Shown in pieces: positions 1 to 33,510 of a stretch of 33,510 nucleotides of DNA. Origin of the DNA: a virus. Below the pieces are notes generated by a model. The model made no database searches. It was not told where the DNA came from and was given only the letters and a program-made list of their open reading frames with translations. Position 1 is the stretch's first letter. The number at the start of each line of letters is the position of its first letter. The DNA lies in IMG/VR virus record IMGVR_UViG_3300024346_004942, positions 1 to 33,510 of that record. One strand, given 5' to 3'. The position numbers and the translations under genes were made by a program.

Positions 1-1
1 C

Positions 2-250
2 CAATTTTTAAAGGATCACGGTTTATTTGTTCCAGTTATTCTAAGCCGACCAATGGGCGACAGCTCGCCAGATTGGATGCTGAAGGAAAGGCTGTTGCGA
101 CAATATGCCAGCGACACGGGCAGATCGTGGGCGCGTTTCTGCCTCTCTGCTGTAATGTATGACGACAACGAAAGCGTGGTAAAAATGGCTTATCTCAACA
201 ATATTGATGCATATAATGCAATCGAACTCAATAAATCAATGGTGGCATAA
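2..250 (+). CDS. Hypothetical protein, 5' end outside window
   Basis: The reading frame is open from the first bases of the window and stops at 250, so the gene is truncated on the left; 82 residues are visible. An internal ATG lies at 53, but the frame continues upstream of it without a stop. The visible part is soluble and mixed charged and aromatic, with no membrane segment and no motif I recognise. It ends 2 bases before the exonuclease gene, so it is probably in the same operon. Function unknown. Confidence 0.6.
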   Translation, partial: QFLKDHGLFVPVILSRPMGDSSPDWMLKERLLRQYASDTGRSWARFCLSAVMYDDNESVVKMAYLNNIDAYNAIELNKSMVA

Positions 251-252
251 TC

Positions 253-900
253 ATGAAAAAACACACTTATTTAATTGTAGATACCGAGACAACAAAATAT
301 CAGACCGTTGCAGATTTTGGTGCTGTCGTCATGACTAGGGACGGCACAATCGTTGAGCAATTTGGCGCGATGGTTTCAGGGCATTTTGGCAAGATGCCGC
401 TATTCTCTGACCCGAAAGCAGATCCTGCCTCGTTCTGGTCAGAGCAAAGCGCAAAGCGTAGAGCTAAACACTATGACGACATGCTCGAATGCGGTGAGCG
501 CTCTATATCGTCACCCGCTCTTATTAACAAATGGTTGGAGCGCGTTTGCGGCCAGCATGATCCTGTTTTAACTGCTTATAATATCGCTTTCGATTTTGGC
601 AAATGCCGCAACACAAAAATAAATCTCGGTATTTTCGGCTCTCGCTTTTGCTTAATGAAGGCCGCGAAGCGACATTTTGTGAACGAGGAATATATGCAAT
701 TTTGCGTTGAGAATCGTCGCTTGACTCCAACAGGACTCGCCAGCACTACGGCTGACAGCATGGCGACTTATATTGTCGGCAATGATCTTGCACCTGAACC
801 CCATACCGCGTTAGAAGATGCACGGGACTACGAGGCGATTATTCTCGCCAAAATTCTCGAAACTACGACACGGGCTAAACTTCTGGAGATCGGACGATGA
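253..900 (+). CDS. DnaQ-like DEDDh 3'-5' exonuclease
   Basis: 215 residues. It carries the three exonuclease motifs of the DEDDh superfamily: Exo I D10-T-E12-T-T, Exo II around N110 and D114 (AYNIAFDF), and Exo III H184-x4-D189. Enzymes of this fold remove nucleotides from DNA or RNA 3' ends using two metal ions bound by the acidic residues. It is a stand-alone domain with no polymerase fused, and the family A polymerase in this window has its own exonuclease domain, so this is probably an accessory nuclease (RNase T, ExoX or polymerase-epsilon type). Its stop overlaps the start of the PPK2 gene (ATGA), so the two are probably translationally coupled. Confidence 0.85.
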   Translation: MKKHTYLIVDTETTKYQTVADFGAVVMTRDGTIVEQFGAMVSGHFGKMPLFSDPKADPASFWSEQSAKRRAKHYDDMLECGERSISSPALINKWLERVCGQHDPVLTAYNIAFDFGKCRNTKINLGIFGSRFCLMKAAKRHFVNEEYMQFCVENRRLTPTGLASTTADSMATYIVGNDLAPEPHTALEDARDYEAIILAKILETTTRAKLLEIGR

Positions 901-1532
901 ACGCGCTACAAATTCAACAGGCAAGACTTAACCAATTGGCACAAAATAACGGCAAGCGAATTGCCGTTATTTTGGAGGGGCGCGACAGCGCGGGCAAATC
1001 TGGAACAATTCGCGAATTGACGCAATACCTTTCGCCTAGCTGGTACAATGTGTCCACAATGGCGAAGCCTAATAAAAACACCATGAAAAATTGGTTGCGA
1101 TTTTGGAAAAAGCGACTCCCGAAAAATGGGCAGATTACATTTTTCGATCGCTCTCACTACTCGCGTGCGCTTTGCCAGAAGGTGAACGGCTGGTGTTCTG
1201 CCCGTCAATATGGGAATTTTATGCGGGACGTGAACGCTTGGGAAAATTCTCAGGACGTTATTTTTGTGAAATTCTGGCTATCAATTACCGAAAAAACGCA
1301 AATTGAAAATTTGACAAATAGAGAGCTGTCGCCCTTGCAATACTGGAAACTTTCGCCTAATGATAAATTGGCCGTTGCACAATATAACGATTATACAATT
1401 GCGAAAGAAGCCATGCTCTCACAAGGCGAATGGCACTCGATAAATTACGATAACAAGGCTGACGGTAGGCTGGAACTGATTACCACCTTGTGCGATATTT
1501 TGGAAGCAAAAATCATGCCAGGTTCCAAATGA
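897..1532 (+). CDS. Polyphosphate kinase 2 (PPK2) family protein
   Basis: 211 residues. PPK2 enzymes transfer phosphate between polyphosphate and nucleotides, usually making NDPs or NTPs from NMP or NDP. Walker A is G28-R-D-S-A-G-K34-S35; the PPK2 Walker B signature is FFDRSHYSRA (about 82-91); the segment STMAKPNKNTMKNW (about 53-66) matches the usual proline- and lysine-containing stretch; the lid contains RELSPLQYWKLSPND (about 142-156), the typical WK-S-x-D motif. It is shorter than most bacterial single-domain PPK2 proteins (about 230-300 residues), but all motifs are present. It overlaps the upstream exonuclease gene by 4 bases and is the last gene before a terminator. AMP versus ADP preference cannot be read from the sequence. 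Confidence 0.9.
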   Translation: MNALQIQQARLNQLAQNNGKRIAVILEGRDSAGKSGTIRELTQYLSPSWYNVSTMAKPNKNTMKNWLRFWKKRLPKNGQITFFDRSHYSRALCQKVNGWCSARQYGNFMRDVNAWENSQDVIFVKFWLSITEKTQIENLTNRELSPLQYWKLSPNDKLAVAQYNDYTIAKEAMLSQGEWHSINYDNKADGRLELITTLCDILEAKIMPGSK

Positions 1533-1548
1533 GAACCATTCTCATTTG
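1526..1548. repeat. Perfect 10-bp inverted repeat at PPK2 stop codon
   Basis: CAAATGAGAA and TTCTCATTTG are exact reverse complements separated by 3 bases, and the left arm contains the PPK2 stop codon. There is no T-run after it. It could be an operator or a transcript-end stabiliser. It lies 4 bases before the parS-like palindrome. Confidence 0.7.
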
Positions 1549-1552
1549 CAAA

Positions 1553-1568
1553 TGTTCCACGTGGAACA
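1553..1568. promoter_or_regulatory. parS-like centromere palindrome (ParB site)
   Basis: The 16-base perfect palindrome TGTTCCACGTGGAACA matches the consensus of chromosomal parS sites bound by Spo0J/ParB proteins (TGTTNCACGTGNAACA), in the C/G variant known from Pseudomonas and other proteobacteria. No ParA or ParB gene is in the window, so the likely reader is host ParB or a phage protein encoded elsewhere. It sits in a gene-free stretch between PPK2 and a terminator. Confidence 0.8.
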
Positions 1569-1580
1569 CGCTAAAAACCA

Positions 1581-1620
1581 AAAATCCGCAAAAAAGCAAA
1601 TTTTGCGGATTTTTTTTTTG
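1581..1620 (+). terminator. Intrinsic terminator after the exonuclease-PPK2 genes
   Basis: A 13-bp stem (1581-1593 with 1601-1613, core AATCCGCAAAA / TTTTGCGGATT) encloses a 7-base loop and runs into an unbroken T-run to 1619. The flanking A and T runs mean it could also slow transcription arriving leftward from 1856. Confidence 0.9.
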
Positions 1621-1682
1621 CTTTTTTTCCTTTTTAAATTATTTTCAAAAAATCGTAAAAAAAGCTTGACTTTTTTAAATTT

Positions 1683-1706
1683 TTGGCGCGGGGGCGCCAG
1701 TAGTAG
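1683..1706. repeat. GC-rich hairpin repeat, copy 1
   Basis: TTGGCGCGGGGGCGCCAG followed by TAGTAG. Inside it GGCGC and GCGCC form a 5-bp stem around GGGG. The same 24 bases recur 122 bases downstream at 1805-1828. The element is much more GC-rich than its surroundings. Confidence 0.85.
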
Positions 1707-1804
1707 GTCAACGATTATTTTGCATGGGCCTCAAAAACGTGTGACCGCCAAGCGGGGAAAAGTCATGGTCTATTTTCAGCAATCCTCCAAAAAGTTTGTG
1801 AAAA

Positions 1805-1828
1805 TTGGCGCGGGGGCGCCAGTAGTAG
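1805..1828. repeat. GC-rich hairpin repeat, copy 2
   Basis: Exact second copy of the 24-base element at 1683-1706, followed by a weakly similar extension (ACGATTATTTT versus ACGATGATTTA). It lies just downstream, in the leftward sense, of the promoter at 1863-1891. Confidence 0.85.
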
Positions 1829-1862
1829 TGCGACGATGATTTATTTGGTGTACCTCGCGCCG

Positions 1863-1891
1863 ATTATAGTGCAGTTCCGATGCGATGTCAA
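1863..1891 (-). promoter_or_regulatory. Leftward sigma70-type promoter
   Basis: Read on the minus strand: TTGACA (1891-1886), 17-base spacer, TATAAT (1868-1863). Both hexamers are perfect. Expected start near 1856, reading away from all genes to the right and antisense to PPK2 if not terminated. Confidence 0.75.
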
Positions 1892-1952
1892 GTCTTTTTT
1901 GTGACCGGCAGCAATTAAATGCAATTTGGTGTCAGTCTTGCTGACGGCGCCG

Positions 1953-1982
1953 ATTATACCCGACCCCGCAGCGATTTGTCAA
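1953..1982 (-). promoter_or_regulatory. Second leftward sigma70-type promoter
   Basis: Minus strand TTGACA (1982-1977), 18-base spacer, TATAAT (1958-1953). The spacer contains a minus-strand copy of the recurring 10-mer CTGCGGGGTC (1962-1971). Confidence 0.7.
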
Positions 1983-2164
1983 GTACTTTTTGCAATTTCC
2001 GCAAATTAGGGGTAGATAAGTCTAGTCCGGGATAACCTGGGCGGGGTCGAGCAAATTGAAGAAAATTTTTGAAAATTGTGGCAAAAAGTTCTTGACACGC
2101 CGAGGTCGTGCACGGCCCCCCGGAATTAAAGTGCGTTTCCTCCCGACAAATCCTTAAAAATCAT

Positions 2165-2193
2165 TTGACAAGGTGCTTAACTCCGCGTATAAT
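2165..2193 (+). promoter_or_regulatory. Sigma70-type promoter before the first small gene
   Basis: TTGACA (2165-2170), 17 bases, TATAAT (2188-2193). It opens the rightward block beginning at 2238. Another TTGACA at 2092-2097 in the same AGTTCTTGACA context has GCCCCC where the -10 should be and looks like a decayed copy. Confidence 0.85.
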
Positions 2194-2237
2194 AGTTTCA
2201 TAAATTAAGAGAACAACCAAATCGAGGATTTAATCTA

Positions 2238-2441
2238 ATGAAAGCTCCAATAGTATTATTTTTAGATGGCGGATTTACTTTCTACAACAACGAGCGGTGG
2301 GCTGAAGCTCTAGTAGAGTGGCGTGAAGCGATAGAGTCAGACTGCGAGACTGACACATCATACTGGAGCGAGTATGAGTTGGTAGAGCGCTTTTTTGGTG
2401 AGGACGTATTTATCGAGGAAATTCCAGAAAACTTATTTTAA
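2238..2441 (+). CDS. Hypothetical acidic small protein
   Basis: 67 residues, strongly acidic, with many Glu, Trp and Tyr; no membrane segment. ATG at 2238 follows GAGG at 2223-2226 and a perfect promoter at 2165-2193. Small acidic early proteins in phages often bind host proteins, but nothing here identifies a target. Function unknown. Confidence 0.75.
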   Translation: MKAPIVLFLDGGFTFYNNERWAEALVEWREAIESDCETDTSYWSEYELVERFFGEDVFIEEIPENLF

Positions 2442-2444
2442 TTC

Positions 2445-2473
2445 TTGACAGTATGGTCAAACAAACGTATAAT
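2445..2473 (+). promoter_or_regulatory. Sigma70-type promoter for the HTH gene at 2537
   Basis: TTGACA (2445-2450), 17 bases, TATAAT (2468-2473), directly after the stop at 2441. Expected start near 2480, giving a leader of about 57 bases. Confidence 0.85.
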
Positions 2474-2536
2474 AGCCACATGAAAACAAAAAACTTAATC
2501 GAACAAATAATAGCATTCTTTTCGGGAGACAAGAAC

Positions 2537-2860
2537 ATGGCAGAAGTAACTAAAGTAGTAAATTACACAGACCGTATGGTAGCAGAGATGGTAGCAGCAT
2601 ATGTACAAGCTCCAAACCCTGATACAGTTGCAAAACTATCAGAACAGCTAGGCAAGCCAACACGCTCTATTGTTGCAAAATTAGTACGCGAAGGCGTTTA
2701 TGTTGCACAGCAGCGTGTTACTAAGACTGGTGCTCCAGTAGTACGTAAGTCAGACCTCGTAGCTCAAATTCAAGCAGCAGTAGGTGCAGAGCTTCCTACT
2801 CTTGAGAAGGCTTCTAAAGCAGACCTTCAGTTACTACTCGACCGAGTTATGGGTAACTAA
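2537..2860 (+). CDS. Small HTH (SANT/Myb-like) DNA-binding protein
   Basis: 107 residues. ATG at 2537 is chosen because GGGAG at 2524-2528 gives a good ribosome-binding site; upstream in-frame starts at 2453 and 2480 fall inside the promoter or at the transcript start. The N-terminal part (YTDRMVAEMVAAY, then TVAKLSEQLGKPTRSIVAKL and REGVY) reads as a three-helix HTH of the kind that samples sequence through a helix rich in S, I and K. The C-terminal part (KSDLVAQIQAAVG, then LEKASKADLQLLLDRV) is a separate helical tail shared with the paralogues at 4530 and 14820. Similar proteins are common and uncharacterised in marine T4-like phages. Probably an abundant DNA-binding or regulatory protein. 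Confidence 0.8.
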   Translation: MAEVTKVVNYTDRMVAEMVAAYVQAPNPDTVAKLSEQLGKPTRSIVAKLVREGVYVAQQRVTKTGAPVVRKSDLVAQIQAAVGAELPTLEKASKADLQLLLDRVMGN

Positions 2861-2863
2861 TCT

Positions 2864-3010
2864 ATGCAAATGGAGTTAAGACTTGAGGAAGATACCCTAG
2901 CTCTTCAGTACAACGAGGAGCTAGGAATCTACGAAGTTCACGAGTTGTGGACTGATAAAGATTACTATGATGGGAGAATGCAGTTTGTTCTTGAAGCATC
3001 ACAAAAATAG
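2864..3010 (+). CDS. Hypothetical small acidic protein
   Basis: 48 residues starting MQMELRLEEDT, with 11 acidic residues and no membrane segment. It begins 3 bases after the HTH gene stops, so is probably cotranscribed. Its stop codon TAG is the first part of the next promoter cassette (AAATAGTTCTTGACG), an arrangement repeated elsewhere here. Function unknown. Confidence 0.6.
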   Translation: MQMELRLEEDTLALQYNEELGIYEVHELWTDKDYYDGRMQFVLEASQK

Positions 3011-3013
3011 TTC

Positions 3014-3042
3014 TTGACGAGATGGTTAAAAGTAAGTATAAT
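3014..3042 (+). promoter_or_regulatory. Sigma70-type promoter of the large non-coding RNA
   Basis: TTGACG (3014-3019), 17 bases, TATAAT (3037-3042). Expected transcription start near 3049, immediately before the first strand of the long closing helix at 3050. Confidence 0.85.
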
Positions 3043-3048
3043 AGTATT

Positions 3049-3652
3049 TCAAAGATTGGGGAAGGGCAGTAAACCGCGACCGCCCAAGCGGATAAGTTCC
3101 TAAGTGTTGGAGAATCCTTCGTAACCAACAGCTTCTGCTTCCCCCATCTTTGACACGAAGTCCAGTAACGATGTTAGAGTGATATTCGTTGATCTCACGG
3201 AGGAACTGGCACACCTTACCTAGCTGAGAGGTGTCTAAAGTGTATGGCAGCAAGGAGTTTGTAGCAGTGTACTGAACATTGTGGGTTTGTGAGTGTAGCG
3301 TATGTTTATCCGATACTAAAAACATAACGCGAGGTTTGGGAGCTGTGCGTGGTGGTCTTCTCCCTTTTGGTTTCTTACTAGCCGTATGATAGCTAAGTAG
3401 CTTTCATTTGATGTGACTATCAATTATTGCAAAATGCTAATTAATAAAAGTGAGTAAGTGGGAGGTACTACCAATAACAGTACTGTTCCTAACACATAGT
3501 TAGGGGTCTATTGTGCTTATGCGACCAACATACTAAGCCAACACTTGATAAGTGTATAAATATCCGTAGTCGGGGCTGCGTCAGGCTAGTCACCACCCCA
3601 CCTAATTCGGGAGTAGTCGCCCACCTTATAGCCTCCTTCGGGAGGTTTTTTT
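3049..3652 (+). ncRNA. Large structured non-coding RNA candidate, about 600 nt
   Basis: A dedicated promoter (3014-3042) and a strong terminator (3631-3652) bracket about 600 bases without a credible gene. The transcript has many paired elements visible by eye: 3050-3064 with 3138-3152 (15 positions, one mismatch), 3106-3110 with 3125-3129, 3167-3171 with 3186-3190 inside 3162-3166 with 3205-3209, 3211-3216 with 3229-3234, 3298-3307 with 3320-3330 (one bulge), 3488-3493 with 3499-3504, and 3541-3546 with 3550-3555. Size, isolation and ornate folding recall the large phage RNAs GOLLD and ROOL, but I cannot assign it to either from memory. The short reading frames inside it have no ribosome-binding sites. 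Confidence 0.75.
3631..3652 (+). terminator. Intrinsic terminator of the large RNA
   Basis: CCTCC-TTCG-GGAGG forms a stem capped by a stable UUCG tetraloop, followed by seven T. Confidence 0.95.
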
Positions 3653-3658
3653 ATGCCT

Positions 3659-3709
3659 AAAGTTATGTAATTCTGAAGTTGTACTTACGAAATTGCATAA
3701 CTTTTTTTC
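3659..3709 (+). terminator. Second tandem terminator
   Basis: AAAGTTATGTAATT (3659-3672) pairs with AATTGCATAACTTT (3691-3704), 14 bp with one wobble, followed by a T-run to 3708. Two terminators in a row insulate the RNA unit from the next promoter at 3731. Confidence 0.9.
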
Positions 3710-3730
3710 TTGCGTGTCCTAAAATATTTC

Positions 3731-3759
3731 TTGACAAAATTCCTTACCTCCTGTATAAT
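3731..3759 (+). promoter_or_regulatory. Sigma70-type promoter
   Basis: TTGACA (3731-3736), 17 bases, TATAAT (3754-3759), driving the small-gene cluster 3791-4984. Confidence 0.85.
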
Positions 3760-3790
3760 TGTGACATAAATTTGAAAAAGGAGCAGAAAA

Positions 3791-3964
3791 ATGAACTATG
3801 AAATTATGCGGTTATCTATGGTGGCACTAAGTGCTTTTATGCTTGGTATTGCTATTAGCTCTACATCAGTACAGAACTCATGGAGGCTCGATGCAGCAGC
3901 AACGTCGTGTGCTCAATTTAACCCTGCTCACGGGCAATTTGAATGGCTGGAGAAGTCAGAATGA
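3791..3964 (+). CDS. Hypothetical small membrane or exported protein
   Basis: 57 residues. ATG at 3791 follows AAGGAG at 3777-3782. Residues about 8-24 (MVALSAFMLGIAISSTS) form one hydrophobic segment, either a signal peptide or a membrane anchor; the rest is polar with a single Cys. First gene of a tightly overlapping cluster. Function unknown. Confidence 0.65.
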   Translation: MNYEIMRLSMVALSAFMLGIAISSTSVQNSWRLDAAATSCAQFNPAHGQFEWLEKSE

Positions 3965-4083
3965 AAAAGATTAAAAACCCCGTAGCGAAGTACTGTAGGC
4001 GGTTCAATAAATCTACAGTACAGCAAACTAAAAAGCGCAAATATTTAGATAAAAAATGGAGCTTTAAAAATGACGAGTGCTAA
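3961..4083 (+). CDS. Hypothetical small basic protein
   Basis: 40 residues, very basic (about a third Lys or Arg), no membrane segment, possibly nucleic-acid binding. It overlaps the previous gene by ATGA and the next by 14 bases, so it would be translated by coupling; there is no strong ribosome-binding site of its own. A minus-strand copy of the CTRCGGGGTY motif lies at 3976-3985 within the gene. Confidence 0.5.
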   Translation: MKKIKNPVAKYCRRFNKSTVQQTKKRKYLDKKWSFKNDEC

Positions 4084-4414
4084 AGTATTGCAGTTTCCAA
4101 CTAAAGTAATGAAAGCAGATACACATAGAGCCGAGCTATATCGTAGAATAGAAGAGCTAGACGAATGCTATGATATTCTGGAGCAAGTACACGAAAGTTT
4201 GAACCAATTAGAAGACCATTGTCATAAGCTAGAGCAGACCTATAACATTATTTTGGGCGAGTATGCAACTTTAGTAGACCCCGAAGCTCTAGAAGTAGAC
4301 TTCCTAACATATAGTACAGAAGCTATTGTAGAAGAAGGGGAAGATGGTAAATTTACTATAAAGTGGGGAAAGGACGGTGTCCCCGCAGAGATTGTTAAGA
4401 GAGAAGAAGAATGA
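4070..4414 (+). CDS. Hypothetical coiled-coil protein
   Basis: 114 residues. Residues about 20-70 (from RAELYRRIEELDECYDIL to HKLEQTYNIILGEY) have the heptad spacing of a coiled coil; the C-terminal third is acidic and ends VKREEE. ATG at 4070, GGAG at 4058-4061 just upstream. It overlaps both neighbours by a few bases. Function unknown; probably forms oligomers. Confidence 0.7.
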   Translation: MTSAKVLQFPTKVMKADTHRAELYRRIEELDECYDILEQVHESLNQLEDHCHKLEQTYNIILGEYATLVDPEALEVDFLTYSTEAIVEEGEDGKFTIKWGKDGVPAEIVKREEE

Positions 4415-4533
4415 AAGATGATATTATAGGAAAGTTTGAAAACGACTGGACTGTCTATGATATTGCTGAATACTACAGTACATCGGTTGAAGCAGTAATG
4501 AAGATACTAGGATTAGTGGAGAACCCGTTTTGA
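4411..4533 (+). CDS. Hypothetical minimal HTH-like protein
   Basis: 40 residues. The stretch DWTVYDIAEYYSTSVEAVMK looks like one helix-turn-helix (AEYYSTSVEAV being the turn and recognition helix). It overlaps the coiled-coil gene by ATGA and the next HTH gene by 4 bases, so all three are probably coupled. It may act with the HTH protein at 4530. Confidence 0.55.
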   Translation: MKDDIIGKFENDWTVYDIAEYYSTSVEAVMKILGLVENPF

Positions 4534-4850
4534 ATTATACACCAGAAGAAACATTATTTATGGTCGAGGCTTATACAGCCGAGCCAAACAGAGAAACAGT
4601 AGAAAAACTAGCAGAAAAGCTAGAGAAAAGTATAAAGTCAATAATTGGCAAGCTATCAAGAGAAGGAGTATATCAACGTGCGGCCTACAAAAGTAAAAGT
4701 GGAGATGACCCTGTCACAAAGATGGAATTGGTTAATAACGTCGCTGAGAATCTTGGAATTGAGATTGATGATTTATTTGGTCTCGATAAAAGCCCGAAGG
4801 CAGCTCTCAAAGCGCTTGAACTCGCTACGGGGTCGCTTAAACCGAGATGA
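4530..4850 (+). CDS. Small HTH DNA-binding protein, paralogue of 2537
   Basis: 106 residues with TTG start at 4530, preceded by GGAG at 4518-4521. N-terminal HTH YTPEETLFMVEAYTAEPNRE, then TVEKLAEKLEKSIKSIIGKL and REGVY aligns with the protein at 2537 almost position for position; the C-terminal tail (MELVNNVAENLG, then SPKAALKAL) also matches. The two genes are probably an old duplication in the same early block. A plus-strand copy of the CTACGGGGTC motif is at 4825-4834. Function probably DNA binding. Confidence 0.75.
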   Translation: MNYTPEETLFMVEAYTAEPNRETVEKLAEKLEKSIKSIIGKLSREGVYQRAAYKSKSGDDPVTKMELVNNVAENLGIEIDDLFGLDKSPKAALKALELATGSLKPR

Positions 4851-4984
4851 ATAGTATATTTACAATGACTGAAGAGGGAATGAAGTTTACCTTCTATCTG
4901 TTTGGAGTAAAGATTCTAGAGATAGAGGCTGAGAATGAGTTAGAGGCGAGGAGGATTCGAAAAGTGTATGAGAAGCATCAGTAA
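4847..4984 (+). CDS. Hypothetical small protein
   Basis: 45 residues with an amphipathic charged C-terminal helix (ENELEARRIRKVYEK). It overlaps the HTH gene stop by ATGA. No recognised motif. It is the last gene of the rightward cluster before the terminator at 5069. Confidence 0.55.
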   Translation: MNSIFTMTEEGMKFTFYLFGVKILEIEAENELEARRIRKVYEKHQ

Positions 4985-5050
4985 GTTTCAAATTTTAAAC
5001 GTAATAACCTGTTTGTTTATTATAGCCAATGTAATTCATCATTGGTAGCG

Positions 5051-5060
5051 CTGCGGGGTT
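5051..5060 (+). repeat. Recurring 10-mer CTRCGGGGTY, non-coding copy
   Basis: CTGCGGGGTT lies in the gene-free DNA before the terminator. Other copies: 1962-1971 (-), 3976-3985 (-), 4825-4834 (+), 6516-6525 (+), 7623-7632 (+), 16345-16354 (+) and 32009-32018 (+). Most are preceded by TCG. The motif occurs in different reading frames and against gene direction, so it is not explained by one protein motif. Confidence 0.6.
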
Positions 5061-5068
5061 ATAGCAGA

Positions 5069-5101
5069 AAGTCTTGACTAGAAATGGTCAGGACTTTTTT
5101 A
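5069..5101 (+). terminator. Intrinsic terminator of the rightward small-gene cluster
   Basis: AAGTCTTGAC (5069-5078) pairs with GTCAGGACTT (5087-5096), 10 bp with one wobble, then a T-run. A weaker hairpin CCAATG/CATTGG lies upstream at 5026-5045. Confidence 0.85.
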
Positions 5102-5104
5102 TTA

Positions 5105-5533
5105 ACTAGGAAAAAGCAAGGAAGATTACGCTGCCACTAGAACAAGCAAAGGGAAAGTGCAAAACATTATGGGTAAGGAATACGGTTTTTATTGACCAAT
5201 CGCGAATTGCATGAAATTGGCCCTTCTTACTTAATATGAGAAAAATGGTTTTGTATTCAGGAGTCGATTCAGGTCATAGAGGGTCATTGCAACCCTTGAA
5301 TCTGTTTGATTATCTTGGTTGATAATAATTGGTCAGAATAACTTGTTATCTGTTATTGATGCGGGATTATTGTGAGCTTGTGATTACTCTCATTTATCTT
5401 CTAGGTTCGTGGATACACTCTCCTTTAATTCCGAGTGTACCACAAGCGTAGAAATAATTCACACTCACTTCGCTCACAGCTAGTAGAGAAGAATTGTTAA
5501 GAGACCTTGTTGTTTATCCGTAGCTAGAAACTT
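5105..5533 (-). ncRNA. Gene-free structured region, possible leftward RNA
   Basis: No reading frame with a ribosome-binding site is seen between 5102 and 5649. A leftward promoter-like pair (TTTACT 5568-5563, 17 bases, TATAAT 5545-5540) points into it. Visible helices include GTGGATACACTC with GAGTGTACCAC (5410-5421 with 5434-5444, one bulge), TGTGAG with CTCACA (5371-5376 with 5473-5478), AGGGT with ACCCT (5280-5284 with 5292-5296) and CCAAT with ATTGG (5196-5200 with 5216-5220). The strand is uncertain because helices look similar on both; the -35 matches at only 4 of 6 positions. Confidence 0.4.
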
Positions 5534-5539
5534 ATGTTT

Positions 5540-5568
5540 ATTATACACCTTATTTTGGCATAAGTAAA
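5540..5568 (-). promoter_or_regulatory. Weak leftward promoter candidate
   Basis: Minus strand TTTACT, 17 bases, perfect TATAAT. Lies downstream of the leftward operon end (5650) and reads into gene-free DNA. Confidence 0.4.
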
Positions 5569-5649
5569 GTACTATTTTTGAGTAGGTATATGGTAGGAAA
5601 AAGTACAATGGCTGTAAGCAAACAGAAAAATATTCTAAAAAGGAGGGTG

Positions 5650-5853
5650 CTACTTATCATAGATAAGCAAACCTTCAGGTTCCACAAGTTTGGGAATACA
5701 GTAGGCTGAAACGTAGGGAGAAATACTATAGGGATTTTTGCGAACTACGATTGATTCTGCATAAGCATTACAGACATTAATGCTACGAAAGTACATATCC
5801 TGGCTAACGATAACACCGTTGGCCAGGACTATAAGTAAAAAGACATGAATCAT
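5650..5853 (-). CDS. Hypothetical exported or membrane protein
   Basis: 67 residues beginning MIHVFLLIVLANGVIVSQDM, an uncharged hydrophobic start suitable for a signal peptide or membrane anchor. Two Cys follow (NVCNAY and AYCIPK), which could form a disulfide outside the cytoplasm. Last gene of the leftward cluster; start overlaps the previous stop by 4 bases. Function unknown. Confidence 0.6.
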   Translation of the reverse strand: MIHVFLLIVLANGVIVSQDMYFRSINVCNAYAESIVVRKNPYSISPYVSAYCIPKLVEPEGLLIYDK

Positions 5854-6041
5854 TTATAATCATCATCACCCCACTTCTTTTCGCCCCAAGTTAGCAGCCA
5901 GAACTGGTCTTCGAGAAAAGTATTATTCTCGATTATATACTGCTCTTTTGAGATAACGGCCTCTCCATAAGCAAGCCGTTCATCACGATTATCTTCAAAC
6001 ATGCGAGTAACGAAAAGATTATATTCGTCTAGTAAGCTCAT
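5850..6041 (-). CDS. Hypothetical acidic protein
   Basis: 63 residues, acidic, rich in aromatic residues (FWLLTWGEKKWGDDDY at the end). Overlaps its neighbours on both sides by 4 bases, so is probably translationally coupled. No recognised motif. Confidence 0.6.
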   Translation of the reverse strand: MSLLDEYNLFVTRMFEDNRDERLAYGEAVISKEQYIIENNTFLEDQFWLLTWGEKKWGDDDYK

Positions 6042-6217
6042 CGTACCCTCTTAGTAATAACTCCAATAGCTGCAAAAAGTTCGGCATTATCTTCAAAAAT
6101 GTAACTACGACAAAGCCAACCATCATTCTCGTCACGACCACTTATTCGAAGTACGAAACCGTTGGCTACAACTTCAAACTCGTGCTTTTCATCAAAACTT
6201 TTAAAATCGTCAAACAT
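6038..6217 (-). CDS. Hypothetical small protein
   Basis: 59 residues starting MFDDFKSFDEKHEFEV, mixed charged, beta-strand-like middle (FVLRISGRDENDGWLCRSYIF). It fills the space between two overlapping genes (4 and 8 bases of overlap), which supports it being real. Function unknown. Confidence 0.6.
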   Translation of the reverse strand: MFDDFKSFDEKHEFEVVANGFVLRISGRDENDGWLCRSYIFEDNAELFAAIGVITKRVR

Positions 6218-6590
6218 CTAATACTGCTCCTAAATCTGGTTCAAAATAGTTCGGGCCTTTCAATACCTTTCCATCTTCACGATAGATAGGCTTTCCATCA
6301 TCTCCTAGCTTTGACATGTTGCTCTCATGTACTTCAAGAAAGCACTCGTCAAGGTCAATACCATAGGCAAGACCTGCTCCATAAGTAACATACAAAATAT
6401 CCGTAAGTGCATCTGCGATTCCTACGAGGTCATTGTCAGCAACTGCTTCTCGTAGCTCATCAAGTTCTTCTTCAATAAGAGATACTCGTAGCTCTGCTAC
6501 TGCACGGTCTACTAGCTGCGGGGTCGTAGCGACTCGCTGTCCGAATGCGAGCATAAAATCTTCTACGAGTTCAAAGTTTGTTCCTTCCAT
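6210..6590 (-). CDS. MazG-like NTP pyrophosphohydrolase
   Basis: 126 residues. The all-alpha NTP pyrophosphatase signature is present: an E-rich helix SLIEEELDELREAV (about 37-50) followed by DALTDILYVTYG (about 60-71), which supply the metal-binding acidic residues. Family members hydrolyse (d)NTPs to NMP and pyrophosphate. The C-terminal segment ESNMSKLGDDGKPIYREDGK is characteristic of a phage and bacterial subfamily often labelled Cof-like or PRA-PH-like. It is one of three nucleotide pyrophosphohydrolase-type genes in the window. A copy of CTGCGGGGTC at 6516-6525 lies on the opposite strand to its coding direction. Confidence 0.8.
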   Translation of the reverse strand: MEGTNFELVEDFMLAFGQRVATTPQLVDRAVAELRVSLIEEELDELREAVADNDLVGIADALTDILYVTYGAGLAYGIDLDECFLEVHESNMSKLGDDGKPIYREDGKVLKGPNYFEPDLGAVLDV

Positions 6591-6835
6591 TATTTTTTCC
6601 TTAATTGCTGACGCAGCTTGTGAGTAAAGTTTTCATCTAATTGTGATATAAAGTTGAACATGAGAGTCCAGTCATGCTCGAGGTCGTCAAGTCGCCGTTG
6701 CTCTGGTGTTTCCCCAATTGCAAGTGGTACTTCTTCTTTCTTTCCGAAAATTGCATTCCAATTGTTCTCAAACTTGGCTCGGTCTACTTTTCGTGGAGTA
6801 TCTCCTTTGCCTCCATGTGTTGCATTGCCCATCAA
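6590..6835 (-). CDS. Conserved phage protein, unknown function
   Basis: 81 residues starting MMGNATHGGKGDTPRKVDR and containing NNWNAIFGKK. The GGKGDTPR start and the NWD/E-x-IFG segment form a pattern I recognise from many phage genomes, but no function is known to me. The second Met could be the true start. Overlaps the MazG-like gene to its right by 4 bases and abuts the one to its left; it may act with them, though this is only context. Confidence 0.7.
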   Translation of the reverse strand: MMGNATHGGKGDTPRKVDRAKFENNWNAIFGKKEEVPLAIGETPEQRRLDDLEHDWTLMFNFISQLDENFTHKLRQQLRKK

Positions 6836-7074
6836 ATCACCCCGTATTTGTTTAATTTCAACATTTTAACGGCTACTCGGTCTTCAATCTCGCCCCAAGT
6901 AATCTCATGAGTAGAGACAAGCAGGTTAATCATTGTTTGCACGTCTCCGATTTCTTCAACAAGATTCGTATAATTCTTGTCAGTCATTCCATGCCGAAGT
7001 ACTTTGCTAATCGCTCGTACTAGCTCGCCACACTCCTCCATAGCTACAACCATTTCCATTTCTTGTCTAGTCAT
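6832..7074 (-). CDS. Small MazG-like NTP pyrophosphohydrolase
   Basis: 80 residues. EECGELVRAISKVLRHG (about 12-28) and VEEIGDVQTMINLL (about 38-51) carry the E-x-x-E and E-x-x-D metal-binding motifs of the MazG fold. It is a minimal single-domain version that would need to dimerise or tetramerise to form the active site, as is usual for the family. The likely role is clearing or balancing nucleotides during phage replication. Overlaps both neighbours. Confidence 0.8.
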   Translation of the reverse strand: MTRQEMEMVVAMEECGELVRAISKVLRHGMTDKNYTNLVEEIGDVQTMINLLVSTHEITWGEIEDRVAVKMLKLNKYGVI

Positions 7075-7225
7075 CTTTTTTACCTACTATAAACACTTTT
7101 AGTGTTCTTTCGTCATCTTGTAAGGAAAACTGTAAATCGCTAACATTCCAGTTGGTATAAGCTCTTCCAGTATCGTCAATCACTTCTACTCGTGTTACCT
7201 TCTCGTATTTGGGTTCACAGTTCAT
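7067..7225 (-). CDS. Hypothetical small protein
   Basis: 52 residues starting MNCEPKYEKVTRVEV, beta-strand-like throughout (VIDDTGRAYTNWNV, TLKVFIVGKK). GGAG lies about 11 bases before the ATG, and a leftward promoter at 7255-7283 immediately precedes it, so it is the first gene of a transcription unit. Function unknown. Confidence 0.6.
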   Translation of the reverse strand: MNCEPKYEKVTRVEVIDDTGRAYTNWNVSDLQFSLQDDERTLKVFIVGKKDD

Positions 7226-7254
7226 ATTTTCTTTTTCTCCGATTTATAAAAGAT

Positions 7255-7283
7255 ATTATACGCGAGACGAGGTATTTTGTCAA
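7255..7283 (-). promoter_or_regulatory. Leftward sigma70-type promoter
   Basis: Minus strand TTGACA (7283-7278), 17 bases, TATAAT (7260-7255), in the CGCGTATAAT context seen in several promoters here. Drives 7225 leftward. Confidence 0.85.
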
Positions 7284-7295
7284 GAGATTTTTTCT

Positions 7296-7691
7296 TTAAG
7301 TCCAGAGATTTTCGTAGTATTTGCCAAACAGACGAAAGCCATTCTTCATTCTTTTCTCGTCCTTTGTCAGCATAAATAATTCCATAACGCTACAATCTGC
7401 TTTCTGCTCAAAAGCCCAAATCATTTCACCAAGCACATAGCTCCACGCTTCTTCAGAGTACTTGCCATCGAAGAAAGTAATGTGTGGAGCATCTTCCTGG
7501 TCTACAGCATGGTATCCTTGACCACTATCATGCAATTGTATGAGCATCGGGTGTATAATCAAAGCAAGAGTATGATCCATAGACCAAGTATCTTGGCTAT
7601 CAATTTTAACCATTTTAACTCGCTGCGGGGTCACTCCAAATAGAGTATGATACCAACGATGTTTCGGATAATTGCCTATAAGTACTTTCAT
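7296..7691 (-). CDS. Conserved phage protein, unknown function
   Basis: 131 residues. Conserved-looking segments: KIDSQDTWSMDHTLALIIHP (about 29-48), an acidic middle, and a C-terminal KRMKNGFRLFGKYYENLW. I recognise this as an uncharacterised family widespread in T4-like and other large phages. No catalytic motif is evident. Followed 70 bases later by the promoter for the next unit. A copy of CTGCGGGGTC (7623-7632) is on the strand opposite to the coding strand, encoding the TPQR of GVTPQRV. Confidence 0.75.
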   Translation of the reverse strand: MKVLIGNYPKHRWYHTLFGVTPQRVKMVKIDSQDTWSMDHTLALIIHPMLIQLHDSGQGYHAVDQEDAPHITFFDGKYSEEAWSYVLGEMIWAFEQKADCSVMELFMLTKDEKRMKNGFRLFGKYYENLWT

Positions 7692-7692
7692 A

Positions 7693-8070
7693 CTAGATTC
7701 TCCCAGTTCGATATTCCAGCTCTTGAATCATACAATGTTTAATTATTGGCGTAACATTTCGACAATGTTCTAACACATTTCGAATATGATCACAGTCCAT
7801 TCTAGCTATCGTCTTGAATGTGAGGGGCTGGTCTCCGTTAATGCCGTAAGAGCCCCACTTGAGAGTGTTGCGTTGTACTTCATGAGGTACGTCATTATAC
7901 ACACACAAATCAATCTCGTCACCATGTGCAGAACGTCTTACATAGTCAAGGCCACCGTCAACCATATACTCTTTGCCATTCGCATCTGTATAAGTTTTGT
8001 AGTCATGACGACTAACTGATTCGAGAATCGTACCGTCTGGTGTTTGAATTGCGTTACGAATAAGTTGCAT
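7693..8070 (-). CDS. Conserved phage protein, unknown function
   Basis: 125 residues. It contains the segments TPDGTILESVSRHDYKTYTD and KEYMVDGGLDYVRRS and ends IKHCMIQELEYR, a pattern I recognise from an uncharacterised phage family. Adjacent to the 7296-7691 gene (1-base gap), with which it seems to travel in other phages. Its own promoter is at 8105-8133. Confidence 0.75.
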   Translation of the reverse strand: MQLIRNAIQTPDGTILESVSRHDYKTYTDANGKEYMVDGGLDYVRRSAHGDEIDLCVYNDVPHEVQRNTLKWGSYGINGDQPLTFKTIARMDCDHIRNVLEHCRNVTPIIKHCMIQELEYRTGRI

Positions 8071-8104
8071 AAATACTATCCTTCTTTTCTAAGTTTATGA
8101 AGGT

Positions 8105-8133
8105 ATTATACGCGATAGAGAGGAAAAAGTCAA
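8105..8133 (-). promoter_or_regulatory. Leftward sigma70-type promoter
   Basis: Minus strand TTGACT (8133-8128), 17 bases, TATAAT (8110-8105), again in CGCGTATAAT context. Confidence 0.8.
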
Positions 8134-8173
8134 GAAGTTTTCCCGAATAGGTGAGCAGTTTTTCTGGCTAACA

Positions 8174-8208
8174 AGAAGCCGATATCCGCTCACTTGCGGC
8201 CAGCTTCT
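8174..8208 (-). terminator. Hairpin between leftward units, weak terminator
   Basis: AGAAGC (8174-8179) pairs with GCTTCT (8203-8208) and CCGC with GCGG inside. In the leftward direction it is followed by TTGTT only, so termination would be partial. It lies after the gene ending at 8231 and before the promoter at 8133. Confidence 0.5.
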
Positions 8209-8230
8209 ACATCTTTTGTATAAATATTCA

Positions 8231-8416
8231 TTATTTTTCGCCCATTCCTAATAGTTGTTCAATGTGAATCTGCCCATATTCTGCATCTTTTAAGGCGATA
8301 CAGCCCAGATGGCGTTCCCACGCCTGTGCTCTTGCTTCGTCTTCCGTCATGGCAGCATATGTACCAAGAGTAACATAGCCACCGCCCCAATCTATTCTTG
8401 CGCTATAGTAGTTCAT
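8231..8416 (-). CDS. Hypothetical small protein
   Basis: 61 residues, MNYYSARIDWGGGYVTLGTY then AMTEDEARAQAWERH. The pattern of a beta start followed by an EDEARAQA helix resembles small phage proteins of unknown role. Directly follows the gene at 8417 without a gap. Confidence 0.6.
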   Translation of the reverse strand: MNYYSARIDWGGGYVTLGTYAAMTEDEARAQAWERHLGCIALKDAEYGQIHIEQLLGMGEK

Positions 8417-8656
8417 TTATGCTCCCATTCTCAGTTTATACCACTCTCGAAACATCTCGTACTGTTCCACCTTTTCAAATTCTATTCTATCCGTATACGC
8501 TTCAACATATCTATTTATATGCCATTGCTCTTGACTCGAAAAAGCCTTACACCAAGCAACAACCTCACTACGAACATCAGTATGAGTATGGTATGTATGA
8601 AATTTTCCGCTAAAATGCCAAGCTTGTTTGTAGTCACTAATCTCTTGTGGAGTCAT
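8417..8656 (-). CDS. Hypothetical protein
   Basis: 79 residues, rich in His, Tyr and Trp (HFSGKFHTYHTHTD, then WHINRYVEAY), soluble. His clusters could bind metal, but no standard motif is complete. Overlaps the small membrane-protein gene upstream by 20 bases. Confidence 0.6.
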   Translation of the reverse strand: MTPQEISDYKQAWHFSGKFHTYHTHTDVRSEVVAWCKAFSSQEQWHINRYVEAYTDRIEFEKVEQYEMFREWYKLRMGA

Positions 8657-8765
8657 TTCTCTCTTTATCCTTCATTTCTTCTAGGTCAAGTAGTACTTTG
8701 AAAGCTCCGTAGAGAAACCAGCTTGCAAACAAAATACCTGCTAAGGTTGTTATTACTTCGTACAT
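8637..8765 (-). CDS. Hypothetical single-pass membrane protein
   Basis: 42 residues. One hydrophobic helix (ITTLAGILFASWFLYGAF, about 5-22) followed by a charged tail. Overlaps both neighbouring genes, which argues that it is translated. Function unknown. Confidence 0.55.
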   Translation of the reverse strand: MYEVITTLAGILFASWFLYGAFKVLLDLEEMKDKERNDSTRD

Positions 8766-9178
8766 TGGTTACTCCAGTATTTTTTAGTTAAAACTTTTTC
8801 TCGATGATATGCTTCGACCTCCCACGGCTGATCCCAGTAGTCACACTCAGAATAATCATTAGACTTCCAAGTATAATCAACAGCATTAATTTCATCAAAA
8901 ATATATTGTTTTGCGTGTACTAGCTCATGCGCTAGGTTTGCAGCTAACTCGTCCTTGGTTAAAGCAGTTCCATCTTCGTAAAAACGAGCCAGCTCAATAG
9001 TAATTTCACTACAGTCGCCTATACATTGCCCTACGTTTCCACTTTTTAAACGCTTTTTAATGTTAATAAGTACATTTACATCGTGTTCTGGTGCGGTAGG
9101 AATCAAATGATTTAGGCAAGCCTCTATAAATTTGTTATAGCAATTTGGGTACTTGCCTTGAACTGAATATACTATCAT
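8753..9178 (-). CDS. HExxH zinc-metallopeptidase-like protein
   Basis: 141 residues from ATG at 9178, chosen because GGAG lies 6 bases upstream and because the promoter at 9203-9231 starts transcription after a longer in-frame start at 9310. H84-E85-L-V-H88 within NLAHELVHAKQYI is a metallopeptidase helix, and an acidic E in PWEVEAYHRE (about 127-136) is a candidate third ligand. Several Cys (QCIGDCSE) occur. Phages use such proteins for processing or against host targets, but substrate is unknown. The zinc-binding pattern is seen; proteolysis is inference. Confidence 0.7.
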   Translation of the reverse strand: MIVYSVQGKYPNCYNKFIEACLNHLIPTAPEHDVNVLINIKKRLKSGNVGQCIGDCSEITIELARFYEDGTALTKDELAANLAHELVHAKQYIFDEINAVDYTWKSNDYSECDYWDQPWEVEAYHREKVLTKKYWSNQCTK

Positions 9179-9202
9179 CTGAATCTCCGTCTTTGAAAGG
9201 GT

Positions 9203-9231
9203 ATTATACGCAGATTTTAGGAAAGTGTCAA
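9203..9231 (-). promoter_or_regulatory. Leftward sigma70-type promoter
   Basis: Minus strand TTGACA (9231-9226), 17 bases, TATAAT (9208-9203). The bS21 stop codon TGA is part of the TTGACA box, so this promoter begins exactly at the gene end. Confidence 0.85.
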
Positions 9232-9416
9232 GTCTTTTTTTCTTGACGCTTGCGCTCTCGCATACGAGCCGCAGCTTTTTTCCTTTGTTTCTTTGCAGAG
9301 CCTTTCTCAAAGAACTCCTTCTCTCTTACGCGCATAAGAATGCCACTATCCATAGCCTTGCGCTTGAATAGCCTTAAAGCACCCTCTACGTTTGTCCCTC
9401 TAACTACTACCTTCAT
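9228..9416 (-). CDS. rpsU: Phage-encoded ribosomal protein bS21
   Basis: 62 residues. MKVVVRGTNVEGALRLFKRK, then ILMRVREKEFFEKGSAKK and a Lys/Arg-rich tail match bacterial bS21: the conserved V-x-V-R start, the A-L-R-x-F-K-R helix, the VRxREFxEK motif and a basic C-terminus. bS21 sits on the small-subunit platform near the anti-Shine-Dalgarno end of 16S rRNA and promotes initiation. Phage copies are known, and it has been proposed that they replace host bS21 to favour phage mRNAs. Here it is the third gene from the leftward promoter at 9678-9706. The host copy is usually slightly longer (about 70). Confidence 0.9.
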   Translation of the reverse strand: MKVVVRGTNVEGALRLFKRKAMDSGILMRVREKEFFEKGSAKKQRKKAAARMRERKRQEKKT

Positions 9417-9425
9417 TTATTTTCC

Positions 9426-9503
9426 TTACTGGTCATCACGACCCTTTATGATTATCCAAAGCACCAACAGTGCTGCCATCAAAGCATATTCTACTCCGCT
9501 CAT
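9426..9503 (-). CDS. Very small membrane protein
   Basis: 25 residues, MSGVEYALMAALLVLWIIIK then GRDDQ: one hydrophobic helix and a charged end. The start overlaps the upstream HTH gene stop by 4 bases, which supports translation by coupling. Function unknown. Confidence 0.45.
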   Translation of the reverse strand: MSGVEYALMAALLVLWIIIKGRDDQ

Positions 9504-9670
9504 TTAAATCTATATCCTCGCTTTCTCAAGTACATGACTTGTTTGCGAATAGCATTTTCAGAGCGACCTGGCAACTTATCCATCACTTCATCTATAGATG
9601 CGTGAAAGTAAAAGTGCGCGAGCAACTCACGTTCTTTGTATGTCCAGGGTGCTTTTTGATATGTTTTCAT
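9500..9670 (-). CDS. Small SANT/Myb-like HTH protein
   Basis: 56 residues. WTYKERELLAHFYFHASIDE then VMDKLPGRSENAIRKQVMYL form a single three-helix DNA-binding domain of the Myb/SANT or GcrA-like type: W-T at the start, P-G-R-S in the turn and a basic recognition helix. It is the first gene from the divergent promoter at 9678-9706, so could autoregulate that promoter region. It resembles the HTH repeats of the proteins at 2537, 4530, 14820 and 17676. Confidence 0.65.
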   Translation of the reverse strand: MKTYQKAPWTYKERELLAHFYFHASIDEVMDKLPGRSENAIRKQVMYLRKRGYRFK

Positions 9671-9677
9671 AGGGGAT

Positions 9678-9706
9678 ATTATATATCAAAATAGTAACCT
9701 TGTCAA
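9678..9706 (-). promoter_or_regulatory. Leftward sigma70-type promoter (divergent pair)
   Basis: Minus strand TTGACA (9706-9701), 17 bases, TATAAT (9683-9678). Head-to-head with the rightward promoter at 9748. Confidence 0.85.
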
Positions 9707-9707
9707 G

Positions 9708-9748
9708 AGATATTTTTTAGGGTGCTAGTAGCTCTAGAAAAAATATCT
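9708..9748. repeat. Inverted repeat between divergent promoters
   Basis: AGATATTTTTT (9708-9718) and AAAAAATATCT (9738-9748) are exact reverse complements joined to the two -35 boxes, with 19 bases between. A protein binding both arms would control both directions at once. Confidence 0.7.
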
Positions 9749-9776
9749 TGACATTTTTGTCCCTCTAGTGTATAAT
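9748..9776 (+). promoter_or_regulatory. Rightward sigma70-type promoter (first of tandem)
   Basis: TTGACA (9748-9753), 17 bases, TATAAT (9771-9776). Confidence 0.85.
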
Positions 9777-9794
9777 ACTCTCATAAAATAGTTC

Positions 9795-9823
9795 TTGACA
9801 AACGAACTGCCTTCGCGTATAAT
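9795..9823 (+). promoter_or_regulatory. Rightward sigma70-type promoter (second of tandem)
   Basis: TTGACA (9795-9800), 17 bases, TATAAT (9818-9823), CGCGTATAAT context. Spacer bases 9805-9813 (AACTGCCTT) pair with leader bases 9833-9843 (AAGGC...GTT) with a two- to three-base bulge. Confidence 0.85.
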
Positions 9824-9858
9824 ACCCATTCAAAGGCAAAGTTATAGGAAAACTAAAG

Positions 9859-9996
9859 ATGATGGAATATGCTATATTCGTATTTTGCGTCGTAGGCTGC
9901 GGACTTTCAGCTCACGCTCTTGGCAAAAAAGAAGGCATCGAAGTAACAATCGAACATCTAGTAAATACAGGAGTTATTACGCTCGATGAAGAATAA
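9859..9996 (+). CDS. Hypothetical small membrane or exported protein
   Basis: 45 residues (MMEYAIFVFCVVGCGLSAHA first), a hydrophobic N-terminal segment with a possible lipoprotein- or signal-like Cys-Gly, then a short soluble tail ending TLDEE. Preceded by AGGA at 9846-9849 and tandem promoters. A second ATG at 9862 could be the start. Function unknown. Confidence 0.6.
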   Translation: MMEYAIFVFCVVGCGLSAHALGKKEGIEVTIEHLVNTGVITLDEE

Positions 9997-10156
9997 ATTA
10001 ACGATAGTTACTATACTAAATGATGGTGGCGAGATACTGTATAAAGTACAAGACCTTCATAATATCTATATGCTAACTACGAACAAAGCAGTAGCTGAAA
10101 ATACATATAAATTACTTAAACAAGAATATAATCGGGAGCACAGCAATGCCAGTTAA
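9986..10156 (+). CDS. Hypothetical small protein
   Basis: 56 residues starting MKNKLTIVTILNDGGEI. It overlaps the previous gene by 11 bases and the next by 11 bases; no clear ribosome-binding site, so probably coupled. The pattern (strand, short loop, helix with KAVAENTYKLLKQ) suggests a small alpha/beta fold. Function unknown. Confidence 0.55.
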   Translation: MKNKLTIVTILNDGGEILYKVQDLHNIYMLTTNKAVAENTYKLLKQEYNREHSNAS

Positions 10157-10355
10157 ATTTAAAGAGTCAGAAACTATTTACAACAAAACAACTCGTAAGC
10201 CTGACGGACAGAAGCATTATTATATGAAGAATGCGAAGACTAAAGATTTGCTTTCCGCTTTCGAGAACAGCAATACTCGTGGGCCGCTCAAGCAAAAGAT
10301 TAGTAACGAACTTGTTGCACGCAAAGTATTATCAGGCGACGGACAACGCCTCTAA
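10146..10355 (+). CDS. Conserved small phage protein
   Basis: 69 residues, MPVKFKESETIYNKTTRKPD first, then HYYMKNAKTKDLLSAFEN and KQKISNELVARKV. This pattern (PVKFK start, HYYMKN, KQK-x-x-NELVxR) is one I recognise from T4-like phages as an uncharacterised family. ATG at 10146 follows GGGAG at 10135-10139. Highly basic. Confidence 0.7.
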   Translation: MPVKFKESETIYNKTTRKPDGQKHYYMKNAKTKDLLSAFENSNTRGPLKQKISNELVARKVLSGDGQRL

Positions 10356-10407
10356 ATAACGTCCGACTTACTTAAACCGAGCATAGCTCAAGTTAAACGG
10401 AGACCTA

Positions 10408-10518
10408 GTGAAAGAGTTAATCGAACACAGAGCAACGTGTTTATTCTGCAATACCATTACGGCAGCGGGGATTTTAATGATTCCTTTTGCTACAATATAT
10501 TTCGCCAGCATGAACTAA
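10408..10518 (+). CDS. Small membrane protein before the lysis genes
   Basis: 36 residues with GTG start at 10408, preceded by GGAG at 10399-10402. One hydrophobic helix (TITAAGILMIPFATIYFA) and two Cys near the N-terminus. Its position directly before the endolysin suggests a lysis accessory such as a pinholin, antiholin or signal-anchor partner, but this is context only. Confidence 0.5.
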   Translation: MKELIEHRATCLFCNTITAAGILMIPFATIYFASMN

Positions 10519-10531
10519 ATAGGAGAACAAG

Positions 10532-10984
10532 TTGAATATAGAAAGAATACAAAAACAGTTAGAACTTGATGAAGGCGTAAAATACGAGATATACGAGGAT
10601 CATCTTGGCTATCCCACGTTTGGTATTGGACATTTAGTGTTAAAGTCTGATGAAGAGTTTGGTATGCCTATAGGGTCAGTTGTAACCCATGAAAGGGTTA
10701 ATGCATCGTTTAAGCACGACCTCGCAGTAGCTATTGATGAGTGTTCTATACTATATAATACTTGGAATTGTTTTCCAGAGGAAGTCCAAGAGATACTCGT
10801 CAATATGATGTTTAATCTTGGACGGCCTCGACTTAGTAAGTTTAAGAATTTTAAAGCAGCTTTAGAAGCTGGACAATGGGAACTTGCCGCATCAGAAGGA
10901 AGAAACTCCTTATGGTACCGTCAAGTAGGCAATCGCGCAGTGCGATTGATGGCGAGACTAGAGAATGTTAAATCTCCTCGGTAG
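10532..10984 (+). CDS. Endolysin, T4-type lysozyme (muramidase, GH24)
   Basis: 150 residues, TTG start at 10532 with AGGAG 6 bases upstream. The catalytic triad of the T4 lysozyme family is present with exact spacing: E14 (LDEG), D23 (YEDH) and T29 (GYPTFGIGH), as E11, D20 and T26 in T4. It cleaves the N-acetylmuramic acid to N-acetylglucosamine bond of peptidoglycan at the end of infection. There is no signal peptide or anchor, so it needs a holin for export; the holin-like gene starts 19 bases before its stop. Confidence 0.9.
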   Translation: MNIERIQKQLELDEGVKYEIYEDHLGYPTFGIGHLVLKSDEEFGMPIGSVVTHERVNASFKHDLAVAIDECSILYNTWNCFPEEVQEILVNMMFNLGRPRLSKFKNFKAALEAGQWELAASEGRNSLWYRQVGNRAVRLMARLENVKSPR

Positions 10985-11372
10985 TTTGGTTGGGCCAGTT
11001 ACTGGTCTATTAGATAAATTTATTGAAGATAAAGACACAAAAAATGCACTAGCACATGAGATAGCAACACTATCACAGAAGCAAGCACAAGAAGCAATGA
11101 TTGCACAACTGGAAGTTAATAAAACAGAAGCAGCACATAAATCATTATTTGTTGCAGGCTGGAGACCTTTCATTGGTTGGGTATGTGGTTTAGGGTTTTT
11201 CTCTAACTTCATTGTTATCCCAGTAGCTAATTTTGTTTTGCAGTTGCTAAGCAACCCTATAGTAATTCCAATGATTGATACATCGCAAATGATGCCAGTA
11301 TTGATGGGTATGCTAGGACTAGGCGCAATGCGTACAGTAGAGAAGGTTCAGAAAGTCAGTAGAGAGAAATAA
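10965..11372 (+). CDS. Three-TM holin-like protein (GTA holin family)
   Basis: 135 residues. An N-terminal part with EDKDTKNALAHEIATLSQKQ, then the hallmark NKTEAAHKSLFVAGWRPFIG (about 51-70) and hydrophobic segments about 67-95 and 105-125 match the 3TM holin family of phages and gene transfer agents. Holins open the inner membrane and time lysis. It overlaps the endolysin gene by 20 bases, so the two are coupled. The following promoter at 11376 begins right after its stop. Confidence 0.85.
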   Translation: MLNLLGSLVGPVTGLLDKFIEDKDTKNALAHEIATLSQKQAQEAMIAQLEVNKTEAAHKSLFVAGWRPFIGWVCGLGFFSNFIVIPVANFVLQLLSNPIVIPMIDTSQMMPVLMGMLGLGAMRTVEKVQKVSREK

Positions 11373-11375
11373 GTC

Positions 11376-11404
11376 TTGACAAGGTGCTCAAACTTTAGTA
11401 TAAT
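11376..11404 (+). promoter_or_regulatory. Promoter cassette with leader-complementary spacer
   Basis: TTGACA (11376-11381), 17 bases, TATAAT (11399-11404). Spacer GGTGCTC (11383-11389) pairs with leader GAGTACC (11424-11430), 7 bp with one wobble, ending next to the presumed start codon. Confidence 0.85.
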
Positions 11405-11430
11405 AGTTTTTCAATTTTAGGGAGAGTACC

Positions 11431-12030
11431 ATTAACCTTTTTTATTTAGACAACGACCTTGATAAGTGTGCCGAGTATCATGTAGACAAGCACATCGTTA
11501 AAATGCCGCTAGAAGTAGCGCAGCTTATGTGTACTGCTATCTGGATTGATGAGCATTTAGGTTTTGTACCTCGTGCACTCACCAAACCAGAGAGTGATAA
11601 ACTGAATGCCCTCAAAAAACCAATTAAAAACCTTCCCCCTGCGGAACGACCACTAACGCCCTATCTACCGATGATGTACAATCACCCTTGCACAATATGG
11701 GTAAGGTCATCGCTAGACAATTTCGAATGGACACATTGCTATGGTAATGCACTTAATGATGAATATCGCTATCGCTATGGAAAAGACCATAAGTCGATTA
11801 CGGAAGTCGTCAATAAACTCCCAGAACCAAAAAATATGCAAAGACTCGGATTCACAACCTTCGGGTTAGCAATGCCAGATGAGCTTAAAGATTACAACAA
11901 CCCAATACAATCGTACAGGGACTACTACCACCTTGATAAAGCGACGTTCGCCTCCTGGAAGTATAGGGAAAGACCGAAGTGGTGGAACGATGATTATGCA
12001 GACTACGATAAAAGGATCACAAGAAAATGA
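11431..12030 (+). CDS. Conserved phage protein, pyrimidine-dimer-glycosylase-like
   Basis: 199 residues if started at ATT 11431. I chose this start because GGGAG (11420-11424) lies at ideal distance and because the N-terminal segment NLFYLDNDLDKCAEYHVDKH, conserved in this family, would be lost with the first ATG at 11503, which lies inside the conserved region. Later segments MYNHPCTIWVRSSLDN, DEYRYRYGKDH and AMPDELK, and the C-terminal SYRDYYHLDKATFASWK and PKWW, match a widespread phage family sometimes annotated as pyrimidine dimer DNA glycosylase. Function is not certain. Stop overlaps thyX by 4 bases. Confidence 0.7.
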   Translation: MNLFYLDNDLDKCAEYHVDKHIVKMPLEVAQLMCTAIWIDEHLGFVPRALTKPESDKLNALKKPIKNLPPAERPLTPYLPMMYNHPCTIWVRSSLDNFEWTHCYGNALNDEYRYRYGKDHKSITEVVNKLPEPKNMQRLGFTTFGLAMPDELKDYNNPIQSYRDYYHLDKATFASWKYRERPKWWNDDYADYDKRITRK

Positions 12031-12668
12031 GCAAAGTAAAACTTATATCGACATCTTCGCCTGATATTATAGCAGATATTGCTTATATGGCGCGAGTGTC
12101 AAATCCAAGTAACCAGCAGAATACCGAGACCTCTCAGAAGCTAGTACAGTATCTAGTGAAGCATAAACACTGGTCTCCCTTTGAGATGGTTAGTATCACT
12201 ATGGAAATCAATACTACAAGAGATATTGCCAAACAAATTCTACGCCACCGCAGCTTCTCTTTTCAAGAGTTTAGCCAGCGGTATGCAGATGTTAAAGACT
12301 TGGGCGTATTCGAGTTTAGAGAATGCCGTCTACAAGACGAGACAAACCGACAAAACTCTGTTCGTGCCCCAGATGGAGATATTCACTATCAATGGTTACA
12401 GCAGCAGCGTCGAGTAGGTGATGCAGCTATTGCAGCGTACAGATGGGCACTAGATAATGGTATTGCCAAAGAACAAGCCCGTGCAGTCCTCCCAGAGGGT
12501 CTGACGCCTACGCGTCTTTATATGCACGGTACAGTAAGGTCGTGGATTCATTACATTGATGTACGAACTACACCAGGTACCCAAAAAGAGCATATGGATA
12601 TCGCTAGAGCCTGTGCTTATGAAATGAACGGAGTCTTTCCAATGATAAAGGATTTCGTACATGAGTGA
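12027..12668 (+). CDS. thyX: Flavin-dependent thymidylate synthase ThyX
   Basis: 213 residues. The ThyX motif R-H-R-x7-S-x-R-Y is present as RHRSFSFQEFSQRY (73-86). The enzyme makes dTMP from dUMP using FAD, NADPH and methylenetetrahydrofolate. Other conserved positions: HKHWSPFEM (about 46-54) and ARAVLPEGLTPTRLYMHGTV (about 151-170), including the region that binds dUMP phosphate and FAD. Starts with ATGA overlap of the upstream gene and overlaps the diphosphohydrolase downstream by 8 bases, consistent with a dNTP-supply operon. Confidence 0.95.
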   Translation: MSKVKLISTSSPDIIADIAYMARVSNPSNQQNTETSQKLVQYLVKHKHWSPFEMVSITMEINTTRDIAKQILRHRSFSFQEFSQRYADVKDLGVFEFRECRLQDETNRQNSVRAPDGDIHYQWLQQQRRVGDAAIAAYRWALDNGIAKEQARAVLPEGLTPTRLYMHGTVRSWIHYIDVRTTPGTQKEHMDIARACAYEMNGVFPMIKDFVHE

Positions 12669-13059
12669 GGGTAGAAAGTTTGATAGTGAAAAACCGAAGA
12701 TGTATCTGCTGCCTCCAAAAGCTATCATCGAAGTAAGTAAGATACTTACCTTTGGTGCAGCTAAGTACGATGAAGATAATTGGCGTAAACTTGATAATCT
12801 TCAGAACAGATACACAGGCGGTGCACTTCGGCACATATTTGCACACATGGACGGCGAGTTAAAAGACCCAGAGACAAATTCATCACATTTAGCACACGCT
12901 ATCTGTTGTTTACTATTTAAGTTGGAGATTGAACTTGAGAAAGACAGTGAAAAAGAAAGATTACGAGAATCTGACGGCAGCGAACATCGAGAAAGTGATT
13001 ACTCTTTTGAACCCGTCGGATACCTCTACCAAGCCTATAACAAAGAAGGAGGCGTGTGA
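12661..13059 (+). CDS. dATP/dGTP diphosphohydrolase-type protein (MazZ-like)
   Basis: 132 residues. RKFDSEKPKMYLLPPKAIIE (about 5-24), LTFGAAKYDEDNWRK (about 29-43), TGGALRHIFAHMDGELKDPE (about 52-71) and SSHLAHAICCLLFKLE match the N-terminal domain family of dATP/dGTP diphosphohydrolases, to which MazZ of 2-aminoadenine phages belongs. It is expected to hydrolyse a purine dNTP to the monophosphate. No PurZ is in this window, so there is no evidence for a Z genome here. The last 38 residues are charged low-complexity sequence overlapping the next gene in another frame. Confidence 0.8.
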   Translation: MSEGRKFDSEKPKMYLLPPKAIIEVSKILTFGAAKYDEDNWRKLDNLQNRYTGGALRHIFAHMDGELKDPETNSSHLAHAICCLLFKLEIELEKDSEKERLRESDGSEHRESDYSFEPVGYLYQAYNKEGGV

Positions 13060-13654
13060 TATACTCAATATCGCGTACAATACTACGCGATTAGCAGCTA
13101 TTATCAATGGCCACCTGGAGCAGAAAGAATATGTTAGAAGTCGTAAAGCAAAAAAGCGCGGAACTGCTGCAACAAATGAAGAAATCGCTGAAGCAGTTAC
13201 GGACTACCTGCAGGGAGATACTATCACAGATATATCGAAGCGCCTTTTTCGAAGCGCAGGATTCGTGCGAGCGTTACTTGAAAAAGTGGGAGTCCCTCAA
13301 CGACCCTCAGGAAAAGACGAACGAAAAGAAGTAAACTACTTTCCGGACGAGTGTGTTTCTGAAGATTTCAATGAAGGCGAGATTGCGTGGTCAGCAGTAT
13401 ACCATAGCGCAATTAAAGTAGGAAAGAGACTCACTACAGAGTATCAGGATAGCAAGCCAGGTTTAAAAACTGTAGACTATGAAAGCAAGTATGGCTGTCC
13501 CTGCTACCAGATTTACGTAATACAGAAAGTAGATAGTGAAGATACTTTCTTTACTAGTGTAACTTCTGGAGGATTTAACGCATACAGTGCCGCGTATGAG
13601 TTAGGGAAGCTAGAGCACTTGAGAAAGTATGGCGTGAAACTCGAAGCATTATAA
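12947..13654 (+). CDS. Conserved phage HTH protein
   Basis: 235 residues from GTG at 12947; a TTG at 12929 is also in frame but its GGAG is only 1 base away. N-terminal KKDYENLTAANIEKVITLLN and KKEACDILNIAYNTTRLAAI look like one HTH; TNEEIAEAVTDYLQGDTITD and ISKRLFRSAGFVRALLEKVG form a second. The C-terminal half (EGEIAWSAVYHSAIKVGKRL, then KYGCPCYQIYVIQKV) is an alpha/beta domain I recognise from T4-like phages without known function. It overlaps the MazZ-like gene by 113 bases in a different frame. Likely DNA-binding. Confidence 0.75.
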   Translation: MKKKDYENLTAANIEKVITLLNPSDTSTKPITKKEACDILNIAYNTTRLAAIINGHLEQKEYVRSRKAKKRGTAATNEEIAEAVTDYLQGDTITDISKRLFRSAGFVRALLEKVGVPQRPSGKDERKEVNYFPDECVSEDFNEGEIAWSAVYHSAIKVGKRLTTEYQDSKPGLKTVDYESKYGCPCYQIYVIQKVDSEDTFFTSVTSGGFNAYSAAYELGKLEHLRKYGVKLEAL

Positions 13655-13663
13655 AAATAATTC

Positions 13664-13692
13664 TTGACAATGATCCTCGATCCGTGTATAAT
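13664..13692 (+). promoter_or_regulatory. Promoter cassette with leader-complementary spacer
   Basis: TTGACA (13664-13669), 17 bases, TATAAT (13687-13692). Spacer ATGATCCTC (13670-13678) pairs with GAGGAACAT (13708-13716), 8 bp with one A-A mismatch, covering the ribosome-binding site of the nuclease gene. Confidence 0.85.
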
Positions 13693-13720
13693 ATAAACTT
13701 CACAACAGAGGAACATACTA

Positions 13721-14134
13721 ATGATCTCGCAAGGCGCAAATGCAGTAAAGTCAGGGCAGCACTTAGAAACAGAACTCGCAGTTATTATGCAGGGTAATGG
13801 GTTAACGCTTGAAACACAAGTAAAATTTACAGACTGTTATAATAATCCACGGTCTAAGATGGATTTTTATATACCAGAGCTCGACTTAGCCATAGAGTGC
13901 AAAAGACAAATGGGTTCTGGTACAGCAGACCAAAAACTGCCTTTTGTTGTAGAAAATTTTAAAAAGTTTCCATCAAAATATAGTCTACTCGTGCTGGACG
14001 GCGACCACTATAAAAATAGAACCGGAATCCATAGCTATTTAAATTCACAAGTATCAGAATACTTTAACTGGTGCTTCATAGAAGATTTTTCAAGGGTAAT
14101 AGATGAGCAGACAAAAAACAGGGCAGCGACTTAA
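13721..14134 (+). CDS. PD-(D/E)XK nuclease, type II restriction-like
   Basis: 137 residues. Catalytic core: KMDFYIPELDLAIECKRQ (about 47-64), giving D...E-x-K, and downstream GTADQKLPFVVENFKKFP with YSLLVLDGDH, a pattern shared with some type II restriction enzymes and VSR-like nucleases. It should cleave DNA; the recognition sequence is unknown. It shares its promoter with, and overlaps by 32 bases, a DNA adenine methyltransferase gene, so the pair may be a compact restriction-modification system. It is small for a type II enzyme and may work as a dimer. Confidence 0.7.
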   Translation: MISQGANAVKSGQHLETELAVIMQGNGLTLETQVKFTDCYNNPRSKMDFYIPELDLAIECKRQMGSGTADQKLPFVVENFKKFPSKYSLLVLDGDHYKNRTGIHSYLNSQVSEYFNWCFIEDFSRVIDEQTKNRAAT

Positions 14135-14681
14135 TCCCACAGATTTTTATCCAACGCCACCGTGGTGCTACGAAAACCTAGAGATTGATTGGTCTATGTT
14201 TTCATCAGCTCACGAGCCTTGCCGAGGCGATGGGCGAATACAGTTCTTTTTAGAAGAAGAGAAGGGCATTACGTGTTCTTATTCTGAGATTACAGAAGAA
14301 AAAGACTTTTTCGACCACGACCAAAAAACAGACTTGATTTTAACAAACCCACCGTTTAGCCTTGCAAAAGAGTTCATAGACCATTCTTTGGCACTATCTC
14401 AAACTTGTATAATGTTACTAAGAATTAACTACTTGGGTAGTATTGGTAGACATGAATGGTGGAAAGAAAACACACCCACGGCTTTACATGTTCTTAGTAA
14501 GCGTCCAAGTTTTACAGGCAAGGGTACAGATGCTACTGACTATGCTTGGTATGTCTGGGATAAGACAGGGCGGCTAGATAAAGGAGTATTCTTTGTACCT
14601 CCTCCTAGCAAGGAACAAAACGAATTAGCGAACGAATTGGCGTGTGAAGCATTATTAGAACATCAAAAAAATAGTTCTTGA
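14103..14681 (+). CDS. DNA N6-adenine methyltransferase
   Basis: 192 residues. Motif I is EPCRGDGRIQFF (about 38-49), motif IV is LTNPPFSLAKEF (about 79-90), and DFYPTPPWCYENL (about 14-26) is the usual substrate-entry segment before motif I; together they identify an N6-adenine methyltransferase using S-adenosylmethionine. It is short and shows no obvious separate target-recognition domain. It overlaps the nuclease gene by 32 bases. Its stop TGA is part of the next promoter's TTGACG box. It may protect phage DNA from its partner nuclease or from host restriction. Confidence 0.8.
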   Translation: MSRQKTGQRLNPTDFYPTPPWCYENLEIDWSMFSSAHEPCRGDGRIQFFLEEEKGITCSYSEITEEKDFFDHDQKTDLILTNPPFSLAKEFIDHSLALSQTCIMLLRINYLGSIGRHEWWKENTPTALHVLSKRPSFTGKGTDATDYAWYVWDKTGRLDKGVFFVPPPSKEQNELANELACEALLEHQKNSS

Positions 14682-14706
14682 CGACTTCCTTAAATTTGGG
14701 TATAAT
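14678..14706 (+). promoter_or_regulatory. Promoter cassette with 12-bp leader-complementary spacer
   Basis: TTGACG (14678-14683), 17 bases, TATAAT (14701-14706). Spacer TTCCTTAAATTT (14686-14697) pairs without a gap with leader AAATTTAGGGGA (14715-14726), two positions being wobbles; the -10 box lies in the 17-base loop and the 3' arm contains a strong ribosome-binding sequence. Confidence 0.85.
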
Positions 14707-14819
14707 AGTTTTTCAAATTTAGGGGAATACCATTGGGCGACCGATTTTATAACCAACAACTTAAAGTACTGGGCAAGTGTCCAGGTGACAAACAAACCAC
14801 TAACAAAGGTAAAAGAAGA

Positions 14820-15179
14820 ATGGCTTGGACAGACGAAAGCAAAGCAAAAGCAATCGAATTATACGAATCAGCAGACCCAACTCCAGAAACATCAATGGAG
14901 ATTGTAAAAGATATCGCTGAAGAACTTGACGAATCACCTAACGGTGTTCGCATGATCCTAACAAAGGCTGGCGTCTATGTTAAGAAAACCCCAGCAGCTA
15001 AAGGCACCACTACTACAGCTTCAACTGGCGGCACTCGTGTCTCCAAGCAAGCTGCAGCAGACGCTCTAATCGCTGCTATCACTGATGCAGGTCAGCCTGT
15101 TGATGAAGAGATTATCTCTAAGTTGACTGGTAAAGCCGCTCAGTATTTTACTACTATAATCTCTGCAATAGAGAAGTAA
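14820..15179 (+). CDS. Small HTH DNA-binding protein, third paralogue
   Basis: 119 residues from ATG at 14820. N-terminal MAWTDESKAKAIELYESAD and IAEELDESPNGVRMILTKAG with GVYV align with the HTH of 2537 and 4530; a Thr/Ala/Gly-rich linker (about 55-75) leads to a helical tail (SKQAAADALIAAITDAG, then KLTGKAAQYFTTIISAI) also related to theirs. A TTG at 14733 with a strong AGGGGA site would add 29 residues; I prefer 14820 because the conserved domain starts with MAWT, but both are possible. Followed by a strong terminator. Confidence 0.75.
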   Translation: MAWTDESKAKAIELYESADPTPETSMEIVKDIAEELDESPNGVRMILTKAGVYVKKTPAAKGTTTTASTGGTRVSKQAAADALIAAITDAGQPVDEEIISKLTGKAAQYFTTIISAIEK

Positions 15180-15186
15180 TAAAACC

Positions 15187-15221
15187 AGCCTCGACTAAGG
15201 CAATCTTAGTCGGGGCTTTTT
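15187..15221 (+). terminator. Intrinsic terminator
   Basis: AGCCTCGACTAAG (15187-15199) pairs with CTTAGTCGGGGCT (15205-15217), 13 bp with one wobble, followed by a T-run. Ends the HTH gene's transcript. Confidence 0.95.
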
Positions 15222-15295
15222 GCTATCCACTGAAAACAGCATGGAGTACGCAGGTTTACAATAAATATTGCTAAACTGCTACAAAGGAGCTAACA

Positions 15296-15568
15296 GTGAA
15301 CAAGCAAGAACTAACGCACATTGTGCGTGAATATGGCGATGCGGTCATAACTTATCGTAGCGAACAATCGAATAAGTTAAAGTACAATGTCTGTACGCTT
15401 GATTTTACTACCCCGTATATTCAGGGAAAGAAGAATCGAGCAAAGGAGACAGATGATACTTTGCTTTTTTTCTGTTGGGATACCGATTCGTATAGATTGC
15501 TGAAGCCTGGTAATGTATCAAGCGTGGTACCCCTTTCTTCTATTTTGAAGAATGAGGGTCGGAGATAA
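15296..15568 (+). CDS. Conserved phage protein, unknown function
   Basis: 90 residues, GTG start at 15296 with AGGAG about 8 bases upstream. Contains YNVCTLDFTTPYIQGKK and LFFCWDTDSYRLLKPGNVSS, looking like a small beta-rich fold found in large phages. It ends 1 base into the PC4-like gene, so they are coupled and probably function together. No promoter of the cassette type is seen in the 116 bases upstream. Confidence 0.65.
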   Translation: MNKQELTHIVREYGDAVITYRSEQSNKLKYNVCTLDFTTPYIQGKKNRAKETDDTLLFFCWDTDSYRLLKPGNVSSVVPLSSILKNEGRR

Positions 15569-15867
15569 TGGAGCTTCACGAGGCTCCAGAGGCTTATTCA
15601 CGCGTCATACATTATGACGAGGTAAAAGAAGTACAGATTCGTTTAACAGTTAATACCTTCAGAGGCATAGAATATATGCACCTACGAAAGTATTATATGG
15701 ATTTCGATGAAGAATGGAAACCTACACCAGAAGGAGTAGCAATGCCACTAGACTTTAATAACTCAAGAGAATTATTTTCAGGTCTTATAGAGATATTATC
15801 TCTAGCCGAATCAAAATCTGTGATACAGGAACATTTCTCAGACTTGATTCAGGACTTGTATAAATAG
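15568..15867 (+). CDS. PC4-like ssDNA-binding protein
   Basis: 99 residues. The segment IRLTVNTFRGIEYMHLRKYY (about 23-42) followed by DEEWKPTPEGVAMPL (about 46-60) matches the PC4/p15 coactivator domain (strand-G-x-x-x-hydrophobic-R-x-Y-Y, then W/L-x-P-T-x-x-G-V). Such proteins dimerise and bind ssDNA or melted duplex. Phage T5 encodes a homologue implicated in recombination-dependent replication, so the same is likely here next to the ligase and helicase genes. Its stop TAG forms the start of the next promoter cassette. Confidence 0.8.
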   Translation: MELHEAPEAYSRVIHYDEVKEVQIRLTVNTFRGIEYMHLRKYYMDFDEEWKPTPEGVAMPLDFNNSRELFSGLIEILSLAESKSVIQEHFSDLIQDLYK

Positions 15868-15870
15868 TTC

Positions 15871-15899
15871 TTGACAACATTCCTAAAAGAATGTATAAT
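15871..15899 (+). promoter_or_regulatory. Promoter cassette before ligase part A
   Basis: TTGACA (15871-15876), 17 bases, TATAAT (15894-15899). Spacer TCCTAAA (15881-15887) pairs with leader TTTAGGA (15911-15917), which is the ribosome-binding region. Confidence 0.85.
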
Positions 15900-15926
15900 A
15901 TCTTTTCTAATTTAGGATAAAAGTTT

Positions 15927-16865
15927 ATGAAAGAGTTTTTAGACAGTGCAAGTTCTGCATACTATGAAGGTAATCCTACTATTTCCGACGAGGAGTTCGA
16001 CCGCCTTGCTAGTGTGTACAACTATAATTCTGTAGGGTATGTCGTTACTGACGGTATTCCACATCTTTATAAAATGTATTCTCTACAAAAGTTTTTCAGC
16101 TTAGTAGATGCCCCAGACTTGTCTGGTTATATCTCTACTCCCAAATTAGATGGAGCCGCTGTATCTATTGTCTATGTAAATGGGCAGTTGGCTATAGCAC
16201 TTACTCGCGGGGACGGGGAGCTTGGTCGTGATATTACTGATAAGATGCGTTTACTCGTACCTAACAGTATACCACTCCAAGCGACCGTGCAGATAACTGG
16301 AGAAGTTGTTTGCCCTTCGAGCGTTCCTAATTCTCGCAACCTCGCTGCGGGGTCTCTAAACTTGAAAGACTTGGAGGAGTTTCGTACTCGTCCACTTACT
16401 TTCGTAGCTTATGGACTACAAGGTTCGAGTATCTTTACTTGGTCTGGAACTATGAAGTATCTGAGCGCGCAAGGCTTTCAGACTGTAAGTAGTTTCGACT
16501 CAAGTATGTATCCTACCGATGGCATCGTCTACCGAGTAGATGATAGTCAGAAGTTTGAGAGTATGGGATATACTGCCCATCACCCTCGCGGAGCTTTTGC
16601 TTTAAAAGAGCAGAAAGAGGGGGTTGTTACTACTTTATTAGACGTTATATGGCAGGTTGGAAAGAGTGGGGCGATTAGTCCAGTTGCAATCTTAGAGCCA
16701 GTTATGATTGGTTCTGCGATGGTTGGACGTGCGACTCTACACAATATCCAGTATATTCGCGACTTAAACCTCGAGATAGGCTGCCAAGTAGAAGTTATAC
16801 GGTCAGGGGAAATTATACCTCGCGTAGTTCGACGTGTAGATGTTGGTCTACCTGAAGAAAAATAG
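15927..16865 (+). CDS. ligA: NAD+-dependent DNA ligase, adenylation and OB part
   Basis: 312 residues. A shortened NAD+-binding Ia domain at the start (AYYEGNPTISDEEFDRL), the adenylation motif K73-L-D75-G76 (the lysine that becomes AMP-linked), ALTRGDGELGRDIT, NLAAGSLNLKD, and an OB fold at the C-terminus (VIWQVGKSGAISPVAILEPV to EVIRSGEIIPRVV). It stops before the zinc finger, HhH and BRCT domains of bacterial LigA, which are encoded separately downstream. T5 phages have a similarly split ligase. Together the two proteins should seal nicks. The gene holds a CTGCGGGGTC copy at 16345-16354, in the conserved AAGS codons. Confidence 0.9.
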   Translation: MKEFLDSASSAYYEGNPTISDEEFDRLASVYNYNSVGYVVTDGIPHLYKMYSLQKFFSLVDAPDLSGYISTPKLDGAAVSIVYVNGQLAIALTRGDGELGRDITDKMRLLVPNSIPLQATVQITGEVVCPSSVPNSRNLAAGSLNLKDLEEFRTRPLTFVAYGLQGSSIFTWSGTMKYLSAQGFQTVSSFDSSMYPTDGIVYRVDDSQKFESMGYTAHHPRGAFALKEQKEGVVTTLLDVIWQVGKSGAISPVAILEPVMIGSAMVGRATLHNIQYIRDLNLEIGCQVEVIRSGEIIPRVVRRVDVGLPEEK

Positions 16866-16868
16866 TTC

Positions 16869-16897
16869 TTGACAAACATCTTAAAAGTACGTATAAT
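16869..16897 (+). promoter_or_regulatory. Promoter between the two ligase genes
   Basis: TTGACA (16869-16874), 17 bases, TATAAT (16892-16897), starting right after the part-A stop (AAATAG). No marked spacer-leader pairing. Confidence 0.85.
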
Positions 16898-16923
16898 AAA
16901 CATTCAATTTCAGGAGAGACCAG

Positions 16924-17673
16924 ATGATAGCAATTCAAGCCCCAACTCATTGCCCTAGTTGCAGTGCGGTCTTGGAAAGCATTAACTATGTCCTGTATTG
17001 TCGTAACACGCTCTGCGGAGCAAAGTCAGAAAAGCTTATTGAGCACTTTGCATCTTCTTTGAAGATTAAAGGACTTGGGCCAGCAACTATTCGTAAACTA
17101 GATATACAAGAATTAGAAGAAATCTATTCATTTGAGCTAGAAGAGATGATTGTTGCCCTTGGTTCTGAGCGACTTGCTGTAAAGTTATTTGATGAATTGG
17201 AACGCTCTAAGAGTGCTCCCCTAAACGTGCTATTACCAGCTTTTAGTATTCCTCTTATCGGGAAAACCGCTGCACAAAAACTAGCCTCAGTCTGCGATTC
17301 TATTGATGATATAGACTATGATACTTGTCGTGCTGCGGGTCTTGGTGAGAAGTCTACAGCCTCTCTTTTAGATTGGCTTAATTTGGAGTATCCTTTAGTA
17401 AGTATGCTTCCATTTGACTTTAAGTTTGTAAAACCACAAAACACCTCGGTGATTAAGGGTATCGTGTGTATAACAGGTAAATTATCTAGTTATAAAACGA
17501 AAGCTCTCGCCCACCAAGCCCTTCAAGAGCTTGGTTACGAGGTCAAGACTAGCCTGACAAAGGACGTCACTATTCTGGTAAATGAGAGCGGTATTGAATC
17601 CGCAAAAACTAAACAGGCCAGAGATGCTGGCGTAACTATTGTAACCAACCTTTTAGACTTAACTGGAGAATAA
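16924..17673 (+). CDS. ligB: NAD+-dependent DNA ligase, Zn-HhH-BRCT part
   Basis: 249 residues. N-terminal four-cysteine zinc finger CPSC-x12-CRNTLC (about 11-32), then helix-hairpin-helix repeats (IKGLGPATIRKL, LIGKTAAQKLAS, AAGLGEKSTASLL) that grip the DNA backbone, and a C-terminal BRCT domain (about 178-249; GIVCITGKLSSYKTKALAHQ to TIVTNLLDL). It complements the upstream gene to make one complete ligase. ATG at 16924 follows CAGGAGAG. It has its own promoter, so the two subunits can be made at different levels or times. Confidence 0.9.
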   Translation: MIAIQAPTHCPSCSAVLESINYVLYCRNTLCGAKSEKLIEHFASSLKIKGLGPATIRKLDIQELEEIYSFELEEMIVALGSERLAVKLFDELERSKSAPLNVLLPAFSIPLIGKTAAQKLASVCDSIDDIDYDTCRAAGLGEKSTASLLDWLNLEYPLVSMLPFDFKFVKPQNTSVIKGIVCITGKLSSYKTKALAHQALQELGYEVKTSLTKDVTILVNESGIESAKTKQARDAGVTIVTNLLDLTGE

Positions 17674-17675
17674 AT

Positions 17676-18401
17676 ATGTCCTTACCAAAGTGGACTGAAG
17701 AGCGTACAGCTCAACTTACTAATTTTGTCGGTGGCGAAAGCCCCGTTTCTCAAGCTACTGTTGCTCAGGCAGCAGAACAACTTGAAACCTCTACTCGTTC
17801 TATTTCTAGCAAACTGCGAAAAATGGGTCACGATGTAGAATTAGCCTCTGCAGGCGCCTCTCGTGCATTTAGCGATGCTCAAGAAGCTACCCTCGCTGCT
17901 TTTGTCACTGACAACAGCGGTGAATACACTTATGCTGAAATTGCTGGCCATTTCGAAGATGGTGCTTTCTCTCCTAAGTCTATTCAAGGCAAAATCCTGT
18001 CAATGGAATTGACCGAGCACGTTAAGCCTGCTCCTAAAGTAGAAAGTGTTCGCACTTACTCTGCTGAAGAAGAAGCCACTTTCGTATCTATGGTACGTAA
18101 TGGTGAATTCGTAGAAGCAATCGCTGCCGCTATGGGTCGTTCAGTCAATTCAGTACGTGGTAAGGCTCTGAGCCTGTTGCGCGCTGGCGAGATTGATGCT
18201 ATTCCACGTCAGGAAACTACTAAGTCAGCTACCAAAGAAGATCCTTTGGCTGGCCTCGATAACGTAGGCGGCATGACTGTTGAAGCAATTGCTGAAGCAA
18301 TTGGTAAAACTGCTCGTGGCGTTAAAACTATGCTTACTCGCCGTGGTATCAGCGCAGCTGACTACGATGGTGCAGCTAAGAGTGCTAAAGCTGCTGGTTA
18401 A
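17676..18401 (+). CDS. Multi-HTH DNA-binding protein, D5-like candidate
   Basis: 241 residues made of four related HTH units: about 5-53 (WTEERTAQLT to SISSKLRKMG), 61-112 (FSDAQEATLA to SIQGKILSME), 123-170 (YSAEEEATFV to SVRGKALSLL) and 190-230 (MTVEAIAEAI to KTMLTRRGIS). Each resembles the single HTH of the proteins at 2537, 4530 and 14820. Codons are unusually uniform (GCT, GGT, GAA), suggesting strong expression. Size and position directly after the ligase match the T5 D5 protein, an abundant DNA-binding protein needed for replication and late transcription; that equivalence is inference from position, not from alignment. Three bases separate it from ligB. Confidence 0.75.
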   Translation: MSLPKWTEERTAQLTNFVGGESPVSQATVAQAAEQLETSTRSISSKLRKMGHDVELASAGASRAFSDAQEATLAAFVTDNSGEYTYAEIAGHFEDGAFSPKSIQGKILSMELTEHVKPAPKVESVRTYSAEEEATFVSMVRNGEFVEAIAAAMGRSVNSVRGKALSLLRAGEIDAIPRQETTKSATKEDPLAGLDNVGGMTVEAIAEAIGKTARGVKTMLTRRGISAADYDGAAKSAKAAG

Positions 18402-18424
18402 TTCCATCAGTTAAAGTACAAACC

Positions 18425-18456
18425 AACAGCCGTTGGGTTATGCTCAACGGCTGTTT
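18425..18456 (+). terminator. Terminator-like hairpin after the multi-HTH gene
   Basis: AACAGCCGTTG (18425-18435) pairs with CAACGGCTGTT (18445-18455), 11 bp perfect, but only TTT follows. Probably a partial terminator or processing site, allowing some read-through into the helicase gene, for which no separate promoter is evident. Confidence 0.75.
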
Positions 18457-18480
18457 CATATCGAATTTGGGAGAATTACG

Positions 18481-19833
18481 ATTAACATAGCAAGTGCGTT
18501 AATTAATAAAGTGTTAGCACTTCAGGACTTTCAGACCTGGAGCGTTACTCATAAGCATTATTTGCCTACTGAGTATCACACACTTTATAACATAATTAGC
18601 AAGCACTGCGAAAAGTTTCACGTAATGCCCACATTCGATGATCTCAAGCTTGAGATTCGTGATTCAGGTACACGAGAAAAGTTATATGCTGTTGAAAGTG
18701 TCGTTGTCGATGCCGATGCAGCTATGCTTCTTCAGTACCTGAAAAATGAATACACTCAAAAAGAGATTCTCAGCTCGCTCGAAGATTATATTGACAACAG
18801 TGTAGCTTTTGAAGATGCACAAGAGTCAGTAGATCACCTACATCAAATTGTCCTCGACATTGAGAATAAGGTAGATCTTGAAGATCCGCAAGAAAGTATG
18901 CAACATATTGACTTGTTCGAGCCAGAAGAGGAATTAGAGAAATACGTCCCGCTCGGATTGAATGCCGAGTACGACCTCTCCACCCAGTTCTCTCCCAGAG
19001 ACTTAGTGATGGTAGGAGGTAAGAGGGGTGCGGGTAAGTCCGTAATCTGTGCTAATATTGCACAAAATGTATTTGCTAGTGGTAAATCTGCTATTTATTT
19101 CACCATTGAGATGGATAGCAGAAATATCCTACAGAGATGCTGCTCTATCGCAACTGGAGTTCCATTTAATCGCCTTCGTACTAAGAATCTTAGTCTTGGC
19201 GAGTGGGAGAAAGTTGCAGGTTGGTGGGCTTCTAGATTTAAAGAGGGTCAAGAGCGTTTAAAGGAATATAAAAAAGACCGCGACTTTGCTAAGTTTCATT
19301 ATAATTTAAAGAATAACTGTGAGCTTCTCCCGACTCAACAGTTAGATGTTATTTATGATCCGTCACTTACATTGTCTAAGATTCGTGCCGAACTGGATAA
19401 GAAGGTAAAAGCATTGAATGTTGGAGTAATCGTAGTTGATTATATAAACCAAGTAAAACGCTCAAATCTACCTTCTAGAACTGGAGGTCAATATGACTGG
19501 ACAGAGCAGATTGAAGTAAGTAAAGCATTGAAGTCTATGGCACAAGAATATGACTGTACTGTTTTCTCACCATATCAAACAGATGCAAGTGGTGAAGCAC
19601 GTTTCGCAAAGGGTATCTTGGATGCGGCAGATGCAGCATTCACTTTAGAGACTTGGGATCACGAGGATAATTGTATTACCCTCAACTGTGTGAAAATGCG
19701 TAACGGAGCTATGACCTCATTTACGTCAGTAGTAGATTGGGAAAGCCTAAAGATTGGGCCAGAGTCCGCTCTTACGCCCAAGGAGAGGGAAGATTCCTCA
19801 GCTAAAACTGGCGAAAGCATTGATGATATTTAA
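18481..19833 (+). CDS. Replicative DNA helicase, DnaB family
   Basis: 450 residues from a presumed ATT start at 18481, where GGGAG (18469-18473) is 7 bases upstream; the frame remains open back to a TTG at 18433, but that lies inside the terminator hairpin. Walker A GGKRGAGKS (about 179-187), Walker B VGVIVVDYINQVKRS (about 317-331) and FSPYQTDASGEARFAKG (about 360-376) define a RecA-type hexameric helicase core; the N-terminal about 150 residues are helical, as in DnaB and T4 gp41. It unwinds the fork and works with the primase two genes downstream. Confidence 0.85.
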   Translation: MNIASALINKVLALQDFQTWSVTHKHYLPTEYHTLYNIISKHCEKFHVMPTFDDLKLEIRDSGTREKLYAVESVVVDADAAMLLQYLKNEYTQKEILSSLEDYIDNSVAFEDAQESVDHLHQIVLDIENKVDLEDPQESMQHIDLFEPEEELEKYVPLGLNAEYDLSTQFSPRDLVMVGGKRGAGKSVICANIAQNVFASGKSAIYFTIEMDSRNILQRCCSIATGVPFNRLRTKNLSLGEWEKVAGWWASRFKEGQERLKEYKKDRDFAKFHYNLKNNCELLPTQQLDVIYDPSLTLSKIRAELDKKVKALNVGVIVVDYINQVKRSNLPSRTGGQYDWTEQIEVSKALKSMAQEYDCTVFSPYQTDASGEARFAKGILDAADAAFTLETWDHEDNCITLNCVKMRNGAMTSFTSVVDWESLKIGPESALTPKEREDSSAKTGESIDDI

Positions 19834-19842
19834 AAAAAGTTC

Positions 19843-19871
19843 TTGACTTCCCTCCTCTATTTTAGTATAAT
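19843..19871 (+). promoter_or_regulatory. Promoter nested inside a terminator hairpin
   Basis: TTGACT (19843-19848), 17 bases, TATAAT (19866-19871). The spacer is the 5' arm of the hairpin described at 19851-19900 and the -10 box is its loop. Confidence 0.85.
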
Positions 19872-19900
19872 ATAGTTTCTAAAGTAGAGGAGGTTTTTTT
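19851..19900 (+). terminator. Intrinsic terminator with promoter -10 in its loop
   Basis: CCTCCTCTATTTTAG (19851-19865) pairs without interruption with CTAAAGTAGAGGAGG (19879-19893), 15 bp with one wobble; the 13-base loop contains TATAAT, and seven T follow at 19894-19900 directly before the ATG at 19901. Transcripts arriving from the helicase gene would form the hairpin and stop; transcripts started inside it lack the 5' arm and keep the AGGAGG ribosome-binding site free. Confidence 0.85.
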
Positions 19901-20188
19901 ATGGCAATTCAATTCGGCAGTTTGCGTCATTCCCCTTCAGGAAGAAAGCGAAAGCCACTTCCAAAGTCTAAAGGGTATACCCCTAAATTCGAGCCGCTAC
20001 AAGAAAGTACGGCGTATCGAAGAGATACTAAAGAGTATAAGTCAGTAGCAGATACCAAAGTAGTAGAGCAAATAGTAGACACGTCTTATAGAGCAGAGGT
20101 TTCTGCAAAGTATACACTAGCCCCCGCGTACAATAAGGGAGCTTACCAAGTTATTAGTAGAGATAATGTAAAGGATATAGGCAGATAG
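19901..20188 (+). CDS. Hypothetical basic protein
   Basis: 95 residues, very basic at the start (SPSGRKRKPLPKSKGYTPKF), likely disordered N-terminus, more structured C-terminus (YTLAPAYNKGAYQVISRDN). ATG directly follows AGGAGG and a T-run. It overlaps the primase GTG by 1 base and lies between helicase and primase, so could be a helicase loader or primosome factor; that is context only. Confidence 0.65.
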   Translation: MAIQFGSLRHSPSGRKRKPLPKSKGYTPKFEPLQESTAYRRDTKEYKSVADTKVVEQIVDTSYRAEVSAKYTLAPAYNKGAYQVISRDNVKDIGR

Positions 20189-21012
20189 TGAACGTAGAAG
20201 AACTACTGAAGTCTAGAGATGTATATTTTATTCCTAAAGGTGGAGACTATTTAGTTTCGTGCCTTAATCCAGAACACCCAGACCGAAATCCTAGTATGCG
20301 TATAGACCGCATAACAGGTATATTTCAGTGCTTTTCTTGCGAATTCAAGGGAAATTTATTTACCTATTTTGGGGAAAAGGCAAACCAATTACAACTACGA
20401 CGAGAACTTTTAAAAAAGAAACTTAAAGATAAGAGGTCAGAAAGTATTGGTTTGTCTTTTCCCAAAAATAGTTTACCTTATACAGGTAACTGGAGAGATA
20501 TTAAACCAGAAACCTATAAAAGATTTGAAGCATTCCTACACTCAGATACAGATTTCGTAGGGAGAATTAACTTTCCTATAAGGGATATTTCAGGGAGAAT
20601 TGTAGCATTTAATGGCAGACATACTACAGGTGGAACCCCTAAGTATATGATTTCTCCAGGAGGTGCAAAGATGCCTCTGTTCCCAATAGTAAAACCAATA
20701 AATGGTCATATTATCTTAGTAGAAGGTATATATGATATGATAAACCTGCACGACAAGGGACTCACAAATGCAGTATGTTGTTTTGGCACAAAGAATATCA
20801 ATGAAGATAAACTACGAATGTTGTCAATACAAGGAGTAGAAACTATAGATATTTTCATGGACGGGGACGACGCAGGACAGGCGGCCGCAGATAGAGTAAA
20901 AATTATGTGCGAAGCAGCAGAGCTTTTAAATAGAAATATACATTTAAAAGGTACAGACCCAGGAGCTTTAACGCAGGTACAAGTAAGTAAACTGAAAGAC
21001 AAATTATACTAA
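20188..21012 (+). CDS. DNA primase, DnaG-type with zinc finger and Toprim
   Basis: 274 residues, GTG start. The N-terminal CHC2-type zinc finger has C27, H32, C50 and C53 (SCLNPEHP and FQCFSCEFKG), and the Toprim core has ILVEGIYDMI (about 172-181) and FMDGDDAGQA (about 226-235), the acidic residues that bind metal during RNA primer synthesis. It is shorter than bacterial DnaG and lacks a clear helicase-binding domain. It follows the helicase block and precedes the polymerase by 11 bases. Confidence 0.9.
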   Translation: MNVEELLKSRDVYFIPKGGDYLVSCLNPEHPDRNPSMRIDRITGIFQCFSCEFKGNLFTYFGEKANQLQLRRELLKKKLKDKRSESIGLSFPKNSLPYTGNWRDIKPETYKRFEAFLHSDTDFVGRINFPIRDISGRIVAFNGRHTTGGTPKYMISPGGAKMPLFPIVKPINGHIILVEGIYDMINLHDKGLTNAVCCFGTKNINEDKLRMLSIQGVETIDIFMDGDDAGQAAADRVKIMCEAAELLNRNIHLKGTDPGALTQVQVSKLKDKLY

Positions 21013-21023
21013 TCGAGGAATAT

Positions 21024-23297
21024 ATGGCTAAGGTTGCCCTAATAGAAACCAAAAGAAGCAAGACCAATTACAAATCAGAGTTCGACCATGAGTTTGAATT
21101 CGACCAGTATCAGTTATGTTCCAATCCGACCATTACTAAAGTATTAAAGCGCGATTGTGACATTGAAATAAATACAGACGACTACGACTGGGTTATTCTA
21201 GTCGGAAGTGACGCACTTAAGTATTTTACCAAGATTAATTCAATTACAGAATACTCTGGTAAGAAAGTAGAAGGCAAATTCTTGCCGGTTATTAACCCAG
21301 CTATGCTCGCATTTAAGCCAGAGGCTAGAAATACTTGGGAGAACTCACGCGATAATATTATTAAGCATATTAAAGGCGAAGTTGAGGAGGTACTAATTGA
21401 TGAGAGTGTTGCCTTTGGTATTCAAGACACAGAAAGAGCTAATACCTTTATTAGAGCGGCGATTAATGCTCCTAAACCTTATATTGCTCTTGACTCGGAG
21501 ACCACAGGATTGTATCCTCGTGATGGCTATATGCTTGGTATATCCCTAGCATATGACGATAAGAAGGGCGCATACATTGATACCGAGTGCTTTAACGAAG
21601 AAACCGAAGCACTATTACAAGAGCTGTTTGACAAAAAAGCAGTAATATTTCATAATGCTAAGTTCGACATGGCATTTTTCGAGTATCATTTCAACTTTAA
21701 GTTTCCTCAGTTCGAGGATACTATGTTACTGCACTACCTTATTGACGAGAACCCAGGAGGTCACGGCCTTAAGCAGTTATCAATGCATTTCACGCCCTAC
21801 GGGGATTATGAGAAGCCAATGTATGATTGGATTGATAACTACAGAAGAGAGAATGGCATACTAAAAGACCAATTTACTTGGGACAGTATTCCTTTCGATG
21901 TAATGAAAACATACGCAGGTATGGACGCATTGTGTACATTCCTACTTTACGAAAAATTTGTAAAAATTAAACAGAACAAGAAGCTACTAAAAGTATACGA
22001 TAATATACTAATACCAGGATCGAGATTCTTAACCGATGTCCAGAATAATGGAGTACCTTTTGATAGAGATAGACTTGTTGTGTCTCAAGAGCTAATGCAA
22101 AAAGAGATTGACGAAGCAATCGCTGAACTCTATAAGCACCCAGCTATATCGAAGTTTGAAGAGGTAAATGGAAAAACTTTTAATCCTAATAGCACTGTTC
22201 AGCTTAGGTCTCTATTGTTTGACTTCCTTGGCTTGCAACCTACTGGAAAAAAGACTGGCACTGGAGCGGCTTCAACTGATGCGGAAGTCTTGGGAGAATT
22301 GGCTCAACAATCCGAAGTCCCAGGACTTATATTGGCCATCCGACAAAAGTCCAAAATTAAAAATACTTATTTGGACAAAATCATACCTCAGTTGGATAGA
22401 GATTCTCGACTTCGCACGGGCTTTAATTTACACAGCACTACTAGTGGCCGTCTCAGTTCTAGTGGTAAACTCAATATGCAGCAATTACCTAGGGATAACC
22501 CTATTGTAAAAGGGTGTATTAAAGCAGCTCCGGGGCACAAAATTGTTGCAATGGACTTAACAACAGCAGAGGTATATGTTGCAGCGGTACTAGCTGAAGA
22601 CAAGGCTCTGATGGACGTATTCCGTGCAGGCGGCAACTTCCACAGTAATATTGCGAAGAAAGTATTTAAGCTACCATGTCCCGTTGAAGAAGTAGCAGAA
22701 CTTTACAAAGACCGTAGACAGGCAGCGAAAGCCGTAACTTTTGGTATTATGTATGGAGCTGGCCCAAAGAAGATTAGTGAACAAGTTACAAAAGATTCGG
22801 GCAAGTACTTTAGCCCTCAGGAAGCGCAGGAAGTAATCTCGGACTACTTTAAAGAGTTTCATAAATTAAAATCATGGATTGAAGAAAACCAGAAGTTTAT
22901 CGCACAGAATGGGTTTATTTATAGTTTCTTTGGTCGCAAAAGGAGATTACCAAATGTCGGGTCGACAGACGCAGGCATCAAGAGCCATAGCATTAGGTCT
23001 GGTCTTAATTTTCTGGTGCAGTCTGCTGCTTCTGATATTAACCTACTAGGCGCAATAGACATGGGTGCGTATATTAAAGCGAAAGGCATGAAATCAAGAA
23101 TTTTCGCACTTGTACACGACTCCATTCTCGCAGAAGTACCAGACGATGAAGTAGAGCATTATAGCGAACAGCTACAAGGATTTATACAAATGGACAGAGG
23201 TATTTCTATTCCTGGTGTTGCAGTAGGCTGTGACTTTGAAGTAGGAGAAGACTATTCCATGGGTAAGTTTGAGAAAATATATGGTAATAACATATAA
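21024..23297 (+). CDS. DNA polymerase, family A, with 3'-5' exonuclease
   Basis: 757 residues. The proofreading domain has DSETTGLYP (D155, E157 region), IFHNAKFDMAFFE and YAGMDALCTF, the DEDDy set. The polymerase domain has motif A MDLTTAEVYVAA (about 510-521), which replaces the classic DYSQIELR of Pol I while keeping the catalytic Asp; motif B RRQAAKAVTFGIMYGAG (about 563-579) with Phe at the position equivalent to Pol I F762; and motif C LVHDSILAEV (about 696-705). Phe at that position has been associated with virulent rather than temperate phages. The N-terminal about 140 residues are a phage-type extension. The next gene starts inside its end. Confidence 0.95.
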   Translation: MAKVALIETKRSKTNYKSEFDHEFEFDQYQLCSNPTITKVLKRDCDIEINTDDYDWVILVGSDALKYFTKINSITEYSGKKVEGKFLPVINPAMLAFKPEARNTWENSRDNIIKHIKGEVEEVLIDESVAFGIQDTERANTFIRAAINAPKPYIALDSETTGLYPRDGYMLGISLAYDDKKGAYIDTECFNEETEALLQELFDKKAVIFHNAKFDMAFFEYHFNFKFPQFEDTMLLHYLIDENPGGHGLKQLSMHFTPYGDYEKPMYDWIDNYRRENGILKDQFTWDSIPFDVMKTYAGMDALCTFLLYEKFVKIKQNKKLLKVYDNILIPGSRFLTDVQNNGVPFDRDRLVVSQELMQKEIDEAIAELYKHPAISKFEEVNGKTFNPNSTVQLRSLLFDFLGLQPTGKKTGTGAASTDAEVLGELAQQSEVPGLILAIRQKSKIKNTYLDKIIPQLDRDSRLRTGFNLHSTTSGRLSSSGKLNMQQLPRDNPIVKGCIKAAPGHKIVAMDLTTAEVYVAAVLAEDKALMDVFRAGGNFHSNIAKKVFKLPCPVEEVAELYKDRRQAAKAVTFGIMYGAGPKKISEQVTKDSGKYFSPQEAQEVISDYFKEFHKLKSWIEENQKFIAQNGFIYSFFGRKRRLPNVGSTDAGIKSHSIRSGLNFLVQSAASDINLLGAIDMGAYIKAKGMKSRIFALVHDSILAEVPDDEVEHYSEQLQGFIQMDRGISIPGVAVGCDFEVGEDYSMGKFEKIYGNNI

Positions 23298-23775
23298 AAC
23301 AGTAAATAAGCTAAAATTTCCAGTATTCTTGTTATCTTCAAGTAACTGGCACTTAGCAGATGGACTGCTGTTCTTAGATGAAAAATTATTAGACGACAGA
23401 AATATGCCCGGAGATACTCTTGGCATACGTCGAGCACAAAGCCCCCATAGAGAGCAGTACCCATTAAAAAGAGCAGTATTTAATCATAATGGCTTACTAA
23501 AACAGTATACAAAGTGCTTTATAGATAGTAATGGAGCACCTTTTATATATGAAAAAACTAAGTCAATGCCATTAAAATATTTAAGAATTAAAAAAGTGGT
23601 AAAGAAAGAAGTAGCATCACTTTTATGGGTTGAAGGGTGTTCTCACCCTTTTACCATACCAAGACCTCCCGAACAAGGAATGAATTGGGCAGGTATTTTG
23701 CATCTACACGGACTTCCTTGGATGCTATACGAGTATTCTGAGACTAAACAAAAGAATACTCACAGAAAAGTATAG
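23281..23775 (+). CDS. Conserved phage protein, unknown function
   Basis: 164 residues from ATG at 23281 (a TTG at 23269 is also in frame). Contains KLKFPVFLLSSSNWHLADGL, LLDDRNMPGDTLGIRR, CFIDSNGAPFIYEKTKSMPL and HLHGLPWMLYEYSE, a set of segments I recognise from an uncharacterised family common in T4-like and marine phages. Lies between polymerase and PhoH, suggesting a DNA or RNA metabolism role. No catalytic motif identified. Confidence 0.75.
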   Translation: MVITYKTVNKLKFPVFLLSSSNWHLADGLLFLDEKLLDDRNMPGDTLGIRRAQSPHREQYPLKRAVFNHNGLLKQYTKCFIDSNGAPFIYEKTKSMPLKYLRIKKVVKKEVASLLWVEGCSHPFTIPRPPEQGMNWAGILHLHGLPWMLYEYSETKQKNTHRKV

Positions 23776-23782
23776 GGAACTT

Positions 23783-24448
23783 ATGGCTAAAAGAAATCGC
23801 ACAATAGCAGGGGCTGGATTAGACCTGCGAGAGATAGAGCCTCTTACTAGAAACCAATTGAAAGTTTTTGAATCTAGCAAGAATTTAGTACTACATGGAT
23901 TGGCAGGAACGGGCAAAACATTTATATCTTGTTACCTAGCATTTGATGATATGGCAAAGAATGAGTACGAAAGATTAGTAATTATTCGTAGTGCTGTACC
24001 AACAAGAGATATTGGATTTTTGCCTGGAACTGAGAAAGAGAAGCAATCTGTATATGAAGAGCCTTATAAGGATATTTGTATAGACTTATTTGGGCGTGGC
24101 GATGCGTACCAAATACTAAAGCAGAAAAATATTGTTGACTTCATGACAACTTCTTTCATTAGGGGTATTACACTACGAAATGCGGTAATTGTAATTGATG
24201 AATGTCAGAATATGTCATTTCATGAACTAGACTCAATTATTACTCGCATGGGCAACCATTGTAGAGTTATATTCTGCGGAGACTTTAGACAGGCAGATTT
24301 AAAGACGGGACAAAGTGGAATGTTAGACTTTCTTCATGTATTAAAGCGCATGGAAGAGTTCGACTTCATTGAGTTTGAAGTAGAAGATATTGTTCGTAGT
24401 AATTTTGTGAAAAATTACATTATAGCAAAAACTGAACTAGGATTTTAA
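23783..24448 (+). CDS. phoH: PhoH-like ATPase
   Basis: 221 residues. Walker A HGLAGTGKTF (about 38-47), Walker B NAVIVIDECQNMS (about 134-146), and the PhoH-specific RSAVPTRDIGFLPGT (about 70-84) and CGDFRQADLK (about 167-176) identify a single-domain PhoH protein. PhoH proteins are helicase-related ATPases, very common in marine phages; their substrate is probably RNA, but the role in infection is unsettled. ATG overlaps with the helicase gene downstream (TAATG). Confidence 0.9.
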   Translation: MAKRNRTIAGAGLDLREIEPLTRNQLKVFESSKNLVLHGLAGTGKTFISCYLAFDDMAKNEYERLVIIRSAVPTRDIGFLPGTEKEKQSVYEEPYKDICIDLFGRGDAYQILKQKNIVDFMTTSFIRGITLRNAVIVIDECQNMSFHELDSIITRMGNHCRVIFCGDFRQADLKTGQSGMLDFLHVLKRMEEFDFIEFEVEDIVRSNFVKNYIIAKTELGF

Positions 24449-25731
24449 TGAAAGCTGTTATAAGCAACAGAATTTATATGAACTGCACTGACGAATTGCA
24501 ACAGCAAATCGATAAGGAGCTTACATATACAATTCCTTCGCACAACCCGTTAGACCCTCCACAGGTTATTAAAACTATGGGGTTAATTCGTAACGGGTTG
24601 ATTTCATTACCCATTGGCAGAATTGATTTAATTCCTGACCATTATGAGATAGTGGATAAGCGGCTTTATAAACCAGTAGACTTTCCTGAGTTTAAGTTTC
24701 CACTTCGACCAAGCCAACAAGAAGTATATGACAAAATCGAAGACAATGCTATAGTAAACGCCTGGGTAAGCTGGGGCAAGACTTTTACAGGTCTTGCCAT
24801 AGCTGGTAAACTTGGACAGAAAACACTTATCGTAACACATACAGTACCTCTTAGAAACCAGTGGGCAAAAGAAGTAGAGAAAGTCTATGGAATTACAGCT
24901 GGAATTATAGGTAGTGGTAGATTTGAAATTGACCACCCAATCGTAATTGGGAATACTCAGAGCTTGTACCGAAATATAGACAAGATTCGTAAAGAGTTTG
25001 GGACTATCATACTCGATGAAATGCACCACGTTAGTAGTCCAACCTTTTCTAAAATTATAGATACAAATTACTGTAGATATAAGATTGGACTTTCCGGCAC
25101 TATAGAAAGAAAAGACGGTAAACATGTGGTGTTTCGAGACTTCTTTGGTAGTAAGATATTCAAACCGCCAAAAGAAAACTATATGGTTCCTAGTGTCCAC
25201 TTAGTTCATTCTGAAATACGATTTATGGATGGTGCAAGCATACCTTGGGCGAATCGAGTAACAAAATTATCAAACGATGAAGAATATCGCCATACGATAG
25301 CAATGCTAGCGGCGGCCTACGCCGCAAAGGGGCATAAAGTGTTAGTAGTAAGCGACCGAGTTAGCTTTCTTAAAGCTTGCGCCGAGCTGACTGGTGACAG
25401 AGCAGTTTGTGTTACAGGTGAGGTATCGCACGAGGAAAGAGAAAAGCTAGTAGAAGAAGTATTAAGCGGAAACAAGAACGTACTTTATGGCACACAGGCA
25501 ATATTCTCTGAAGGTATTTCAGTAGATAGCCTAAGTTGTCTAATACTTGCAACTCCTGTTAATAATGAACCACTATTAACACAGCTAGTAGGTCGAGTAA
25601 TACGAAAAAGAGAAGGAAAAGTAGACCCAGTTATAATAGATATACACCTAAGAGGGAAGACAGCACAAAGACAGGCTTCCAATAGGGTAGGATTCTATAT
25701 GAAGCAGGGTTGGAATATGAAGTACCTTTAA
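24448..25731 (+). CDS. SF2 DNA helicase, UvsW/T5 D10-like
   Basis: 427 residues. Motif I is VNAWVSWGKTFTGLA (about 103-117), an unusual Walker A in which S-W-G-K-T replaces the normal G-x-G-K-T; motif Ia TLIVTHTVPLRNQW; motif II LDEMHHVSS (DEMH, about 189-192); motif III GLSGTIER; motif V LYGTQAIFSEGISVD; motif VI QLVGRVIRKREGK. This is the UvsW, RadD, or D10 type that remodels branched DNA. It follows PhoH and precedes the recombination genes. Confidence 0.9.
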   Translation: MKAVISNRIYMNCTDELQQQIDKELTYTIPSHNPLDPPQVIKTMGLIRNGLISLPIGRIDLIPDHYEIVDKRLYKPVDFPEFKFPLRPSQQEVYDKIEDNAIVNAWVSWGKTFTGLAIAGKLGQKTLIVTHTVPLRNQWAKEVEKVYGITAGIIGSGRFEIDHPIVIGNTQSLYRNIDKIRKEFGTIILDEMHHVSSPTFSKIIDTNYCRYKIGLSGTIERKDGKHVVFRDFFGSKIFKPPKENYMVPSVHLVHSEIRFMDGASIPWANRVTKLSNDEEYRHTIAMLAAAYAAKGHKVLVVSDRVSFLKACAELTGDRAVCVTGEVSHEEREKLVEEVLSGNKNVLYGTQAIFSEGISVDSLSCLILATPVNNEPLLTQLVGRVIRKREGKVDPVIIDIHLRGKTAQRQASNRVGFYMKQGWNMKYL

Positions 25732-25742
25732 AAAAATAGTTC

Positions 25743-25771
25743 TTGACAATGACTCAAAAAGAGAGTATAAT
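25743..25771 (+). promoter_or_regulatory. Promoter cassette overlapping a gene start
   Basis: TTGACA (25743-25748), 17 bases, TATAAT (25766-25771). The most upstream start of the gene is inside it. It would also serve the SSB gene at 26174. Confidence 0.8.
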
Positions 25772-26174
25772 AGTGTTCTTATATGATTGGCAGAAGGTGT
25801 ATGATGAAGCAAAGGGTAATATTGTTTCATGTAATCGTATTATGGAAATGCTTATAACTAAGCGTATTCCTATAAATAGATACGACCCCATATACATGCT
25901 GTCTCAGAAAAACTTCTCAGGACGCAGTTTCATGCTGCATCCCGATGTACTTCTGTACAACTCTTATAAGTATACTAATCGTGAAATAGCAGAATATTAT
26001 GCGCTTGCTGCACTACGTAGCTTGCCAGAATACTTTGCTTCACAAAAAACTACACTAGACCTATTACATTTACCCGTAGGACTAGAAATCATAAACGAAA
26101 ATAGGCTACTAAGTATAGATGAGCATTCCGTTCATTTTTTATACGAAGAAGTCACAAAGGAGAAATTACACTAA
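25743..26174 (+). CDS. Conserved phage protein, uncertain start
   Basis: 143 residues if started at TTG 25743, but this codon lies within the -35 box of the promoter, so transcripts from that promoter cannot use it. GTG at 25773 also precedes the predicted transcript start. The conserved part seems to begin at FLYDWQKVYDEAKGNIVSCN and continues TKRIPINRYDPIY, GRSFMLHPDVLLYN and REIAEYYALAALRSL, so the true start is probably GTG 25773 on read-through mRNA, or an unusual codon nearby. Uncharacterised phage family. Stop overlaps the SSB start region. Confidence 0.6.
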   Translation: MTMTQKESIIVFLYDWQKVYDEAKGNIVSCNRIMEMLITKRIPINRYDPIYMLSQKNFSGRSFMLHPDVLLYNSYKYTNREIAEYYALAALRSLPEYFASQKTTLDLLHLPVGLEIINENRLLSIDEHSVHFLYEEVTKEKLH

Positions 26175-26809
26175 TGGCTATATCATTTAACAAACAAAAA
26201 GGCTCTGCCCAAAAATCATCACTCGAAACTTTCAATTTTAAAGACGGCGAAAACAAAATGCGTATCGTAGGCGACATTCTTGCCCGTTATGTATATTGGA
26301 TAGAAGGCGAGAATGGTAAAAATCTTCCATTGGAATGTTTATCTTTCGACCGAAACCAAGAGCGTTTCAATAACACAGAAAAAGATTGGGTTCGTGAATA
26401 CTACCCAGACTTGAAGTGTGGCTGGTCTTATGCCACTCAGTGTATTGACCCAGCAGACGGCAAAGTCAAAGTTGTAAACCTAAAGAAGAAGTTGTGGGAA
26501 CAAATCGTACAAACGGCTCAAGACGGCCTTGGCGACCCTACAGATGTAACAACCGGTTGGGACATTTGTTTCAAGCGTGTTAAAACTGGCCCACTTCCTT
26601 ACAATGTTGAGTACCAACTACAAGTATTGAAGTGTAAGAATCGCCCTCTTGACGAAGCAGAGCTTGCAGCTATTGCAGACCTCAAGTCCATGGACGATGT
26701 AATGCCACGCCCCACTCCAGACGCGCAGAAAGAACTTCTTGACCGTTTGCGTACCGGCAGCAACGATAATGATGATGAAACACTAGAAGCAGAGTTTAAC
26801 ATCGGATGA
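26174..26809 (+). CDS. Single-stranded DNA-binding protein, gp32-like
   Basis: 211 residues. It contains KDGENKMRIVGDILARYVYW (about 24-43), ECLSFDRNQERFNNTEKDWV, GWDICFKRVKTGPLPYNVEY (about 132-151), and a very acidic C-terminal tail (DNDDETLEAEF), the pattern of phage SSBs of the gp32 group. The acidic tail usually recruits replication partners. The codons are well biased, fitting a protein needed in bulk. It is followed by recombination genes with a 4-base overlap. Confidence 0.75.
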   Translation: MAISFNKQKGSAQKSSLETFNFKDGENKMRIVGDILARYVYWIEGENGKNLPLECLSFDRNQERFNNTEKDWVREYYPDLKCGWSYATQCIDPADGKVKVVNLKKKLWEQIVQTAQDGLGDPTDVTTGWDICFKRVKTGPLPYNVEYQLQVLKCKNRPLDEAELAAIADLKSMDDVMPRPTPDAQKELLDRLRTGSNDNDDETLEAEFNIG

Positions 26810-27567
26810 AGGTAATAAAAGCAAAACCAGGTATTTTCAAAGGCATTCAATATAGATCTCGGTTGGAAATTATGTGGGCTGCTTTTTTCGATTATTTTGG
26901 TATTGAATTCAACTACGAACCGGAACGATTTAACCTCAAGTCAGGTAGCTACTTACCTGACTTTTACTTGAAAAATGTCAATTTTCAAGAGGGTAAATGG
27001 GGCTACCATGGTCCGTGTGTAGAAGGGCTTTGGTTTGAAGTAAAAAACCCCTTACATTGTACAAAAATTGTAGACGGCTATGGCCAAGCAAAACATAGAG
27101 AACTAGACCATACTAGCACGCCATTTAAACTAATGGAGGAGCTAACTATGCAAACTAGTTTACAGACTTGGAACATACAACATGAATATTATGATTGCAC
27201 TCAGATTACTCCAGGGGTCATTGTTTGGTTTACTCCAGCTGATATGTATCTAGATCTATCAGGCTATAACTGTATTGAACTCGAGGATGGTATCACAGAT
27301 ACGTGTGAACCAACAGTTCAAATCGCTAACGCACTCGAGTGGGAGGCACATTGTATGTTTTGGAAGTGTCCTGCCTGTAAGACTATATCCTTTTCAAGAT
27401 CATACAGCTTGGAGGAATATGGTTTGGCACATACTAAAACCTGCAAAGGCAATCCAGCAAGACTAGCTCTAAAAGATTATGTAGTCCGAGACAGCACTGA
27501 TATACATATCATGGGAAATCATATCTTTTACGGGAATAAGCATGAAGAGATAGGAGTAGCTATATGA
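26806..27567 (+). CDS. PD-(D/E)XK nuclease with zinc-binding C-terminus
   Basis: 253 residues. YRSRLEIMWAAFFDYFG (about 17-33), then GSYLPDFYLKNV (about 47-58) and LWFEVKNPL (about 78-86) give the E, PD and E-x-K catalytic residues of a PD-(D/E)XK nuclease, similar in layout to T7 endonuclease I-type and Vsr-like enzymes. A second half holds WKCPACKTISFSRSYS and HTKTCKGNP, a possible zinc site with CxxC and HxxxC. Flanked by SSB and the SbcD-like gene with overlaps on both sides, so probably a recombination or repair endonuclease. Confidence 0.7.
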   Translation: MKVIKAKPGIFKGIQYRSRLEIMWAAFFDYFGIEFNYEPERFNLKSGSYLPDFYLKNVNFQEGKWGYHGPCVEGLWFEVKNPLHCTKIVDGYGQAKHRELDHTSTPFKLMEELTMQTSLQTWNIQHEYYDCTQITPGVIVWFTPADMYLDLSGYNCIELEDGITDTCEPTVQIANALEWEAHCMFWKCPACKTISFSRSYSLEEYGLAHTKTCKGNPARLALKDYVVRDSTDIHIMGNHIFYGNKHEEIGVAI

Positions 27568-28523
27568 TTTTATACACGGCAGACTGGCACATAAAGCTGG
27601 GGCAGAAGAATGTCCCAGTTGAGTGGGCATTAAATCGCTATAACCTATTCTTTCAGCAGATTTATGAACTGGAGAAAGAGTGCAATATGCACATTATAGG
27701 CGGTGATTTATTTGATAGGCTGCCAAATATGGAAGAGTTGGAACTTTACTTCTCGTTTATTCGAGCGGTAAAGATTCCAACCATTATCTATGACGGTAAT
27801 CATGAAGCAACTAAAAAGAATAAAACATTCTTTACACAGTTGAAACAAGTCTCACGAGACATCAATCCGTTAATACATATTGTAGATATATCTTATATTG
27901 ACCAAGATTTAGGGTATGGCATTCTTCCATACGCAGACTTACATAGAAAGGGTAGCTTAGACCACTTTGATAAGACTAAGCCTTTGTTTACTCATGTTCG
28001 TGGAGAGATTCCACCGCATGTAAAACCAGAGATAGATTTAGATTTATTAGAAGATTTCCCTGTAGTGTTTGCGGGCGACCTACACTCACACAGCAACACG
28101 CAACGTAATATAGTTTACCCTGGTAGTCCTATGACTACTTCTTTTCATCGAAACGAGGTAAAAACAGGTTATCTACTTATCAACGAAGGAGATTGGAGCT
28201 GGTTTTGGGAAGAGTTTAAATTACCACAACTAATTCGTAAAACAGTATCAGACCCTAGCGATATGCTACCTACAACCTATCATCATACTATCTATGAGCT
28301 AGAGGGTGATATTCAGGACTTAGCAGGCGTTAAAAATTCTGAGCTTCTTGATAAGAAAGTAGTAAAGAGAAATACTGAAACCTCATTGATTATTGATAAA
28401 GATATGAGCATTGAGGAAGAATTAGTAGAGTATCTAACTTATATTTTAGAAATTTCGACAGATAAAATACCAGACATACTAGGAACTTATAATGATTACG
28501 CTTCAAAAGCTGAAATGGGATAA
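27564..28523 (+). CDS. SbcD/Mre11-like nuclease subunit (gp47, D12-like)
   Basis: 319 residues. Phosphoesterase motifs in order: ADWHIKLG (D6, H8), IIGGDLFDRL (about 46-55), IYDGNHEATK (about 74-83), and VFAGDLHSHSNT (about 169-180). This is the Mre11/SbcD/gp47 family, a Mn-dependent nuclease acting with the SbcC/Rad50-like ATPase encoded next, with which it overlaps by 32 bases. The pair trims DNA ends for recombination-dependent replication. T5 calls the pair D12/D13. Confidence 0.9.
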   Translation: MILYTADWHIKLGQKNVPVEWALNRYNLFFQQIYELEKECNMHIIGGDLFDRLPNMEELELYFSFIRAVKIPTIIYDGNHEATKKNKTFFTQLKQVSRDINPLIHIVDISYIDQDLGYGILPYADLHRKGSLDHFDKTKPLFTHVRGEIPPHVKPEIDLDLLEDFPVVFAGDLHSHSNTQRNIVYPGSPMTTSFHRNEVKTGYLLINEGDWSWFWEEFKLPQLIRKTVSDPSDMLPTTYHHTIYELEGDIQDLAGVKNSELLDKKVVKRNTETSLIIDKDMSIEEELVEYLTYILEISTDKIPDILGTYNDYASKAEMG

Positions 28524-30285
28524 TTGCTTTAGCTATGGTTCTGGTAACGAGCTACAGTTAGACGACAATACAGTAACACAAATCATTGGTACTAACGGTA
28601 TGGGGAAATCCTCCATACCGTTAATCATTGAAGAAGTTCTTTATAACAAAAACTCAAAAGGTATCAAGAAAGCTGATATTCCAAACCGTTATGTTAATAA
28701 AGGATACAACATCTACCTCTCTTTTATTAAAGATGGCGAAAGTTATGAAATAACCGTAACCAGAGGTACGAATATAAAAGTAAAGCTGGAGAAGGCTGGA
28801 GAAGATATTTCTAGTCATACAGCTACAAATACTTATAAGTCTATTCAAGATATTATTGGTATTGATTTTAAAACTTTCTCTCAGCTAGTATATCAGAACA
28901 CAAATGCGAGTTTACAGTTTCTTACTGCAACTGATTCTAATCGTAAAAAGTTCCTGATAGATTTATTGCACTTAGAACATTATGTCGAATTATTTGATAT
29001 TTTTAAAGAAGCATCAAGACAGTCTGCTTTAAGTACTGCAAGTATAACTTCAAGGTTATTGACCATTGAAAAATGGCTCAATGACAATAAATTAAGTGAT
29101 ACGAATATACTGCCTCTGTTAGATTTGGATATTGATACATTGGAAGATGAGAAAGAACTGGCTTCATTGACAGTAGAACTTCAAAATATTTCCGAAAAAA
29201 ATAAAAAAATTAGTAAAAATAATCAATATAATACGTTCTTAAAAGCTATTGATATTGTAGCTATAAATAACTCTCCTGTTACACAGTTAGAAAGCTATGA
29301 TGGCTTGCAAACTGAAGTAGGGAGTTTAAAAGCAGTCGCTGCGGGTGCTCAACGCCTTTTGACAAAGTTGCAAGGATTGGGAGACCACTGTCCCACTTGT
29401 GAACAATCTGTTGATAATTTGTTCAAACAGAGTCTTATCGAAGCGGAAGTTGAGAAAACATCTACAGCAACAAGTAAGATTACGGAGTTAAATAATGAAA
29501 TTGAGCGAATTAAAGAAAACAATAAAGTCTTTACAGCTAATGCAAAAGCTAAAAAAGATTGGGAAGATTTGTATCGTTCAATTGACCAATCTTTACAGAG
29601 TGAGCCGGTGGACAAAGGAGAGCTTGATAGTCGCATATTATGCGTTCATAATCGACTACAGGGATCAAAAGAACGATTGGCATTATTATCAAAAGAAAAC
29701 GACAACAGAACCCGTAGAAACACCAGAATCCAAGTAATTCAAGAACAAACAGATGAGTTTATCACTCAACTGGAGAAGTGCCAAGCAGAACTAGACGAAC
29801 AGACTAAGTTAGATAATAATTTAGAAGTACTAAAGAAATCTTTTAGTACAAATGGATTACTCGCTTATAAGATTGAGAATCTAGTAAAAGAATTGGAAGA
29901 ATTAACCAATCAGTATCTTGGTGAATTATCAGACGGTCGTTTTACACTCGAATTTGTAGTGTCAAATGATAAGCTGAATGTGCAAATTACGGATAACGGA
30001 AACATAGTAGATATTCTAGCCCTTTCTTCTGGAGAGTTGGCTAGAGTGAATACTGCTACCCTTATCGCAATTCGCAAGTTAATGAGTAGTATTTCAAAGT
30101 CAAGAATCAATATTTTATTTTTAGACGAAGTTATCAATGTATTAGATGATGCAGGCCGCGAGAAGATGGTAGAAGTATTATTAAAAGAAGACCTCAATAC
30201 TTATATTGTATCTCATGGCTGGACGCATCCTCTACTAGAGAAGATAGAAGTAGTCAAGAACGGAAACGTGAGTGGATTAGAATAA
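28492..30285 (+). CDS. SbcC/Rad50-like ATPase subunit (gp46, D13-like)
   Basis: 597 residues. Walker A G33-T-N-G-M-G-K-S40; two coiled-coil arms (about 180-290 and 310-450) around a zinc hook C300-P-T-C303; ABC signature ALSSGELARVNTA (about 509-521) and Walker B INILFLDEVINVLD (about 540-553), with a D-loop. Complete, though shorter in the arms than bacterial SbcC. It forms the end-processing complex with the SbcD-like protein. ATPase gating of the nuclease is known for the family. Confidence 0.95.
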   Translation: MITLQKLKWDNCFSYGSGNELQLDDNTVTQIIGTNGMGKSSIPLIIEEVLYNKNSKGIKKADIPNRYVNKGYNIYLSFIKDGESYEITVTRGTNIKVKLEKAGEDISSHTATNTYKSIQDIIGIDFKTFSQLVYQNTNASLQFLTATDSNRKKFLIDLLHLEHYVELFDIFKEASRQSALSTASITSRLLTIEKWLNDNKLSDTNILPLLDLDIDTLEDEKELASLTVELQNISEKNKKISKNNQYNTFLKAIDIVAINNSPVTQLESYDGLQTEVGSLKAVAAGAQRLLTKLQGLGDHCPTCEQSVDNLFKQSLIEAEVEKTSTATSKITELNNEIERIKENNKVFTANAKAKKDWEDLYRSIDQSLQSEPVDKGELDSRILCVHNRLQGSKERLALLSKENDNRTRRNTRIQVIQEQTDEFITQLEKCQAELDEQTKLDNNLEVLKKSFSTNGLLAYKIENLVKELEELTNQYLGELSDGRFTLEFVVSNDKLNVQITDNGNIVDILALSSGELARVNTATLIAIRKLMSSISKSRINILFLDEVINVLDDAGREKMVEVLLKEDLNTYIVSHGWTHPLLEKIEVVKNGNVSGLE

Positions 30286-30462
30286 ATGGGAGCTGGTAGA
30301 CGTCGTATTTGGTGGATGTATGCAAAAACAAAGGAACAATTAGGGTTGGCAGAAGAAACCCCAAGTCAAGAGGAAGAAGATGGTAGACTCAAGAGCGAAG
30401 GGAGCGAGGGGAGAGTACTTAGTACGGGATATGTTGAGGGAGATGACCGGACTGAAGTTTGA
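30286..30462 (+). CDS. Hypothetical small protein overlapping the resolvase gene
   Basis: 58 residues starting MGAGRRRIWWMYAKTKEQLG, acidic thereafter. ATG directly follows the SbcC-like stop. The last third overlaps the resolvase-like gene by 83 bases in another frame. It fills an otherwise empty gap of 94 bases, which supports it, but only the first 31 or so residues are outside the overlap. Confidence 0.5.
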   Translation: MGAGRRRIWWMYAKTKEQLGLAEETPSQEEEDGRLKSEGSEGRVLSTGYVEGDDRTEV

Positions 30463-30826
30463 GAGGGTTCCAGCATCTGGTGCACTTGAGTATTTGAAAG
30501 GGGACTTATATGTCCCTAATCAAAGAAATCATTACTGTATCGAAGTGAAGAACTACAAAGACTCTCCATTAAGTGATAAAATATTTACACAGCCAAAGAC
30601 GAATGATTTAATTCGTTGGTGGAAGAAGTTAGTAATACAAGCAGAAGGTGGTAGTCAAAAGCCTTTATTATTTTTTAAATATGACCGTTCCAAAGTGTTT
30701 GTGTGTACAGCAGAAAAGCCAGAAGTATGTAAAGAGTGGATGTATATATCTTTTCTAGGCTGCTATGCTTTACTCGCCGAAGAATGGTTAGCAAATGAAA
30801 CAGTGGAGTTTATCGGTGGCTTTTAA
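30380..30826 (+). CDS. Holliday-junction-resolvase-like PD-(D/E)XK nuclease
   Basis: 148 residues. DSRAKGARGEYLVRDMLREM (about 3-22), SGALEYLKGDLYVPN (about 34-48) and HYCIEVKNYKD (about 52-62) give the E...GD...E-x-K layout of archaeal Hjc and phage resolvase-type nucleases. It would cleave branched DNA from recombination and packaging. It overlaps the flap endonuclease gene. Its place equals the gene between D13 and D15 in T5. Specificity for junctions is inference. Confidence 0.75.
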   Translation: MVDSRAKGARGEYLVRDMLREMTGLKFERVPASGALEYLKGDLYVPNQRNHYCIEVKNYKDSPLSDKIFTQPKTNDLIRWWKKLVIQAEGGSQKPLLFFKYDRSKVFVCTAEKPEVCKEWMYISFLGCYALLAEEWLANETVEFIGGF

Positions 30827-31646
30827 TTTTAATGAAATACAATCAGGCTCGACACTTATAGTCGATGCTCTGAACTTAGCCTTCCGATGGAAACACGCAG
30901 GCAGAACAGACTTTCGAAATGATTATGTAACAACAGTAAAATCTCTAGCAGCGTCCTATAAGTGTGGGAATGTGATTATCACAGCCGATTGGGGTTCCTC
31001 TAGCTACAGAAAGCAGATTTTACCAGAGTACAAACAGAATCGAAAAGATAAGTATGAAACACAAACTGAAGCAGAGAAGCAAGCGTTTATAGACTTCTTT
31101 GATGAGTATGAAGAAACACTAGAGTTACTCTCTGAGAGTTATAAAGTGATTCGATTTCAAGGTGTAGAGGCAGATGATCTTGCTGCCCACCTTGTAAAGC
31201 ATAAAAAGAAGTATGAATTAGATAATATTTGGCTAATTTCTAGTGACCGTGACTGGGACTTATTAGTTCAAGACGGAGTAAGTAGATTTTCTTATGTAAC
31301 TCGTAAAGAAGTAACAGTAGAAAACTGGTCAGAGCACTATGATGTAGACCGTGACCAATATATCTCCTTTAAATGTCTCACAGGCGATAAGGGCGATAAT
31401 GTTCCTGGTATTAACGGTATTGGGCCAAAGAGAGCAGAGCAGTTGATTAATGAGTATGGCGATGCAATGTCTATCTATGATAGCGTGCCTATCCCAGGTA
31501 AATATAAGTATATTCAAGAGTTAAATGAAAATGCTGAAGTATTACTAAAAAATTATGAATTAATGGATTTAATTACATATTGCGACGATGCAATAGGGGC
31601 TGACAATGTGTCAGAGATTACGCGGAGAATGATGAATGCAGATTGA
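30816..31646 (+). CDS. Flap endonuclease / 5'-3' exonuclease (T5 D15-like)
   Basis: 276 residues from GTG at 30816, chosen for the GGAG 7 bases upstream; an ATG at 30795 adds 7 residues. VDALNLAFRW (D17 region), GVEADDLAAHL (about 116-126), SSDRDWDLLV (about 139-148), and the helix-hairpin-helix LTGDKGDNVPGINGIGPKRA (about 189-208) contain the acidic metal-binding residues and the H3TH of the FEN family. T5 FEN is 291 residues. It removes RNA primers and flaps, as the polymerase here has no 5' nuclease domain. Confidence 0.9.
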   Translation: MAFNFNEIQSGSTLIVDALNLAFRWKHAGRTDFRNDYVTTVKSLAASYKCGNVIITADWGSSSYRKQILPEYKQNRKDKYETQTEAEKQAFIDFFDEYEETLELLSESYKVIRFQGVEADDLAAHLVKHKKKYELDNIWLISSDRDWDLLVQDGVSRFSYVTRKEVTVENWSEHYDVDRDQYISFKCLTGDKGDNVPGINGIGPKRAEQLINEYGDAMSIYDSVPIPGKYKYIQELNENAEVLLKNYELMDLITYCDDAIGADNVSEITRRMMNAD

Positions 31647-33405
31647 TTATAAAAGAGACAATTATCTGTCTGAGTTTAGTATTAAAACTCTCAAAGATAG
31701 ATATTTAGTAGAGGGCGAGAACAGCCCACAAGATGCATTTGCTCGTGCAGCGAAGGCTTTTGCCGATGACGATGCACATGCGCAGCGTTTGTATGACTAT
31801 GCTAGTAAGCTGTGGTTCATGTTTTCTACTCCTGTTCTTACAAATGGTGGTACAAACAGAGGAATGCCTATTAGTTGCTTCCTCAATTACGCGGAGGATA
31901 GTCGTGCAGGAATTACTGGACATTATACAGAAAACGCTTTTCTTTCTTCTGTTGGCGGTGGTATTGGTGGGTGCTGGAATGATATTCGTTCTGTAGGGAG
32001 TAAAACCTCTGCGGGGTCAGAGAGTACTGGAGTAATACCATTTTTAAAAGTAGTCGATGCGGAAATGCTAGCATTTTCACAAGGCGTAACAAGACGAGGT
32101 AGCTATGCAGCATATTTGGACATCACTCACCCTGAGATTGAAGAGTTCTTGGATATTCGTAAACCAACTGGGGGCGATGTTAATAGAAAATCTACTAATC
32201 TGCACCACGCTGTTGTTATACCAAATGAGTTTATGGAGCTAATTGAGCAAGCTACGAAAGTAGAAGGCTTTAACGATTCTTGGAAGTTAATTGACCCACA
32301 TAGTAAGAAAGTGGTAAAAACTGTATCAGCTAAAACTCTTTGGGTAAAGTTGATTCAGAATCGTGTTGAAACTGGCGAACCGTATATCATGTTCAAAGAT
32401 ACAGTTCAGGCAGCTTTACCGCAATTTCAGAAAGATTTAGGGCTACAGGTACATCACTCTAATCTTTGCTCTGAGATTACTCTTGCGACTACAAGTGAAA
32501 GAACAGCAGTATGTTGTCTATCAAGTGTAAATCTGGAAGAGTATGACGAGTGGAAAGATAATGACCAGTTCATTCCTGACCTCGTAAGAATGCTCGACAA
32601 TGTACTGGATTATTTTATTGCGAATGCACCCGATGAACTTTATAGAGCAAAGCTAAGTGCAGAAAGAGAAAGAAGTATTGGCCTGGGTGCAATGGGATTC
32701 CATGCCTATTTACAAAGACATAACATTCCATTCGAAAGCGTTCTTGCAAAAGGCGCAAATAGTAGAATGTTTAAGCGAATAAAAGAGGAAGCAGTACGTG
32801 CAACAAGACAACTTGCAACCGAGCGCGGGGAGTGTCCTGATGGTATTGGTTACGGTGTTAGGAATTCTCATCTTCTTGCTGTTGCCCCTAATGCTAGCTC
32901 TAGTATTATTTGTGGCAATACAAGCCCTAGTATTGAGCCTTACAGAGCTAACGCGTTTACTCAAAAGACAAAGAGCGGTTCAAGCCTTCTTAAAAATGAG
33001 TATTTGGAGTTCGCTCTCGATGAGATTGGACAGAATACGAGCGAAGTTTGGAAGAGTATCATTACAAATAGCGGCTCAGTACAACATCTTGATTTCTTGG
33101 ATGAATACACTAAAGAAGTATTTAAAACAGCCGTGGAAATAGACCAGCGATGGGTAGTAGAGTTTGCGGCAGATAGACAGCAGTATATTTGTCAAAGTCA
33201 GTCTTTAAATGTATTCTTTCCTGCAAACGTATCAAAGCAAGAGCTTCACGCAGTACATATGATGGCATGGAAACAAGGCGTAAAGACAATGTATTATCTA
33301 CGAAGTGAAGCAATGAAACGAGCTGAGACTGTTTCTGACGAAGCTCTTAGAAAATATATGTTTGCAAGTATAGATGAAAGCGTTTGCTTATCTTGTGAGG
33401 GGTAG
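31636..33405 (+). CDS. nrdA: Ribonucleotide reductase large subunit, class I
   Basis: 589 residues, shorter than E. coli NrdA because the N-terminal ATP-cone domain is missing. GMPISCFLN (active-site Cys), VGGGIGGCW, HHSNLCSEITL (N, C, E of the catalytic loop, about 273-283), NASSSIICGNTSPSIEP, TMYYLRSEA (Tyr pair of the radical path), and the C-terminal CLSCEG (redox Cys pair) all support a class I catalytic subunit. It reduces NDPs to dNDPs and needs a NrdB partner, probably just outside the window. Without the ATP cone it should escape dATP inhibition. A CTGCGGGGTC copy is at 32009-32018. Confidence 0.9.
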   Translation: MQIDYKRDNYLSEFSIKTLKDRYLVEGENSPQDAFARAAKAFADDDAHAQRLYDYASKLWFMFSTPVLTNGGTNRGMPISCFLNYAEDSRAGITGHYTENAFLSSVGGGIGGCWNDIRSVGSKTSAGSESTGVIPFLKVVDAEMLAFSQGVTRRGSYAAYLDITHPEIEEFLDIRKPTGGDVNRKSTNLHHAVVIPNEFMELIEQATKVEGFNDSWKLIDPHSKKVVKTVSAKTLWVKLIQNRVETGEPYIMFKDTVQAALPQFQKDLGLQVHHSNLCSEITLATTSERTAVCCLSSVNLEEYDEWKDNDQFIPDLVRMLDNVLDYFIANAPDELYRAKLSAERERSIGLGAMGFHAYLQRHNIPFESVLAKGANSRMFKRIKEEAVRATRQLATERGECPDGIGYGVRNSHLLAVAPNASSSIICGNTSPSIEPYRANAFTQKTKSGSSLLKNEYLEFALDEIGQNTSEVWKSIITNSGSVQHLDFLDEYTKEVFKTAVEIDQRWVVEFAADRQQYICQSQSLNVFFPANVSKQELHAVHMMAWKQGVKTMYYLRSEAMKRAETVSDEALRKYMFASIDESVCLSCEG

Positions 33406-33406
33406 T

Positions 33407-33510
33407 ATGAAAATATTCAAATTTAGTGCAACATGGTGTAACCCTTGTAAAATGCTATCAAAGACGCTTGATGGCATGGAACTACCCTATGAGTTAGTAG
33501 AGATTGATAT
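33407..33510 (+). CDS. Thioredoxin/glutaredoxin-like protein, 3' end outside
   Basis: 34 residues visible: MKIFKFSATWCNPCKMLSKT then GMELPYELVEID. The CNPC motif in an ATWCxPC context after the first strand is the thioredoxin-fold active site. Placed right after the reductase, it is the likely reductant that regenerates its cysteine pair. Cut by the window edge. Confidence 0.85.
   Translation, partial: MKIFKFSATWCNPCKMLSKTLDGMELPYELVEID

Follow-up and report, generated by a model that had tools for sequence, protein, structure and literature searches.

A probable new family of structured phage RNAs with a compact, covarying pseudoknot core

The stretch of DNA analysed here (hereafter the window, 33,510 nt) is a 33.5-kb IMG/VR contig from an uncultured phage, and it raises the question of what is encoded in about 600 bases downstream of a small DNA-binding-like gene, for which an earlier note, made from the letters alone, had proposed a large structured noncoding RNA, either a diverged member of the GOLLD or ROOL families or a new class. 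Few classes of large structured phage RNA have been described, and those studied best form RNA-only cages. On its right side the window encodes a D5-like regulator, an NAD-dependent ligase, a DnaB-like helicase, a primase, a PolA-type polymerase and PhoH, together with SbcC/SbcD-like subunits, an exonuclease and a ribonucleotide reductase, a gene set presumably reminiscent of T5-like phages; the polymerase shares ~43-44% identity with those of cultured phages.

The transcription signals described in the earlier note, namely a near-perfect sigma70 promoter, a UUCG-capped terminator and a second terminator behind it, are all present (Table 1), and delimit a predicted transcript of 604 nt to the first terminator, its start being placed at ~3049. 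Beyond the 3' end lie a further promoter and small genes, one of them a second HTH-like gene (4530-4850). Because all promoters of the region are of the host sigma70 type, the RNA would be made by host RNA polymerase. The suggestion that a separate promoter and tandem terminators set a transcription level of its own needs correcting: the signals exist, but a strong promoter is common to many units of this phage and is not distinctive. Near-consensus host-type promoters are a general rule throughout the window phage and not special to this RNA, with 19 instances of TTGAC-N-TATAAT in the window against ~0.1 expected. Within the transcript, the longest ORF comprises 36 aa and lacks a ribosome binding site, reading frames in the homologues are interrupted by stops and indels, and antisense ORFs of 99 and 88 aa gave no family match at curated cut-off. 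The claim that no credible gene is present was therefore borne out, and a small protein or antisense gene was rejected, no frame being conserved and no family matched. The terminator-ended RNA lies directly upstream of a gene at 3791, for which it could serve as a cis-acting leader or riboswitch; however, that gene has its own perfect promoter past the first terminator, an arrangement repeated in the homologues, a second terminator-like hairpin follows, and no alternative antiterminator was seen. We regard such a leader as very unlikely.

Table 1. Coordinates of features in the window and, where a contig is named, in related contigs.
Feature	Position	Strand	Evidence or remark
Small DNA-binding-like gene upstream of the RNA	2480/2537-2860		Weak PHROG 1725 match; a 48-aa ORF is also there
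Sigma70-type promoter, TTGACG-N17-TATAAT, A-rich upstream	3014-3042	+	11/12 matches; precedes nearly all homologues
5' domain closed by helix P1 (3049-3064 with 3138-3153)	3049-3153	+	Fold z -3.7; covariation; predicted start ~3049
Linker that contains a block (GAAGUCCAGUAACGAUG...GAUCUCACGGA...CUGG)	3154-3210	+	Alignment; block also in L003, L004, L005, L033, L091
Pseudoknot stem S1 (3211-3216 with 3229-3234), six pairs	3211-3234	+	97.8% of cells paired; 3 pairs with two-sided changes; 0/20,000 permutations
Pseudoknot stem S2 (3219-3225, in the loop of S1, with 3249-3255)	3219-3255	+	Covariation; one A.A mismatch in the window copy
Near-invariant pseudoknot linker CUAAAGUGUAUGGC (family UAAAGYGUAUGG)	3235-3248	+	Alignments A2/A3; diagnostic pattern
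Hairpin H2 (3265-3270 with 3276-3281), loop ACUGA (family RCCGA)	3265-3281	+	4 pairs with two-sided changes
Hairpin H3 (3298-3306 with 3321-3330)	3298-3330	+	4/5 pairs with two-sided changes
Conserved CGAGGU directly after H3	3330-3335	+	
3' hairpin with G-rich apical loop (GGGAG...GUGGUGG...CUCCC)	3338-3364	+	Counterparts in homologues on other stems, by eye only
Lineage-specific 3' insert, ~244 nt	3365-3608	+	Unmatched in other loci; same position holds tRNA-Met in L031
Pre-terminator hairpin GGG-AGUAGUCG-CCC	3609-3622	+	By eye; GAG/CUC in L031
UUCG-capped intrinsic terminator	3630-3654	+	Stem 3630-3647, then T7
Second terminator-like hairpin with T7 tail	3659-3708	+	Hairpin 3659-3706; z -5.2, 0/200 shuffles as stable
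Perfect promoter of downstream genes, separate from that of the RNA	3731-3759	+	After the first terminator
Second-class RNA loci	L174 978-1086; L175 4075-4183; L177 4025-4124; L181 2832-2934; L190 406-490; others		
Other sites of the parS-like palindrome	L004 4082; L007 3806; L013 1621; L033 9176; L176 2196; L180 1986; L181 219; others		

Relatives of the locus were gathered via first-gene loci, second HTH-gene loci and a diagnostic pattern of the pseudoknot linker that gave 0 chance hits within the window. With the window included, at least 18 contigs carry the family (~20 homologous loci among IMG/VR phage contigs); each has a single copy, always in the same genomic slot and strand. In nearly all homologues the RNA is preceded by TTGAC-N-TATAAT and followed by a T-tract terminator, the one clear exception being L027, which is interrupted by the contig end. 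A covariance model, R1, built from 15 sequences, scored every clear member with one confident match per contig on the same strand, and recovered sequences outside its training set (L219, 63.8 bits; L168, 75.3 bits; L164, 56.0 bits; L122/L171, 49.8 bits; L161, 36.8 bits; L173, 26.0 bits). L165, in which a pseudoknot with a shorter linker can be drawn by eye, scored only 4.6 bits and was excluded. Among 50,697 phage records the family was not detected at blastn sensitivity, cultured phages showing only similar terminator hairpins. Scanning 84,980 prokaryote genomes for the exact pattern gave no convincing copy: the single hit, in a Rhodanobacteraceae MAG (L237), overlaps tRNA-like sequence with no visible S1/S2 pair and is likely due to chance.

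Family members share a core of ~130 nt, comprising an H-type pseudoknot with a near-invariant UAAAGYGUAUGG linker followed by two hairpins. The promoter is followed, in order, by the 5' closing helix, whose content is lineage-specific, the H-type pseudoknot, H2, H3 with CGAGGU, a variable 3' part and the terminator. In the window the pseudoknot reads ACACCU-UA-CCUAGCU-GAG-AGGUGU-C-UAAAGUGUAUGGC-AGCAAGG, with the partner segment of S2 following the linker. Relatives swap both arms together, combining S1 ACUGCC/GGCAGU with S2 CCUCUAU/AUAGAGG, S1 AGUCCG/CGGACU with S2 CCCUUCA/UGAAGGG, or S1 ACACCC/GGGUGU with S2 CCUACUC/GAGUAGG. In a fixed-window test, none of 20,000 permutations reached the observed sum for S1 or for S2; we relied on this test in place of earlier arm-pairing figures, for which arms had been hand-chosen and bulges removed. 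Across the four helices (24 pairs) of a MAFFT alignment, 89.5% of cells were paired, compared with 38-47% when slid by 1-3 columns, and two-sided changes were seen in 15 pairs and 55 cells, none of 500 shuffles doing as well on any measure; the covariation score of the four core helices was 0.390 versus 0.146 in shuffles (0/500). One pair of H2, for example, occurs as UA, GC, AU and CG across homologues. RNAalifold found only S1 in the core, since the remaining helices are out of register between aligned sequences, which is why fixed-window tests were used. For the G-rich 3' hairpin, the windows of the statistical test overlapped and the outcome was uninformative.

The evidence for a structured RNA rests on this comparative covariation and not on folding energy, because the whole-RNA fold is ordinary: the full 608-nt fold is not exceptional (z -1.1, 3/20 shuffles equally good), folding alone would not have proved the case, and the central pseudoknot is invisible to ordinary folding. 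The 105-nt 5' domain, by comparison, folds at -36.3 kcal/mol (z -3.7). Its closing helix, initially drawn as 3050-3064 with 3138-3152, proved real in the slightly longer form listed in Table 1, and helices at the P1 position covary between homologues despite differing sequences, with 1/5000 permutations reaching the observed score. Covariation in both pseudoknot stems and in P1, together with broken reading frames, is the outcome that the earlier note had named as support for a noncoding RNA. The same observations bear on whether the locus instead acts as a DNA element, for example as an origin or as a site for packaging or binding: conserved noncoding sequence nearby (1553-2228) does have candidate DNA features, including a parS-like site, but the long-range compensatory pairing includes G-U pairs and a pseudoknot, and the homologues sit between promoter and terminator. 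A leader and a DNA element are both unlikely readings, and the latter is extremely so.

Searches with Rfam models including GOLLD, ROOL and OLE gave no gathering-score match in the window or its relatives and, at relaxed E-value, no match in the window RNA and eight member loci; neither a tmRNA nor a tRNA was detected in the window RNA by ARAGORN or Rfam. The proposal of a diverged GOLLD or ROOL RNA, for which a large phage RNA and a tRNA insertion like that in the GOLLD linker might speak, was thus not supported at either threshold; the ~130-nt core has an architecture of its own, some members span ~250 nt, and we consider it highly improbable. The other proposal, a new class, fared better: given covariation without a conserved frame and the absence of Rfam matches, the locus almost certainly represents a real new family of structured RNA, its novelty being judged against Rfam 15, the collections of phages and genomes searched, and openly accessible papers.

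Comparison with known RNAs further delimits the family. GOLLD is likewise a structured phage noncoding RNA with a conserved and a variable part, the latter sometimes occupied by a tRNA (PMC12286853); however, many GOLLD members exceed 800 nt, with a conserved 3' and a less conserved 5' region, whereas the window family has a central core, transcripts of ~250-660 nt, a pseudoknot built around the UAAAGYGUAUGG linker, and no covariance-model match. A further hallmark of GOLLD is its RNA-only cage of 14 subunits (14-mer). A tRNA within the variable region does occur in L031 and L219, a shared trait that is no proof of membership. ROOL, likewise a large RNA of phages or prophages, has pseudoknots and a variable linker too (its env-120 representative has 659 nt), but its architecture differs, small members exist in the window family, and no covariance-model match was obtained. 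OLE is similar as a large, elaborately structured bacterial noncoding RNA, and differs in the lack of a covariance-model match and of a comparable association with a phage slot.

The description of the locus as a giant RNA of ~600 nt held for the window but not as a family property. Transcripts range from ~250 nt (L007, L168) through ~280 nt (L013) to ~654-660 nt (L002, ~654 nt) around the core; as judged from the sequences compared, "giant RNA" describes some members and not the family, the ~600-nt size being lineage-specific. Complete tRNAs were identified in 2 of ~20 members, most having none: a tRNA-Met in L031 lies between core and terminator, inside the transcript (ARAGORN, Rfam), and a tRNA-Gly(UCC) in L219 (4197-4270) occupies the P1 position at the transcript start. 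Likeness to tmRNA and tRNA consists in these two relatives and in two related phages that encode a permuted tmRNA elsewhere (Rfam RF04321; L091 1937-2125, minus strand, and L181 7731-8060, plus strand; 93 and 106 bits), which hints at Proteobacteria as host. We also observed a degenerate tRNA-like element in the 3' insert of L026 (~2550-2625), for which ARAGORN and Rfam make no call and which suggests decay of an embedded tRNA.

Related contigs were found to hold a different RNA at the same slot, GGGGAAGUCAGGGAC...GAUAAGACAGUAAAGAU...CCGG...GCCCC. This second class (GAUAAGRCAGUAAAGAU...GGURAAA) contains two helices with 100% of cells paired and two-sided changes in 16 cells. Cells and score gave 0/500, the pair count a less decisive 23/500. 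Sixteen second-class loci were found with model R2, and no Rfam match was obtained for the class. R1 has no match in 16 type-II or related contigs, and the two classes were never found together. Contigs of both kinds encode polymerases 77-83% identical to that of the window. L165, whose polymerase is nearest to it (87%), gave no confident match to R1. It therefore seems that different RNA classes replace one another in a fixed slot. By eye the 5' domains of the pseudoknot and GAUAAG classes are alike, but the GAUAAG model gives the window only 7.9 bits, a score that lends such a homology no support. A long, mutually similar noncoding stretch (e.g. GGCGUUCCACAUCGAAAUUGCGUAGAAG) was also observed after the same HTH gene in L008 (~5298-5680), L009 (315-890), L011 (4611-5220) and L012 (2330-2975), and is perhaps a third RNA class. 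It is conceivable, as a speculative extension, that the slot is reserved for a large structured RNA, with unrelated classes swapped in and out (pseudoknot, GAUAAG and possibly the third) and tRNAs loaded. If true, the phages would possess an interchangeable RNA machine for taking over the host, which might assemble in the manner of GOLLD/ROOL.

With regard to function, 3049-3654 is probably a stand-alone, trans-acting structured RNA, which might have a compact partner-binding core and tolerant ends and work in a manner like GOLLD and ROOL. The conserved core would be a compactly folded body with one conserved binding partner, the ends would be positions that accept other RNA, tRNAs included, and the RNA, abundant and structural, might bind or hold a component of the host or phage translation or tRNA machinery. 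We favour a structural, partner-binding RNA because the conserved features form a compact body and not open loops, and because the ends accept tRNAs. GOLLD sometimes carries tRNAs in its linker, ribosomes were bound in pull-downs of GOLLD/ROOL, and in one strain ROOL reached the abundance of 16S rRNA (PMC12286853). That the family shares their mechanism without belonging to them is by analogy a tentative proposal: the link to tRNA consists of the tRNA-Met, the tRNA-Gly and the two permuted tmRNAs, but GOLLD and ROOL are both much larger than the core and than the ~250-nt members. Inspection by eye showed no palindromic loops like those used in self-assembly, and tRNAs in 2 of ~20 members may reflect mere co-transcription.

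GGAGGUG/GAGGUG loops prompted the idea of an anti-Shine-Dalgarno or 30S decoy, which went unsupported, complementarity to the 16S rRNA 3' tail being not above shuffles (sum 130 versus 122.8; 17/200 as high). A base-pairing regulator, in which a single-stranded segment (the G-rich 3' loop, for instance, or the UAAAGYGUAUGG linker) pairs with mRNAs of host or phage while the core merely stabilises, would suit the separate promoter and terminator, the conservation of unpaired segments, and the recurrence, by eye, of G-rich apical loops on different stems; against this, the most conserved unpaired stretch is the pseudoknot linker, usually a structural position, loop sequences vary among lineages, and the 16S tail, the sole target tried, gave no signal over shuffles. 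We give this reading little weight. Somewhat less weight still goes to a decoy or sponge against a host defence protein or RNase (e.g. tRNA-cleaving effectors), with tRNAs and tRNA-like parts as bait. Embedded tRNAs, the documented use of phage tRNAs to evade PARIS and retron effectors (PMC11555353, PMC12409363), and the swapping of structured RNA classes in one slot, as an arms race would predict, count for it; most members lack a tRNA, however, and neither ARAGORN nor Rfam finds the core tRNA-like. We accordingly rank a structural RNA of the GOLLD/ROOL kind ahead of both a base-pairing regulator and an anti-defence decoy. With a compact covarying pseudoknot core and members down to ~250 nt, the family should be easy to probe and solve, providing a tractable system for studying the uses of structured RNAs in phages and the way in which tRNAs come to lie inside them.

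Additional features of the surrounding DNA were also identified. A perfect parS-like palindrome, TGTTCCACGTGGAACA, occurs at 1553-1568 of the window (0 expected by shuffles) and in ~15 related contigs (Table 1), where in the window it heads a conserved noncoding region and may possibly be a partition or origin element using host ParB. This region (1553-2228) has no good ORF over ~600 nt and ranks with the most conserved DNA of its surroundings (74-78% to L013 and L005); it contains a ~22-bp repeat, GGCGCGGGGGCGCCAGTAGTAG, has promoters in both orientations, and is a candidate origin or control region. Positions 897-1532 of the window encode a polyphosphate kinase 2 (PF03976, E 9e-48), and a glutamine riboswitch aptamer (RF01739, 55.8 bits) was found on the phage contig L180 (8315-8365).
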